Assembly: GCA_009777825.1 (NCBI GenBank)
Contig: WRLA01000010.1
Span: forward strand, 1 to 59,381
Length of the DNA stretch: 59,381 nucleotides
Direction: 5' to 3'
Source: Bacteroidales bacterium
GTDB taxonomy: Bacteria; Bacteroidota; Bacteroidia; Bacteroidales; WRLA01
Of the stretch, positions 1-59,381 are shown one piece after another. The translations under genes were made by a program, and so were the position numbers. Every line of letters starts with the position of its first letter. Positions within the stretch are counted from its first letter, which is position 1. The notes below the pieces were generated by a model, which saw only the letters and a program-made list of their open reading frames with translations, searched no databases and was not told the origin of the DNA.

Positions 1-81
1 TCTTTAAACAAAATAATAACCGGACAGGTGCAAAAAGACATGGATAGCCTGTTAACATTGAACTTTCAACTATTTAAATAA
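1..81 (+). CDS. C-terminal end of a gene cut by the window edge
   Basis: Frame 1 is open from the first base to a TAA at 79-81 and encodes 26 residues ending LNFQLFK. This looks like the tail of a protein whose body lies to the left. No family can be named from so short a piece, and a chance open frame of this length is possible. Confidence 0.35.
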   Translation, partial: SLNKIITGQVQKDMDSLLTLNFQLFK

Positions 82-530
82 CTCATTTTATAAACGAGGT
101 TAGTATATAAAATTGCGGCAAGGTCATGCAGGACATGGTTCAGCCTCCTCTGCAATGCCGGTAGTTCGTGGAATTGTTTGTTTTCTTGAGCATATCGGGC
201 TATTTTACATCAAAAAACAGACGGGTTGTGCCCATGCCGTAAAACGCCTGATAACCAGTCTTTTTTTACATGTCCAAAATCCTCAATTTCTTCTCGTGTC
301 TTTCATGCTGCAAAAATACGATAAAATCTTCGGTACCATAATATTTCTAATTTGTTGATTATGAGGCATAAGGTACGAAAAATATCAATGCGAAACCATT
401 ATAAACCATTGCTAATCAAATAATTATATCAACAACTGATTGTTAATAACTTAAAGAAAATGTACGAAAATATAAAGGGTTTTTAATGCGTTTGCCCTGG
501 TAACAATATAATTAGTATCATAATTTATCG
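82..530. other. intergenic stretch, no convincing gene
   Basis: An open frame of 81 codons at 113-358 (+) has no family features or signal sequence and is probably chance. On the minus strand around 220-320 a short stop-broken peptide (GHVKKDWLSGVLRHG) may be a decayed coding relic, but I cannot assign it. A promoter-like CGTATTTTTGCAG lies on the minus strand near 308-320. The right end holds the repeated element listed at 480. Confidence 0.4.
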
Positions 531-538
531 TATCTTCG
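480..538 (+). promoter_or_regulatory. Bacteroidota-type promoter with upstream 20-base element
   Basis: TATCTTCG at 531-538 resembles the TAnnTTTG -7 element and lies 27 bases before the S46 peptidase start. The sequence TTTTTAATGCGTTTGCCCTG starts at 480. A near copy (TTTTTAATGCGTTTGTCCT) starts at 7088 before the ECF sigma gene, at exactly the same distance (51 bases) from its -7 element. Confidence 0.6.
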
Positions 539-564
539 CACACTTTTTTATAAACACCATCATC

Positions 565-2739
565 ATGAAGAAAAACATCATCTTTTTCCTCGCCTTTCTT
601 CTGGCGACGCTCCGTCTCACCGCAGACGAAGGAATGTGGATTCCGCTCTACTTAGAACAGTTCAACGAACAACAGATGCAGGAGATGGGGATGAAAATCT
701 CCGCCGCCGACATCTACAACGAAAACAACGTCAGCATGAAAGACGCCATCGTGATGTTTGGCGGAGGCTGCACCGGCGAACTCATCTCATCGGAAGGACT
801 GTTGCTGACCAACTACCACTGCGGATACCGTTACGTGCAACAACACTCGGCGCTCGAACACGACTACCTCACCACAGGATTTTGGGCGATGTCGCGCAAA
901 GAGGAGTTGCCCAATCCCGAACTGAAAGTTACGTTTCTCATCCGTATGGAAGATGTTACGGAGCAGGTTTTGAAAAATGTTGCTGACGGAACGCCTCAAT
1001 CGGCACGCGATTCCATCATCAAGGTCAACATCAAAACCATCAAAGTCGAGGCGACGGAGGGGACGCATTACGAAGCTGCTGTTGTCCCGTTTTACTTTGG
1101 TAATCAATATTTTCTCTTCGTCAACGAGATTTTCACCGATGTACGTTTGGTGGGCGCTCCGCCGTCGAACATCGGGAAGTTCGGCGGAGACACCGACAAC
1201 TGGATGTGGCCCCGTCATACCGGCGACTTCGCCCTCTTCCGCATCTACGCCGACAAGGAGAACAAGCCGGCGGACTACTCCGAAGAGAATGTGCCGTACA
1301 AACCCAAAAAATACTTTGAAATATCGTTAGACGGCATTCAGGAAGACGACTTCACCTTTGTCTTCGGCTATCCGGCGCGGACAAACCAGTATTTGCCTTC
1401 GTATGCCATCGAAGAGACCGTTGACGTTACAAATCCCATACGTATTGACATCAGAACCAAACGGCTATCCATCATGGAAGAAGCCATGAACAGCGACCCC
1501 AAGATACGTATTCAATACTCGGCAAAACATGCCAACGCTGCCAACGGATGGAAAAAATGGCAAGGCGAGAACAAAGGCATCCGGCGCGTCAGCGGTATCG
1601 CCCAAAAACGAATCTTTGAAAGCGAATTTCAGGAATGGGCAGACGAAAATCCCGACCGACAAGCAAAATACGGAACGCTACTCTCTGATTTTCAAGACAA
1701 TTACGAAACACAGAGAGATTATCAAATCGCCTATACTTATTTTACGGAAGCGATAAGCAGCATCGAACTACTGCGTTTCGCAGAGCGCTTTCAGCCTTTG
1801 GTGGAACTTTGCAGTAAGGAAACGCCCGATACAGAGAAAATCAACGAAGAACTGAAAGAGTTGAAATGGCAAGTCGCCAACTTTTACAAAGATTACTACC
1901 ATCCCATTGACAGGAAGATTGCGGAGGCAGGATTGAAAGCCTACCTGACCAATGTTTCCCCCGAATTTACCCCCCTCTGCCTGATGGACGCCGGAAAAAG
2001 AGACCTCAACGACTTCGTCAACAACCTCTTTAACCGAACCGTCTTACTGGATCAAAGCAAAATAACCGCGCTGCTCAACACTTTTGACCCCGAACAGAAA
2101 AAAACACGAGACAACCTCATCAAAGAAATCGAAAAAGACGCTGCCTATCAACTGATTACAGCAGCAAAAACATTCATAGACGCCTCTGTCGTCGCCCGAC
2201 TAAAGACTTTGACCGCCAACAACACCCGTTTGCAGCAACTTTACATCAAAGCGCAGATGGAGATGCTGCCGGAACGCCGCTTTTACCCCGACGCCAACTT
2301 CACCTTGCGCGTCGCCTACGGTAACGTCAAAGGATTTCAACCCGCCGATGCGGTAACTTACCACTATTTCACCACGCTGGACGGCATCATGGAGAAAGAA
2401 AATCCCGAAGTCTATGACTACGTCGTTGAGCCAAAACTCAAACAACTCTACTACGACAAAGATTATGGACGCTACGGCGCCGACGACGGTTCCATGCGCG
2501 TTGCTTTTGTGGCGACCAATCACACCACTGGCGGCAATTCGGGAAGTCCCGTCTTAAACGCCGACGGACATTTGATCGGGATAAACTTCGACAGATGCTG
2601 GGAAGGAACCATGAGCGACCTGATGTACGACCCCGTCGTCTGCCGCAACATCTCGTTGGATATTCGCTATTGCTTATTTATTATTGACAAGTTTGCCGGA
2701 GCCACCCATTTGATTGAAGAGATGACGATTGTGCAATAA
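565..2739 (+). CDS. S46 family dipeptidyl-peptidase, DPP11-like (Asp/Glu-specific)
   Basis: A 724-residue exported serine peptidase of family S46 with an N-terminal signal peptide (residues 1-20). The chymotrypsin-type triad is visible: His85 in TNYHCGY, Asp221 in WPRHTGDFALFR and Ser659 in GGNSGSP. The family removes dipeptides from the N-terminus of peptides in the periplasm, feeding asaccharolytic peptide use in Porphyromonas. Arg677 in INFDRCWEG sits 18 residues after the catalytic serine, the place where Porphyromonas DPP11 has Arg673 and DPP7 has Gly. This predicts preference for acidic P1 residues (inference). Full length for the family. It has its own promoter and precedes porV by 98 bases. 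Confidence 0.93.
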   Translation: MKKNIIFFLAFLLATLRLTADEGMWIPLYLEQFNEQQMQEMGMKISAADIYNENNVSMKDAIVMFGGGCTGELISSEGLLLTNYHCGYRYVQQHSALEHDYLTTGFWAMSRKEELPNPELKVTFLIRMEDVTEQVLKNVADGTPQSARDSIIKVNIKTIKVEATEGTHYEAAVVPFYFGNQYFLFVNEIFTDVRLVGAPPSNIGKFGGDTDNWMWPRHTGDFALFRIYADKENKPADYSEENVPYKPKKYFEISLDGIQEDDFTFVFGYPARTNQYLPSYAIEETVDVTNPIRIDIRTKRLSIMEEAMNSDPKIRIQYSAKHANAANGWKKWQGENKGIRRVSGIAQKRIFESEFQEWADENPDRQAKYGTLLSDFQDNYETQRDYQIAYTYFTEAISSIELLRFAERFQPLVELCSKETPDTEKINEELKELKWQVANFYKDYYHPIDRKIAEAGLKAYLTNVSPEFTPLCLMDAGKRDLNDFVNNLFNRTVLLDQSKITALLNTFDPEQKKTRDNLIKEIEKDAAYQLITAAKTFIDASVVARLKTLTANNTRLQQLYIKAQMEMLPERRFYPDANFTLRVAYGNVKGFQPADAVTYHYFTTLDGIMEKENPEVYDYVVEPKLKQLYYDKDYGRYGADDGSMRVAFVATNHTTGGNSGSPVLNADGHLIGINFDRCWEGTMSDLMYDPVVCRNISLDIRYCLFIIDKFAGATHLIEEMTIVQ

Positions 2740-2837
2740 ATGTGGATGTTACCCGTCGAAGTCAGGCGATTATGCAATAAAACATAAAAAGCGCCGTTAT
2801 TTCCTGAAACCTTTATTTAATTAACATATATAATAAT

Positions 2838-4034
2838 ATGAGTAAAACCATTTTAAGATACGTTAGCGTATTAGTAATTACAATATTGACAGTATCAACC
2901 ATCTCTGCACAGAGCGGAGAGAAAAAACACGGGTCGGATGTAAATGTCATCAACACAGCAGTACCGTTTTTAACCATTGCGCCTGATGCGCGTGGCGGCG
3001 GTATGGGCGATGTGGGCGTTTCCTCGTTTGCCGATGCAACCTCACTTTATTGGAACCCCGCAAAATATGCTTTCATTGACCACCGTTTCGGCATACAAAC
3101 ATCCTACGTGCCTTGGCTCAGAGCCTTGGTGGACGACATCGGACTGTTTTCGCTCTTCGGATACTATAAAATTGACGACAGAAGCGCTGTGGCGGCCTCG
3201 TTGCGGTACTTCTCACTGGGAGAAATACACTTTTGGGGTCCTAATCAGGAAGATTTGGGAAATTGGAATCCCAATGAACTTGCACTGGACGCTACCTATT
3301 CCAGAAAATTCTCGGACAAAATATCGGGCGCTGTCGCCGGACGCTTTATTTACTCCAACCTCACTCAAGGGCAAGGCGGTATTGACAGTCATGCCGGATG
3401 GTCGGTCGCTGCCGACGTAGCATTCTATTACCGTCTGCCTGTTGAACTGATGGCTGCCGACGGGTCAATTTTTGCTGTGGGAGTCAATATCTCCAACATC
3501 GGAAGGAAAATATCCTATACCAATAACATTGGTTTTGAGTCGTTTATCCCTACAACATTGCGTTTCGGACCCTCCTATCAGGTTGACGTTGACCGTTATA
3601 ACACCATTTCCGTTTTCTTGGATGTCAGCAAACTGTTGGTGCCAACGCCCCCGCTGTATGCGTATGATGAAGACGGAAAGATTATTTATAACGACGACGG
3701 AACGCCTCAGATAGAAAAAGGCAAAAGAACGAACGTCTCTGTTTTTCAAGGCATGATACAGTCGTTCTACGATGCGCCGGGCGGATTCAGCGAAGAGATG
3801 CAAGAACTGATGTGGAGTTTCGGAGCAGAGTATTGGTACAACAAGATGTTTGCCGTGCGCGGCGGCTATTTCTACGAACATAAAAACAAGGGCAATCGCC
3901 AATACCTCGGTCTGGGCGCCAGCATCCGATACAGCATGTTCGACCTCGGATTTTCCTACATCGTACCGACTAACCAACAGGTAAGTCCGCAGGATAATAC
4001 GCTGAGGTTTACGCTGTCTATTAATTTCCAATAG
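2838..4034 (+). CDS. porV: type IX secretion outer membrane protein PorV (LptO)
   Basis: A 398-residue outer membrane beta-barrel with a signal peptide ending at residues 22-25 (TISAQ). The N-terminal block VNVINTAVPFLTIAPDARGG, followed by GMGDVGVSSFADATSLYWNP, is the PorV signature, and the protein ends in a barrel strand (LRFTLSINFQ). In the type IX system PorV is a FadL-like shuttle that collects cargo from the SprA translocon and hands it to the PorU sortase. In Porphyromonas and most relatives porU lies directly upstream, but here the upstream gene is a dipeptidyl-peptidase. Type IX cargo encoded in this window (near 20, 36 and 58 kb) fits an active system. Confidence 0.93.
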   Translation: MSKTILRYVSVLVITILTVSTISAQSGEKKHGSDVNVINTAVPFLTIAPDARGGGMGDVGVSSFADATSLYWNPAKYAFIDHRFGIQTSYVPWLRALVDDIGLFSLFGYYKIDDRSAVAASLRYFSLGEIHFWGPNQEDLGNWNPNELALDATYSRKFSDKISGAVAGRFIYSNLTQGQGGIDSHAGWSVAADVAFYYRLPVELMAADGSIFAVGVNISNIGRKISYTNNIGFESFIPTTLRFGPSYQVDVDRYNTISVFLDVSKLLVPTPPLYAYDEDGKIIYNDDGTPQIEKGKRTNVSVFQGMIQSFYDAPGGFSEEMQELMWSFGAEYWYNKMFAVRGGYFYEHKNKGNRQYLGLGASIRYSMFDLGFSYIVPTNQQVSPQDNTLRFTLSINFQ

Positions 4035-4041
4035 CAGAAAT

Positions 4042-4263
4042 ATGAGCATTTTCGAGAACATTATTAGAATCACTCCCGATAAACGTTTCGGGAAGCCATG
4101 TGTTAGAGAAACTCGTATCACGGTATATGATGTGCTGGGATGGTTATCGGCAGGGATGACTTACGATGATATCCTTACTGATTTTCCGGAATTGACAAGG
4201 CAGGATATTCTCGCTTGCCTTGCTTTTGCCGCTCAACGAGAACGCACTCTACAATATGCTTAG
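4042..4263 (+). CDS. DUF433 antitoxin-like protein
   Basis: A 73-residue DUF433 protein. The family hallmarks are present: GKPCVRETRITVYDVLGWLSAG, then a MTYDDILTDFPELTRQDILACL helix pair that resembles a small winged-helix DNA-binding fold. DUF433 proteins commonly pair with DUF5615 (PIN-like) proteins and are treated as antitoxins. It begins 8 bases after porV and its end touches the next gene, so porV, this gene and its partner may share a transcript. Insertion of the pair between porV and ispF suggests horizontal gain (inference). Confidence 0.85.
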   Translation: MSIFENIIRITPDKRFGKPCVRETRITVYDVLGWLSAGMTYDDILTDFPELTRQDILACLAFAAQRERTLQYA

Positions 4264-4264
4264 T

Positions 4265-4597
4265 ATGAAACTATTGTTTGACCAAAATATATCGTTCCGC
4301 GTTTTACGTTTACTTCCAGACAGTTTTATTGATTGTTGCCATGTTAGGACGGTTGGTTTAAATGATTGTGATGATGCAAAAATATGGCAGTATGCCAAAA
4401 AAAACGGTTTTACTGTGGTAACATTTGATGCTGATTTTTTCGATATTTCTATACTTAGAGGATTCCCTCCTAAAATTATTTGGTTTCGTACAGGAAATTT
4501 GGCTACTTCAGAAATAGCGGAACTTATCATTCTTCGTTATATAGATATCGTTTCCTTTATTGATCATCCTGACCAAAACTGTTTAGAGATTGACTAA
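4265..4597 (+). CDS. DUF5615 PIN-like toxin protein
   Basis: A 110-residue DUF5615 (Mut7-C/PIN-like) protein. It starts MKLLFDQNIS with the conserved first acidic residue, followed by HVRTVGLNDCDDAKIWQYAK and VVTFDADFFD, the acidic positions expected of a PIN-type nuclease centre. Its product is probably an RNase toxin neutralised by the DUF433 protein. I chose the ATG at 4265 just after the upstream stop because the family starts with this motif; ATGs at 4256 and 4220 are in frame but would add an atypical N-terminus. Confidence 0.8.
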   Translation: MKLLFDQNISFRVLRLLPDSFIDCCHVRTVGLNDCDDAKIWQYAKKNGFTVVTFDADFFDISILRGFPPKIIWFRTGNLATSEIAELIILRYIDIVSFIDHPDQNCLEID

Positions 4598-4609
4598 TAG
4601 AGTAATTCC

Positions 4610-5110
4610 ATGAACAGCAACAAACCACAAAAAACACGTGTCCGAATCGGTTTCGGCATAGATGTACATCGCCTGCAGGAAGGAAGTGCATTGAGGTTAG
4701 GCGGCGTTTCGATACCGTTTCATAAAAGCCTCAAAGGACATTCCGATGCGGATGTCTTGCTGCACGCCATCTGCGATGCTTTGCTCGGCGCTGCCAACTT
4801 AGGCGATATCGGCACTCACTTTCCCGACACCTCCGATGACTTCAAAGGAATCAACAGTTTGATACTTTTGGAAAAAACAGCGGAACTGATTCGCAATAAA
4901 GGATTTAACATCGGAAACATTGACTGCACCCTCGCCCTCCAAGAACCCAAAATAGCCCCCTACATCCCGCAGATGAAAACCGCCATATCCAACGCCTTAC
5001 AACTCCCCTGCGACGACATCTCCATCAAAGCCACCACCACCGAACACCTCGGCTACGAAGGACGCGGCGAAGGGGTAACGGCGTATGCGACGGTGTTGCT
5101 GGGGATGTGA
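4610..5110 (+). CDS. ispF: 2-C-methyl-D-erythritol 2,4-cyclodiphosphate synthase
   Basis: A 166-residue IspF, the MEP-pathway enzyme that cyclises CDP-ME 2-phosphate to MEcPP with release of CMP. Metal ligands are visible: Asp18 and His20 in GFGIDVH and His52 in HSDADVLLH. They are followed by DALLGAANLGDIGTHFPD and the KATTTEHLGYEGRGEG substrate loop. Length matches the family (about 160). It starts 12 bases after the toxin gene, on the same strand. Confidence 0.96.
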   Translation: MNSNKPQKTRVRIGFGIDVHRLQEGSALRLGGVSIPFHKSLKGHSDADVLLHAICDALLGAANLGDIGTHFPDTSDDFKGINSLILLEKTAELIRNKGFNIGNIDCTLALQEPKIAPYIPQMKTAISNALQLPCDDISIKATTTEHLGYEGRGEGVTAYATVLLGM

Positions 5111-5117
5111 GATTTCC

Positions 5118-5171
5118 GATGTGCGATGTGCGATGTGCGATGTGCGATTTGCGATTTGCGATTTGCGATTT
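5118..5171. repeat. 7-base tandem repeat between ispF and the TolC-like gene
   Basis: Four GATGTGC units followed by three GATTTGC units and a partial unit (5118-5171) fill the space between two convergent genes, whose stop codons end at 5110 and 5173. The same word family (GTGCGATGTG, GTGAGATTGTGAGATG) reappears inside the esterase gene near 29868-29950. Confidence 0.85.
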
Positions 5172-5172
5172 A

Positions 5173-6555
5173 CTAAAATCCGCCTCCCAGTGTCTTATAA
5201 AGTTGAATATAAGCCGCAAGTTGCTGTTGCAGCGTTGTTGAGACTTGCAGTTCGGCGTCAAAGAGGTTGTTTTCCTGCATCATCACTTCCAAATAAGAGG
5301 AGTAGCCGTGGTCGTAGAGGGCGTAGGAGAGTTGCAGCGCTTTTCGGGCGGTTTCCGACTGTCTCAGGCGGATTTCGTGTTCCTGTTGGTAGGTGTGATA
5401 GGCGGTCAGGGCGTCGTTGACTTCGCGGAAAGCGTTTAAGACGGTTTTCTGATAGTTCTGCATGGCGGCTTCTGTTCGGGAGCGTTCGATGTTCACCCAT
5501 CTGCGGTTTTGTCCGAACATGAACAGCGGACCGGTCAATCCGCCGATTCCCGAAGCGTAGAATGCGTCGTTTTTGAGGATGGTTTTCAGGTCAGGGCTTG
5601 CCAATCCCAACAGTCCGGTCAGGCTCAGGCTGGGATACATGGAGGCTTGCGCTATGCCAATCCGTTCAAACTGAGCGTGTAATGCGGCTTCGCTTGCCCG
5701 TATGTCGGGACGGCGTTGTAACAGTTGCGACGGCAATCCCACAGGAATAGCAGGCGCCGAAACATACGCATCGTTATCTTTTCCACGTTCAACGGCGTCC
5801 GGAAAAGCGCCGCACAGGATGTTGATGGCATTTTCGGTTTGCGCGATGGCGCGGGTGAAGTTGGGAATCATCACCTCGGCTAAAGCCTCTTGCAACTCGG
5901 CTTGCAACTTGTCCACCTCCGAGACGTATCCCTTGTCGAAACGCTCTGCTATGATGGCGGTGCTCTCTTTGCGGTTTTGGTGGGTTTGCTCTGCGATGGC
6001 AAGTCGGGCGTCGAAATCCCGCAATTGGAAGTAGAGCGTAGCGACTTGGGCTATCAGGCTGACTTGCAACGCATTTCTGTTTTCCTCCTGTGCTAAAAAC
6101 TCTGCCAAAGCTGCCTTTTTACTTCTGCGGATTTTCCCCCATAAGTCAATCTCCCAATACATCATGCCGTAGCCTTTAAAGACGTTGCCGTCTATGGAGG
6201 CGCCTACCCGCTGAGCGTCTATGCCCACATCGCTCACGGCGGCGTTAACATTATAACTCAACGACGGCAAAAGGCTTGCTTTTGCATTTCCAAGCATCAA
6301 ACGCGCCTCTTCAATCCGTGAAGCCGCTATCAGCATGTCGGGATTGTTCGATAATGCGTTCCGAATCAAGGCGTTCAAGACGGGGTCGTCGAACAATATC
6401 CACCAGTCGGGCAAGGCGGTGGTATCGGGTTGGACTTCGGCAGTGCGGTAACTGTCCGGAACGGCAGGCTGCGGCGGTTGGTACTTTTTACCAACCATGC
6501 AACTGCAGAGTAACATCAACGACAGGGCGGATGATAGGAGTAAGATTTTTTTCAT
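5173..6555 (-). CDS. TolC-like outer membrane efflux lipoprotein (NodT family)
   Basis: A 460-residue outer membrane factor of RND-type efflux pumps. A lipoprotein signal peptide ends in LLCSC with Cys19 as the likely lipidated residue. The mature start (GKKYQPPQPAVPDSYR) and PDWWILFDDPVLNALIRNAL are NodT hallmarks, with two alpha-hairpin repeats following (around 60-260 and 270-450). No membrane-fusion or RND gene is adjacent in the window, so it is an orphan partner. The start at 6555 was preferred over a longer frame from 6615 because the signal peptide begins there. TACCTTTGCAC at 6582-6592 (minus strand) is a likely -7 element. Confidence 0.9.
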   Translation of the reverse strand: MKKILLLSSALSLMLLCSCMVGKKYQPPQPAVPDSYRTAEVQPDTTALPDWWILFDDPVLNALIRNALSNNPDMLIAASRIEEARLMLGNAKASLLPSLSYNVNAAVSDVGIDAQRVGASIDGNVFKGYGMMYWEIDLWGKIRRSKKAALAEFLAQEENRNALQVSLIAQVATLYFQLRDFDARLAIAEQTHQNRKESTAIIAERFDKGYVSEVDKLQAELQEALAEVMIPNFTRAIAQTENAINILCGAFPDAVERGKDNDAYVSAPAIPVGLPSQLLQRRPDIRASEAALHAQFERIGIAQASMYPSLSLTGLLGLASPDLKTILKNDAFYASGIGGLTGPLFMFGQNRRWVNIERSRTEAAMQNYQKTVLNAFREVNDALTAYHTYQQEHEIRLRQSETARKALQLSYALYDHGYSSYLEVMMQENNLFDAELQVSTTLQQQLAAYIQLYKTLGGGF

Positions 6556-7238
6556 GTTTTTCCTATGGTTTAAATTTGAAAGTGCAAAGGTAAACCATTT
6601 TTTTAATATAAACAAAAATATACCACATATATTACATTTGACATGATACTAGCATAGTATCGGCGCTGGCAACTTTATTGTTCGGAACCTGTTCCAGCGT
6701 CGGACGGAAATGCTGCTGAAGGTCTTCCGCACATTCGCCCCCACTGAGAAAAAAAATGAAAAAGTTGCGAAAAAGATTACTGTAAGAATATCCACAATTC
6801 GAAGAACGGATATCTAATTGATTATAAATGAGTTGTCCTAATCAGAAACGGAAAAATTCATCGTTCACCCAAAAAACTCCTGCGAATGGAGTCAGGGCAA
6901 ACGCATTAAAATTTTCGGATTAAAATCATCCCGGTTAGGGATAAATCATGATAGGTCTAATTCTCTGATTATGAGTAAAATTCACAAAAACACTCATGCA
7001 GAACAAATACAAATTACTTATAATCAATGTGTTATATTAACCTTTGATTATTAATACTTTTCCGAAAAAAAGAAGAAAAACAGGAAATTTTTAATGCGTT
7101 TGTCCTACATTTTTTATTTGTTTTATAAAAAAAAGTCGTATCTTTGCACCGGAAAAAAAGTAATTAAAAATTTTGAGCCTATAGATTGTATCTTTACCGA
7201 TTTAGCATTTTTTGTCTAACAATTAAAATTTATGTATT
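6556..7238. other. intergenic region with repeat words and ECF sigma promoter
   Basis: No gene is visible. The stretch 6860-6950 carries word-like repeats: TGGGTGAACG on the minus strand near 6863 (also at 34581), an inverted copy of the AATGCGTTTGCCCTG word at 6893-6907, and TCCCGGTTAGGGATA at 6938-6952, which recalls the ATCCCGTTAGGGAT palindrome near 44479. The right end holds the promoter of the ECF sigma gene. Confidence 0.5.
7088..7146 (+). promoter_or_regulatory. promoter of ECF sigma gene with shared upstream element
   Basis: TATCTTTG at 7139-7146 followed by CACC is a canonical Bacteroidota -7 element. TTTG at 7117 may be the -33 element. The element beginning TTTTTAATGCG at 7088 is shared, at the same spacing, with the S46 peptidase promoter. 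The long leader (about 90 bases to the ATG at 7239) contains a second weaker TATCTTTA at 7189. Confidence 0.65.
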
Positions 7239-7823
7239 ATGAAGGCTACTGCGCTTTCGGATGAGTTGCTGGTTGGTAAATACCTTGATGGGGATCATAA
7301 CGCCCTCGAAATTTTAATCAGTCGCCACCAAAAGAAAATTTACGCTTACATTTTGATGCTTGTACGCAACAAAAATGAAGCAGACGACATCTTTCAAGAC
7401 ACGTTCATCAAAGTAATCAATACGCTTCGCGGCGGGACTTACAACGAAGAAGGGAAATTTATCCAATGGGTGATGCGTATTGCACATAACTTGGCTATTG
7501 ACAGTTACCGCAATAACAAACGGATGCCCATCGCCGACGGCGGCGAAGACTTCGACATCTTCAGCACTATCGGTTTGTACGACCCCTGCATCGAAGAACA
7601 AATCATCACCCAACAGATCCATAGCGACGTGCGCACGTTGGTCAGCCACCTACCCGAAGACCAACGGGAAGTGCTGCAGATGCGCATGTATCGCGATATG
7701 AGTTTCAAAGAGATTGCCGAAATTACCAATGTGAGCATCAATACCGCCTTGGGAAGGATGCGCTACGCGCTGATCAACCTCCGCAAAATGGTGAATGAAA
7801 CGGGGATGGTGCTTACTGTTTAA
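7239..7823 (+). CDS. ECF-type RNA polymerase sigma factor
   Basis: A 194-residue sigma-70 family protein with only regions 2 and 4, as in ECF sigma factors. Region 2 runs about 25-90 (RNKNEADDIFQDTFIKVINT, then WVMRIAHNLAIDSYR). Region 4 runs about 135-185 (LPEDQREVLQMRMYRDMSFK, then the helix-turn-helix EIAEITNVSINTALGRMRYA). No anti-sigma factor or TonB receptor gene is adjacent, so it is not the FecIR type. Its target genes are unknown. It converges on the alanine symporter gene with three bases between the stop codons. Confidence 0.93.
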   Translation: MKATALSDELLVGKYLDGDHNALEILISRHQKKIYAYILMLVRNKNEADDIFQDTFIKVINTLRGGTYNEEGKFIQWVMRIAHNLAIDSYRNNKRMPIADGGEDFDIFSTIGLYDPCIEEQIITQQIHSDVRTLVSHLPEDQREVLQMRMYRDMSFKEIAEITNVSINTALGRMRYALINLRKMVNETGMVLTV

Positions 7824-7826
7824 TCA

Positions 7827-9287
7827 TCATTTCCACTCGTCCGCATTGGAAATCCCAAGTTTTTGAGGGTCGAAAACCGGCTCTTTTATTCCTTGTTTAC
7901 GTTGACGTTCATAGTCTTTGAACGTTCTGAGGGCAGGTCTTTGTAAAAGTAGGATGGCGATGATGTTCAACCACGCCATGATTCCCACGCCGATGTCGGT
8001 CAAGTCCCATGCCAAGGTCATGGCGTTGATGGCGGTATAAAATGTGGCAGCCAGCATCACTATCCGGAGGACGTTTATCATGATGGTCGCGGTTATTTTT
8101 TTTCGGAAAAGATAGAAGACGTTGGTTTCGGCTTGGAAGTAATAACTCATCACGGTAGTGAAGGCGAAGAAAAAGAGCGCAATGGCGACAAAAGTGGCGC
8201 CGTAGCCCGGCAGATTCACCTCGACGGCTTGCTGGGTATAGAGCGCTCCATACTCGAAGACGGAGTCGGGCAAGCCGTTGCCGTTCATCACGACGCAATC
8301 CGCCGAGGCGCACGTTGCTGTGTTAAAGACCTTGTACATGCCGGTAATCAGAATCATAAACGCCGTCGCCGAGCAGACAAGCAGGGTGTCCACGTAGACC
8401 GAAAACGCCTGCACAAGCCCTTGTTTTACGGGATGGGAGACGCTGGCGGCGGCGGCGGCATGAGGCGCCGTGCCTTGTCCCGCTTCGTTGGAGAAAATCC
8501 CGCGTTTCACACCCATGATGATAGCCGAGCCGACGATGCCCGATGCGACGGGTTTCAGTCCGAAGGCGCAGTTGATAATCAACATAAACATTTCGGGAAT
8601 ATGTTTGATGTTGAGTATCAAAATCACAAGAGCAACCAAGATATACCCTACTGCCATAAACGGCGTGGCGACTTGAGCCACCTTGGCAATCCTTTTGATG
8701 CCTCCGAAGATGACAAAGCCGAGCAAGAGGATGACCACGCCGGCGGTAATCATCTTTTCGATACCGAAAGCATTGTCAAAGGCGTCGCAGATGGCGTTGG
8801 CTTGCACGCCCGGCAGGAAAATTCCCAGAGAAACGATGGTTACGATGGCAAATAACATGGCAAATCCTTTCATTTTCAATCCTTTGTGGATGTAATAGGC
8901 AGGACCTCCGCGATAGTTGCCGGCGATTTTTTCTTTGTAGATTTGTCCTAACGCCGCTTCGATGTAGGCTGTACTTGCGCCCAGAAAGGCTATCGTCCAC
9001 ATCCAGAAGATAGCTCCCGGACCGCCTAAGGCGATGGCAGTAGCCACGCCAACGATATTTCCCGTACCAACACGACCCGAAAGCGCCAAAACGAAAGACT
9101 GAAACGATGACAGCCCATCCTTCGACGATTTATCCTGAAACAACATCTTCCACATGGAACGCAAATAGCGCACCTGCAAAAAACGTGTCCGAATGGAAAA
9201 GTAAATCCCTGTACCTAAACATATTACGATGAACGGCATCCCCCAAATGGAGGTGCTGACTGTGGCTGCGATTTCCGAAAAACTCAT
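7827..9287 (-). CDS. sodium:alanine symporter family protein (AGCS)
   Basis: A 486-residue inner membrane amino-acid carrier of the AGCS family, which couples Na+ (or H+) entry to uptake of alanine or glycine. About ten hydrophobic segments are visible. The signatures FVLALSGRVGTGNIVGVATA, GGPGAIFWMW and FSNEAGQGTAPHAAA are the conserved pore regions. A likely -7 element, TACCTTTGCGC, lies at 9301-9311 on the minus strand, close to the start. The full-length product suits the peptide- and amino-acid-using lifestyle suggested by the peptidases in this window. Confidence 0.93.
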   Translation of the reverse strand: MSFSEIAATVSTSIWGMPFIVICLGTGIYFSIRTRFLQVRYLRSMWKMLFQDKSSKDGLSSFQSFVLALSGRVGTGNIVGVATAIALGGPGAIFWMWTIAFLGASTAYIEAALGQIYKEKIAGNYRGGPAYYIHKGLKMKGFAMLFAIVTIVSLGIFLPGVQANAICDAFDNAFGIEKMITAGVVILLLGFVIFGGIKRIAKVAQVATPFMAVGYILVALVILILNIKHIPEMFMLIINCAFGLKPVASGIVGSAIIMGVKRGIFSNEAGQGTAPHAAAAASVSHPVKQGLVQAFSVYVDTLLVCSATAFMILITGMYKVFNTATCASADCVVMNGNGLPDSVFEYGALYTQQAVEVNLPGYGATFVAIALFFFAFTTVMSYYFQAETNVFYLFRKKITATIMINVLRIVMLAATFYTAINAMTLAWDLTDIGVGIMAWLNIIAILLLQRPALRTFKDYERQRKQGIKEPVFDPQKLGISNADEWK

Positions 9288-9315
9288 GGTGTGAAATTTT
9301 GCGCAAAGGTAGTAA

Positions 9316-10380
9316 TTATTTTATTTCATCCATAATCTCTTTTGCCCGCTGTTTGTTCAGTCCGATTGTTTCGGCGACGGTCATCATGTCGTCAACAGTT
9401 GGTTCGCCGCTGTTGTTTACGGTTGTGGTGTGAAAACCGTTGAAGCCGCTGCTGGGCAGGAGGTCATAAGCGGGGGCGAGTTTCCATCCGTTGGCGGTCA
9501 GTTGGAAAGAGAAGTTTTTCGCGTGGTCGTCGCGATTTTTGATGGCGACGTTGAACGCCATCAGGCGAAAAAGCGTAGCGACTTCTTCCATGTTTTTAGT
9601 CAGAATGTGGCATAATTTCAGTAATTCCAAGTAATCGAGGCTTGGGATACGATAATCAGCATTGAGCAGTCCGGCAGCGCTTACGGTATGGATTTTCCCG
9701 GCGGATGTCCGGTCAAACCGCTCTACGCCGAAGTATTTTCCCTCAAACAGTCGCGTTTCCGGCATGTTGATGCCGCATTTTTTGGCTAAAAGGGAGTATT
9801 CGTACTCTATTTTTCCGATATCGTCAGGGTCTGTCGCGGCTTTAAACTTGACAAGCCACTCTTTGCCGTCAATGGTTACAAACACTTTTGGTCTCGCTCC
9901 GCCCGACGAACCGCCATATCTGTAGAGTGTGTCGAGAGAACTGCCGGCGTAATCGGTGGCAAGTATCTTTTGTGTTTCGGAAGCCAGATGGTCGAAGTCA
10001 ATGATTTCGTTGGCGGTCGTTTCGCTGTAGTCGGGACGGTATTCCAAGGCGCCTCGTCCCGTACTGCCTACCAATGCCAATCTTTGAAGAATAGTCAATT
10101 TGTCGGGATCTATTCCCTTGCTTTTCAGATACCTGTCGAGGATCAGACTTCCCCATCCGTCGGGCAGGCTGTCGGCAAATACGCCAAATCCTCCGTCGAA
10201 AGGAGTGCGTTTTGCCACAAACACTCCCGCCCTGAGAGGAAGTGCGAAGGGGGAGATAGATTTTCCTGATATTAAATACGCGGGGTCATACTCAAACGCA
10301 CAAAGTTTATCGAGCGTCAAAGCAATTCGTCCGACTTTTATGCCATTCATGGAAACTTCTATAACTTTTATCTCATCCAT
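9316..10380 (-). CDS. hipA: HipA-type serine/threonine kinase toxin
   Basis: A 354-residue HipA-family kinase. The N-terminal HipA domain (1-100, with SLPDGWGSLILDRYL) precedes the kinase-like C-terminal domain. Motifs are GGSSGGARPKVFV (nucleotide loop region), WLVKFKA (Lys), GVERFDR, NVAIKNRDDHAKNFSF (catalytic Asp loop) and LAPAYDLLPS (metal-binding Asp). Known HipA proteins phosphorylate aminoacyl-tRNA synthetases and cause growth arrest; the target here is unknown. Its start overlaps the end of hipB by 8 bases, so the two are one operon. Confidence 0.9.
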   Translation of the reverse strand: MDEIKVIEVSMNGIKVGRIALTLDKLCAFEYDPAYLISGKSISPFALPLRAGVFVAKRTPFDGGFGVFADSLPDGWGSLILDRYLKSKGIDPDKLTILQRLALVGSTGRGALEYRPDYSETTANEIIDFDHLASETQKILATDYAGSSLDTLYRYGGSSGGARPKVFVTIDGKEWLVKFKAATDPDDIGKIEYEYSLLAKKCGINMPETRLFEGKYFGVERFDRTSAGKIHTVSAAGLLNADYRIPSLDYLELLKLCHILTKNMEEVATLFRLMAFNVAIKNRDDHAKNFSFQLTANGWKLAPAYDLLPSSGFNGFHTTTVNNSGEPTVDDMMTVAETIGLNKQRAKEIMDEIK

Positions 10381-10690
10381 TCTTTGACCCTCGCTTTCTC
10401 TTTTTTACTTCCTTGATTTTCAATAACTCGTCTATGCTTTGATAATTCTTTTTCACAAATAGTTCCGCAAAATCCTCTGTTTCATTCAAAATAACAGCGC
10501 ACAAGACAAGGTTGCGAAGTGTGATGTCGCCTGTATTTTCAAATCTGCGGTACGCATCGTATCCCACTCCGGCACGTCTGGCAAATGCCTTTTGTGTGAG
10601 GTTGCGCTCAAGTCTTCTTTCTTTGACTCTTTCGGCAATTTTTCGAAGAATTATGTCAGGGGTTCCGTCTATAATTGTGCTAATATCCAT
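10373..10690 (-). CDS. hipB: HipB-type helix-turn-helix antitoxin
   Basis: A 105-residue XRE-family DNA-binding protein. The helix-turn-helix spans roughly residues 22-75 (ERRLERNLTQKAFARRAGVG, then DAYRRFENTG). The basic C-terminal tail (KEVKKRKRGSKNG) may reach DNA or the toxin. It lies directly upstream of hipA and overlaps it, the standard antitoxin-toxin order. A perfect palindrome sits between its promoter and its start codon, which fits autorepression. Confidence 0.88.
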   Translation of the reverse strand: MDISTIIDGTPDIILRKIAERVKERRLERNLTQKAFARRAGVGYDAYRRFENTGDITLRNLVLCAVILNETEDFAELFVKKNYQSIDELLKIKEVKKRKRGSKNG

Positions 10691-10718
10691 AATTAATAGT
10701 GTTAATCAACGTTTATTG

Positions 10719-10745
10719 TGTGTTTAAACACAGTTGCAAAGATAC
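10719..10745 (-). promoter_or_regulatory. hipBA promoter and palindromic operator
   Basis: On the minus strand GTATCTTTGCAAC (10733-10745) gives a canonical -7 element. It is followed at once by the perfect 14-base palindrome TGTGTTTAAACACA (10719-10732), 28 bases before the hipB start. A repressor bound there would cover the transcription start. Confidence 0.7.
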
Positions 10746-10776
10746 AAAAAAATCTTTAATCGCCGACATGTTCCTG

Positions 10777-10834
10777 AAATTTTCAACTCTCAACTCTCAA
10801 TTTTCAATTCTCAATTATTTCGTACCTTTGCAAA
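10777..10834 (+). promoter_or_regulatory. purH promoter preceded by CTCAA-type repeat word
   Basis: TACCTTTGCAA at 10823-10833 is the likely -7 element, 11 bases before the purH ATG. The stretch 10777-10816 is a simple degenerate repeat (CAACTCTCAACTCTCAATTT, then TCAATTCTCAATT) of the dispersed type, so it supplies the -33 region of this promoter. Confidence 0.6.
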
Positions 10835-10844
10835 AATTGAACAC

Positions 10845-12386
10845 ATGAACGGCATCAAACAGATCAAATCAGCGTTAATATCGGTTTTCGATAAGATGCA
10901 CATTGCGGATATTGCAATGAAACTCACTGAAAATCACGTCGTTATCTTGTCCACTGGCGGGACTTTTGATTATTTACGGCAATTGGACATTCCTAACATG
11001 CAACTACATGCGGTAGAGGATTTAACCGGATATCCCTCCATTCTCGGCGGACGGGTCAAGACGCTGCATCCGAAAGTATTCGGAGGCATACTGGCGCGCA
11101 GAGAGGAAGACGGTGATATTCAACAACTTCAACAGTACGACATCTCTGAAATAGATTTGGTCATCGTTGATCTGTATCCTTTCGAGGCAACGCTGGCGGC
11201 TACCAACGACGAAGCCGAAATCATCGAAAAAATAGACATCGGCGGCATCTCACTGATTCGGGCGGCTGCCAAAAACTTCAACGCCGTAACAGTTGTGGCG
11301 TCGAAACATCAGTATGCACCGCTGTTGGACATTTTGAACGAAAAAGGCGCAGAAACCACGTTGGAAGAGCGAAAATGGTTTGCCAAAGAGGCGTTTGCCG
11401 TCTCTTCGGGCTACGACACCGCCATTTTCAACTATTTCGACAAGGGCGAAAATTCCTGTTTCCGTCATGCACAAAACAACGCCAAAATTCTCCGTTATGG
11501 AGAGAATCCACACCAACTTGGAGTGTTTTTCGGAAATTTCGGAGAGTTATTCGAGCAAATGCAGGGGAAGGAAATCTCCTACAACAACCTGTTGGACATC
11601 GAGGCTGCCGTGTCGCTGATGAACGACTTTTCCGATCCGACCTTTGCCATCCTGAAACACAACAACGCCTGCGGCGTGGCGTCGAGAACGACGGTTCTGG
11701 AGGCGTGGAACGATGCCTTAGCCGGCGATCCGGTGTCGGCATTCGGAGGCGTTTTAATCACCAACGAGGTCGTTACCAAAGAAGCGGCGGAAGAGATCAA
11801 CAAACTCTTCTTTGAAATCATCATCGCCCGCGATTACGACGTCGCCGCGTTGGAAATTCTCTCTCAAAAGAAAAATCGTATCATCCTGATTTACAAACAA
11901 AAATACGGACGTCCCGCGAACACCATCCAGTTCCGTTCGTTGCTCAACGGCGTATTGATGCAAGAGAAGGATTTGACGGTCGAAACAGCCAACGATTTGA
12001 ACGCCGTAACGACAAAACAGCCGGAGCCGGACAAAATCGCCGACCTGATCTTTGCCAATAAATTGGTCAAACACACCAAATCCAACGCCATCGTCTTGGT
12101 GAAAAACCGTCAACTGTTGGCTTCCGGAACGGGACAGACAAGTCGTGTGGATGCACTAAGACAGGCTATCGCCAAAGCGCAATCCTTCGGATTCGACTTA
12201 AACGGAGCGGTGATGGCGTCCGACGCCTTCTTCCCCTTCTCCGACTGCGTAGAGATAGCCAGCGGCGCGGGAATCAAAACCGTCATACAGCCGGGCGGCT
12301 CCATTCGCGACCATGAAGTAACGGAGTTCTGCAATGAACACGGTATCGCAATGGTTTTCACTGGAATACGACATTTTAAACACTAA
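10845..12386 (+). CDS. purH: bifunctional AICAR transformylase / IMP cyclohydrolase
   Basis: A 513-residue PurH performing the last two steps of IMP synthesis. The N-terminal cyclohydrolase domain (1-200) shows SALISVFDKM, STGGTFDYL, GGRVKTLHPKVFGGIL and GGISLIRAAAKNF. The C-terminal formyltransferase domain has the catalytic KHNNACGVA, then GDPVSAFGG and SDAFFPFSDCVE. The ATG at 10845 was preferred over one at 10734, because the promoter lies between them and the longer form would translate the repeat. Full length for the family. Confidence 0.96.
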   Translation: MNGIKQIKSALISVFDKMHIADIAMKLTENHVVILSTGGTFDYLRQLDIPNMQLHAVEDLTGYPSILGGRVKTLHPKVFGGILARREEDGDIQQLQQYDISEIDLVIVDLYPFEATLAATNDEAEIIEKIDIGGISLIRAAAKNFNAVTVVASKHQYAPLLDILNEKGAETTLEERKWFAKEAFAVSSGYDTAIFNYFDKGENSCFRHAQNNAKILRYGENPHQLGVFFGNFGELFEQMQGKEISYNNLLDIEAAVSLMNDFSDPTFAILKHNNACGVASRTTVLEAWNDALAGDPVSAFGGVLITNEVVTKEAAEEINKLFFEIIIARDYDVAALEILSQKKNRIILIYKQKYGRPANTIQFRSLLNGVLMQEKDLTVETANDLNAVTTKQPEPDKIADLIFANKLVKHTKSNAIVLVKNRQLLASGTGQTSRVDALRQAIAKAQSFGFDLNGAVMASDAFFPFSDCVEIASGAGIKTVIQPGGSIRDHEVTEFCNEHGIAMVFTGIRHFKH

Positions 12387-12402
12387 TATTTCCTCCGCCA
12401 TC

Positions 12403-13434
12403 GTGAAAAAAAAGTTGAAAGTTACTTTACAAATCCTCTTTCCGCTTGCTTTGGGGATGTTTTTTATTTGGTTTTTTGTTCAACGTCTGTCGGACGAAGA
12501 GATTAACGAGGTATGGAACGCCTTTAAACGGGCTGATTATCTGTGGCTTATCGTGGCATTTTTCATCGGAATAGCCAGCCATTGGATGCGTGCCGTCCGT
12601 TCCATCTTGCTGTTAGAGCCGATGGGATACAGACCGTCGAAGATGAATGCGTTTTTTGCCACCATCATCGGATATTTAGCCAATTTAGCCGTTCCGCGTC
12701 TGGGTGAAGTGTTGAGATGCAGCACTTTAGCACAATATGAGAAAATCCCTGTGAGCAAAAGTCTCGGCACCGTCATCACGGAAAGAGTTATTGACATGGC
12801 AATCTATCTGTTGTTTTTTCTGTTGGTGCTGATAACTTTTTCCGCCAAATTGTACGAATACGCCGAGACGACCTTTTTATCTTCTTTTCTGCAAAAAGTG
12901 TCGCTTTTGCGTTTAGCAGGAATGGCGGCGGCAGCGGCTGTCGTGCTGATTCTGCTCTATGTCTTTGTTTTACGGAAAAGAATCCTCAAATACGCCATCG
13001 TGCAGAAAGTAGAGAACTTCGTCAAAGGCATCTGGACGGGCTTAAAATCCGTTGTTCAGGTGAAGCGCCCCGTTGCATTTATTGTGGAAACGCTTTCTAT
13101 CTGGATTTTTTATTATGCCGGATTTTACGTATGCTTTTTCAGCCTTCCCGAAACGGCGGTTTTGACGCCTGACTCCGGATTAGCGGCAATGGCATTCGCC
13201 ACCATCGGCACCATCGTAGTACAGGGCGGCATCGGAGTGTTTCCGTTGCTTGTCGCAGGAACGCTGGCGGTGTACGGCGTTGCCGAGCCGGTGGGCTACG
13301 CCTTAGGCTGGTTGGCGTGGGGTGCGCAACAAGTAGCCATCCTCGTCGTTGGAACAATAGCCATAATATGCTTACCTTATTATAATAGAAAAAGAGATGG
13401 AAAAAACAGAAATCATCAAGTCGAAAATTCTTGA
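12403..13434 (+). CDS. LPG-synthase-type (UPF0104) membrane protein
   Basis: A protein of about 343 residues with seven to eight hydrophobic segments and the family motifs HWMRAVRSILLLEPMGYRPS, then GYLANLAVPRLGEVLRC and GTVITERVIDM. This matches the membrane domain of lysylphosphatidylglycerol synthases/flippases; no aminoacyl-transfer domain is attached. The substrate is unknown. I chose the GTG at 12403 (VKKKLKVTLQILFPLALG) because it leaves a 16-base gap after purH; an ATG at 12334 would overlap purH by 53 bases and add a non-hydrophobic stretch. Its end overlaps rfaE2 by 38 bases. Confidence 0.8.
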   Translation: MKKKLKVTLQILFPLALGMFFIWFFVQRLSDEEINEVWNAFKRADYLWLIVAFFIGIASHWMRAVRSILLLEPMGYRPSKMNAFFATIIGYLANLAVPRLGEVLRCSTLAQYEKIPVSKSLGTVITERVIDMAIYLLFFLLVLITFSAKLYEYAETTFLSSFLQKVSLLRLAGMAAAAAVVLILLYVFVLRKRILKYAIVQKVENFVKGIWTGLKSVVQVKRPVAFIVETLSIWIFYYAGFYVCFFSLPETAVLTPDSGLAAMAFATIGTIVVQGGIGVFPLLVAGTLAVYGVAEPVGYALGWLAWGAQQVAILVVGTIAIICLPYYNRKRDGKNRNHQVENS

Positions 13435-13879
13435 CCGGCACGCATTGGAACGAAACCTCGCCTTTTGGAGGTTTAGAGCCCGCAAAATCGTCTTCACTAA
13501 CGGATGTTTCGACATATTACATCGCGGACATGTAGAATATCTGTCGCAAGCGCGTGATAAAGGAGATATTCTGATTGTCGGACTGAATACCGACGCCTCA
13601 GTACGCCGTCTGAAAGGCGCCAACCGTCCCGTCAACCCGCAGGAGGCGCGGGCGATGGTGTTGGCATCGTTGTTTTTTGTTGACGCCGTCGTCCTCTTCG
13701 ACGAAGATACGCCCTACGAACTGATTAAAACCGTCCAGCCCGACGTCTTAGTCAAAGGCGCTGATTATCAACCCGAAAGTATCGTCGGCTACGACATCGT
13801 TACGGCAAAGGGCGGAACGGTCGAAACAGTAGCGCTGGTGGAAGGGTTTTCTACGACGGGGATATTGTCTGAACCGTGA
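13397..13879 (+). CDS. rfaE2: D-glycero-beta-D-manno-heptose 1-phosphate adenylyltransferase
   Basis: A 160-residue nucleotidyltransferase. The signature TNGCFDILHRGHVEYLSQAR contains the HxGH motif of the cytidylyltransferase fold. GLNTDASVRRLKG and VLVKGADYQ are typical of the RfaE domain II (HldE C-terminal) type that makes ADP-heptose for LPS core. The kinase domain (RfaE1) is not fused or adjacent. The start overlaps the end of the upstream membrane protein gene by 38 bases, suggesting translational coupling. Confidence 0.92.
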   Translation: MEKTEIIKSKILDRHALERNLAFWRFRARKIVFTNGCFDILHRGHVEYLSQARDKGDILIVGLNTDASVRRLKGANRPVNPQEARAMVLASLFFVDAVVLFDEDTPYELIKTVQPDVLVKGADYQPESIVGYDIVTAKGGTVETVALVEGFSTTGILSEP

Positions 13880-13950
13880 TTTTATTAAGATTAATACGAT
13901 TACCGTGATTAGGAATAACGGGACATTTCGCCGTTGGATCAACAAATAGC
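13874..13950. repeat. dispersed repeat word (ACCGTGATT type)
   Basis: ACCGTGATTTTATTAAGATT at 13875 is followed by AATACGATTACCGTGATTAG, containing two ACCGTGATT copies. It directly follows the rfaE2 stop and looks like one of the dispersed Bacteroidota words rather than a gene. No clear terminator hairpin is seen. Confidence 0.5.
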
Positions 13951-14009
13951 ATCTCAGATTTTTTCTTAACCTTTTTTTCAGAAACTTCGGCTTGAATAGA
14001 TAAAATTCG

Positions 14010-14020
14010 TACTTTTGCAC
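14010..14020 (+). promoter_or_regulatory. kbl promoter -7 element
   Basis: TACTTTTGCAC matches the TAnnTTTG consensus and lies 39 bases before the kbl start codon. Confidence 0.6.
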
Positions 14021-14059
14021 ATTCAATCATAAAGATATATTTACACAAAAAATTAAACT

Positions 14060-15250
14060 ATGTACACAAAATTTCAAAATTTTCTTCAGCAGGAACTGAC
14101 CGGTATTCGGGAAGCGGGGTTATATAAAAATGAACGCGTCATCGTCTCGCCGCAAGGGGCAGAGATACAGGTTGCGGGCGGTAAGAACGTCCTCAACTTT
14201 TGCGCCAACAACTATCTGGGCTTGTCTAACAATGCCGAATTGATAGCAGCAGCAAAGGCAGCCATGGATACGCACGGCTACGGCATGTCGTCGGTACGTT
14301 TTATTTGCGGCACGACCGACATCCATAAAAAATTGGAAGCCGACCTCGCCCGCTTCTTCGGGACGGAAGATGCCATTTTATACGCCGCCTGTTTCGACGC
14401 TAACGGTGGCGTCTTTGAACCACTGTTGGGCGAAGAAGACGCCATCATCTCCGATGCGCTCAATCACGCCTCCATCATTGACGGCGTCCGTCTCTGCAAG
14501 GCGCAGCGTTTTCGTTACGCCAATGCCGATATGAATGAGTTGGAAGCGCATCTGAAGGCGTCGCAAGGTTGCCGTTTCCGGCTGATTGTTACCGACGGCG
14601 TCTTCTCTATGGATGGCAACGTGGCATCGTTGGATAAGATTTACGAATTAGCAAACCGCTACGACGCCATGGTCATGGTGGACGAATCCCACTCCGCCGG
14701 CGTAGTAGGAAAAACGGGACGCGGCGTTACGGAACTGTACGACCTGAAAGGAAAGATAGAAATCATCACCGGCACCTTGGGCAAAGCCTTCGGCGGCGCC
14801 ATCGGCGGATTCACGACGGGACGAAAAGAGATCATCGAACTGTTGCGCCAACGCTCACGCCCCTATCTCTTCTCCAACTCCATCCCGCCCCTGGTGGCGG
14901 CGGCAGGTATCAAGATGGTCGAGATGATGAGCACGACCAACGTTTTGCAAGATAAACTCCACAGCAACACCGACTACTTCATGGAAAAAATGTCGAAAAT
15001 CGGCTTCGACATCAAACCTACACGCTCGGCTATCTGCGCCGTGATGCTGTACGACGCCAAACTGTCGCAAGACTTCGCAGCATGCCTCCTCGACGAGGGG
15101 ATCTACGTTACCGGATTCTATTACCCCGTAGTGCCAAAAGGGCAAGCCCGCATCCGCGTCCAACTCTCAGCAGCACACGAAAAAGAACACTTGGACAAAG
15201 CCATCGCAGCGTTTACGAAGATTGGGAAAGAACTGGGGGTGGTGGAGTGA
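14060..15250 (+). CDS. kbl: glycine C-acetyltransferase (2-amino-3-ketobutyrate CoA ligase)
   Basis: A 396-residue PLP enzyme of the alpha-oxoamine synthase family. NFCANNYLGLSN, GYGMSSVRFICGT, SDALNHASIIDG and DESHSAGVVGKTGRG are family motifs. Lys242 in TGTLGKAFGGAIGG is the PLP-binding lysine (Lys244 in the Escherichia coli enzyme). It cleaves 2-amino-3-ketobutyrate to glycine and acetyl-CoA in threonine breakdown. No threonine dehydrogenase gene lies next to it. SerPT and KAPA synthase are relatives, but the SSVRFICGT block and length favour Kbl. Confidence 0.94.
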   Translation: MYTKFQNFLQQELTGIREAGLYKNERVIVSPQGAEIQVAGGKNVLNFCANNYLGLSNNAELIAAAKAAMDTHGYGMSSVRFICGTTDIHKKLEADLARFFGTEDAILYAACFDANGGVFEPLLGEEDAIISDALNHASIIDGVRLCKAQRFRYANADMNELEAHLKASQGCRFRLIVTDGVFSMDGNVASLDKIYELANRYDAMVMVDESHSAGVVGKTGRGVTELYDLKGKIEIITGTLGKAFGGAIGGFTTGRKEIIELLRQRSRPYLFSNSIPPLVAAAGIKMVEMMSTTNVLQDKLHSNTDYFMEKMSKIGFDIKPTRSAICAVMLYDAKLSQDFAACLLDEGIYVTGFYYPVVPKGQARIRVQLSAAHEKEHLDKAIAAFTKIGKELGVVE

Positions 15251-15359
15251 GTTTGGGCTAAAAAAGTTGGTGAAAACATGAAAATAGAGTTTAAAAATTA
15301 TCAAGAGGCTATTGCTTTTTTTCTCTAATGCGTAATCTGGGTTGAGCGAGAGTGATTTC

Positions 15360-16061
15360 TTATATCCACCCTTTGAATTTATAATAAGCCAACGCCGTAT
15401 ATTCGCGAAAGCAGTCTATCTCCAATTTCAAATAATTCCAAAAAGTATAACGCAGATTAGTACTTTCAACAAGCGGGATAAGTTCGTTTCCTTCGACTTT
15501 TTTCCCTTTTAACGACAAGTCGAAGTCAACGGTAGCCTCGAAAGCGCCTTGTCCGTGTACGGAGGTGAAGCCGAGTTTTCTAAAACATTTAACGCTTCGC
15601 CGCACATATTCGGGCGAGGTGATTACCAACAAATCCTGATGCAGCAGTTCGGGGCGTTCGTGCTTCAACTGAAGAATTTGCGAGTGTGTGTTACTCCCTT
15701 CGGTTACGAATGTGATTTTGTCAGGATGAATGCCTTTTGAGATCAACTCCTGTGTCATTGCCTGTTGACACAGTGAATCTTCCGGATGCAGGATAATTAC
15801 CTCTGCCTCGGACTGCGCAAACCCCGCCGTGTAAAACAAACGGATGAGATTCCCTTGTGAGGGCATACCCGCCCCGCCCAACATGACGATATGTTCCGGT
15901 GCAAAAGATTTTTCCATCCGATTCGGGTCTGTTCCTAAGTGATAGTACATGTAGAATGGCGCCGAGGTAAACGCCAGCAAAAGCAAAATAAAAAAGATGC
16001 AACCGCCTGTGATAGAGGCTATCTTCAGTGTCTTTAGAATAATCCTTACGAGCGTTTTCAT
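15360..16061 (-). CDS. YdcF/SanA-like DUF218 membrane-anchored protein
   Basis: A 233-residue protein with one N-terminal membrane segment (about 14-38) and a DUF218 domain: HIVMLGGAGMPSQGNLIRLF, EVIILHP, VTEGSNTHSQILQLK and LLVITSPEYVRRSVKCFRKL. The family is implicated in cell-envelope (ElyC/SanA) processes, but no reaction is established. It overlaps the HicA gene by 4 bases, so it may be co-transcribed with hicBA. Confidence 0.8.
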   Translation of the reverse strand: MKTLVRIILKTLKIASITGGCIFFILLLLAFTSAPFYMYYHLGTDPNRMEKSFAPEHIVMLGGAGMPSQGNLIRLFYTAGFAQSEAEVIILHPEDSLCQQAMTQELISKGIHPDKITFVTEGSNTHSQILQLKHERPELLHQDLLVITSPEYVRRSVKCFRKLGFTSVHGQGAFEATVDFDLSLKGKKVEGNELIPLVESTNLRYTFWNYLKLEIDCFREYTALAYYKFKGWI

Positions 16062-16246
16062 TTTAAAATATTAACACCCAACTCTTTACATATCTTCATT
16101 ACTGTTTTTTCTCTTATGTCAGGATGACGAGGTATTGCTGTCCAATCTCCTGTTTGGATATTCATATAAATAGAATGTTTTTTCCCCTCTCTATCAAGCA
16201 GGCACCCATTTTCTTTTAGATATTTCAGTAGAACGTTTCGTTTCAT
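16058..16246 (-). CDS. hicA: HicA-type mRNA interferase toxin
   Basis: A 62-residue dsRBD-like HicA protein. LLKYLKENGCLLDREGKKHS carries the conserved catalytic His, followed by IYMN and the IPRHPDIREKTVMKICKEL C-terminal helix. HicA cleaves mRNA on or off the ribosome. The gene lies downstream of its antitoxin and overlaps it by 53 bases. Confidence 0.85.
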   Translation of the reverse strand: MKRNVLLKYLKENGCLLDREGKKHSIYMNIQTGDWTAIPRHPDIREKTVMKICKELGVNILK

Positions 16247-16460
16247 ATGGAAGAGTTAAGTTTTTTACAATAGCGGTCTTGGAGTGATAATTTTTTCTAA
16301 ATTCATCTCTTTTTACTTCTAAGACCAATTCAATGGCGTCTTTCATATTTTCCATTAAATCGTTGATGTCTTTACCTTGACTTATTGCTTGTGGAAGTTG
16401 TTCGCATTGCCCTGTAAGCCAACCATCTTCATTTTTTTCAACACAAATTGTATATTCCAT
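16194..16460 (-). CDS. hicB: HicB-type antitoxin
   Basis: An 88-residue protein starting MEYTICVEKNEDGWLTGQCE with the partly degraded RNase H-like HicB fold (QLPQAISQGKDINDLMENMK). No ribbon-helix-helix or helix-turn-helix is obvious at the C-terminus, which is basic. The ATG at 16460 was preferred over one at 16493 because HicB proteins begin at the first beta strand. A TACATTTGCA promoter element lies at 16481-16490 on the minus strand. Confidence 0.82.
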   Translation of the reverse strand: MEYTICVEKNEDGWLTGQCEQLPQAISQGKDINDLMENMKDAIELVLEVKRDEFRKNYHSKTAIVKNLTLPYETKRSTEISKRKWVPA

Positions 16461-16527
16461 AACCACATTAAAAAAATTTTTGCAAATGTACATGAAATTT
16501 TTGAATTACACACAACCCCATAAATAA

Positions 16528-17235
16528 TCATCTGCGAAAATCCGTCTCATCTGCGTCATCTGCTTGCCTCCCTTCCGGTCTTCGTTCCTCCGTCCGTCGC
16601 ACGGCTTTTTCCAATTTCCACTCTTTTATCTGTCGCTCGTTTCCGGAGATGAGGACTTCGGGTACTTTCCATCCGTTGTAGTCGAAGGGGCGGGTATATA
16701 CGGGCGGACTTACCAATCCATCCTGGAAAGAGTCGGAGAGCGCCGACATTTCGTCGTTCAGCACGCCCGGTATCAGGCGCACGACGCTGTCGGCGATGAC
16801 CGCTGCCGCCAACTCTCCGCCCGTCAGCACGTAGTTTCCGATGGAAATCTCTTTGGTGATAAAGTGTTCGCGGATACGCTCGTCAACGCCCTTGTAATGT
16901 CCGCAGAGGATGATCAGGTTTTTATACGAACTCATTTGATTGCAAAGAGGTTGCGTGAGCAGTTCTCCATCGGGGGCGGTGTAGATGATTTCGTCGTATT
17001 CCCGTTCGCTTTTCAGGGCGGTGATGCAGTCAGCTATCGGTTGTATCATCATCACCATGCCGCCGCCGCCGCTGTAGGCGTAGTCGTCAACGCGCTTGTG
17101 CTTGTCGGCAGCATAGTCGCGGATGTTGTGAAAATGAAACTCCGCCAACTTTCTATCGCACGCCCGCTTTAAGATGCTGTAGTCAAGAAGCGACGACAGG
17201 ACTTCGGGAAAGAGGGTTAAGATGTCTATTCGCAT
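16528..17235 (-). CDS. trmD: tRNA (guanine-N1-)-methyltransferase
   Basis: A 235-residue TrmD, which methylates G37 of tRNAs read with CNN codons, using S-adenosylmethionine. Motifs are [39 protein letters not shown] (knot and AdoMet site), [15 protein letters not shown] and [20 protein letters not shown]. The C-terminus is odd: after [12 protein letters not shown] the last residues ([12 protein letters not shown]) are encoded by a dispersed repeat word (GCAGATGACGCAGATGAGAC and following), so the natural end has been replaced. Confidence 0.95.
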
Positions 17236-17250
17236 GGTGGATGCTGCTTT

Positions 17251-17415
17251 TCACCATATCCGTTGAGGTGAATTTAATCCTTGCCAAAAAGCATCATTTT
17301 CCAAACTTTTGTTAAAATAGGCATCCAATTCAAGGAATGTCATATCTTTTGTTTCTTCATATATTTTCGCCTGAATTTCTTCTTTCATTTTTAAACAATC
17401 AAATTCCTTTTCCAT
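17251..17415 (-). CDS. small partner (probable antitoxin) of the PIN toxin
   Basis: A 54-residue gene read directly from the minus strand: it starts MEKEFDCLKMKEEIQAKIYE and ends NSPQRIW, with a TGA at 17251-17253. The first half is a charged helix of the kind (FDCLKMKEEIQxKIYEETKxM) that I associate with small antitoxins paired with PIN proteins. The ATG lies inside the last 17 bases of the PIN gene, so the toxin gene comes first. Its base composition and coupling support a real gene; the antitoxin role is inference. Confidence 0.72.
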   Translation of the reverse strand: MEKEFDCLKMKEEIQAKIYEETKDMTFLELDAYFNKSLENDAFWQGLNSPQRIW

Positions 17416-17869
17416 AATCTATTAAGTCTTTTGGGTTTCTAATTTCAAGTGTAATATGACCGTTTTTCAGGTTCACAGCATTGTATCCCTTTATACGGCT
17501 GAGATTTACAATGTGTTTAAAATTCCAACTTGCCAACACATCTACTTTGTTTATAGTTGCCAGCGCTATATGCCTGCAATCGTCTAAACTTGTTTTTCCC
17601 ACCACATTTTCAGCAATATATTTATTGGCAAGTTCTTTTGCTTCGTTTGTTAAAGCAACTCTTTCAAAAGAATCTTTGCCATAATTGTTTAATAGGGATT
17701 TCACGTTTGGCGGAGCATCTTTTAACTCCTTCCATAATACTGTTGAAAGCACAAAAATAACTTCCTTGTTTTCAAGCCGTTCAAAAAGCATTTTAGTCTC
17801 TTTTTCAAACTCTTTGTCGAAAAAGCCACCTACTATTGAGGTGTCAATATATATCCGTTGCTGTTTCAT
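17399..17869 (-). CDS. PIN-domain protein (VapC-like toxin)
   Basis: A 156-residue PIN-domain protein. The acidic nuclease positions are seen in IYIDTSIVGGFFD (Asp), STVLWKELKD (Glu) and SLDDCRHIALATINKVDVLA (Asp residues), then ASWNFKHIVNL. Such proteins are RNases that are usually neutralised by a small partner; the downstream overlapping 54-residue gene is the candidate. The start overlaps the C69 peptidase stop by 4 bases, so the module has inserted downstream of, and coupled to, that gene. Confidence 0.83.
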   Translation of the reverse strand: MKQQRIYIDTSIVGGFFDKEFEKETKMLFERLENKEVIFVLSTVLWKELKDAPPNVKSLLNNYGKDSFERVALTNEAKELANKYIAENVVGKTSLDDCRHIALATINKVDVLASWNFKHIVNLSRIKGYNAVNLKNGHITLEIRNPKDLIDYGKGI

Positions 17870-19641
17870 TCTATTACTTTTAATTTATCCCCCGTCTTCT
17901 CAATAATCACCCTATAGTAATCATCGCCAAAACGAATATGTTCCACTTTCGGGGCGTAGTATTTATATCCTTCGGGGACGGGTTGGGCGGTTTTTTTGTT
18001 TCCGTCCATATATTTTACAAAGAGATAGTGGTAAAAATCTTTCCACTCCTTTACCAAATTGTTGGCGGTGTTCACCGAGAAACCGGTTAGAAACTCTGCT
18101 GCTCTTCTGGGTTCTTGGGTGAAGAGTTGTTGTGCTTCTGCGTCTATTCTTTCTACATCTTTGACATATTTGGCTTCGTATCCGGCTTGTTTTTCGGCAA
18201 TTTCGGGGTGGATGACGTTGTAGCGGGTGTAGGCGAAGTTGGTTACCTGGTTAAATATCCAGAAGCCGGCTGTTTCCGACCATGTCATCATGTCGCCGTT
18301 TCCTACGGCGTAACATTCGGGCGTTCTGGTCATGCAGGTGTACATGGGTGCATAGACGGTGCTGGAGGCGTCGTCCACGCCAAACCAAATAATTCCGCCG
18401 AGGTTGTTGGGAATCCACGAGCGGGACTGTGTTACAAAAGAGAAACCGGTCTGTTGCGTTGCCGTAACGCGTTCGTGGATGTAATCTCCGCCGTCAATAG
18501 ACCACGTCATCGGGCGCCAGCGGTACGGACAAGCGAAAGGTCCTGCTCCGATGTCGTTTGCCATGTCTAAGGGTGTTCCTTCCAAATGGTCACGCATAAA
18601 AAAGAACATCGCTTCTACGTCAACCTTTTTACTGGGTTGTACCCACAGCGGCATCCTATTGTTGGGGAAATTTTCCGGTTTCAGCGGTTGTCCTTCGACG
18701 GCAGGGACGGGACATTTGATGTTTCCAATGGCATAATCCCAATATTTGTCCATGCCGTCGGTTACTTTGTTGAACATCGCCCACACGCGCAATTCGCAAA
18801 AACGGGCGGCGCCAAAATCAATCGGTGCGTAAACGTCTGAGAATGAGAATTTTTCGTCTGTTCCTTCGTACAGTTTGGCTTCGCGGGCGAAACTGACTAC
18901 GTCGTGGGAGTAAACGGTTGTTACCTCTTTGTTATAGATTTTGTCGATATTTTTCGACGAAAGCGCCTCTTTACCTTTCATCGGGAAAGTGGTGATGCGG
19001 GCATGGTTGGCATGTGCCGAGACATATCCGTCGGGAATCAGACGTGCCACCCAGACGGCGCCTTTGTTGGCGTTGTAGGTTTTTCCACTTTTGTCGGTTA
19101 CCATCTTGGTTCCTTTTCCGATGAGATCCATGATCCAGACTTCTTCGGGGTCGGCAATGGAGAAAGATTCTCCGCCACTGGCGTAGCCGTGTTCTTCTAA
19201 CAGTTTGGCGAAGATGAAGATGGCTTCGCGGGCGGTCTTGGCACGTTGTAATGTGGTATAAATCAAACTGCCGTAGTCCATAATTCCGGTAGAATCCTCT
19301 AATTCTTTCCGTCCGCCGTAGGTTGTTTCTCCGATGGCTAACTGGTATTCGTTCATGTTGCCGACGACGTTATAGGTCTGTCGCACTTGCGGGATGCGTC
19401 CGAGAAATTTCCCGCTATCCCATTCGTAGATGTCCAACAGAGCGCCTTCGGGGTATGTTCGGGCAGGCCAATGATACAGTTCGCCGTATAACACGTGCGA
19501 ATCGGCAGAGTAACTAATCATGGTTGACCCATCGGAAGAAGCGCCTTTGGTGATTAAAAAATTGGTACAAGCATCGGCTTGTTTCCAGCCTGTAAACATG
19601 ACAAACAGGCAAAAAATAATAGCAAAATTGTTTTTCGACAT
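17866..19641 (-). CDS. C69 family dipeptidase (PepD-like)
   Basis: A 591-residue exported dipeptidase of the Ntn-hydrolase family C69. A signal peptide is followed by Cys25 in ACTNFLITKGASSDGSTM, the N-terminal nucleophile exposed after processing. Other family blocks are GNMNEYQLAIGETTYGGRKE, YGSLIYTTLQRAKTAREAI, HANHARITTFPM and a Trp-rich region (YRWRPMTW). It would cleave dipeptides in the periplasm, complementing the DPP11-like enzyme and the amino-acid symporter of this window. Length is normal. Confidence 0.92.
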   Translation of the reverse strand: MSKNNFAIIFCLFVMFTGWKQADACTNFLITKGASSDGSTMISYSADSHVLYGELYHWPARTYPEGALLDIYEWDSGKFLGRIPQVRQTYNVVGNMNEYQLAIGETTYGGRKELEDSTGIMDYGSLIYTTLQRAKTAREAIFIFAKLLEEHGYASGGESFSIADPEEVWIMDLIGKGTKMVTDKSGKTYNANKGAVWVARLIPDGYVSAHANHARITTFPMKGKEALSSKNIDKIYNKEVTTVYSHDVVSFAREAKLYEGTDEKFSFSDVYAPIDFGAARFCELRVWAMFNKVTDGMDKYWDYAIGNIKCPVPAVEGQPLKPENFPNNRMPLWVQPSKKVDVEAMFFFMRDHLEGTPLDMANDIGAGPFACPYRWRPMTWSIDGGDYIHERVTATQQTGFSFVTQSRSWIPNNLGGIIWFGVDDASSTVYAPMYTCMTRTPECYAVGNGDMMTWSETAGFWIFNQVTNFAYTRYNVIHPEIAEKQAGYEAKYVKDVERIDAEAQQLFTQEPRRAAEFLTGFSVNTANNLVKEWKDFYHYLFVKYMDGNKKTAQPVPEGYKYYAPKVEHIRFGDDYYRVIIEKTGDKLKVIE

Positions 19642-19695
19642 AAATAAAAGTTTTTATTAAAATATATGAATAATTGCACTGTAAATTTTCGGTTT

Positions 19696-21039
19696 TTATC
19701 CGTTTCCTCCCAGAATCACCACCGCTCCTTGATATTTATACTCTTTTCGCGTGGATTTGGCTTTCAAGATGAAATAATAGGTTCCGTTCGGGCAACCGCC
19801 GCCGTCCCATCCGTCGTCGGGAAAATCTTTGGTTTCATACACTTTGCGTCCTGTACGGTCTTGAATGATAAGGACATGGCTCACAAAGACGTCGCGTAAT
19901 TTTTGCGAGCCGTTGGCATGTATTTTAAAGCGGTTGTTTCCGGGTGTTACCAAGTTTTTGAATTCCAACTGGGCGGGTTCGACAACTACGGCTTTTACGA
20001 CGGTGGTATCGCAACCGTATTGCCTGCCTTGGGCGCTCAGTTGTATTTCGTAGTCGTTGTCAACAAGGAAGATATAGTCGAAGTCGGTTTGGTTTTTTCG
20101 CTCGCCCAAGTCCAAAGAGTCGCGAATGCCTGAGTCGGGGTTGGTATAGTACATTTTCCATTCCCAGTTGTAGGCATAGTCGGTCGAATCGGAGCCTTCT
20201 TTTGTTACATAAAAACGTATCGGATGCTCTTTTACGGCAAATTCTTCCTCTGCCGTGTATTTTGTTTCGTACGTCCAGTCAAATTCCGGCGCTCTCCACG
20301 TCTTTATCATAATTGACGTGTCGTGTCGGCAGCCGTTGCCGTCGGTGATGAGAACGCTCACCTCGCCTTCGGATAATTGTCCTACTCTTTCGGGATAAAA
20401 CGAATTTTGCATTCCGTCGCTCCACAGGTATTTGTAGGGCGAAACGCCTTCCAAAATCGTTACTTCGGCTTGTCCTTTCTCTTCATACGAACAGCCGATG
20501 CCGGTTTGCGCTATCGTCATGGAGATAGAACCCGGATGAATGTTCACATCCGGCAAGTCGTGGTAAAATGCTGCGATGTTTTCCTCTTCCGGCGTCTTAA
20601 AATAGCAGGAGTCGGTGATAAAACGGAGGGTGTCCACGCCTTGTTTAAGCCCGTTGAAAGTTATTTTGAAGATAAGAGCGGTTTCTTCGGAAGATGGAAC
20701 GCGAAAGTTAATGGGATTTGCCAATGTATCCACAATCATACACTGTCCGGAAACGGGATAAGAAAGGTCAAAACTTCCAAAAACGGGGTTTTCGGTGATA
20801 ACGCTTTCTATTTTCATCAAATCCGCATCAAATTCAAACATCAACCTGAAATGAGAGACATCTTGTGCGCTGGTAGCATCGGATACGTTATCGTACATAG
20901 CGAGCCTCACCACGCCTTTTGTCCCTGTGCAAATGCTGTCCATCTGCACAAATTTTGCCGTAATCAACGATTGAGAAAAAACCCGTCCGAAAGCCAAGAC
21001 GGTGATAATCAATAAGATATATTTTAATTTTTGTTTCAT
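19696..21039 (-). CDS. type IX-secreted protein with gliding-motility C-terminal domain
   Basis: A 447-residue exported protein with a signal peptide ending near residue 23 (GRVFSQS). The N-terminal part (30-165) looks like a cohesin/TGF-beta-binding-like beta sandwich (VVRLAMYDN, FRLMFEFDADLMKIESV). The middle holds a SprB-like repeat (GQAEVTILEGVSPYKYLWSD). The last 90 residues match the type B sorting domain: LVTPGNNRFKIHANGSQKLR, then LIIQDRTGRKVYETKDFPDD and GWDGGGCPNGTYYFIL. It is expected to be exported by PorV-dependent type IX secretion. Function on the surface is unknown. Confidence 0.85.
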   Translation of the reverse strand: MKQKLKYILLIITVLAFGRVFSQSLITAKFVQMDSICTGTKGVVRLAMYDNVSDATSAQDVSHFRLMFEFDADLMKIESVITENPVFGSFDLSYPVSGQCMIVDTLANPINFRVPSSEETALIFKITFNGLKQGVDTLRFITDSCYFKTPEEENIAAFYHDLPDVNIHPGSISMTIAQTGIGCSYEEKGQAEVTILEGVSPYKYLWSDGMQNSFYPERVGQLSEGEVSVLITDGNGCRHDTSIMIKTWRAPEFDWTYETKYTAEEEFAVKEHPIRFYVTKEGSDSTDYAYNWEWKMYYTNPDSGIRDSLDLGERKNQTDFDYIFLVDNDYEIQLSAQGRQYGCDTTVVKAVVVEPAQLEFKNLVTPGNNRFKIHANGSQKLRDVFVSHVLIIQDRTGRKVYETKDFPDDGWDGGGCPNGTYYFILKAKSTRKEYKYQGAVVILGGNG

Positions 21040-21082
21040 CTGCTTTTTAATTTTAATGGGTGCAAGATACGAAATTTTTGCG

Positions 21083-22267
21083 TTACAACAACTCCACCGG
21101 ATTTATGTTCAGAAATTCCTCAATGGGAATACCGCCCGTTCCGACAAACATAGTCTTTGCGGCGGGGTATTGGCTTAAAAATTTACCGATACCTTTGTTT
21201 TGTGTCGAAACGCCGCTTTTCACTTCCAAACCCAATATTTTCTCGCCGTATTCGATGACAAAATCTATTTCACAATCGCCTTCCCGCCAATAGTACAGTT
21301 TGTAATTTTCGGTGATGGCGTTTCCCAATAAATGCGTTCCGACAGCCGATTCGGCTATTCTTCCCCATAAGTTCGGCTCTTGAAACGTTTGTAGAAAATC
21401 GGTTTTCAGGTAGGCGGAGCGTAGCGCATTGTTATAGAGTTGGAATTTGGGAATCGAACCCCGTTTTTTCACAATATTGCCCGAAAACTTTTCCAAACCG
21501 CCCAGCAGTCCGCAATTCGAGAGCAACGAGAGATAGTGTGAAAGCGTCGTTGTGTTGCCGGCGTCGAGCAGTTGTCCTAATATTTTTGTGAAAGAGAGAA
21601 TCTGTCCCGAATAATGAGTGCCGATTTCAAAAAGCCGTTTCAACAGAGCCGGTTTATCCACTCTTGTCAGCATCAGAATATCCTTTGAGATACTTGTTTC
21701 TATCAGAGAATCAATGATATACGATTTCCACCGTTTCTCGTCGTCAATCAGCGAGGCAGCGCCCGGATAACCGCCAAAGTAGATGTATTGGTTGATGTCC
21801 CATCCGAAAGCCGACTGCATTTCGGCGAAAGACCAATGTCCGATGTATGTCTTCTCAAAGCGTCCGGCAAGCGATTCGGTCAGTCCTTTTTGGATAAGTA
21901 AACTCGACGAACCGAGCAAAATCACTTTGATGTTGTTCCCTGTCCGGCTATCTTCGTCCCAAAGTTTTTTTACCGTTTCGCTCCAATTATCAATTTTTTG
22001 GATTTCGTCTATCACCAAAAGCAACTCTCCGGCACCGGATAATTTTAACTTAATCCGCGCCGTTTCCCAAACCGTCTGCAACCATCTTGTGTCGGCGGCT
22101 GCTACCGTGTCGGCGGTTTCGTAAATGTTTTCGACTGCGATTTTTGAAAGTAATTGCAAAATCATAGTCGTTTTTCCAACTTGCCGAGGTCCATAAAGCA
22201 CCTGGATGAACTTTCTGCTTTCATTCATCCGCCTTGTAAGTCTCTGTAAATAAACTCTTTCTATCAT
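21083..22267 (-). CDS. AAA ATPase with DUF4143 domain
   Basis: A 394-residue ATPase. Walker A is YGPRQVGKTT (residues 25-34) and Walker B is LLLVIDEIQK. GSSSLLIQKGLTESLAGRFE is sensor-like. The C-terminal half is the DUF4143 domain, including WREGDCEIDFVIEYGEKILGLEVK, which resembles a PD-(D/E)XK nuclease core (D-x-E-V-D...ExK pattern). The family is common and variable in Bacteroidota; its function is not established. Its promoter carries two dyads (see the operator entry), so it is probably regulated. Confidence 0.85.
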   Translation of the reverse strand: MIERVYLQRLTRRMNESRKFIQVLYGPRQVGKTTMILQLLSKIAVENIYETADTVAAADTRWLQTVWETARIKLKLSGAGELLLVIDEIQKIDNWSETVKKLWDEDSRTGNNIKVILLGSSSLLIQKGLTESLAGRFEKTYIGHWSFAEMQSAFGWDINQYIYFGGYPGAASLIDDEKRWKSYIIDSLIETSISKDILMLTRVDKPALLKRLFEIGTHYSGQILSFTKILGQLLDAGNTTTLSHYLSLLSNCGLLGGLEKFSGNIVKKRGSIPKFQLYNNALRSAYLKTDFLQTFQEPNLWGRIAESAVGTHLLGNAITENYKLYYWREGDCEIDFVIEYGEKILGLEVKSGVSTQNKGIGKFLSQYPAAKTMFVGTGGIPIEEFLNINPVELL

Positions 22268-22278
22268 GGTTTTATATT

Positions 22279-22326
22279 TTACTCAATATGATGAGTAAAA
22301 TTACTCAATATCGAGTGCAAAGATAC
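22279..22326 (-). promoter_or_regulatory. DUF4143 gene promoter with two dyad sites
   Basis: On the minus strand GTATCTTTGCAC (22315-22326) is a canonical -7 element. On the plus strand ACTCAATATCGAGT (22303-22316) and ACTCAATATGATGAGT (22281-22296) are two dyads, with their starts 22 bases apart (two helical turns), between the promoter and the start codon at 22267. This layout suits a cooperative repressor. Confidence 0.6.
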
Positions 22327-23153
22327 TAATTTTTCCGAAACTTCGCCGCCGTCCAGTTATTTTTTACCGACAGCGTTTCCTGTTGCAGTCCGTATTTTTT
22401 TGCTTCCGTTCTAATGGCTTCGACATCTTCGGTGTAGAAGCCGCTGAAGAAGATGATGCCGTTGTTGTTCAGCACGTTGCAGTAGTATTTCATGTCGCGC
22501 AGGAGGATGTTGCGGTTGATGTTGGCGAAGATGACGTCGTAATGCTCGACGCCCAATGCGGAGGCATCGCCCAACACGGCTTTGACGGCGGTTGTATTGT
22601 TGATTTTCAGGTTGTCGCAGGTGTTGTTGTACGCCCACTCGTCGTTGTCAATGGCGGTTACCGCCGCGGCGCCTTTTTTCTCTGTCAAGATGGCGATGAC
22701 GCCTGTTCCACATCCCATGTCCAATACTTTTTTTCCGGTAACGTCTTCTTTCAGAAGTAGTTGTAGCATTTGAAGCGTTGTTTCGTGGTGGGCGGTTCCG
22801 AATGCCATGCGCGGCTCAATGATAAGGTCAAATTCGATGCCGTTTTGTGGTTCGTGAAACGGAGCGCGCACGAGACAGTTTGCGGCGACGCGAACGGGGT
22901 CGAAGTTGCTTTCCCACACGGCGTTCCAGTTTTGGTCGGGGATGAGTTTTTTTTCGTAGCGGAATTTTTGGGGCAGAGAGGAGAGCAGTTTGTCCAGTGC
23001 CTCTTCCGAAAAATTTTCGGAGACGATGTATGCGCTGATGCCGTCTTCGTTTTCCATAAAACTTTCAAAGCCAATCTCTCCCAACAGAGCGGGGAGGAGG
23101 TCTTCGCCGGGGAAGTTATCCGGGTAATGACATTTTATTTCGATGTATTCCAT
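22326..23153 (-). CDS. prmA: ribosomal protein L11 methyltransferase
   Basis: A 275-residue AdoMet-dependent methyltransferase that modifies ribosomal protein L11. The N-terminal substrate-recognition domain (1-100) is followed by RMAFGTAHHETTLQMLQLL and motif I VLDMGCGTGVIAILTEKKGA, then AIDNDEWAYNN and IFANINRNILL (NPPF-like position). Length is normal for Bacteroidota. Confidence 0.94.
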   Translation of the reverse strand: MEYIEIKCHYPDNFPGEDLLPALLGEIGFESFMENEDGISAYIVSENFSEEALDKLLSSLPQKFRYEKKLIPDQNWNAVWESNFDPVRVAANCLVRAPFHEPQNGIEFDLIIEPRMAFGTAHHETTLQMLQLLLKEDVTGKKVLDMGCGTGVIAILTEKKGAAAVTAIDNDEWAYNNTCDNLKINNTTAVKAVLGDASALGVEHYDVIFANINRNILLRDMKYYCNVLNNNGIIFFSGFYTEDVEAIRTEAKKYGLQQETLSVKNNWTAAKFRKN

Positions 23154-23290
23154 ATTATTATAGTTGTGAGTAACATTATATTATCGTTCTTCTTCAGTAT
23201 GAATAAACTTTGCCCTACACAAGGGGATTCCGCCCTTTCAGGGGTTTGCGGCATGGGAAAAATCATAGTTCAGACAAGATATTTTCAGTT

Positions 23291-23884
23291 CTACTTCAAT
23301 TTTTTAAAAACTTCCACGGGTTTTCCGTTGCTTTTCGTAAGCGCTTCGTTCAGCAGTTCGGTGATGTCGCCGTGGTGGAAGTCGGAGGTTTTTCCGCAGA
23401 GGTACATCTCTGTGAGGGGGTCGGTGTCAATGATGGCGTCGAACAGTTCTGCTATCGGCGGGATGGATTCGAGCGCCATATACTCGTCGTAGGTGTATTT
23501 CAAAAACGCTACGTTGGTACTGATGCCGCGCTTGTCCAAGAGAAAACCATGTTCCAACAATACCGGCAACTGTCCTTTGACGTCGGTTTTTCCCGGGTAC
23601 GAGACGATGGCTGTCTTTTCCTCGTTCAGTCCGACGGGGACATTTTGGGAGTAGTCGGCTTTGGTCTTGTAAATGATGACATTGGGCAACGCAGCAACGC
23701 TTCCGGTAAGAACTTCTTGGTTTTGTTCTGTTTCTGTGTCGTTTTTCACAACGGCATCACGGGGTTGCAGCGGCGTCAATTCCGTGTTTTCGGCGGACGA
23801 CGCCGTTTTCTTTGAACATGTACATCCTGTTGCACCTACGGCAACTATTAATACGGTTATTAACAAATAAAAATGTGGTCTCAT
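23291..23884 (-). CDS. hypothetical lipoprotein
   Basis: A 197-residue protein with a lipoprotein signal (LLITVLIVAVGATGCTC; lipidated Cys about residue 21). The mature part has no recognised domain; it contains KTAIVSYPGKTDVKGQLPVL and ends PVEVFKKLK. The ATG at 23884 begins the signal sequence, and the longer frame to 23935 adds residues lacking signal character. TATCTTTACA at 23911-23920 (minus strand) may be the promoter. Confidence 0.7.
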   Translation of the reverse strand: MRPHFYLLITVLIVAVGATGCTCSKKTASSAENTELTPLQPRDAVVKNDTETEQNQEVLTGSVAALPNVIIYKTKADYSQNVPVGLNEEKTAIVSYPGKTDVKGQLPVLLEHGFLLDKRGISTNVAFLKYTYDEYMALESIPPIAELFDAIIDTDPLTEMYLCGKTSDFHHGDITELLNEALTKSNGKPVEVFKKLK

Positions 23885-23927
23885 ATACAATATTTTAAAA
23901 ATTATTTGAGTGTAAAGATAACAAATA

Positions 23928-25040
23928 TCATGCAATTTGTCGCTTATAAAATTTCAGCACTGCTGCGTTGATAATCAACGCGAATAGCGAGAGGCTGATG
24001 AGTTCGTTCCGGACGTTGTAGAGCGTTCCGCCTTTGAGGATGATGAGTTTGATGATGCCCATGAAGTAGGCGACGGGGTTGATGGTGTTGATCGCCTTTG
24101 CCCATTCGGGCATGCTGTCAATGGAGGTGAACAAGCCGCTGAGCAGGATGCAGGTGATGAAGATAAAGACGATGACCATCATGGATTGCGCCTGTGTACG
24201 CGAAAAGATAGAGATGAAAAATCCCAATCCCAACATGCCGAGCAGATAGATTCCGGTAAGCGACAGCAACAACGGTATCGAGCCGAGAATATGTATTCCG
24301 AACCCAAACCGCATGATCATCAGTCCGATACAAAATTCTGCCATTCCGATAATCCAAAACGGCGTCATCTTTCCGATGATGAAATGGTGTTTCAACATCG
24401 GAGTGATGTTCAACTGTTCGATGGTTCCTATCTCTTTTTCGCGCACGATGTTGAGTGTGGAGAGCAGGCAGCCTATCATGGTTATCAGGATGGTCAATAT
24501 TCCCGGCACGAAGATGTTTCGGAAGTTCATCTGTTTGTTGAACCAGTAGGTCGGCGAGATGGTGATGTACGACGGTTGTTCGGCGAGGTTGTGTACAATG
24601 CGGATGTCGGAGACATAATCCGCCAGAACGCCGTTGATGTATGAAACGCCCACGCCGGCTTTCATACCGTTGATGGCGTTTGCCGTAACGGAGATGGTAG
24701 GCATCAGTCCGTTTTGGATGTCCCGTTCGCAGTGCTGGGGGATTTCGATGATGATGTCAATGGCGTCGTGTCGCAGGTGTTTGTCGGCTTCTTTCCGGTT
24801 GGCGACGTCTTGTTTGAGGGAGAAAAAGCCGCTTCCGTTAAGTTTGGAAATCAGTTGGTTGGAAAAAGAGGAACGGTCGCCGTCGAGGACGACGATGTTG
24901 AGGTTTTTAATGTCTAAGTCGGCGGCGTAAGGGAAAATTATCAGCATCACAAAGGGAATGAAGATGATAAGCCGCCAAAGAACCGGGTTGCGAAATATCT
25001 GGAGAAACTCCTTTTTGATGAGGGCGAGGATGATTTTCAT
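23928..25040 (-). CDS. ABC-2 type transporter permease
   Basis: A 370-residue inner membrane protein of the YhhJ/ABC-2 type. One membrane helix near residues 20-40 is followed by a periplasmic domain (50-170) and five helices (170-370), with LNIVREKEIGTIEQLNITPM as the conserved cytoplasmic loop. No ATP-binding protein gene is adjacent, so it needs a partner encoded elsewhere. It overlaps the acyltransferase stop by 4 bases (ATGA type), so it belongs to the minus-strand run and could export that pathway's product (inference). Confidence 0.87.
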   Translation of the reverse strand: MKIILALIKKEFLQIFRNPVLWRLIIFIPFVMLIIFPYAADLDIKNLNIVVLDGDRSSFSNQLISKLNGSGFFSLKQDVANRKEADKHLRHDAIDIIIEIPQHCERDIQNGLMPTISVTANAINGMKAGVGVSYINGVLADYVSDIRIVHNLAEQPSYITISPTYWFNKQMNFRNIFVPGILTILITMIGCLLSTLNIVREKEIGTIEQLNITPMLKHHFIIGKMTPFWIIGMAEFCIGLMIMRFGFGIHILGSIPLLLSLTGIYLLGMLGLGFFISIFSRTQAQSMMVIVFIFITCILLSGLFTSIDSMPEWAKAINTINPVAYFMGIIKLIILKGGTLYNVRNELISLSLFALIINAAVLKFYKRQIA

Positions 25041-26155
25041 GAATGTACCGGATTAGCATAAATCCCCAGATAGATAGCGCCAACAACATCTTTATCGCCT
25101 TCTATCAACTTGAGCGCATGATGAAATCTTTGCAGGAATTGTTCTTTTTCTTCCGGCGTGTAGTGCGTGGCATAGTTGTCGGTTCCGGAAAGGAGATCGT
25201 GGGCTATGTAGTTGGTACTCCACAGTTTATAGTTGTTATGGATTCGTTCATCAATCAGATGTGCGATGTGTTTATAAAATTTGTTGGGTTGTTCGTTGGC
25301 AAAGGCGGCGTATTCTTCTTTTTCGAGAGGTTTACAAAAACCGAAATGAATGTTGCCTTTTTTCTGTGTGATGCCTGTCAGGATGCTGATAAAATCTTCA
25401 TCTTTCTGTTTTATATATTTTGCGCCATCGCGCGAGTGGTACAACTCCTTGGCTTTGAACACATCGCAAGGTTCCCACTGATAGGAAACGGCAACGGGAG
25501 CGATATTTAACGCATCTATGGATTTCACCAAATCCTGCGTATCGCTCATGCAGAACATTTTGACAATTCCCTGGTCGGTGGCATCTTTGCCGTTTTTGGT
25601 ACGTCCGTTGCGTTGCGCTATCCAGATGGATTCTCCCTTTTCGGTGATGGTGTAGCGGAGGTATTCTGATAAAAACAGCGAATTTTCGTAAAACTCACGG
25701 GCATTCGTACTCCTGACCACTTTGAACATCTTGTTGGATTTTCCAATGTCAATGACCAACTGCGAAGCCATGAGGTTGCTTCCGAAAGTGATTTCCGTCG
25801 TGCGGAACCCCTCGAAATGCAGTGCGAATTGCAACAGCGACGAGTCCATGACGATGTCGCGGTGGTTCGACACAAAAAGATAGTTTTTGGCGGGGTCAAG
25901 GTGTTCTGTTCCGCTGTAGGTGAAGTTGTCGGCGGTTTGTTTAACAACCTGATAATTAAATGCATACATCGCCTCAAGTTGAAAATCGCGGATGTTGGTA
26001 TAACCGCGCAATATTTTTTGCACCTCGCTCAGTTCCTTATCGGGGAATACGAACTTGGCAATTGCCGGCAGATATTCACTTTCGGCTATGCGTTGCATTG
26101 CCGCCGGTATTTCGGCGTCCACGTATGGACGGATGTCGTCGAATTTTCTATTCAT
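25037..26155 (-). CDS. PlsC-type acyltransferase
   Basis: A 372-residue glycerolipid-type acyltransferase. The catalytic HX4D motif is NHRDIVMD (about residues 96-103), preceded by KNYLFVS. WIAQRNGRTKNGKDATDQGI serves as the third family block. It is longer than typical PlsC (about 240). It likely transfers an acyl group from CoA or ACP to a lipid acceptor. It sits between the ABC-2 permease and the CoA-ligase-like gene, overlapping both, so a shared product is plausible. Confidence 0.82.
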   Translation of the reverse strand: MNRKFDDIRPYVDAEIPAAMQRIAESEYLPAIAKFVFPDKELSEVQKILRGYTNIRDFQLEAMYAFNYQVVKQTADNFTYSGTEHLDPAKNYLFVSNHRDIVMDSSLLQFALHFEGFRTTEITFGSNLMASQLVIDIGKSNKMFKVVRSTNAREFYENSLFLSEYLRYTITEKGESIWIAQRNGRTKNGKDATDQGIVKMFCMSDTQDLVKSIDALNIAPVAVSYQWEPCDVFKAKELYHSRDGAKYIKQKDEDFISILTGITQKKGNIHFGFCKPLEKEEYAAFANEQPNKFYKHIAHLIDERIHNNYKLWSTNYIAHDLLSGTDNYATHYTPEEKEQFLQRFHHALKLIEGDKDVVGAIYLGIYANPVHS

Positions 26156-27449
26156 ATCGTTTCTTTTTACGTTTGTCTATAAATTTAATCGGTTTACGGC
26201 TAATGTCGGGCATGATTGTCGCCCGTATTTGGTCTGCCGGACAGATTTCTACCTCCGGCGCCACGCGGATACGCGCCCTGAAACGGTCTTTTAGGTCTTT
26301 AATCACGTCATAGTCAAGATGTTCGCGCAGTCCGATTTTTACGAGGATGTCGTCGGTTCCACATTCGTTGTCGGAGACTTCGACGAGATAGTTTTCGAGA
26401 TAGGAAACGTTGTCCAACACATCGAAGATGGCAGGCGGGTAAAGCGTTGTACCTTTGTATTTTATCAGATGGTTGAGTCTTCCCACGATGGGACTGATGC
26501 GCATGGTGGTGCGTCCGCACCGACACGGCTCGGTGTGAAAGCGTGCCAAATCTCCCGTCCGGAAGCGTAGCAGCGGCATTCCTTCGACGCCTAAGGTGGT
26601 AACGGTCAACTCGCCGGTCTCGCCTTCGGGGACGACGTTTCCGCTGTCGTCTATCAACTCGCAGATAATCAGTTCGGGATGGTGATGTCCGCCGCAGCCG
26701 TATTGACACTCGGTAAACGTGGTCGCCATCTCGGTGGAGGCGTAGGTTGAGTAGAGTTCGACGTTCCACTTCTCTTTGATGCTCTGTCCGAGCAGGTTTA
26801 ACGAAAAATCCTGCTCCCGCAGGTTCTCGCCGATGCAGACAAGTTTTTTGATGCTCGACTTTTTGTAGTCAATGCCGTTGTCTTCGGCGTATTTGATGAG
26901 CCTCAAGATAAACGACGGGACAACCACCGCCGCATTGGGTTTGAGGCGTTCGATGCTATCCCATTGTAACTCAGCGATTCCGTTGCCCACGCGAATGATG
27001 CTCGCGCCCAACTTGCGGATGCCGAGAAAATAAGCCAAGCCCGCCATAAAACGTTTGTCCATGGTGGTCATCAGTTGGAAGACGTCGCCTTTTTTAGCGC
27101 CGGCGCATTCAAACGAGATTTTCTCGTTGTAAGCCAGACGTTCTAAGTCGGCGTCGGTCATGGCGAAAGTTACGGGGTCGCTGAGCGTGCCGGAGGTGGT
27201 GATGTAGTCAATGACGTTTTCACGGGGGACGCAAAGAAAATCCGCGTTGTGCAGTTGTAAGTCCTGTTTGGTGGTACATGGAACCTGCGCCAAGTCTTCC
27301 AACCGTTGAATCTGCCGAATATCAATGCTGTTCTGCAAAAACATCCGCCTGTAAAACGGCGACTTCTCCTGCAAATAACGCAAGGCAAGTGTCAGTTTTT
27401 CCTCTTGGAGGCGCTTGATGGCTTCTTTGTTGCTATGTTCTATGTTCAT
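26148..27449 (-). CDS. PaaK-like AMP-forming acyl/aryl-CoA ligase family protein
   Basis: A 433-residue adenylate-forming enzyme of the phenylacetate-CoA ligase / F390 synthetase type. Visible motifs are YITTSGTLSDPVTF (phosphate loop), YSTYASTEMATTFTECQYGC, GETGELTVTTLGVEGMPLLR, FRTGDLARF and CRCGRT. The C-terminal subdomain (KGTTLYPPAIFDVL) is present. It would activate a carboxylic acid, aromatic or fatty; the substrate is not readable. Overlaps of 8 bases with the acyltransferase gene and 17 with the AlbA/HATPase gene show tight packing. Confidence 0.85.
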   Translation of the reverse strand: MNIEHSNKEAIKRLQEEKLTLALRYLQEKSPFYRRMFLQNSIDIRQIQRLEDLAQVPCTTKQDLQLHNADFLCVPRENVIDYITTSGTLSDPVTFAMTDADLERLAYNEKISFECAGAKKGDVFQLMTTMDKRFMAGLAYFLGIRKLGASIIRVGNGIAELQWDSIERLKPNAAVVVPSFILRLIKYAEDNGIDYKKSSIKKLVCIGENLREQDFSLNLLGQSIKEKWNVELYSTYASTEMATTFTECQYGCGGHHHPELIICELIDDSGNVVPEGETGELTVTTLGVEGMPLLRFRTGDLARFHTEPCRCGRTTMRISPIVGRLNHLIKYKGTTLYPPAIFDVLDNVSYLENYLVEVSDNECGTDDILVKIGLREHLDYDVIKDLKDRFRARIRVAPEVEICPADQIRATIMPDISRKPIKFIDKRKKKRYE

Positions 27450-29421
27450 TTTCTATTTTTATTTTCCAATAACTACCTTTACCTATGCCGACACGCTCAA
27501 TTAAGTCATTGAGTTTGAGTTTAGAGATTATTTTTTCTATTGCTCTTGTTGTTAAACCGGCAAGTTTTGCAAGATCATTAATGGTAATCATCGGATTTTT
27601 TTCTATTGCCAATAAAATGATCTCCGAACTTTTCCCCGAACTCTCCGAACTTTTCCCCAAACTCTCCGAACTTTTTCCCAAACTCTCCGAACTTTTTCCC
27701 AAACTCAACTTTTGATTATCGGCAAATTCATTAATATCTTTATCTGTAATAGAATTTATTATTTCCCCCCTACTTTTTTCCACAGTTTCCCCCCTACTTT
27801 TTCCGTTCCCTATACTTTTTTCCCCGCTTTTTTCCACAGTTTTCTCCACAGTTTTCTCCACAGTTGTTTTGCCATCTTTATCCATGTCTTTATTCATGTC
27901 TTTATCCATAGTTTTCTCCGAACTCAATTTTTGATTATTGGTGAATTCATGCACATCTTTGTCGGTAACATTTTCTATTTTTAAATTCCAATAACCGCCC
28001 TTAGTTCCGACACGTTCAATTAATCCTTTTGCTTTGAGTTCTTGTATATTCCATTCTATTCCGCGCCTTGATAATCCGGTTAACTCAGCGATTTTTTTTA
28101 GTGTAATTTTCGGGTTTTCTATTATCATTGTCATTGTTTTCTCCACAGTTTTTCCCACAGTTTTTCCCACAGTTTTTCCCACAGTTTTTCCCACAGTTTT
28201 TCCCACAGTTTTTCCCACAGTTTTTCCCACAGTTTTTCCCACAGTTTTTTCTCCATCTTTTTCCATGTCTTCCTCGGCAATATTTTCCGGCACATCAACT
28301 ATTTCAGTCTTTTTACTATACAAAATCGCCTGAAATCCATTAAATATCTCATTGAAGTCGGGTTCTTTTACGCCGTAGTCTTTGCAAATTTTACACACGC
28401 GCATAATGCCGGAGCCGTAGCGTTCTATCATGCCGGTCTCTTTAAATGCTTTGGCTACCAATTTGTTGCGCGATTTTGACGTGTAGTTTCCTGATAGTAA
28501 GTCTGCTACGGTTATTCCGTCATATAATTTTCCGGGGTTGTAAAATTCTATTCTGTCATCAAAAATTTTAATGATGCTTGCGGAACTGTCCCTGTAATCA
28601 CGGTGAACGACCATGTTTACGACAATTTCGCGAATGGCATCCAACGGATAATCAAACCGTTCCGTGCGTTTCAGTTCTCCGGTAATGATGTATTCGACTT
28701 GCAAATGTTTTTTGATAAACGCCATGATGCCATCTACTTCCTGAAACAAATCGGAATTTAACGAGATGGAATCAATAATGGTGATGTCGCTTTTGAAACG
28801 TCCGATTTGCACATCGCTAATGGCGCAATAATCGCTTACAAACAGAAGATATGCCCCGAAAGTAACCTTGCCATGACGCAAAATCTCCATTTTATTAAGA
28901 ATTTCCACATCAGAGAGTCCGACCTGACGAATGTTTTCATTTTGCCTGATTACGTTTACAAATTTCGCTATTTTTTCTTCCGACAAATCGGATACGGAAT
29001 GATTGGGATCAACGTAAAAATCCCAACTTGAGTTGATGGTTTTCAAATGTTCGTTGGCAATCTCATCCAAACTGAGTAGATGGTTGGAGTTGCCGGTACG
29101 TTTATAATATTTCCCTCTTACCGAAACCGGTTTTATGGGATACTCTATGACAGACAACGCTACTATTGTTTTGCCTCCGATCGTGAAGATTTCAGCGTCG
29201 GCGATGATTTGCGGGCTGGTTTTATTTTTTATCTCGTTTATCCAATTCTGAACACTTTCTTGCCCGACAGTTACACCCAGCGCTTTTCCCGTATCGGAAA
29301 CGCCAACATAAACCGTCCCGCCTTTTGCATTGGAAAACGCAACTAATGAGACGATTACCTCGTCGTTAAACGAAGTTTTAAACTCTACGGTTAAATTTTC
29401 TATTTTGGGTAAACGCTTCAT
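27433..29421 (-). CDS. AlbA_2 (Schlafen-like)/HATPase_c_4 regulator with duplicated winged helices
   Basis: A protein of about 662 residues. The N-terminal AlbA_2 domain (5-125: VEFKTSFNDEVIVSLVAFSN, then AKGGTVYVGV) is followed by an HATPase_c_4-like domain (250-370: YPLDAIREIVVNMVVHRDYR and RNKLVAKAFKETGMIERYGS). Two similar winged helix-turn-helix domains follow (TLKKIAELTGLSRRGIEWNI and TINDLAKLAGLTTRAIEKII). The linkers are built from in-frame tandem repeats: KTV-type 4-residue units and KSSESLG-type 7-residue units. I chose the ATG at 29421 (MKRLPKIENLTVEFKTSF) over 29448 because the extra codons fall in a dispersed repeat. Role: probably an ATP-binding transcription regulator (inference). 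Confidence 0.8.
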   Translation of the reverse strand: MKRLPKIENLTVEFKTSFNDEVIVSLVAFSNAKGGTVYVGVSDTGKALGVTVGQESVQNWINEIKNKTSPQIIADAEIFTIGGKTIVALSVIEYPIKPVSVRGKYYKRTGNSNHLLSLDEIANEHLKTINSSWDFYVDPNHSVSDLSEEKIAKFVNVIRQNENIRQVGLSDVEILNKMEILRHGKVTFGAYLLFVSDYCAISDVQIGRFKSDITIIDSISLNSDLFQEVDGIMAFIKKHLQVEYIITGELKRTERFDYPLDAIREIVVNMVVHRDYRDSSASIIKIFDDRIEFYNPGKLYDGITVADLLSGNYTSKSRNKLVAKAFKETGMIERYGSGIMRVCKICKDYGVKEPDFNEIFNGFQAILYSKKTEIVDVPENIAEEDMEKDGEKTVGKTVGKTVGKTVGKTVGKTVGKTVGKTVGKTVEKTMTMIIENPKITLKKIAELTGLSRRGIEWNIQELKAKGLIERVGTKGGYWNLKIENVTDKDVHEFTNNQKLSSEKTMDKDMNKDMDKDGKTTVEKTVEKTVEKSGEKSIGNGKSRGETVEKSRGEIINSITDKDINEFADNQKLSLGKSSESLGKSSESLGKSSESSGKSSEIILLAIEKNPMITINDLAKLAGLTTRAIEKIISKLKLNDLIERVGIGKGSYWKIKIENEHRT
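27620..27703. repeat. four 21-base tandem units inside coding sequence
   Basis: Four units of the type CTCTCCGAACTTTTTCCCAA(A), each 21 bases, encode SLGKSSE repeats on the minus strand in the linker before the last winged helix of the AlbA/HATPase protein. Loss or gain of a unit keeps the frame. Confidence 0.9.
28144..28251. repeat. nine 12-base tandem units inside coding sequence
   Basis: CACAGTTTTTCC is repeated nine times at exact 12-base spacing (CACAG at 28144 through 28240). It encodes KTVG units on the minus strand. Near-perfect identity points to recent slippage; unit changes are in frame and change only linker length. Confidence 0.93.
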
Positions 29422-29440
29422 CTTTTCTTTTGTTTGATAT

Positions 29441-29475
29441 TCTATCAATTAGTGTAAATTCGTGTAATTCGTGGC
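29441..29475. repeat. dispersed word between esterase and AlbA/HATPase gene
   Basis: ATTAGTGTAAATTCGTGTAA, then TTCGTGGC: a word of the dispersed Bacteroidota type that spans the esterase 3' end and the 5' extension of the next gene. A related word (CGTGTTAATTCGTAACTTTC) lies at 31590-31609 between the BRO-N and radical SAM genes. Confidence 0.5.
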
Positions 29476-30395
29476 TATAAATCATTCACCCACTCCACAA
29501 ATTCATCAATCCACCCTGTTGCTTTGCCGTTGGGTCGGATGCCGAAACCGTGTCCGCCGCGTCCTTTTTCTTCGAGCAGGAGAAATTTGTGTTTCACGTT
29601 CTTTTCCGTTAATGCTTCGTCGAAAACAACGCTGTTGCGGTAGTTCACCGTGCTGTCGCCTGTGCAGTGCAGCAGGAACACCGGCGGCATGTCGGGACGG
29701 ACGTTTTTTTCCAAACTCATCTTCTGTTTCAACTCGTCCGAATAGTTTTTTCCCAGCAAATTGTGGCGCGACCTTTTATGGCAAATGCTGTCTTCCATAG
29801 AGACGACAGGGTAGATCATGGCGGCGAAGTAAGGCGAGCCCCCCCAAGCCCCCCCGGAGGGGGGGGTGTGCGATGTGGGATTGTGAGACGTGAGATTGTG
29901 AGATGTGGTATTTTCTCTTGTCTCACATCGCATATCGGACAATCGCATATCGGAATAAATCGCCAACGTTCCGGCTAAATGTCCGCCTGCCGAGAATCCC
30001 ATCACGCCGATTTTGTCGGGGTTGACGCCGTATTCTGCACTGTTTTCTTTTACATGCTGCATGGCGCGTTCCAAGTCTTCTATCATGGCGGGATGATGGT
30101 TGCCGCGCAAGGCGGTGCGATAGCGCAATACGAATGCCGTAATTCCCTGTTTATTAAGATATTTCGCAACGGAAAAACCCTCATTGTTCAGGTCTAACCA
30201 AAAGTAACTGCCTCCCGGACAAATGATGACGGACACGCCCGACGGATCCGGCTTTTCGGGCAGAAAAACGCTTAATTCACTCCATTTTTGCTTGCGGGTC
30301 ATCTCGGCTCCATCCCAAAGTTTGATGGTTTTTTGAGCCGAAGCGGAGAGACCCGTAAACGTAATAAAATAAAGCATAAGTTTGAGTTTATTCAC
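29475..30395 (-). CDS. alpha/beta hydrolase (acetyl esterase/BD-FAE-like) with repeat-derived insert
   Basis: A 306-residue exported hydrolase with a signal peptide (1-20). VSVIICPGGSYFWLDLNNEG is the oxyanion-hole region, GFSAGGHLAG carries the nucleophile Ser, HCTGDSTVNY supplies the acid and GGHGFGI the His. It resembles sugar acetyl esterases. About 30 residues after SDMRLSDMRC (including TTSHNLTSHNPTSHTPPSGG) are encoded by dispersed repeat DNA (29845-29950) inserted in frame in a loop between nucleophile and acid residues. The fold may tolerate it, but activity is uncertain. Confidence 0.85.
   Translation of the reverse strand: MNKLKLMLYFITFTGLSASAQKTIKLWDGAEMTRKQKWSELSVFLPEKPDPSGVSVIICPGGSYFWLDLNNEGFSVAKYLNKQGITAFVLRYRTALRGNHHPAMIEDLERAMQHVKENSAEYGVNPDKIGVMGFSAGGHLAGTLAIYSDMRLSDMRCETRENTTSHNLTSHNPTSHTPPSGGAWGGSPYFAAMIYPVVSMEDSICHKRSRHNLLGKNYSDELKQKMSLEKNVRPDMPPVFLLHCTGDSTVNYRNSVVFDEALTEKNVKHKFLLLEEKGRGGHGFGIRPNGKATGWIDEFVEWVNDL
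29845..29950. repeat. dispersed repeat inserted in esterase coding sequence
   Basis: This stretch holds a C-rich/G-rich palindromic block (CCCCCCAAGCCCCCCCGGAG and the following G run, about 29849-29873). It is followed by GTG(C/A)GAT-type words like those at 5118-5171. It is read through in frame on the minus strand. The G-rich core recurs in the FAD oxidoreductase gene at about 34186-34212. Confidence 0.8.
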
Positions 30396-30402
30396 TGTAT
30401 TT

Positions 30403-30762
30403 TTAATTCAATAAAATTCTTACTTCATCCTTTGATAGTTTCCGATAATTGGCTTTGGATGTATCGTTGAACGTTACCTCGAAGTACTGTTCGTCGTAGA
30501 ACGACAGCACCGAGTTGGTGTCGGGCGTACATTCCAAATAGACAATTTGCGACAAAGGTAAATCTTTTTTTTCACATATTTGCTTTGCCAAGTTATATCC
30601 TGTTGCGGTTACCGACGTGCCGGGGTTGTCCTGATACAGTTCGGTAACAATAACAAACGTTTTGCCGCCTTTTCGGATAATCTTCAAACCGCACTTCGAC
30701 GGAACTTCCCATTGACCTTTGAAGTCAAAGATTTCGCTGTAGTAATTTTCGGGGACTTTCAT
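30403..30762 (-). CDS. unknown 119-residue protein
   Basis: I do not recognise the family. The protein is soluble with no signal peptide. It starts MKVPENYYSEIFDFKGQWEV, contains GLKIIRKGGKTFVIVTELYQ and DNPGTSVTATGYNLAKQICE, and ends in an acidic-basic stretch. The look is that of a small, regular alpha/beta protein. Its start overlaps the end of the BRO-N gene by 4 bases, so the two genes are translationally coupled and probably act together. Confidence 0.7.
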   Translation of the reverse strand: MKVPENYYSEIFDFKGQWEVPSKCGLKIIRKGGKTFVIVTELYQDNPGTSVTATGYNLAKQICEKKDLPLSQIVYLECTPDTNSVLSFYDEQYFEVTFNDTSKANYRKLSKDEVRILLN

Positions 30763-31583
30763 TTTTTTAATTCTTTTGCTTTTTTCTTTTCAGGCAAATA
30801 ATTCTCTTCGGACACAACTCGTTCACCTGTTTTCAATTCTAATGCTTTGCGGGCATCGCCGGCGATTTCTCCGCCTTGTCGGGCTGCTTGCTTGTTTTGT
30901 ACAAATCCTTTTGGATTTTGTGTGCGAACAATAGCTGTTGTAGAAGCCTCGCCAAGCATCGAAAAAATGAGTTCAAGATCATTAAAATGGTCACGCAAAT
31001 TTTGACTTTTCAAACCTTTAACATGTTTGTATTCAGAAGGTGTAAGTCCAAAAGTGGCTTTTGAGATTTCGGCAGTAAGGATGGCATACTCTACTTTTTC
31101 CTTTACACCGTGATTTTGCCATTCGTCTGTCAACTCCTCTCTAATAGCAATGCTACGCATACGTTTTTCAATCCAATCGTCGGAGTAACCTTTGAGTTTG
31201 TACAATTCACGAGTACGTTGTGTAGCAATTTCGGGATTTTCGATTTCCTCAATTCTTTCACTGCCCACTTGTGCCAACCAACGCTTAAAAGGCTCTGCTT
31301 TAGGTGATGGGATGGATTGAATAATGCGAAACATGCCTTTTAAATCGGCACAATTCATTCGTTGTTTACCACCTGCTGTTTCCACTGTAAGGGTAGGTAC
31401 AAATTGTACCCATCCTTTGGAAAGTTCTTCGTCGCGTTGCCGTAAGCGTTTAATATATTGCTTGGGGTCTTTGCTATCAGTCAAAATAGCGACAACATCT
31501 TCCACAACAAAATACCATTTTTCTTCCGTTTCGCTCCAAGTAGTACGGACTTTCTTGCTTTCAAAGAGTTTTATATTGCTCAT
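30759..31583 (-). CDS. BRO-N domain (phage antirepressor-like) protein
   Basis: A 274-residue protein starting MSNIKLFESKKVRTTWSETE, then EKWYFVVEDVVAILTDSKDP, the BRO family N-terminal DNA-binding domain (1-110). The C-terminal part (110-274: REELTDEWQNHGVKEKVEYA and TFGLTPSEYKHVKGLKSQNL) is the common extension of Bacteroidota 'phage antirepressor' or DinD-like proteins. The ATG at 31583 matches the family start; a frame to 31637 overlaps the radical SAM gene. Likely of phage origin and embedded between pathway genes. Confidence 0.85.
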   Translation of the reverse strand: MSNIKLFESKKVRTTWSETEEKWYFVVEDVVAILTDSKDPKQYIKRLRQRDEELSKGWVQFVPTLTVETAGGKQRMNCADLKGMFRIIQSIPSPKAEPFKRWLAQVGSERIEEIENPEIATQRTRELYKLKGYSDDWIEKRMRSIAIREELTDEWQNHGVKEKVEYAILTAEISKATFGLTPSEYKHVKGLKSQNLRDHFNDLELIFSMLGEASTTAIVRTQNPKGFVQNKQAARQGGEIAGDARKALELKTGERVVSEENYLPEKKKAKELKK

Positions 31584-31608
31584 TGTTTTTCGTGTTAATT
31601 CGTAACTT

Positions 31609-32880
31609 TCATGGTTTCCTAATAATCTCTTTCCCAAAACTCTTATTCACCAATTCCCGATTACGCGGGCGATACGTCCCATCTTCCATTTCGCGCATGA
31701 CTACTTTTGTGAAGAGGCGCATCATTTTCGATTCTTGCGATTCGTCGGCGTAGAATGTTGTCCATGCGTAGTCGTAGAGTTCTTGCAGTTTGTTGGCGGA
31801 CATTTGTTTGGGATGGAACACTACTTGTCCGGCGTTGTAGTGGTTCCAGTCGTGGTTGAAGATGCGGTTTTCGCGTAGCAGGTCGTCGTAGGCTTTGGTG
31901 TGCGGGAAGGGGGTCATCACGGTAAACTCTGCCAAGTCCAGGTCTATTTCGAGCAGGAAGTCTATGAGGCGTTTGATGTCGTCTTCGTTTTGGTTGTCGA
32001 GTCCCAGCAGTATGGTGCCTTCCACGCCGATGCCGTAGTCGTGATAGCGTTTGATGCGCTCCTTGATGTAGTCGGAGGTGTCATACACGGCTTGATACAC
32101 GTACCATGCGCCGGCTTGTGCCGCCAGGTCGAGGATTTTCGGGTCGTCTTCGATGGTGTGGCTGATCCATTTTTTCTTGAAAGGGATCATCTCTTTGAAG
32201 AGTTGCGTCTCCCACTCTTTGTCTTGTGCAAGGGAGTTGTCAACCACAAACAGGCGGTTGTTTTCGATGGTCGCCAGATCCTCCACCACCTTCTCCACCG
32301 GACGCGGACGGAACACGCGCCCACCCAGATAGGACACAGCGCAGGGATAACAACTAAACCGACATCCGCGCGACGCATGAAACAGATCAACCATCTGCAC
32401 GCCTTTGTGGTTGTAGAGGTCGCGGTTGTAGAGGTCGCGACGGGCGGGACCTACCGTCTCGATGGCGGGATGTTTGCCCATGAAGTTGTATATCTTCTTG
32501 AGCGTATTGTTTTTGAAGTCGTTGATGACCTCTTCCATGCGACCTTCGGCTTCGCCGAGGAAGACGGCATCGGCATATTCTGTGGTCTCTTCGGCGTGCA
32601 GCATGGTGGAGATGCCTCCGAAAATCACCTTTTTACCGCGCCGGCGAAACTCGTCGGCGATAGCCCAACCGCGCCGTACCTGCGTGCTGAGCATCATGGA
32701 GATGCCGACAAAGTCGCACGCTTCGTCAAAATTGATCGCCTCCACATTCTCATCGGTAAACGATACCTGCACATCTGCCGGCAACGCAGCGGCAAAGACC
32801 ACCGGACCGTGAGGCGGCAGGTTGAACGTGGTCTGTCCCGGAAGTTTGTTCCATTTAGGATAAATTAGTTTGAATTTCAT
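31609..32880 (-). CDS. B12-binding-type radical SAM protein
   Basis: A 423-residue radical SAM enzyme. The N-terminal cobalamin-binding-like domain (1-150: GISMMLSTQVRRGWAIADEF, VIFGGISTMLHAEE, VFLGEAEG) precedes the core with GCRFSCYPCAV, a CX3CX2C cluster motif. EGTILLGLDNQNEDDIKRLI and EFTVMTPFPHTKAYDDL are later core strands. Members methylate or rearrange unactivated carbons. I chose the ATG at 32880. A 15-base direct duplication gives DLYNRDLYNHKG before the cluster motif. It follows the FAD oxidoreductase gene by 34 bases. Confidence 0.85.
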   Translation of the reverse strand: MKFKLIYPKWNKLPGQTTFNLPPHGPVVFAAALPADVQVSFTDENVEAINFDEACDFVGISMMLSTQVRRGWAIADEFRRRGKKVIFGGISTMLHAEETTEYADAVFLGEAEGRMEEVINDFKNNTLKKIYNFMGKHPAIETVGPARRDLYNRDLYNHKGVQMVDLFHASRGCRFSCYPCAVSYLGGRVFRPRPVEKVVEDLATIENNRLFVVDNSLAQDKEWETQLFKEMIPFKKKWISHTIEDDPKILDLAAQAGAWYVYQAVYDTSDYIKERIKRYHDYGIGVEGTILLGLDNQNEDDIKRLIDFLLEIDLDLAEFTVMTPFPHTKAYDDLLRENRIFNHDWNHYNAGQVVFHPKQMSANKLQELYDYAWTTFYADESQESKMMRLFTKVVMREMEDGTYRPRNRELVNKSFGKEIIRKP

Positions 32881-32914
32881 TCTTAAAAGTCTTGTGTCTA
32901 AAAGTCTAAAAATC

Positions 32915-34453
32915 TCATTTCCCCTCCCCATTTATCTTTCCAAGCAGATATTCCATCCCCAGCAACTCCCCGCAAGTAGCGATAGCAGTAAGCGGCACGC
33001 CCAATATTCCGTGCAGGTTGATGTTCTGTCCGGTGAGCAGCAGGTTGTCTATCTTGGTGCGGATGGAGATGTTGGAGGCTATCATGTTGTTACAATCTTT
33101 TACGGTGCCGTAGTTGGCGCCCTCTTTGGAGCCGTAGTAGTCGCGGATGGTGAGTGGCGATGCGCAGAATATGTTGTCTATCTTGGAGCGAATGTCGGGA
33201 AATGGTTTTTCCAGCATGTTGAGCAGTTTCTCTTCGCACTGTTTTTTAAACGCCAAATAGTCATCTCCGCGCTTGCCGACGGTGGTGTTTTCCCACTGCC
33301 TGACGGTGTCGAAGTTCATGATGGTGTTTACAATCATTTTCTGTGCAAAAACGTCGTTTTCCGTTACCGGCGGCGTCAGATACATACATCCGCGGGGCCA
33401 AGTTTCGTTGGTATATTCGGCGCATTTCCATACGTCGTCGTAGTCGGGCGCATAGTAGCCGGTGTAGTTGAGGTATGGGAAACTTTGTGGTTTGAATGTG
33501 ATGAATGCGGCAAAGGTGGAGTAGGAGTTGGGGATATTGTCTATGCGCTGGTAGTACGATTTTTGGATTTTGGAGAGGTCCATCAGTTTAAACATGGCGG
33601 AGGTGTGGATGGCTGAGATATACCAGTCGGCGGTAAATTCTTCTCCATCGTCGGCGATTACTTTTTGAATGTGGCGGTCTTGAATATCAATAAAACGTGC
33701 GCCGTTGCCTGTAAGCACCTCGCCGTTATTTTGCTCGATGACTGCTACTAACAGGTCGGCAAGTTGTTGAGTACCACCTACAAAGCGGCTCGCCCCTTCG
33801 ATATAAAACTGTGTGATGAGCGCTCCGACGTAAGCGGGCGTTTTCTCTTTTTCGCCGCCATACAGCACATTGTTCCACGCCAGCAACGCTTGCAGTTTGG
33901 GATTGCTTGTGTATGAGGCTATCAACTCGCTTACGCTTTTAGACATGATTTCGGTGTTGGAATAAATATCTGCCGACGGTGCTTGCAGGTTGAACAGCGC
34001 GACGCCATCGCAGATTTCATACACCCGGTCAATGTAACGGCGTATGTTCTCTTTCTCTTCGGGAAAGTGTGCGCCGAGCGTTGCTACGAAGTTTTCGCGC
34101 CCTACTGCCATTTTGTAGGTTATCCCGTCGGAGGCTACGTGAAAATGGTCGAAACCGTCCGGGTTGGCAGGTTTTATCAATAACCCCTCCAAGCCCTCCT
34201 CTGGATGGCTTGAAGAGGTTATTGTAAGATAATTAAACAACCGTCTCAGCACGCCATCCGGTTGAAATCCGCTGATGACGTGTACGCCGGTTTCCCATTC
34301 AACGCCGTTGCGTTTAAAGGTATGTAAACCACCGCCGGCGACTGTGTGTTTTTCCAATACGCGGACGCTGTATCCCTCTTTGGACAGAATGGCGCCGCAC
34401 ACCAAGCCGCCTATGCCTCCTCCTATAATCAGTACTGACTGTTTGCCTTTCAT
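32915..34453 (-). CDS. NAD(P)/FAD-dependent oxidoreductase (phytoene desaturase-like)
   Basis: A 512-residue flavoprotein. The dinucleotide-binding motif is VLIIGGGIGGLVCGAILSKE (residues 8-27), followed by VLEKHTVAGGGLHTF. The C-terminal FAD motif is LLLTGQNINLHGILGVPLTA. It belongs to the CrtI/carotenoid-isomerase-like group that desaturates or isomerises polyenes. Residues near 80-95 (SSSHPEEGLEGLLIKPA) include an insert coded by a G-rich dispersed repeat. It heads the minus-strand run; TACCTTTGCAT at 34473-34483 is its likely promoter. Confidence 0.87.
   Translation of the reverse strand: MKGKQSVLIIGGGIGGLVCGAILSKEGYSVRVLEKHTVAGGGLHTFKRNGVEWETGVHVISGFQPDGVLRRLFNYLTITSSSHPEEGLEGLLIKPANPDGFDHFHVASDGITYKMAVGRENFVATLGAHFPEEKENIRRYIDRVYEICDGVALFNLQAPSADIYSNTEIMSKSVSELIASYTSNPKLQALLAWNNVLYGGEKEKTPAYVGALITQFYIEGASRFVGGTQQLADLLVAVIEQNNGEVLTGNGARFIDIQDRHIQKVIADDGEEFTADWYISAIHTSAMFKLMDLSKIQKSYYQRIDNIPNSYSTFAAFITFKPQSFPYLNYTGYYAPDYDDVWKCAEYTNETWPRGCMYLTPPVTENDVFAQKMIVNTIMNFDTVRQWENTTVGKRGDDYLAFKKQCEEKLLNMLEKPFPDIRSKIDNIFCASPLTIRDYYGSKEGANYGTVKDCNNMIASNISIRTKIDNLLLTGQNINLHGILGVPLTAIATCGELLGMEYLLGKINGEGK
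34186..34225. repeat. G-rich dispersed repeat inside FAD oxidoreductase gene
   Basis: On the minus strand the gene reads CCAGAGGAGGGCTTGGAGGG. This aligns with the GGGGGGCTTGGGGGGG core of the repeat in the esterase gene but is translated in a different frame (HPEEGLEGLL against PPSGGAWGG). Confidence 0.7.
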
Positions 34454-34499
34454 CTAATTAGTTGAAAATTTGATGCAAAGGTACGAAAAATTGGGAGAT

Positions 34500-34547
34500 G
34501 AGGTTCAAACCTCACTATTTCCGTTTTTTGATACTCAACGAGTATCA
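34500..34547. promoter_or_regulatory. two palindromes upstream of the FAD oxidoreductase promoter
   Basis: GAGGTTCAAACCTC (34500-34513) and TGATACTCAACGAGTATCA (34529-34547) are perfect inverted repeats. They lie 17 and 46 bases upstream of the -7 element on the minus strand. They could be binding sites or parts of a dispersed repeat. Confidence 0.4.
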
Positions 34548-34687
34548 ACATCCTTTTGTGATTGTTTATGAGGGTTTTGGGTGAACGATTCGGGGATTTC
34601 TCCTGCCTTGGTTGATTGGAAAAAACTTGTAAAATTGTTGTTGCCGACGTTCTTAACCCACATTGCAGCCTTTAGCTTGTCTTAGCT

Positions 34688-35450
34688 TGTATCTATCTTG
34701 TTTTGAGTTTTTTGCGATTTGTTTGGTTCAATTTTTCGCACTACGGATTTTTTTCTAACGAAGGGGGCTTCTTTCATTTTCAGAGCGGCATAAATCTGAC
34801 GGACTTTTGGAGAAGGTTGGGAACAGCAACGTATGGCAAACAGTTCTTGCTTATCGTTTTGCATGGTAGCGGTGACGCATTTTTGGGTGTTCATGATCCG
34901 TACAATCTCCCGCCAGTCGGAACGGACTTTCTATCTCTCGAATACAGTTGTATATTTTCCATATCAGGATTTCACGCTTTCCAACCAGCGAGGAACGGAT
35001 GAAATAAACACCTTGATTTTCCTCTGCAACGGCTACTTTTTGCCGGTAATGGCTTTGGAGATTATTTGCAGTCCTTCTTCAAAACGGTCTATAAAATGCT
35101 GATTCATAGAGAGTTCCTGGAGTCACTTACTTTCACTGGTTACTTTCAAGTAATAGGAATGATCGTCTTGGTTTTCTGCCTGAATTTCCAATAATTCTAT
35201 TTTTTGCTTCTTATTGTCCTCGATATAAACCGTATCTTTTCCTTTTATCTCACTGTATTTCTTTGCAGAATAGAAACAATTTTGAACTCAGACGCAGGAT
35301 AAACAGCACGGGAAACAATGTGGGACAATGCCAAACGAACTTCATCTTTCGTAAAACCAACACGTTCTAAAAACTGTCAACGCACAGACGATGAAGCGTT
35401 TGAAAGCACAGCCATTCCCCGCCAACCTCGCGAACATCCTTGTTGTTGAT
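34688..35450 (-). pseudogene. decayed IS4/IS1634-type transposase gene
   Basis: Reading the minus strand gives ordered but broken pieces of a DDE transposase. These are an N-terminal piece (RVGFTKDEVRLALSHIVSRA at about 35305-35365), a middle piece (YIEDNKKQKIELLEIQAENQ), QHFIDRFEEGLQIISKAITG, AEENQGVYFIRSSLVGKREI, WKIYNCIREIESPFR, and a C-terminal piece (DWREIVRIMNTQKCVTATMQ ending RKKSVV, stop near 34682). Stops separate several pieces. The catalytic centre and the part between SPFR and DWRE are deleted. No terminal repeats could be placed. Confidence 0.75.
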
Positions 35451-35520
35451 ACAATCCGAATAAAAAACCCCCTACGACAAATGGTTTAAATGGGTTTTAG
35501 AGAGTTTTATTATCTTTTAA

Positions 35521-37275
35521 TCACTCCTTTACAATTTTGTCCCTTATAATTCCTTTGTTCGTTACAATCTTTATCGGATATACTCCCGCGGGCAATGTCG
35601 CAACATTGACTGAATTTCCAACTATTTTCCCTGTAATATCAAATATTTCGATATTTTCAATTTGCAAGTCTCCATTTCCAATTTGCAATACATCTTTTAC
35701 CGGATTAGGATAAATTTGTAGTCTCTCATCATCGCAAATATTGATGCCGGTGGCTTCTTCTACCGTTACGGTACCCAATTTGTTTGCTCCGAGTGTGCTA
35801 TCATATATCTCGCCGTTATTGGCAAAACGGATGCCATTCTCCACTTTGACGTTACTACCGTTACTGCCCGCCAGCCGCAGGTATATATCGTAGTCTCCCA
35901 CAGGTAGTGAGATTGGCAGCGGCAGTGTTAAATCATATTGAAATGTTGTGCAACTGAGCAGGTCGGAGGCGTCTAATTCCACATCGAAGGTGTGAACGAT
36001 GTCTCCGTTTTGTGTCATAAGTACTTGTGCGGTTGGATTGTGGAGTATGTTGGAGAAGCCGGTATTTTCTATAAGTCCCGACAGTTCTAATGCTTCCCTC
36101 TGTCGCGGAACTTCTGACAATTTGCTCTCGCGTAGCACAAGCCGGTAGCCTAAGTGCGCACGGATAAAATCATAGCAGGTCATGCCGTAAAAGGCGCTGT
36201 TATCCGGATACCATGGCTGTTCATATTCGGTGCCGTAAGTATATTGGTCGTAGCCGAATAAGGTGTTGATGTGGTCTCCGCTACCCTGTCCGATATGGTA
36301 GATGTCGCTATGCAGGTAACTGAGATGGCTTTGATACATTTCGGGTATTGCATTTTCAGGCATACAGGCGTCATTGGGAAAAATGGAGGTATTTGTCCAT
36401 GCGCTGCCAAATTCACCGCCGTAAGGAACGTGCGCATTTTGGGTAAAGAGAAATTTAATCTCCTCTGCGCGGTTAATCCAAGTTCCCAAATCGCTATTGG
36501 AGTTCATGTAACCGTCGTTAAACATGCCCAGACGGTACGCTTTCGTTCCTTCTTCGGTAACTATATCTTTCAAATCAGCCCTGTCCACTCCGAGATAATT
36601 GGCGATATAGCCCGGAGTGCGAACCAAAAGGCGTATGGTCTCGGGCGTATTGTCCAAATAGGCGTCCATGATTGGATTGGCGTATTCGCTGCCCGTGTAA
36701 ATGGACGAGTGCATTTCGCCAAACACGCCGATGATGCCACATTCGATACCGAGTATAATATCGTCATAATTGCTCATTACTTCGCTCAGTTGCCCGATAT
36801 GAGTCAGTATCATGTTAAAGTCGGCGGGTTCGCATCCGGGATAGCCGTTCCAATCGTACACGAAACGAAACATCGCCGAACCGCCATTTTGCCGCAGTGT
36901 CTCAAGGGCTTGTGCGAATGCTTCCAGCGCAGCCGCAGTGATCGGTTTGTCAACGCCGCCCACTTCCGACATCACGTTGGGATCGTCGGGCTTGTTCCCT
37001 GCCGAAAATTTATTCAGGTTGACGTAGTACCAGGCAAAGCCGCTGGTAACATGTACCTGAGACGTTCCTGTTTCCGTAAGCCAAAACGCGCCGTCGGCGG
37101 GCCATCCGTTATTGACAAAGCCCATGAAAGGATTTTTAACTAACTCTGTCGCCTCCGTATAATCCAAACCGGAGTCAACCATCGTTCCCTGTGCCAATAC
37201 ACTATTGGCTGAGAACCCTGCTAAGCAGACTACTGTCGCAATCACTTTTCTTAAATTAAATCTGTTTCTTAACAT
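35521..37275 (-). CDS. type IX-secreted DUF4874/DUF4832 protein
   Basis: A 584-residue exported protein with a signal peptide ending near SVLAQG (residue 30). The N-terminal DUF4874-like domain contains EATELVKNPFMGFVNNGWPA, FRFVYDWNG and GIECGIIGVFGEMHSS. The DUF4832-like domain includes CYDFIRAHLGYRLVLRESKL. The last 75 residues are a type A sorting domain: LQIYPNPVKDVLQIGNGDLQ, then PAGVYPIKIVT and the end DKIVKE. It should be secreted and anchored by the type IX system; a carbohydrate-related role is only suggested by domain company elsewhere. Promoter TATCTTTGCAG lies at 37316-37326 (minus strand). Confidence 0.83.
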   Translation of the reverse strand: MLRNRFNLRKVIATVVCLAGFSANSVLAQGTMVDSGLDYTEATELVKNPFMGFVNNGWPADGAFWLTETGTSQVHVTSGFAWYYVNLNKFSAGNKPDDPNVMSEVGGVDKPITAAALEAFAQALETLRQNGGSAMFRFVYDWNGYPGCEPADFNMILTHIGQLSEVMSNYDDIILGIECGIIGVFGEMHSSIYTGSEYANPIMDAYLDNTPETIRLLVRTPGYIANYLGVDRADLKDIVTEEGTKAYRLGMFNDGYMNSNSDLGTWINRAEEIKFLFTQNAHVPYGGEFGSAWTNTSIFPNDACMPENAIPEMYQSHLSYLHSDIYHIGQGSGDHINTLFGYDQYTYGTEYEQPWYPDNSAFYGMTCYDFIRAHLGYRLVLRESKLSEVPRQREALELSGLIENTGFSNILHNPTAQVLMTQNGDIVHTFDVELDASDLLSCTTFQYDLTLPLPISLPVGDYDIYLRLAGSNGSNVKVENGIRFANNGEIYDSTLGANKLGTVTVEEATGINICDDERLQIYPNPVKDVLQIGNGDLQIENIEIFDITGKIVGNSVNVATLPAGVYPIKIVTNKGIIRDKIVKE

Positions 37276-37373
37276 TGCTATTCGTTCTTTATAACACTTT
37301 TTCTAACATAAAATCGCTGCAAAGATACACTTTTTCAGATTAAGAAAAAGTTTTGTCAATTCAAAAAAACTCC

Positions 37374-37384
37374 GTACCTTTGCT
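37374..37384 (+). promoter_or_regulatory. promoter of the barrel lipoprotein gene
   Basis: TACCTTTGCTC fits the -7 consensus. It is followed at 37430 by a 10-codon open frame (MKKFIFNENA) that ends just as the real gene begins at 37448; this may be chance. Confidence 0.5.
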
Positions 37385-37447
37385 CTTGATTTTTTAAATG
37401 TAGAATTATAATTTAAAAATATCTCGTTATGAAGAAATTTATTTTTA

Positions 37448-38302
37448 ATGAAAACGCTTAAATATTTTTCTCTGATTGTTCCGGTGTTTTTTGGCGCCTG
37501 CTCTTCGATGTACATCCCTTCGCCGAAGAATGTCCCTTTGTTTGAGAAAAAGAACGAAGTGCAGGTAGAAGCCGGTGTAAGTCCTAATAGCATATATATG
37601 ACCGGTGGTTATGCTTTTTCAGAAAAATATGCGTTCATTGTAAACGGAAGCTTGTCGTACCTTAATTTTTCCAAGAGGTACGATATATGGTGGGTCTCTG
37701 ATAAGGAGCGTCCTAAAGGATATGGTTCTGATGCTCCTTCTGATCATAGTTCTTTTGCACATCGTTATATAGAAGGCGGCATCGGTAGATATAATTTGTT
37801 GTCCTCACCATGGAGATTCGCCCGTATTGATAAAATCGAAGTGTTTGGAGGTGGAGGCTATGGATATGCATTGCAAAGCCCTAAAGTGGCAATTTTGGAA
37901 AATAATTTTTACGAAAATAAATATTGGCTTGGATTTGTACAGGCAAATGTAGGTAGGAGGAGTAAATTTTATGAATTTGGATGGTCATTGCGTTTGGCAT
38001 TTTCCAGATTTAATTTTACTTATATCCCCGAAAAACCCGCATTGGATGACCCTGATTTAAAATTGACTTTTAATAACATTCATCTCGAACCGCTTGCTTT
38101 TTTCAGAATAGGAAATGCTTCCATTCGTGGATTTGTGCGTGGAGGCGTTAATCTTACTATTCCATTACAGTCATTTAATGGAATTAAATTGGAGCATGGT
38201 ATAAATCAAGAATCGTCAAATGATTTACTGGGATTAGATTATACTATTCTTCATCTTTCCGTTGGAGTGAGTTATCGGTTTGGCGGAAAAAACACAAGAT
38301 AG
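37448..38302 (+). CDS. hypothetical outer membrane beta-barrel lipoprotein
   Basis: A 284-residue protein with a lipoprotein signal (LIVPVFFGACSS, Cys18). The rest is rich in alternating, aromatic-ended beta strands typical of small outer membrane barrels (QVEAGVSPNSIYMTGGYAFS, YIEGGIGRYNLL, FGWSLRLAFSRFNFTYI, LHLSVGVSYRFGG). I recognise no specific family. Base composition is AT-rich compared with the flanks and codon choice differs (many AAT, ATA, TTT), so recent acquisition is possible. Confidence 0.7.
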   Translation: MKTLKYFSLIVPVFFGACSSMYIPSPKNVPLFEKKNEVQVEAGVSPNSIYMTGGYAFSEKYAFIVNGSLSYLNFSKRYDIWWVSDKERPKGYGSDAPSDHSSFAHRYIEGGIGRYNLLSSPWRFARIDKIEVFGGGGYGYALQSPKVAILENNFYENKYWLGFVQANVGRRSKFYEFGWSLRLAFSRFNFTYIPEKPALDDPDLKLTFNNIHLEPLAFFRIGNASIRGFVRGGVNLTIPLQSFNGIKLEHGINQESSNDLLGLDYTILHLSVGVSYRFGGKNTR

Positions 38303-38359
38303 AACATGAACAGCAACTTTTACCTCTCCGTAAGATGCAGATTCTAAAGAAAAATATTT

Positions 38360-38800
38360 ATGAAAGGGATACGATACCTTATAATATGTATAGCGCTCAC
38401 ACTGCCATTGTTGGGGTTAGGAACGAATAACGACATTGTCCGTCAAACCGATAAAAACTTTGAAGGCTTTAACAATGTTGACTGGGGCGAAGTAGGCATC
38501 AGTGCAGCCGCTTCGGGTGTTGGGAGTTTTGCCGCTTACGGAGTCGGGTATGGTGCGGTGCAAGCGCCTCTGATTAATGGAATAAGAAGCCCTTTGCTAA
38601 AAAGTACTCTTTTGGCTCCAGTAGGCTCTGCCGCCGGACATATAGCAGGTGGAACCACCGCCGGACTTCTATCGGGCCAAAACCTCGAAATGGCGTTTGG
38701 AAATTCCACAAAAGGCTTAGGAACAAGTATAACTTTGGGAATAATACCGACCATTGACATTAACAAAGCTGGAGTAATATACAAGATTAGAATAAAGTAA
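38360..38800 (+). CDS. secreted Rhs-linker-like protein (possible toxin remnant)
   Basis: A 146-residue protein with a signal peptide (1-22). Residues 40-125 (NVDWGEVGISAAASGVGSFA, then SPLLKSTLLAPVGSAAGHIA and GGTTAGLLSGQNLEMAFGNS) resemble the Gly/Ala-rich linker found just before C-terminal toxin domains in Bacteroidota Rhs or polymorphic toxins. The Rhs core is absent, and the segment after the linker (about 20 residues, IDINKAGVIYKIRIK) is too short for a usual toxin. It may be a decayed toxin tip or a stand-alone effector. The next gene follows after 10 bases. Confidence 0.6.
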   Translation: MKGIRYLIICIALTLPLLGLGTNNDIVRQTDKNFEGFNNVDWGEVGISAAASGVGSFAAYGVGYGAVQAPLINGIRSPLLKSTLLAPVGSAAGHIAGGTTAGLLSGQNLEMAFGNSTKGLGTSITLGIIPTIDINKAGVIYKIRIK

Positions 38801-38810
38801 TACAATAAAC

Positions 38811-39386
38811 ATGGAATGCATGACAACGTCTGTTTTTAAAATATCAAACACCAAAGAGGGTGCTATATATCCGCCTGAGCAAGTGTTCTGGAAGCAGGAT
38901 TTTCTATATATGTTCACAATAGGAGGACATCTAGTTGGCAGCGAAGTTAATTATCAAAAATTGATGCATTGTTTGAAAAAATTTAATGAGAAGTGTTTTT
39001 TTATATTGGAGAACATGGGAACGGTCATAACAGACAGAGAAGATCCATTTTATGCAAAAATATCGGTATTAAGTAATCTGTCGGATTTCAATAATGTTGT
39101 AAATCAATTTGACCCTCCTTTTGGATTTTATATAAATGATTTCTTTATTTATGGGGAAAACGATAATTGGGGTATTTATCTTTGTGAATGTCCAACGATA
39201 AATATTATTGGTTGTAGAGAGAATTATGTAAAAGATTTTTCGGAAGTGTTTAATATTAAAGGAAATGGTTTTGATTCTTTAAAGGATTTTATCGGTAAAG
39301 AGTATGAAAATCACCCCGAATTACTTCAAAAACTGATTAGTAACTATAATTTATATGCCTCCAAAAATGACAAAATATTCACTTAA
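38811..39386 (+). CDS. unknown protein, possible immunity protein
   Basis: A 191-residue soluble protein without signal or membrane segments. Features are EVNYQKLMHCLKKFNEKCFF, a central acidic-aromatic stretch (YINDFFIYGENDNWGIYLCE) and FIGKEYENHPELLQKLISNY at the end. I do not recognise a family. Its place directly after an Rhs-linker-like gene, its size, acidity and AT-rich composition are typical of immunity genes, but this is inference. ATG at 38820 is an alternative start. Confidence 0.6.
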   Translation: MECMTTSVFKISNTKEGAIYPPEQVFWKQDFLYMFTIGGHLVGSEVNYQKLMHCLKKFNEKCFFILENMGTVITDREDPFYAKISVLSNLSDFNNVVNQFDPPFGFYINDFFIYGENDNWGIYLCECPTINIIGCRENYVKDFSEVFNIKGNGFDSLKDFIGKEYENHPELLQKLISNYNLYASKNDKIFT

Positions 39387-39714
39387 CGACATAAAGAAAC
39401 TGCAAGATGTATTATGGCCTTTATTAGCTATATTAGCATTTTTGGGAATATTTCTATTCCCCGGAATCATCAAAGATATTAAAAGAGATAGAAAATTGCG
39501 AGAAAATGGAGCTTACGCTACTGCTGTGATAGTTCAGTATAAACCAGGACGTAGAGCATTCTGCTATTATAGATATACCGTGAATGGCAAAAAATATATT
39601 GCTAAAGGATGCGGGTATAAAGGCGCTAAAGTAGGTGACTCAACAAAAATAATATATTATGTTCCTGATCCGAATATACGTGTTATACTTGATCCGGGGC
39701 AGGATTCATTTTAA
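39355..39714 (+). CDS. DUF3592-like small membrane protein
   Basis: A 119-residue protein with one membrane helix (about 20-40, VLWPLLAILAFLGIFLFPGI) and a beta-rich domain (GAYATAVIVQYKPGRRAFCY, then YRYTVNGKKYIAKG and GDSTKIIYYVPDPN). This pattern resembles DUF3592 proteins, often found near polymorphic-toxin immunity genes. It overlaps the preceding gene by 32 bases (20 if it starts at 39367), so the two are coupled. Confidence 0.65.
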   Translation: MPPKMTKYSLNDIKKLQDVLWPLLAILAFLGIFLFPGIIKDIKRDRKLRENGAYATAVIVQYKPGRRAFCYYRYTVNGKKYIAKGCGYKGAKVGDSTKIIYYVPDPNIRVILDPGQDSF

Positions 39715-39732
39715 TTTTCTATTTGGTATTTT

Positions 39733-40008
39733 ATGAAAAAACTATTATTAGCAGCAGTATTAACATTCACCGTAGGGAGCATTTTTGCGCAATCAGGGCT
39801 GCAATTGGGCATCAAAGTTGGCGGTAACTTTTCTACTGTTCTCGGAGATGATGCGGATTTCGGGATTGAAATTGGAATAATCGGCGTAAAAATCGGTTAC
39901 GATTGTGGTTTATGGAATTTGGCAGATCCAAATATGGCTGATTCCAATGACTTTTCTCATACAAAAATAAAACCCCTATTTCACCGTTATACAACAAACC
40001 GAATTTAA
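39733..40008 (+). pseudogene. truncated outer membrane barrel gene (PorT-like start)
   Basis: The first 45 residues (MKKLLLAAVLTFTVGSIFAQ, then SGLQLGIKVGGNFSTVLGDD) are a signal peptide and the first strand of an OMP_b-brl_2/PorT-like barrel. After DADFG the sequence loses that character and ends after 91 residues, where a full barrel has about 200. The 3' part is apparently unrelated DNA joined by deletion. It stops 9 bases before exbB, so it may still be transcribed with it. Confidence 0.6.
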
Positions 40009-40017
40009 AAATAGAAT

Positions 40018-40713
40018 ATGCTGGTATTACAAATCCCTGTTGCAGACACGATAAACGCTCTTGCGACAACGATTCAAGAACAAGAATTTGATTCTTTGTC
40101 AATCATTGATTTAACAATGAAAGGAGGATGGATTATGGCGATTTTAGCCATATTGTCCATCATTGCCGTTTACATCTTTATTGAGCGCTGGCTGACGCTT
40201 CGCAAGGCAGACCAGGAGGAGAAGTACTTCATGGACGAAATCAAAGAACACATCCATCAAGGTCGCTTGAAAGAGGCGACGGCGCTGTGCAAACGACAAA
40301 ACACGCCATCGGCGCGTATGACCGAGAAGGGCATCAGCCGCTTGGGAAAACCGCTGAACGACATCAACGCCGCCATCGAAAACGTCGGAAACTTGGAAAT
40401 CAGCCGTTTGGAAAAAAATCTCACCGCCTTGGCGACTATCTCCGGCGCAGCCCCCATGCTCGGTTTTTTGGGAACGGTGATGGGCATGGTTACCGCCTTC
40501 TACGACATGTCGAAAGCCGGAAACAACATTGACATTCAACTATTGTCATCGGGAATCTACCAAGCGATGATTACTACGGTAGGCGGATTGATAGTCGGCA
40601 TTGCCGCTTATGTCGGATACAACGTTCTCGTGGGACGTATTGACCGCATCATCTTCAAATTAGAGCGGCGCACGACCGAGTTTTTAGATTTGTTGAACGA
40701 GCCGGTGGCTTAA
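40018..40713 (+). CDS. exbB: ExbB/TolQ/MotA-family proton channel protein
   Basis: A 231-residue inner membrane protein with three membrane segments (about 40-60, 135-160, 180-205). NLTALATISGAAPMLGFLGT and VMGMVTAFYDM are the conserved channel motifs. With ExbD it uses the proton gradient to energise TonB. It is followed by exbD after 12 bases and tonB after that, a complete energising operon. Confidence 0.92.
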   Translation: MLVLQIPVADTINALATTIQEQEFDSLSIIDLTMKGGWIMAILAILSIIAVYIFIERWLTLRKADQEEKYFMDEIKEHIHQGRLKEATALCKRQNTPSARMTEKGISRLGKPLNDINAAIENVGNLEISRLEKNLTALATISGAAPMLGFLGTVMGMVTAFYDMSKAGNNIDIQLLSSGIYQAMITTVGGLIVGIAAYVGYNVLVGRIDRIIFKLERRTTEFLDLLNEPVA

Positions 40714-40725
40714 AATAGAAACATC

Positions 40726-41151
40726 ATGGCATTAAAAAAGAGAAACAGAGCCAATCCGAACTTCAGCATGGCGTCCATGTCGGACTTAGTCTTTCTGCTG
40801 TTGATTTTCTTTATGATAACCTCAACGCTGATAGCGCCCAACGCCATCAAACTGCTGTTGCCACAAAGCGAAAGCCGTACCATCGCCAAACAAACCGTAA
40901 CGGTCTATATTGACGAAGACCAGCAATATGCGATGGAAATAGGAAAACGCGCCATGGTCGTCAGCGATTCGACTTTGGTCTATAACATCAAAAACGCACT
41001 GTCGGGCGTAGAAGACGGCTCGGTGGTATTGCGCTCCAACCATAACGCGCCCATACAGTTGGTAGTCAACATTTACGACATCGTAGATCGTATCAACAAA
41101 GAAAGTAACACCAAACACAAAGTGATTCTGGCAACCAAACCGAAAGAATAA
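40726..41151 (+). CDS. exbD: ExbD/TolR-family biopolymer transport protein
   Basis: A 141-residue protein with one N-terminal membrane helix (SMSDLVFLLLIFFMITSTLI) carrying the conserved Asp that takes part in proton flow, and a periplasmic domain (50-140). It pairs with the preceding ExbB. The stop is followed by the tonB start after 1 base. Confidence 0.92.
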   Translation: MALKKRNRANPNFSMASMSDLVFLLLIFFMITSTLIAPNAIKLLLPQSESRTIAKQTVTVYIDEDQQYAMEIGKRAMVVSDSTLVYNIKNALSGVEDGSVVLRSNHNAPIQLVVNIYDIVDRINKESNTKHKVILATKPKE

Positions 41152-41152
41152 G

Positions 41153-42022
41153 ATGCAAACCACACCGGAACAGAAAAAAGGAGTCGTCGGAACCATCATT
41201 TTTCACCTTTTGTTGGTGTTGATGCTGCTTTTCCTTGCGTTGCGGACGCCGTTGCCGCTACCCGGAGAAGAAGGCGTTGAAATCCGCATGGGCAACTCCG
41301 ACGAAGGAACGTTTTCGGAATATGTTGACCAAATCTCGGCATCCTCTGCGGCATCCACAACGTCATCCTCACAAGCAGAAGAACTTGTAACGCAATCCGA
41401 CGAGGAGACCGTCGCCATCGAAACCTCACCCAAACCCCAACCCCAACCCACACGCGAAGAACCGGTTATCACCGAAACCAAACCCGAACCGAAGCCCGAA
41501 CCGAAACCCGAACCGAAACCCGAACCCAAGCCGACAGTAGATCCCCGCGCCATCTATCCGGGAACCAACACCTCCACCTCCGGCGGCGGAACGGGAACAA
41601 CCGGCGACTACGGTCGTCCCGACGGAACCTCCACCACCGGCGACCTCACCGGCGGCGGACAAGGCGGCGGACAAGGAAGTGGCTCCGGAACAGGACAAGG
41701 CAGCGGCTCCGGAACCGGACAGGGACGCGACTACTTCCTAAGCGGACGCGAGGTGAAATCCCTCAAAAAACCCTCCTACAACTCCGGCGAACAGGGTCGC
41801 GTCGTCGTCGAAATTCGCGTGGACAGAGACGGAAACGTCGTCAGCGCCCGCGCCGGCGCCAGAGTCCCGGCGCCCCATAACATCGGAAGCACCACCTCCG
41901 ACCCCAACCTGTTGCAGCAAGCCAAAGACGCCGCAATGCAATCCAAATTTTCAAAAGACGACAAAGCCACCGAACAACAAGTCGGCTACATCGTATATAA
42001 CTTTGTAAAACAAGGAGAATGA
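41153..42022 (+). CDS. tonB: TonB-family energy transducer
   Basis: A 289-residue protein. One membrane helix (GVVGTIIFHLLLVLMLLFLA, about 10-30) precedes a Pro/Lys/Glu spacer with repeated PKPE units (about 98-128) and a Gly/Ser/Thr-rich low-complexity segment (140-190). The C-terminal TonB domain is about 200-289 (GRVVVEIRVDRDGNVVSARA). It links ExbB/ExbD energy to outer membrane receptors. The spacer coding sequence is repetitive (CCCGAACCGAAG-type units) and may vary in length. Confidence 0.9.
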   Translation: MQTTPEQKKGVVGTIIFHLLLVLMLLFLALRTPLPLPGEEGVEIRMGNSDEGTFSEYVDQISASSAASTTSSSQAEELVTQSDEETVAIETSPKPQPQPTREEPVITETKPEPKPEPKPEPKPEPKPTVDPRAIYPGTNTSTSGGGTGTTGDYGRPDGTSTTGDLTGGGQGGGQGSGSGTGQGSGSGTGQGRDYFLSGREVKSLKKPSYNSGEQGRVVVEIRVDRDGNVVSARAGARVPAPHNIGSTTSDPNLLQQAKDAAMQSKFSKDDKATEQQVGYIVYNFVKQGE

Positions 42023-42291
42023 CAGAGAATTGTATGAATAAAGGAGACTGTCTCAAAAGTGTTTCTTTACCGCAAAGGCGCAAAGAAAATGCAAAGGACG
42101 CAAAGAGTAAGCATCTTATTATCAATCCCTTGCGTACTTTGCGAAAAATCTTTGCGCCTTTGCGTTTAATTTTTTTGGCTTATGAGACATCCCCTCTCCC
42201 TGCTAAGCGTAAGGTCATTCCGAACGCAGTGAGGAATCTTGTGCCACACAACACGTCTGTTGCAAAACTGTGGAACTTATCACCCTCCTTC
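42023..42291. repeat. block of dispersed non-coding repeat words
   Basis: 42060-42165 carries the word pair CGCAAAGGCGCAAAGAAAAT and AAAATCTTTGCGCCTTTGCG, forming a large imperfect inverted repeat. 42215-42245 carries TCATTCCGAACGCAGTGAGG. Both are words of the dispersed kind seen in Bacteroidota intergenic space. The reading frame of the next gene stays open through them by chance. Confidence 0.75.
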
Positions 42292-42873
42292 ATGATGCAA
42301 AAAGCGATATTATTCCTTTTAATATGCTACTGTCAGTTTAACCTAACAGCGCAGTCGCCGCAACGCCCCGCCGCCCCGCCGAGCGAGCCGCCGCGCGTCA
42401 ACAGCGTCTATCTGGGCGTTGCCGGAGGCACATCCATCCCGTTTTCCAATATTGCCGCCTCGCAAACCATCGGAGGCTTCGGACAAGCAGAGATTTTCGT
42501 CTTTGTTACCGAATACATCTCCGTAGGAACAGACTTTGCCTATCACTACTTCCCGAAAAAAAACGCAGACACCGACATCACCGGAAAAAAGAAATTCCAT
42601 GACGTCGCCATGATGGAAGTGCTGATAAACGGCACTTTCCATCTTAACTCGCCATGGAACCCTCACCTCTCCGTAGGATTGGGATACTACGGCGAAGCCG
42701 GCGCCAGCCACTTCGGAATGGTGCCGGGCATAGGAATCATGCCGAGAATAGCGAAAAACATCTATATCAAAGCAAACGCCTCAACCGCATTTTTCGATAT
42801 GGACGGACATTTTTTCAAAATCGGCGCAGGCGTCGTCTTTATGGTTTACCGGCATAAGCCGATAAAGAGATAA
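42292..42873 (+). CDS. outer membrane beta-barrel protein
   Basis: A protein of about 193 residues starting MMQKAILFLLICYCQFNLTA with a signal peptide. A Pro-rich mature start (QRPAAPPSEPPRVN) leads into small-barrel strands (YLGVAGGTSIPFSNIAASQT, LSVGLGYYGEAGASHFG, FFKIGAGVVFMVYR). The frame is open further upstream to 42019, overlapping tonB. That extension is encoded by dispersed repeats and has no coding character, so I chose the start at the signal peptide. Function unknown. Confidence 0.75.
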   Translation: MMQKAILFLLICYCQFNLTAQSPQRPAAPPSEPPRVNSVYLGVAGGTSIPFSNIAASQTIGGFGQAEIFVFVTEYISVGTDFAYHYFPKKNADTDITGKKKFHDVAMMEVLINGTFHLNSPWNPHLSVGLGYYGEAGASHFGMVPGIGIMPRIAKNIYIKANASTAFFDMDGHFFKIGAGVVFMVYRHKPIKR

Positions 42874-42939
42874 AAAACACCCAACAACAGAAATGCACGA
42901 AATTTGCATAGAGAGTCATCACATCTAATTTATAAAGTT

Positions 42940-43413
42940 ATGAGAAAATATGTTTTTTGTTTGATGTTGTTCTCTTTGATTTCCGTTGTCGGACACGCTC
43001 AAAGAGTTTATGCCGCTGCTGATGTTATAGCAACGGATGCCACGACGGACGCGGTGGCAATGACAGAAGTAGCGCCGATGACAGACGCCGAAACGATGAC
43101 AGACGCCGAAACGCTTACCGAAGCCGGAGCGCTTGCAGAAGCCGGAGCGACTGCCGACGGCAAAGTAACCGATTGCAAATGCAAAGGCGTTGCGCTGTAC
43201 GGAAGGGTGAAAATCGTAAATTCCTTCCCCGACTTCAAAGTGAAGGTGGTGGACTCTTTTCCCGACCTGAGAGTGCGTTTTGTGGATTCTTTCCCCGACG
43301 AATGCGGCAAGTGGAAAATCGTGGACTCCTTCCCCGACTTCACCATCCAATATGTGGAATCTTTCCCCGACTTTACCTTTAAAATAGTGGAAAGTTTTCC
43401 GGGGATGCCGTAG
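42940..43413 (+). CDS. small secreted protein with six SFPD repeats
   Basis: A 157-residue protein with a signal peptide (MRKYVFCLMLFSLISVVGHA). An acidic Thr/Ala/Glu segment (25-70, with repeated MTDAET-type units) leads to CKCKG. The last 65 residues are six short repeats of the form hxhV(D/E/N)SFPD: VNSFPDF, VDSFPDL, VDSFPDE, VDSFPDF, VESFPDF and VESFPGM. Each would form one beta strand and turn. No enzyme motif is visible. It lies 13 bases before manA, and no terminator is seen between them. Confidence 0.75.
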   Translation: MRKYVFCLMLFSLISVVGHAQRVYAAADVIATDATTDAVAMTEVAPMTDAETMTDAETLTEAGALAEAGATADGKVTDCKCKGVALYGRVKIVNSFPDFKVKVVDSFPDLRVRFVDSFPDECGKWKIVDSFPDFTIQYVESFPDFTFKIVESFPGMP

Positions 43414-43426
43414 ATTATTGTAAATT

Positions 43427-44404
43427 ATGAACTTATATCCCATGAAATTCCACCCTCTGTTGAAAGAGAAACTCTGGGGTGGCGACAAGTTGCAAAAGAT
43501 ATTCGGCGTCAACGCTAAAAAAGAATCTCGTATTGGCGAGGCGTGGTTGCTTTCGGGCGTGGAAGGCAGCGAAACCGTCGTCAGCAACGGCTGGCTCGCC
43601 GACAACGACTTAGCCGAACTGACAGAAGTCTTTATGGGCGACTTGGTCGGCGACAAGGTCTTCGATAACTGCAAAAACCAATTCCCGTTGCTGTTTAAAC
43701 TGATTGACGCGCACGAAGACCTATCCGTCCAAGTGCATCCCGACGACGCCTTGGCGCAACAGCGAGGATTGGAAAACGGAAAAACCGAGATGTGGTATAT
43801 CATGCAAGCCGAAAAAGAATCCCAACTGATTGCCGGATTCAACACATCGCTCAACAAAGAATCGTTCACTAAACTGCTGACGCAAAACCGATTAGAAGAA
43901 GTTTTGAACTACGAGAAAGTAACTCCGGGCGATGTCTTCTTCACGCCGGCGGGACGTGTTCATTCCATCGGAAAAGGAATCTTGTTGGCTGAAATCCAAC
44001 AATCGTCCGACACCACCTACCGCATCTACGACTGGAACCGCACCGACGACAACGGGAAACCCCGTCCGCTGCACGTAGCCGAATCGTTGGACGCCATTGA
44101 CTTTCAACTACACAAAGAGTATAAAACCTGCTATTCCGTCGAAAAAAACAAAACCGCCCCCATCGTCCAATCGCCCTATTTCACAACCAACATCTTACAC
44201 GCCGGCGCTCCGGTACGGAAAAATTTCGCGGACTTGGACTCGTTTGTCGTCTATCTTTGCGTTGAAGGCTCTTTCTCTGTAAGTTACGACGGCGAGACAA
44301 CAACGGTACAGGTCGGCGAAACGCTGTTGATTCCCAATGTCATTACCGAAATCCTTATTGTGCCTACTCCTTCGACAAAAGTACTTGAGGTCTTTATTCC
44401 CTGA
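43427..44404 (+). CDS. manA: class I mannose-6-phosphate isomerase
   Basis: A 325-residue cupin enzyme interconverting mannose 6-phosphate and fructose 6-phosphate. FHPLLKEKLWGGDKL, GEAWLLSG, LSVQVHPDD and KTEMWYIM carry the zinc ligands (His, Glu). FFTPAGRVHSIGKGILLAEI contains the later metal His, followed by QQSSDTTYRIYDWNR. Length matches the short bacterial type. It supplies or uses mannose for surface polysaccharides. Confidence 0.92.
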   Translation: MNLYPMKFHPLLKEKLWGGDKLQKIFGVNAKKESRIGEAWLLSGVEGSETVVSNGWLADNDLAELTEVFMGDLVGDKVFDNCKNQFPLLFKLIDAHEDLSVQVHPDDALAQQRGLENGKTEMWYIMQAEKESQLIAGFNTSLNKESFTKLLTQNRLEEVLNYEKVTPGDVFFTPAGRVHSIGKGILLAEIQQSSDTTYRIYDWNRTDDNGKPRPLHVAESLDAIDFQLHKEYKTCYSVEKNKTAPIVQSPYFTTNILHAGAPVRKNFADLDSFVVYLCVEGSFSVSYDGETTTVQVGETLLIPNVITEILIVPTPSTKVLEVFIP

Positions 44405-44745
44405 GACGCAATCCATTCCTCTCCCCCCTTTTGCGTTAACAAAGACTTTTGAAACAGCCTCTAAGCCCATCACACCATCCCGTTAGGGATGTAATATTGG
44501 TAGAAACCGAGCGCTCCCGTGCTACCGCGTGCCGTAGGTACGTTATATTCAAGCACAGGAAATATTGCACGCGGTGTCGGGAACGTTAAATCTCTGTGAA
44601 ACTCCGTGAACTAAGAAGTCCAAAAGAAGCGTATCGGGAATATCCATCAACGCTAAATCTCTGTGAAACTCTGTGAACTCTGCGGCTCTGTGCTGAAAAT
44701 AATCTAATAGGGAGAACATATAGAGATCTGTATCATTAAAATCAG
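44405..44745. repeat. intergenic block of dispersed repeat words
   Basis: No gene is visible. The block contains the palindrome ATCCCGTTAGGGAT (44479-44492), then a GGTAGAAACCGAGCG and CGTGCCGTAGGTACG stretch. Two near copies of AATCTCTGTGAAACTC(C/T)GTGAA lie at about 44590 and 44651. The same CTCTGTGAAACTCTGTGA word appears in reverse at 46375-46400. These look like non-coding dispersed repeats; some may fold as terminators. Confidence 0.75.
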
Positions 44746-45972
44746 TTACTCAGTTACTCCCCCCTGTCTCTTAATCCCCAAAACCGGAATGCACGCCGTA
44801 ATCAACCCGATGAGCATGATGGTCAGAAAAACCAAGACAATATCCGTCCATTGCACGATGACGGGGTAGTAGTTGACGGCGAACGAGCCGTTTTCGGCAT
44901 CCAAGGGAATGAAGCCGAAGATGTTTTGTAATAAACAGATTATCAGTCCGATAACAATACCGATTGCTGCGCCCATCGCCGACTGTAACAATCCTTGCCA
45001 CAGAAATATCCGGCGCGTCCGGCTCACGGGATTGCCCATGGCGTTGAGGATATACATGTCTTTTTGTTTATCCATGATGAGCATCGCGATGGAACTGATC
45101 GTATTGAAGGCGGAAATAAGGATGATAAAGGTCAAAATAAGGAAACCCGCCCATTTTTCCGATTTCATGACTTTGTAGATGGTTTTTTGTTGTTCGTAGC
45201 GGTCTAAGACGCGGAAGTCGGCACCCATGATGCTCATCACCTGCGGTTTTATCTTGGCGGCGTCGGCATCGGTCAGCGTCCAGACTTCGTAGAAGGAGCG
45301 CAGGGAGTCGTACTCGAACAGCGATTGCGCAAAGCGCAGCGGGACAAAGATGTATTTTTCGTCCAACTCCTGCTGTATGGAAAAGACGCCGCCGGGGATG
45401 ATGTATTCGTGGTTGAAAGAGTTGACATTCATCGTGTTGCCCGACATGCGGCGGGGCGCTATCAGCGTCAACTGCGTCAAGAAATCACGGATGTTGACGC
45501 CCAGCAAATACCAAACCCCGCTTCCCATGACGGCGTAGTTCAAATCGCCCTCTTCCAACAGAAATTTCCCGTCCATCGTCAGCGAGTCAATGGAGGAGAA
45601 TGTCTGATAATTGCTGCTGACGCCCTTCACCCGCACAATGTGCTGACGACCATTGTATTCCGCCAAAGCGTTCTCTTCGATCACCTCCACGACCTGCACC
45701 ACGCCCGGCAGGTTTTCCAATCGGGCGATGGTCGTGCTGTCGGTCGGAAAGTGTTTACCTTCAACAGGTTCTATCTTCAACGACGTGTCAAAAGTGTTTA
45801 ACATCGAGATGACCAACCCCTCCATGCCATTGAAGACGGAGAGCATAACGACCAACGCCATCGTCGCTCCGGCAATGGCAATGACGGAAATTAACGAAAT
45901 CACGTTGATGATGTTCCGGCGCTTTCTAAACGCGGCGGCGTATCGCTTGGCTATAAAAAGTTCGAGGTTCAT
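44746..45972 (-). CDS. LolC/E-like FtsX-family ABC transporter permease
   Basis: A 408-residue inner membrane protein. The N-terminal NLELFIAKRYAAAFRKRRNI, first membrane helix (20-45), large periplasmic domain (50-265) and three C-terminal helices (270-400) match lipoprotein-releasing permeases. The conserved cytoplasmic loop is MDKQKDMYILNAMGNPVSRT. In Bacteroidota one such gene often serves both LolC and LolE roles. No LolD ATPase gene is adjacent. Confidence 0.87.
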   Translation of the reverse strand: MNLELFIAKRYAAAFRKRRNIINVISLISVIAIAGATMALVVMLSVFNGMEGLVISMLNTFDTSLKIEPVEGKHFPTDSTTIARLENLPGVVQVVEVIEENALAEYNGRQHIVRVKGVSSNYQTFSSIDSLTMDGKFLLEEGDLNYAVMGSGVWYLLGVNIRDFLTQLTLIAPRRMSGNTMNVNSFNHEYIIPGGVFSIQQELDEKYIFVPLRFAQSLFEYDSLRSFYEVWTLTDADAAKIKPQVMSIMGADFRVLDRYEQQKTIYKVMKSEKWAGFLILTFIILISAFNTISSIAMLIMDKQKDMYILNAMGNPVSRTRRIFLWQGLLQSAMGAAIGIVIGLIICLLQNIFGFIPLDAENGSFAVNYYPVIVQWTDIVLVFLTIMLIGLITACIPVLGIKRQGGVTE

Positions 45973-45975
45973 GAA

Positions 45976-46308
45976 CTATATATTTGAATGTGAAGGCTTA
46001 ACGTATTTAGCAGCAATAACCTCCTTATATTTTTCCACATCTACTTTTTTCAACTTAACCGAAAAATGAACGGTCTTGCTATCCTCTTCGGCGTCATAAA
46101 TACAGTCAACATCGTCTATTCCGGGAATATTAATTCCTACACGGACTTCAATGTTATCAATATTACAATAGTTACAATCGCGTCCTGAATAGACATGTCC
46201 CAAAAAACTTCTGACCGAGATAAATACCAAGAGTTCAATTGCTATCGAAGCCATTATAGATAATGATATTCCCGCTATCAAAAAAACTTTTTTCCTTTTT
46301 CTGTTCAT
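45976..46308 (-). CDS. hypothetical single-pass membrane protein
   Basis: A 110-residue protein with a basic N-terminus (MNRKRKK) and one membrane helix (8-32), then a small domain with DCNYCNIDNIEVRVGINIPG and SKTVHFSVKLKKVDVEKYKE. I recognise no family. It ends 3 bases before the permease gene begins, so the two are probably co-transcribed. Confidence 0.6.
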   Translation of the reverse strand: MNRKRKKVFLIAGISLSIMASIAIELLVFISVRSFLGHVYSGRDCNYCNIDNIEVRVGINIPGIDDVDCIYDAEEDSKTVHFSVKLKKVDVEKYKEVIAAKYVKPSHSNI

Positions 46309-46339
46309 AATTATGCGGTTTATAATGATTATTCGCTTT

Positions 46340-46560
46340 CACGTCATATTTTTTATTCAGCACAGAGACACAAAGATCACAGAGTTTCACAGAGATACGT
46401 TTATCTTACGACGTATGCTTTCTTGATGTTGTGGAACATTGAAGTTCTAATTTCATATCCGATAATTTAATATTATATTCTAATTCTGACATATTTTCTG
46501 TGTAACTTTGTGTCCTCAGTGTCTCTGTGTTGAAAAAAAACGATAATATCGTCATTTTAT
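46340..46560. repeat. dispersed repeat words between comM and the small membrane gene
   Basis: CAGCACAGAGACACAAAGAT and CACAGAGTTTCACAGAGATA (46360-46400), and the reversed form TGTGTCCTCAGTGTCTCTGT (46508-46527), flank about 100 bases of AT-rich sequence. They form an imperfect inverted pair. No gene is visible. Confidence 0.7.
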
Positions 46561-46576
46561 TTTTTCCGACACAATT

Positions 46577-48115
46577 CTACTTTCCCCAACTTTCCCTGTC
46601 CAAACTCCTGTAATGGATCGCTTCGGAGAGGTGTTCGTTCAGAATATCGGGGCTTTCGTCCAAGTCGGCGATGGTGCGTGCCACCTTTTGGATGCGGTCG
46701 TATGCCCGTGCGCTCAGTCCGAGTTTTTCCATTGCGTTTTTTAGGATTGCAAACCCCTGTTCCGAGATTTTACAGTGTTGGCGCAGTAACTTGGTGCTCA
46801 TCTGAGCGTTGCAATGGACGCCCTCGACCTCTTTAAAACGCTCTTCCTGTATCTTCCGGGCTTTCACCACACGCTGACGCACTGCCTCGCTTCGCTCGCT
46901 CAGGCGCACATCCGACAACTCCTTAAACGGAACGGGGACGACTTCCACGTGAATGTCAATACGGTCGAGCAGCGGTCCCGAAATCTTATTCAGATAGCGC
47001 TGCACCATGCCGGGGACGCAGGTACACTCCTGGTCGGGATGGTTGTAGTAACCGCACGGACAGGGATTCATCGCCGCCACCAACATAAAGTTGGACGGGT
47101 ATTCCACCGTCATCTTCGAGCGCGAGATGGTTACCATGCGGTCTTCCATCGGTTGCCGCATCACCTCTAAGACGCTGCGTTTAAATTCGGGCAGTTCGTC
47201 TAAGAAGAGTACGCCGTTTTGCGCTAAGGAGATCTCGCCGGGCTGCGGATAACTGCCACCGCCGACCAATCCGGCGTCGGAGATGGTATGGTGGGGAGAG
47301 CGAAAAGGTCGCGTGGTTACGATGGAGGCGCCCGAAACCATTTTTCCCGCTACGGAGTGTATCTTGGTGGTTTCCAAGGCTTCGTCCAAGGTGAGCGGCG
47401 GCAGGATGGAGGGCAGTCGTTTTGCCAACATCGTCTTGCCCGAACCCGGAGGTCCTATCAGCAGGACGTTGTGTCCGCCGGCAGCAGAGATTTCCAATGC
47501 CCGTTTGATGTTTTCCTGTCCTTTGACGTCGGAAAAGTCGAACTCGTAGCAGTCCAACCGCTTGTAAAACTCGGCGGCAGGGTCAACAGACATCGGCGCG
47601 ATGCTGCTGTGGTCGGCAAAGAAGTTGACCACCTCCGCGATGTTGTTCACGCCAATCACATCCAATCCCGACACGATGGCGGCTTCGGGAGCGTTGTCTA
47701 TCGGGAGGATGAATCCTTTGTAACCGCTCCTTTTGGCTTCTATCGCCATGGGGAGCGCCCCTTTGACGGACTTGATGGAGCCGTCGAGCGACAGTTCGCC
47801 CATGATCACATATTGCTCTAAATCAGCGGCTTGCATCTGTCCCGACGACATCAAGATCGCCATGGCGATGGGCAGGTCGTAACCCGAACCCTCCTTGCGA
47901 ATGTCCGCCGGAGCCAAATTGACGATGATGCGCTGACGCGGAAACTTGAACTTGCTGTTCGCTAACGCCGCCTCCATCCGCTGCAAACTCTCCTTTACCG
48001 CACTGTCGGGCAACCCTACAATGTGCACATTGGCGCCCTGAACAATGTCCACCTCAATGGTGATAATCAAGGCGTTGACCCCTATTATGGTGCTTCCATA
48101 CGTTTTTACCAGCAT
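46577..48115 (-). CDS. comM: ComM/YifB-family Mg-chelatase-like AAA ATPase
   Basis: A 512-residue ATPase. The N-terminal Lon-protease-like domain (20-170: [39 protein letters not shown]) is followed by the ChlI-type AAA core with Walker [16 protein letters not shown] and Walker [30 protein letters not shown] is a Cys-rich loop. ComM-type helicases drive branch migration in natural transformation of some bacteria; the role here is inferred. The ATG at 48115 gives the family start [17 protein letters not shown]. Confidence 0.9.
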
Positions 48116-48244
48116 CTTATTTCTATTTATACAATGATTCGACAAAAATACATCTTTTTTCGGTAAGTGGCGCTTTTGTTTGTTTTTTCTTTGCCCTGAT
48201 TCACAACTTTGTTATATATTTGCAAAAGATTTTTTTAAAAAAAT

Positions 48245-48343
48245 ATGGTAAAAGAAACGAGCATAAGGTTATTTGAAAAAAGAAGAGTCCGAACTATTTG
48301 GGACGAAGAAAAAGAAGAATGGTATTTCTCGGTGAGTACATAG
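48245..48343 (+). pseudogene. BRO-N gene fragment
   Basis: MVKETSIRLFEKRRVRTIWD and EEKEEWYFSV match the first 30 residues of the BRO-N protein encoded at 30759-31583 (LFESKKVRTTW, EEKWYFVV). The match ends after WYFSV and a TAG follows at 48341. A promoter-like TATATTTGCA lies at 48215. This is a broken second BRO-N gene, joined at about 48332 to unrelated sequence. Confidence 0.8.
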
Positions 48344-48758
48344 GGACAAATGTCTCCCAAGAGGAAATAACCGGACTTCTGACCGAAATGAAAAACGACA
48401 TCGAATCCATCACGTCCGAAGGAGTAATAACGGGCGATTTCATCAAATTGGCTGCCGAACAAGCATCAATTCGTGGATGCAGTATTTTCTGTGCTACGAC
48501 CCGGCGCCTGCGCTCGAAAAAGTGAAATTTCCCAATGGCAGTAAGGATTTTCAGGTTCCTGCAAAGGAAAACCGCGAAGCCATCAGCGCAGCATTGAGAA
48601 AAGGAGGTAATAAAGACATTACCACCAAAGAATATCGTAGACTAAACCACCTGTTTCAGGAGTGTACTATCGGATCTCCCGACGAATATGCCACAATAGA
48701 ACAGACCTTCTCGCCCGAAGTATTGAAAGACTTGGGAGATTGGATATTAACACGTTGA
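48330..48758 (+). pseudogene. fragment of an alpha/beta hydrolase gene, frameshifted
   Basis: Two frames together give the C-terminal part of a secreted alpha/beta hydrolase. They are EYIGTNVSQEEITGLLTEMK through IKLAAEQA (frame of 48298), then, after a shift near 48460, INSWMQYFLCYDPAPALEKV, KENREAISAALRKGGNKDIT, LNHLFQECTIGSPDEYATIE and FSPEVLKDLGDWIL. The His in LNHLFQE is the usual catalytic His; Ser and Asp regions are missing or damaged. About four residues are also lost after KVKFP. It is not functional. Confidence 0.7.
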
Positions 48759-48826
48759 AAGCTCAGTTAGAGGAAACGGACACGAAAGTGGAACACAAAA
48801 GGATAAGGGAGAATGCTAAATCAGTC

Positions 48827-50683
<1,857 letters not shown>

Positions 50684-50696
<13 letters not shown>

Positions 50697-52369
50697 AGTT
50701 GCAGTTTTTTCACCTGGTTTTCGATGGCTTCGTCTTCTATTTTCTCGAATAAAAATTCCGCTTCATTGAGATGATGTCCGGTTTTTAGCAAGTTGCAGTC
50801 CCCTGCCTGTTTCCATGTTTGCGGTTCCATGTTGAGGATGCGGCACAGTTTTTTCGATGTAAAGGGTAAAAACGGCTCGCATAGAATTGACAGGTTGGCG
50901 CAAATCTGTAAAGAGAGATTGAGGATGGTTTTGGTGCGTTCGATGTCGGTTTTGAATTTTTTCCACGGTTCCTGGTCGGTCAGGTATTTGTTGCCGAGTC
51001 GGGCGAGGTTCATCATCTCGTTCAAACCTTCTCTAAAACGGTAATTTTCAATGCTTTTGCCGATTTTTTCGGGGAAAAGACGCAACTCTTCTATCACGGC
51101 TTTGTCTTCGTCGTTCCATACCGTTGGTTCGGGGACGTTGCCCTCAAAGTATTTGTGTGCTAGCACGACGGTACGGTTGATGAAGTTGCCGAAGATGGCG
51201 AGCAGTTCGTTGTTGTTGCGGTCTTGGAAGTCTTTCCATGTGAAGTTGTTATCTTTCGTTTCGGGCGCATTTGCCGAGAGTGCGTAACGTAAAACATCCT
51301 GTTTATTGGGAAATTCGTCCAAATATTCGTGTAGCCAGACTGCCCAGTTGCGGCTGGTGGAGATTTTGTCATTTTCGAGGTTCAGAAATTCGTTAGCCGG
51401 CACGTTTTCGGGCAGGATGTAACTTCCTTCGGCTTTCAGCATGGCGGGGAAGATGATGCAGTGGAAGACGATGTTGTCTTTTCCGATGAAATGTACCAAC
51501 TTGCTCTCGTCGTTTTTCCAAAAAATCTCCCAATCTTTTCCTGTTTTCTCCGCCCATTCTTTGGTTGCGGAGATGTATCCTATGGGCGCGTCGAACCAGA
51601 CATACAACACTTTCCCTTCGGCGTCGGGCAGCGGCACTTTCACGCCCCAGTCCAAGTCGCGGGTTACGGCGCGCGGTTGCAATCCCAAGTCAATCCACGA
51701 TTTGCACTGTCCATAAACATTTGATTTCCACTCTTTATGACCTTCGATAATCCACTCCGTCAACCATTTTTCGTATTGGTCTAAGGGCAAATACCAATGA
51801 TTGGTCTCCCGCAAAACGGGAGCATTGCCACTCAAAACGGACTTCGGGTTTATCAAGTCCATGGCGTTCAACGACGTCCCGCAACTTTCGCACTGGTCGC
51901 CATAAGCGCCCTCGTTGTGGCAGTGCGGGCACGTTCCGGTGATGTAACGGTCGGCTAAAAACTGTTTTGCCTCCTCGTCGTAGTACTGTTCGGTCGTCTT
52001 TTCGATAAATTTCCCGTCGTCGTACAGTTTTTTGAAAAAGCCGGCTGCCGTTTGGTGATGAATCGCCTTTGACGTCCGGGAGTAAACGTCGAACGAGATG
52101 CCGAACTCCGCGAACGATTTTTCAATGATGGCGTGATACCGGTCAACGATTTCCTGCGGCGTGATGCCTTCCTGGCGCGCTTTTATAGTAATCGGCACGC
52201 CGTGTTCGTCCGAGCCGCCGATGAAGACGACCTCTTCGCCGATAGAGCGCAAATAACGCGCGTAAATGTCGGCAGGAACGTAAACTCCCGCAAGGTGTCC
52301 TACGTGAATGGCGCCGTTGGCGTAGGGCAGCGCTGATGTAATCGTATAGCGTTTAAAGTGTTTAGACAT
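50684..52369 (-). CDS. metG: methionyl-tRNA synthetase, short form
   Basis: A 561-residue class I synthetase. [20 protein letters not shown] contains the HIGH-type motif (HVGH). The zinc-binding region has [30 protein letters not shown] is the MetRS signature and KISTS replaces KMSKS. The C-terminal EMAPII-like tRNA-binding domain (about 110 residues) usual in Bacteroidota MetG is absent: the protein ends [13 protein letters not shown] where that domain would begin. The catalytic and anticodon-binding parts are complete, so it should be active. Confidence 0.95.
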
Positions 52370-52412
52370 TGTTTTTATATGTAATTAAGTTGTTTATTCA
52401 ATAAGATTTATG

Positions 52413-53282
52413 TTATTTCAGAATTTCGATAACTTGTTCGACTGTCAGGCTTGTGATGGCAGCGATGGTTTCAATGGGTATTCCGGCGCGATGGGAGTTG
52501 ATGACTACTTGTTTGGCTTTCTTTGTTTCGCCGATTTTTTCACCTTCATCTAATCCGGCTAAACGACTGGCTTCCATGGCGCTGGTGGCGTAGTTCATGT
52601 TTTTCAGATGGTTGTAATAATCTCGCTTTTCTTCTTCCGACAGGTTGTCTATCCTTAATTTTTCCTGCGCCTCTTTTAATCCCGGCGCCGTGATTTTCTC
52701 GGGCACCGCTGTGTTTTTCAGAAAATATATCCACTCATCTAAGGGCGTTTTGGCAACATCATCGAAGTTTTCTACCCGCAAAACGTAATATTCGGGATAA
52801 ATATCGCTCACTTTTTCTCGCTTTATCCGTTTTTGCTGACCCTTGGTGAGTTCAAGTATATCGCCGGTATGAATACCTCGAAATTCGGTATAGCCGTGAT
52901 AAACATAGTCTTTCCCATCGCCGAATTTGAAATAAACAATGTTGACAGAGTATATTTTCTTTATCTTTTCGTATTTGTCGCCCTCTTTCAGATAGTCGCA
53001 AACGACTTTTGAAACGCCATACAGCATTCTTTGATAATAATCTATTTCGTCGTTGTTTTGAATTTCAATGATTATCTTTTCGCCTGTTTCGTCCTCTACT
53101 AAAATATCTACCCGATTAATTTTATCCTCTTTACGCCTTTTATTTCCTTCGCTCTCAAGGACTCTCATTATGCGAATCTGTTTTTCGAGCAAACAACTCA
53201 AAAAACCATTCACCACATCAAAATCGGCTTTATTTCTTAACAACCGCTTTATTGCCCAATCAAAACGAATGTAATTTTCCAT
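52413..53282 (-). CDS. Rpn-family PD-(D/E)XK nuclease/transposase-like protein
   Basis: A 289-residue protein of the Rpn/PDDEXK_2 family. The nuclease core is NRVDILVEDETGEKIIIEIQ (Asp about 59, Glu-x-Gln about 73-75) after MENYIRFDWAIKRLLRNKAD. The C-terminal tail (AKQVVINSHRAGIPIETIAA, then ITSLTVEQVIEILK) is the usual helix-turn-helix-like end. Rpn proteins promote RecA-independent recombination in Escherichia coli. Bacteroidota carry many mobile copies. It is divergent from eno, sharing a back-to-back promoter region. Confidence 0.9.
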   Translation of the reverse strand: MENYIRFDWAIKRLLRNKADFDVVNGFLSCLLEKQIRIMRVLESEGNKRRKEDKINRVDILVEDETGEKIIIEIQNNDEIDYYQRMLYGVSKVVCDYLKEGDKYEKIKKIYSVNIVYFKFGDGKDYVYHGYTEFRGIHTGDILELTKGQQKRIKREKVSDIYPEYYVLRVENFDDVAKTPLDEWIYFLKNTAVPEKITAPGLKEAQEKLRIDNLSEEEKRDYYNHLKNMNYATSAMEASRLAGLDEGEKIGETKKAKQVVINSHRAGIPIETIAAITSLTVEQVIEILK

Positions 53283-53304
53283 GATAAATTATTGTGATTT
53301 ATAT

Positions 53305-53341
53305 GGTGCAAAGGTACGATTTTTTTTCATACCTTTGCACC
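53305..53341. promoter_or_regulatory. back-to-back promoters of the Rpn gene and eno
   Basis: GGTGCAAAGGTA (53305-53316) and TACCTTTGCACC (53330-53341) are a perfect 12-base inverted repeat with a 13-base spacer. Each arm is a -7 element reading outward: left toward the Rpn gene (start 53282), right toward eno (start 53379). The two promoters must share upstream DNA, so polymerase binding is probably mutually exclusive. Confidence 0.7.
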
Positions 53342-53375
53342 CTTTAAAAATTTAAAAACCAGTAAATCATATTGA

Positions 53376-54665
<1,290 letters not shown>

Positions 54666-54790
54666 CGTATCAACCCCAATCCCGTCTATAAACCCGACGG
54701 AATCAATGTTTTTTGTACCATTACCACATGTTTCAGTGATTAGATAAACAACAATTATAAGGCAAGTTTCGTTATTTAGAACAATAAGAT

Positions 54791-55273
54791 ATGAATAACG
54801 TTACATTATCAATCGGCGGAAACTTAGGCAACCGCATGGAAAACATCCGGCGAGCGCTTGACTATATCGAAGAACGGATAGGCAAAATCAAACAACGTTC
54901 ATCCGTTTACGAGAGCGAGCCGTGGGGATTTGAGGCGGAGCATCGCTTTTTAAACGCTGTCGTCGTGGCGGAGACGGCGCTGTCGCCGGAGGTAGTGTTG
55001 CGGGAGGCGCAGGAGATAGAAAATATCATGGGGCGCATACGCAGTGGAAGTGGTTATAGTTCACGTACTATGGATATTGACATTCTGTTCTTTAACGACG
55101 ACATCATCAATACGCCGACGCTCACCGTTCCGCATCCACGGCTTCACGAGCGGCATTTTGTTCTACTACCGCTCGCTGAGATTATGCCGGATAGGGTGCA
55201 TCCGGTTTTGCGGGAGAGTGTTAAAGATCTATTGGCTATTCCTCTCGATGTCCTTTCCCTATCCATCCCGTAA
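54791..55273 (+). CDS. folK: 6-hydroxymethyl-7,8-dihydropterin pyrophosphokinase
   Basis: A 160-residue HPPK that adds pyrophosphate to 6-hydroxymethyl-dihydropterin in folate synthesis. LSIGGNLGNRMENIRRALDY is the substrate-binding start. SSVYESEPWGFEAEHRFLNA, SRTMDIDILFF (Mg-binding Asp pair) and PHPRLHERHFVLLPLAEI are signatures. Its last 38 bases overlap the convergent PEGA-domain gene. Confidence 0.93.
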   Translation: MNNVTLSIGGNLGNRMENIRRALDYIEERIGKIKQRSSVYESEPWGFEAEHRFLNAVVVAETALSPEVVLREAQEIENIMGRIRSGSGYSSRTMDIDILFFNDDIINTPTLTVPHPRLHERHFVLLPLAEIMPDRVHPVLRESVKDLLAIPLDVLSLSIP

Positions 55274-56735
55274 ACAGATTGATGCGCAGGTTCAACTGCA
55301 AACTCGGTTTATACTCCTCGTAGCCTTCTAAATGGGCGCTGGAGTAGAAAAACTGCAGTTCCGGGTCAATAGAGAAACGGTTGCTGAACAAAAGCCGTAA
55401 GCCGATGCCCGCCGTAGCGCCGAAACCAACGCCGCCCTCCACGTAATCGGTATAAGCCGCGCCGGTTTTGTCGTAATAGACATATTTGATGTTATATTTC
55501 AATGGCGGACGCTGCGAATCGCCGAGAACAGGGATGTTGACATAATTCTCTTTCACGACGATATTGTTCAGGTTGAACCCGCCAAAGAGATACCAATTCG
55601 TATATTCCCCCGCGCGGAACTCTCTGCTGTACAAAAGGTTGATGTGAAACCGGTTTTCCGTGCCATGCACGCTACTTTTGTCGTAGTAGTTGTCTTTGTT
55701 ACCGGGCGTCTCCTGTATGTAATAGAATATCAGCGCTCCATTGGTTTTTAGGTGATGGTAGTCGAAAGAGATATAGATACGGTTCATCTTTAAAAAGGTG
55801 AATCCGGTATAAAGACCAAAGTTGGCGGCTGCATTATAAGCCATATTTTCCGAAAATCCGATGTTTGTGGTGTCAAAATCATAAGATCCGATGGCCTCTT
55901 TGATGTCGTTATAAGCGCTGGTGGTATAGCCCGGATAGGTTTCGAAGATGCGGTTGAAACTGTTTCTGTTTTGGGGACTTCCGTTGTAATAGTTGGCGGG
56001 GTAGTTGTTGGGAAAAACCGCTCCGAAACTGAATCCGGCGAACCATCCGTTGTCTTGCGGATCACGTTCCTTTTTCACCTTTACCGGTTTTGTTGATTGG
56101 CGGGCAAGGCGTGAGGATGTCTGCATATCCGCTGGCTTTGCCGTTAACGAGGTCAGGGTGATGACGAGGTCGGTCGTTTTATCCGCCTCGACCACCACTT
56201 TGTTGTTGACGTAATCTTTATGGTCGGCGGCGCTCAGTCGCACTTTATACTCGCCTGTTGTCAGTCCTGTCAGGAAACGGGGCGACATCCCTTGTGAAAC
56301 ATCGTCGAGGAAAATCTCCGCCGCCGGATTGCATCTGATATAGATGCTCCCTTTGCTTTCAGACGAATCGCCCACGACGACCTCCATCTCATACACCCGC
56401 GCCGATTGCAAAAACGACGGCGTCTGATATTTGAGCCTCTCAAACCCCGGCGCCTCAAAAGTGAAATCTATGGTCGTCGGCGAGACATACAGAAAATACG
56501 AACCGTCCGGTTGCGCAATACTCGCCGTGATGGCAGGGTCGGCTTTGACCTTGAGATTCGCCACCGACATCTTCAACTTGACCAATGCACACACTTGCCG
56601 CTTGTCGTTAAAACGTTTTTGATGCAGAGCCGTCGGATCGTCTTCATTGAGCCTGAAAACGGATACTTCGAGTTTCGCCGCTATGCCGCGTCCGGCGAAT
56701 AAAAGCAGTATGATAAATAATTTCAGTGATTTCAT
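55236..56735 (-). CDS. PEGA-domain outer membrane beta-barrel protein
   Basis: A 499-residue exported protein (signal peptide MKSLKLFIILLLFAGRGIAA). The N-terminal half has beta-sandwich stretches including a PEGA-like domain (about 130-195: SIYIRCNPAAEIFLDDVSQG, then GLTTGEYKVRLSAADHKDY). The C-terminal half (240-499) is a barrel ending INLFTGWIGKG. It could anchor to peptidoglycan or sugars and sit in the outer membrane; function is unknown. A -7 element TACCTTTGCAGC directly abuts the ATG, suggesting a leaderless transcript. Confidence 0.78.
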   Translation of the reverse strand: MKSLKLFIILLLFAGRGIAAKLEVSVFRLNEDDPTALHQKRFNDKRQVCALVKLKMSVANLKVKADPAITASIAQPDGSYFLYVSPTTIDFTFEAPGFERLKYQTPSFLQSARVYEMEVVVGDSSESKGSIYIRCNPAAEIFLDDVSQGMSPRFLTGLTTGEYKVRLSAADHKDYVNNKVVVEADKTTDLVITLTSLTAKPADMQTSSRLARQSTKPVKVKKERDPQDNGWFAGFSFGAVFPNNYPANYYNGSPQNRNSFNRIFETYPGYTTSAYNDIKEAIGSYDFDTTNIGFSENMAYNAAANFGLYTGFTFLKMNRIYISFDYHHLKTNGALIFYYIQETPGNKDNYYDKSSVHGTENRFHINLLYSREFRAGEYTNWYLFGGFNLNNIVVKENYVNIPVLGDSQRPPLKYNIKYVYYDKTGAAYTDYVEGGVGFGATAGIGLRLLFSNRFSIDPELQFFYSSAHLEGYEEYKPSLQLNLRINLFTGWIGKGHREE

Positions 56736-56754
56736 GCTGCAAAGGTACGAATTT

Positions 56755-59381
56755 CTACGGAATCACCACTACTTTCCCTTCTTTCCCATTCGCCTGTATC
56801 ACATAAGTCCCCGGCTGCACGTTGCTAAGTGTGAGCGTGATGGGGTTTTTGGTAGCGATGACGCTGCGCACGCACATGCCATACTGGTTGAAGACCTGCA
56901 CAGTACACCCTTCTACGACGCCTTCGACGGTGAACGTATTGCCCGAAATCACGGGGTTGGGATAGATGACTAAGTCACCACTGGGCGGGTTGGAGAGTGG
57001 GTTGTAGTCGAGTGCCTTATGCGTAGAGCAGAGCGGTCCGTGGCTGCTGGTGAGCAGTTCGAACATGTACCATGTCGGCGCCAATTCAAGGAGGTCGGTG
57101 ATGGCAGGACCTGCCGAGTAACTGAATTCGTCTATGGTGCGTGTGGTGGGTTCTATGTTGCCGTTTTTGTACCAGATACAGCCGGTTACGATGTAATGTT
57201 CTTCCGCTAACTTCCTGAGGTTGAGCATAAAGGTGTTGTTCCAGAGGGTGGGTGCGTAGGTGTCGAAGTCGAGTGCGTAGAAGTTAGCGACGACGGTTAC
57301 GTCTTTCGTAACGGTGAAGGTGTATATCGGGTCGAGTGAGACGATGTCGTCGTCTATTGTCCAGTGGGCGAAGCGATAGCAACTCGTGGTGGTCGCCACG
57401 ACGGTTACGCTTTCGTCTTCCCCATAGACGCCGTCGCCTTCGGTAAAGCCATAGTTCGGGTCGTTGACATCGGTGATGACGGTATAGAAGATGCTATCGA
57501 AATGTGCTACCAAAGTACGGGATTGCGTTACGGTGAACGTGTAAATGGAATCCGGAGAAACCGGCATACCATTTTCCGTCCAGTTGATAAACATGTAGTG
57601 CGGATTGGGAGTTGCTTTTACGGTGGCTTCTTCGTTGTTATCGTAAAATCCGCCGCCGGTAACTGTGCCGCCTATCGGCGGATCTGCTATGACGGTGATA
57701 TCGAACGATTGTATGGTGAAATTGGCGACCAAAACGCGGGATGATTTTATGTCAAATGAATAGTGATCAAGATTAGAAACCGGAACGCCATTTTCCGTCC
57801 AGTTATCGAATTGATAGCCTTCAGCGGGGATTGCTATGACGATGACGGGATCTCCGCAGGGGGCATCGGTGTAGTTTTGGAGGGCTGTGCCACCGGTTGG
57901 CGGATTGGCGAAGACGGTAACATTGAAAGTTTTCTGTTCAAAGTTAGCGACGAGGGTGCGCGGTTCGGTTACCAAAAATTCATAATCAGTGGTGTAGCAA
58001 ACCGGTACACCATCTTCCGTCCAGTTGATGAAAGTAAAACAGTCGTCGGGGATTGCTGTTACCGTGATGATTTCTCCGCAGAGTTGATTGCCGCCGCCCT
58101 CGACGTCGCCGCCTGCCGGTGGATTTCTCAACAGGGTGATGGCGAAGGTTTTCTGTGCAAAGTTGGCGACCAAATCGCGGTCTTCGAGTACTACAAAGGT
58201 GTATTCGGCGTCGTAGGAGACTATAACGCCGTCTTCTGTCCAGTAGAGGAAGGTGAAGCAGGTGTCGGCGATGGCGGTTACGGTGATGGTTTCGCCGCAG
58301 AGGATGCCGGTAGCGCCGCCGGTAGCGTCATTGTCGCCGACTTCCGGATCTACAGATACCGTAATATTGCAATATCTTATCGTAAAGTGCGCCACAATAT
58401 CGCGGTCTTCTTCAAGTACAAAGGTATAAGGATTTTCGTTGGAGACGAAATTACCGTTTTCCGTCCATTCGACGAAGGTGTAACATTCGTCGGGGATAGC
58501 CGTGATGGTGATGCTGTCGCCGCAGGGGAGTCCGGTGCCGTCGCCGGTAACTTCGCCGGTGTTTGGCGAATCTACCGACAGGGCGACGTCGTAGAGTATA
58601 ATCTCGAAGTTTGCAACCAAAGTACGTGATTTTGTTACGGTGAACGGGTATTGCGGGTTGAGCCAAACCGTATTTCCGTTTTCCGTCCAATCAACAAAGT
58701 TGTAGCACGGGTGGGCGATGGCTTCGACGGTGATATTGTCGCCTGCCTCGTAGGTACCTGCGCCGATGAGCATTGTTGCGCCGTCGGGCGGGTTTGCCAA
58801 AAGGATGATATCGTAGGTGTCTTTCTCAAAATGTGCTACCAGATGAGTGGATTTTTCTACTATAAATGTGTAAGACGCATTGGTAGAAACTTCATCGCCA
58901 TCTACTGTCCAATTGATAAAATGGTAGCCGTCGTCGGGGAAAGCATGTACCGTTTTGGATGCTTTGCAGGGGATGTTTGTTGCCGGTATTTCAACGAAGA
59001 CTTGACCACCATTTGGTGTTGGTTGGTCTGCTTCTACGGTAACGTCGAAATACGACAGTTCGAAATTCGCAATTAAAGTGCAAGATTCTTCTACGTCAAA
59101 CGCATAGAAAGCGTCCCATGAAACCACAACGCCGTTGAGCGTCCAGTTGACGAAGGTGTAGCAGGGTTCGGGGAATGCCTTCACGATAACGGTTTCTCTG
59201 CAATCATAGATACCGCCGCCGGAGACTGTTCCACCGTCTGGCGGATTGGGTAACACGGTGATTTGGAATGTTTTAACCTCAAAGTTAGCAAACAAAATCA
59301 GGTTGTCGCCAACGATAAACTTGTACAGCGGGTCGGTAGAGACGATTGTGCCGTCGAGGTCTGTCCAGTTCACAAATTCGT
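56755..59381 (-). CDS. large type IX-secreted protein with ten InlB B-like repeats (5' end outside window)
   Basis: The frame is open to the right edge, so the N-terminus is missing; at least 875 residues are present. Ten tandem units of about 75 residues share the pattern FxNWTExGxxVSxxxxYxFxV, then xxRTLVANF and (N/D)PPxGGTVxGGG. This resembles the divergent InlB B-repeat/Listeria-Bacteroides repeat class of adhesins. After the repeats a separate domain (about 100 residues) leads to a type A sorting domain: LVIYPNPVISGNTFTVEG, then VQPGTYVIQANGKEGKVVVI. Probably a cell-surface adhesin anchored through the type IX system (inference). Its stop lies 19 bases before the PEGA gene promoter region. 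Confidence 0.85.
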   Translation of the reverse strand, partial: EFVNWTDLDGTIVSTDPLYKFIVGDNLILFANFEVKTFQITVLPNPPDGGTVSGGGIYDCRETVIVKAFPEPCYTFVNWTLNGVVVSWDAFYAFDVEESCTLIANFELSYFDVTVEADQPTPNGGQVFVEIPATNIPCKASKTVHAFPDDGYHFINWTVDGDEVSTNASYTFIVEKSTHLVAHFEKDTYDIILLANPPDGATMLIGAGTYEAGDNITVEAIAHPCYNFVDWTENGNTVWLNPQYPFTVTKSRTLVANFEIILYDVALSVDSPNTGEVTGDGTGLPCGDSITITAIPDECYTFVEWTENGNFVSNENPYTFVLEEDRDIVAHFTIRYCNITVSVDPEVGDNDATGGATGILCGETITVTAIADTCFTFLYWTEDGVIVSYDAEYTFVVLEDRDLVANFAQKTFAITLLRNPPAGGDVEGGGNQLCGEIITVTAIPDDCFTFINWTEDGVPVCYTTDYEFLVTEPRTLVANFEQKTFNVTVFANPPTGGTALQNYTDAPCGDPVIVIAIPAEGYQFDNWTENGVPVSNLDHYSFDIKSSRVLVANFTIQSFDITVIADPPIGGTVTGGGFYDNNEEATVKATPNPHYMFINWTENGMPVSPDSIYTFTVTQSRTLVAHFDSIFYTVITDVNDPNYGFTEGDGVYGEDESVTVVATTTSCYRFAHWTIDDDIVSLDPIYTFTVTKDVTVVANFYALDFDTYAPTLWNNTFMLNLRKLAEEHYIVTGCIWYKNGNIEPTTRTIDEFSYSAGPAITDLLELAPTWYMFELLTSSHGPLCSTHKALDYNPLSNPPSGDLVIYPNPVISGNTFTVEGVVEGCTVQVFNQYGMCVRSVIATKNPITLTLSNVQPGTYVIQANGKEGKVVVIP

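Follow-up and report, generated by a model that had tools for sequence, protein, structure and literature searches.

Rickettsia palindromic elements (RPEs; Ogata et al. 2000, reviewed in PMC10969869) are repeats of ~150 bp that lie in frame in many unrelated conserved genes. They give rise to new protein segments and have expanded in a lineage-specific manner (PMC10969869, PMC3733652). Among the cases reviewed in PMC10969869, such colonization of genes is special to Rickettsia. REP and REPIN elements with their RAYT transposases (PMC3733652, PMC3116915) are short hairpins, often arranged as facing pairs, that form lineage-specific families; a location outside genes, a GTAG or CGTC foot tag and a repeat-flanked RAYT gene are among their hallmarks. 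MITEs have inverted ends in common with a larger gene-bearing element of the same genome and include short internal-deletion derivatives. Homing endonucleases of the EDxHD type, such as I-Bth0305I, occupy recurrent fixed insertion sites in conserved genes, and homing endonucleases are described as harmless in coding sequence by virtue of introns or inteins (review PMC3943268). In inteins with a homing endonuclease domain, the endonuclease is translated in frame inside a conserved host protein.

Here we describe a repeat found in a window of 59,381 nt, a contig from the genome of a gut-type member of the Bacteroidales (2.48 Mb in 90 contigs, 69% complete assembly). Like an RPE, the repeat is palindromic, lies in frame in many unrelated conserved genes, adds new protein segments and has expanded in one lineage. 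It differs in size (a 37-nt hairpin), phylum and sequence family, and in having a nuclease-encoding partner element, none being reported for RPEs. Thus, the repeat works like an RPE and is not of the RPE family. On balance, we consider it probable that the copy in the window, located in an esterase gene, is the solo end of a mobile element whose full form pairs two inverted C-rich hairpins with a DUF559 gene lying between them, DUF559 being an endonuclease domain with an EDxHD, Vsr-like homing-type fold.

The repeat in the esterase gene and the oxidoreductase palindrome

The esterase gene (window positions 29475-30395, minus strand) encodes a protein of 306 residues with an alpha/beta hydrolase fold (BD-FAE / Abhydrolase_3), as judged from its open reading frame (ORF), Pfam and the solved homologues 7dwc and 6a6o. 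It contains one repeat unit, AGC7-AAG-C7-GGA-G8-TGTGCGA (AGCCCCCCCAAGCCCCCCCGGAGGGGGGGGTGTGCGA; 29837-29873, plus strand), with one mismatch to the 29-nt core consensus of the repeat family. The outer end of the unit (AGCC) is sharp and borders the host codons for the conserved PYFAAM. The inner end continues into a tail of degenerate short words (GTGAGATTGTGAGATGTGG and others; 29874-29948, plus strand), which completes the insert (residues ~150-187). In the esterase frame the unit is translated as TPPSGGAWGG, in agreement with the PPSGGAWGG given by an earlier sequence-only reading of this DNA, which had placed the block, and a second one in an oxidoreductase gene, correctly to within ~10 bases. 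The loop is absent from all 18 aligned homologues, the size of the insert varying from ~22 to 38 residues with the homologue compared. Alignments to the solved esterase structures are interrupted at this place, ending at residues 143-149 and resuming at 187-191. In the AlphaFold2 model, residues 160-178 have a pLDDT below 50 and the remaining fold is confident. Note that the inner ends of solo copies generally run into short degenerate words (GATGTGCGATGTGCG, GTGAGATTGTGAGATG, TTAGACACAAGAC), which are also translated, at 29874-29948 as well as at many copies elsewhere in the genome. Such tail words are present inside T9SS sorting domains, too.

The second gene (32915-34453, minus strand) encodes a FAD-dependent oxidoreductase of 512 residues (NAD_binding_8 / Amino_oxidase type by ORF and Pfam). 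At 34179-34223 it contains a 45-bp palindrome, AATAACCCCTCCAAGCCCTCC-TCT-GGATGGCTTGAAGAGGTTATT, with TCT as the loop and arms that pair at 18 of 21 positions. The palindrome corresponds to host residues ~77-91, a region in which the oxidoreductase exceeds each of 23 aligned homologues by 9 residues; pLDDT falls below 50 at residues 85-88 of an otherwise confident AlphaFold2 model. The low-pLDDT segments of the two models probably represent flexible loops. Both blocks had been proposed to sit at loop positions, and the alignments agree, the loops being missing from every homologue compared; no distant homologues sharing them were found.

The proposal that one repeat is present in both genes fares differently on its two sides. 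The esterase copy is a true family member. In contrast, the likeness of the oxidoreductase palindrome to the family is confined to the CCCCTCCAAGCCCTCC block (~15-16 nt; 2 mismatches of 15), which corresponds to C-block-AAG-C-block, and the G7-RTGTG half is lacking. A genome search allowing up to 3 mismatches over 20 nt found no second copy of this palindrome, and, unlike the family consensus, it contains a stop in at least one of the six frames. It is plausibly a diverged member of the repeat family or a convergent element; if diverged, it may possibly derive from two facing half units.

Other repeats in the window also lie in coding sequence. Within an ORF read as a DNA-binding/ATPase-type protein (27433-29448), tandem repeats of 12 nt (KTVG units) and repeats of 21 nt (SLGKSSE units) represent another case of in-frame repeat expansion. 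An array of six to seven copies of a ~222-bp repeat, with 60-88% identity, is located within coding sequence at 57478-59325. The word ATCTCTGTGAAACTCTGTGAACTCTG is repeated in direct and inverted copies at 44582-44702 and 46351-46396, and at some hairpin copies in other parts of the genome the tail consists of similar words.

In-frame copies, empty sites and restriction to one lineage

The family has the consensus AGC7-AAG-C7-GAA-G7-RTGTG, folds as a hairpin and comprises roughly 50 copies. Alignment of 41 copies revealed a sharp outer edge, AGCC, and a run of eight conserved bases (RTGTGNGR) at the inner edge, giving a unit of 37 nt. There are 31 exact genomic copies of CCCCCCAAGCCCCCC. A 24-mer search with up to 2 mismatches returned 37 copies and its reversed control none; a reversed 15-mer was uninformative as a control, being itself two mismatches from the pattern. 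Flank composition, which shows a weak A/T preference around the copies, gave no sign of a target-site duplication or of a strong target motif. Viral contigs yielded no copies.

We classified 52 copies, diverged ones being counted within the stretches examined, by reading the translated ORFs and applying a codon-usage score trained on the window. ORFs contain 43 of them, and 34 are strictly internal and in frame by the codon-usage test. By location, 12 copies form linkers immediately preceding T9SS sorting domains, and 25 occupy internal positions in other genes. Six are N-terminal, and 1 is read into at a C-terminus; a further 6 are noncoding or come after a stop codon, and the assignment of 2 is uncertain. 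The hosts, named from sequence motifs and homologue alignments, include ValS (3 copies), a ketoacyl synthase (KAS; 2 copies), MurE, MurC, RuvC, a NuoF-like subunit, S-adenosylhomocysteinase (SAHH), an Fe-S oxidoreductase and a histidine kinase, in addition to the T9SS genes. All 25 internal copies outside the T9SS group keep the frame of the host, where length alone would predict one third (p ~1e-12, selection included); selection obviously contributes to this. The family consensus is free of stops in all six frames, as are only 2.8% of random 34-mers at the GC content of the genome, and all six frames are used among the genomic copies. The sequence-only reading had suggested that the repeat tolerates insertion into coding DNA and creates new loops. 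The number of further copies in ORFs, the variety of frames used and the excess of frame-neutral copies over chance bear this out.

Insert-free versions of nine additional hosts (ValS, MurE, MurC, RuvC, SAHH, the NuoF-like subunit, the Fe-S oxidoreductase, KAS and an acyltransferase) are found in congeners or other members of the order, defining insert borders as the esterase and oxidoreductase alignments do. In SAHH, for example, the inserted TAPPCPPKGGEY lies between KY and ATSKP. That the loops are ancestral, low-complexity sequence born of slippage, or an assembly artefact rather than insertions is extremely improbable. C and G runs are indeed prone to slippage, and two contigs terminate in long C/G runs beside repeat copies, which are probably assembly breaks or poly-G artefacts. 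However, the 37-nt unit is near identical across dozens of unrelated genes in both orientations, homologues and congeners are without the insert, and the ValRS cassette described below occupies the same site in independently assembled MAGs.

Two congeners contain no copy of the 24-nt core, indicating that the expansion is lineage-specific. Moreover, in six other DUF559-bearing Bacteroidales genomes none of 45 hairpins of the same design was internal, all being located outside genes, compared to 34 of 52 in this genome by the same strict test; the codon score, trained on the window, is less sensitive in other genomes, but 57% of random positions drawn from these stretches pass, showing that the test works there. 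In-gene location as a general property of such hairpins was thus rejected, and colonization of genes is special to this lineage. The solo hairpins of the other Bacteroidales resemble REP/REPIN elements.

A DUF559 cassette in ValRS and its relatives

The sole DUF559 domain found in the genome is encoded in frame within ValRS and is bracketed by repeat copies. The sequence-only reading is supported with two corrections: the oxidoreductase palindrome is no clear member of the family, and the repeat doubles as the terminal sequence of a DUF559 cassette. The insert (amino acids 205-394) starts with IAPPSPP and ends with GGLGGA. In an alignment to T. thermophilus ValRS it maps between residues 204 and 207, where the editing domain begins, and the remainder of the enzyme aligns on either side. 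Pfam detected no splicing domain in the insert, and there is no Hint domain with a Cys/Ser start and a His-Asn end. No Rfam intron was matched at five host loci; the reading frame of the cassettes and their hosts is continuous. The cassette shares with endonuclease-bearing inteins the in-frame translation of the nuclease inside a conserved host protein, but with no splicing domain found, its sequence leads us to expect that it stays in the mature protein.

Among 84,980 species represented by one genome each, just four contigs, all from Bacteroidales, contain an exact 23-mer of the repeat. Three of the four belong to other Bacteroidales MAGs in which the same cassette occupies the identical position in ValRS. 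A comparison of cassette and flank identities did not support recent horizontal spread of the cassette between families, the cassettes being more diverged than their hosts.

A short ValRS element adjoins the full cassette and repeats the first 53 nt of its interior at 91% identity. The acyltransferase insert, which is still open, contains the two inner ends of this element, oriented the opposite way. To judge from these sequences, both look like internal-deletion derivatives of the cassette, and the shared inner ends tie the short elements to it. Most solo copies have tails unrelated to the DUF559 cassette. The system thus resembles MITEs in its inverted ends (ValRS cassette, facing pairs) and in these two apparent derivatives. 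It differs from MITEs in that the partner gene is a homing-type nuclease instead of a known transposase and that the copies are mostly single ends.

DUF559 matches 3HRL (E 1.9e-22) and has a weak match to the homing endonuclease I-Bth0305I (3R3P; E 0.0012). A genome paper assigns a DUF559 protein to the EDxHD homing family (PMC9403480), and in another paper a DUF559 protein is called Vsr-like (PMC12907096). Catalytic-type positions (E, D, ExDG, H, D, R) are conserved across the embedded DUF559 copies. The cassette has this related nuclease domain, its conserved residues and recurrent fixed sites in conserved genes in common with EDxHD endonucleases. It differs from them in being bracketed by hairpins in the host frame, with no intron or intein.

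DUF559 is present in 161 of 393 genomes of the order Bacteroidales, to which the window belongs. We read 31 embedded loci, located at recurrent sites: 14 in LeuRS, just before the TTRPDT motif; one further locus in ValRS, at the homologous place; four in IleRS, between YPFE and ADFIAEG; eight in restriction or methylase genes; three in sugar-pathway genes; and one in another gene. Family models served to check nine of these hosts and Pfam the ValRS one; the others were named by motif reading. Most embedded loci have C-rich hairpins of the form C-block, 3 nt, C-block, loop, G-block, which are often inverted and vary in sequence by lineage. Within 200 nt of DUF559, hairpins occur at 2.79 per kb, versus 0.019 per kb farther off (52 deduplicated loci), a more than 100-fold enrichment. 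A hairpin is present at 25 of the 31 embedded and 7 of 21 other DUF559 loci, fractions that are not population estimates, since loci were chosen by DUF559 score and the embedded set also by ORF length. At the genome level, 31 of 40 genomes with the hairpin motif have DUF559, compared to 130 of 353 others (p 9e-7, ignoring phylogeny and genome size). Nine hairpin-bearing genomes had no DUF559 match, three of these being plain C-run artefacts. For cyanobacterial, proteobacterial and Deinococcus plasmids, the hairpin densities were 4.06 per kb near DUF559 and 0.148 per kb otherwise.

In a plasmid of the cyanobacterium Pseudanabaena galeata, a 4.9-kb CDS next to a BREX gene contains DUF559, and in one Bacteroidales genome the domain lies inside a PglX/Eco57I-like methylase. 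In-frame cassettes thus reach defence methylases and another phylum. No link between DUF559 and tRNA synthetases was found in the literature searched, most subscription journals being outside it.

Candidate routes of spread

The arrangement of hairpins around DUF559 bears on whether the repeats could instead be REP/REPIN-like and moved by a Y1 (RAYT-type) transposase, with DUF559 as a passenger caught between two repeats. The genome encodes two Y1 transposases, the size of the hairpins and their facing pairs are REPIN-like, and intragenic REPs have been reported (PMC3733652). We nevertheless regard this explanation as unlikely. Neither Y1 gene has a repeat of its own within ~1 kb, the sole nearby copy being that of a T9SS gene, and no repeat-flanked RAYT is seen. 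The consensus has the edges AGCC and RTGTGNGR and lacks the GTAG or CGTC foot tag, and the strictly internal copies differ from the extragenic setting of REPs. A passenger role would also leave unexplained why hairpins bracket DUF559 in many genomes and across several phyla.

Spread might also have been passive, requiring no dedicated enzyme and proceeding through homologous recombination or gene conversion between C-rich hairpins (e.g. swaps of T9SS sorting domains); DUF559 genes would then persist beside hairpins since breaks are tolerated there. Tail shuffling or duplication predicts repeats at one place before related sorting domains, as seen for the twelve T9SS copies, and gene conversion predicts the near identity of copies within the genome. 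The remaining copies, however, are in unrelated genes with sharp outer borders and no common flanks, and cassettes of different families share their insertion sites in LeuRS, ValRS and IleRS. We therefore consider passive spread quite improbable.

The C-rich hairpin repeat and the in-protein nuclease cassette together suggest a mobile element that lives in proteins without self-splicing. They are best read as a non-splicing homing-type DUF559 element and its non-autonomous ends, the movement of which we infer. DUF559 would cut an unoccupied site, and repair would copy in the cassette or its ends, with the hairpins possibly acting as a DNA or RNA signal. Whatever the frame, the hairpin ends read as Pro/Gly-rich linkers devoid of stops, which would allow loop insertions to leave the host protein working, and selection would retain the copies that preserve the frame. 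The host gene would express the nuclease within its own protein, with no need for an intron or intein. The short ends would have multiplied and colonized coding DNA in this genome; in the other sampled genomes, solo hairpins are found between genes. Note that DUF559 alone does not explain the in-gene spread, as DUF559-bearing relatives keep their hairpins outside genes.

Tentatively, and with somewhat less than even confidence, we extend this reading to a splicing-free class of homing elements. DUF559 cassettes with hairpin ends as frame-open linkers would invade the essential LeuRS, ValRS and IleRS genes, be expressed in the host protein and stay there; their ends would escape as in-frame copies that make loops, and the partnership of hairpin and DUF559 would extend outside Bacteroidota. 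If true, cassettes that stay inside three different tRNA synthetases would represent another route into coding sequence for homing endonucleases. DUF559 would be a candidate mobilizer for a widespread class of C-rich hairpin repeats, and this genome would provide a second, independent case of Rickettsia-type loop-making repeats, with clean empty sites in the same genus. The element would also account for odd proline-rich or DUF559-containing housekeeping enzymes in databases.
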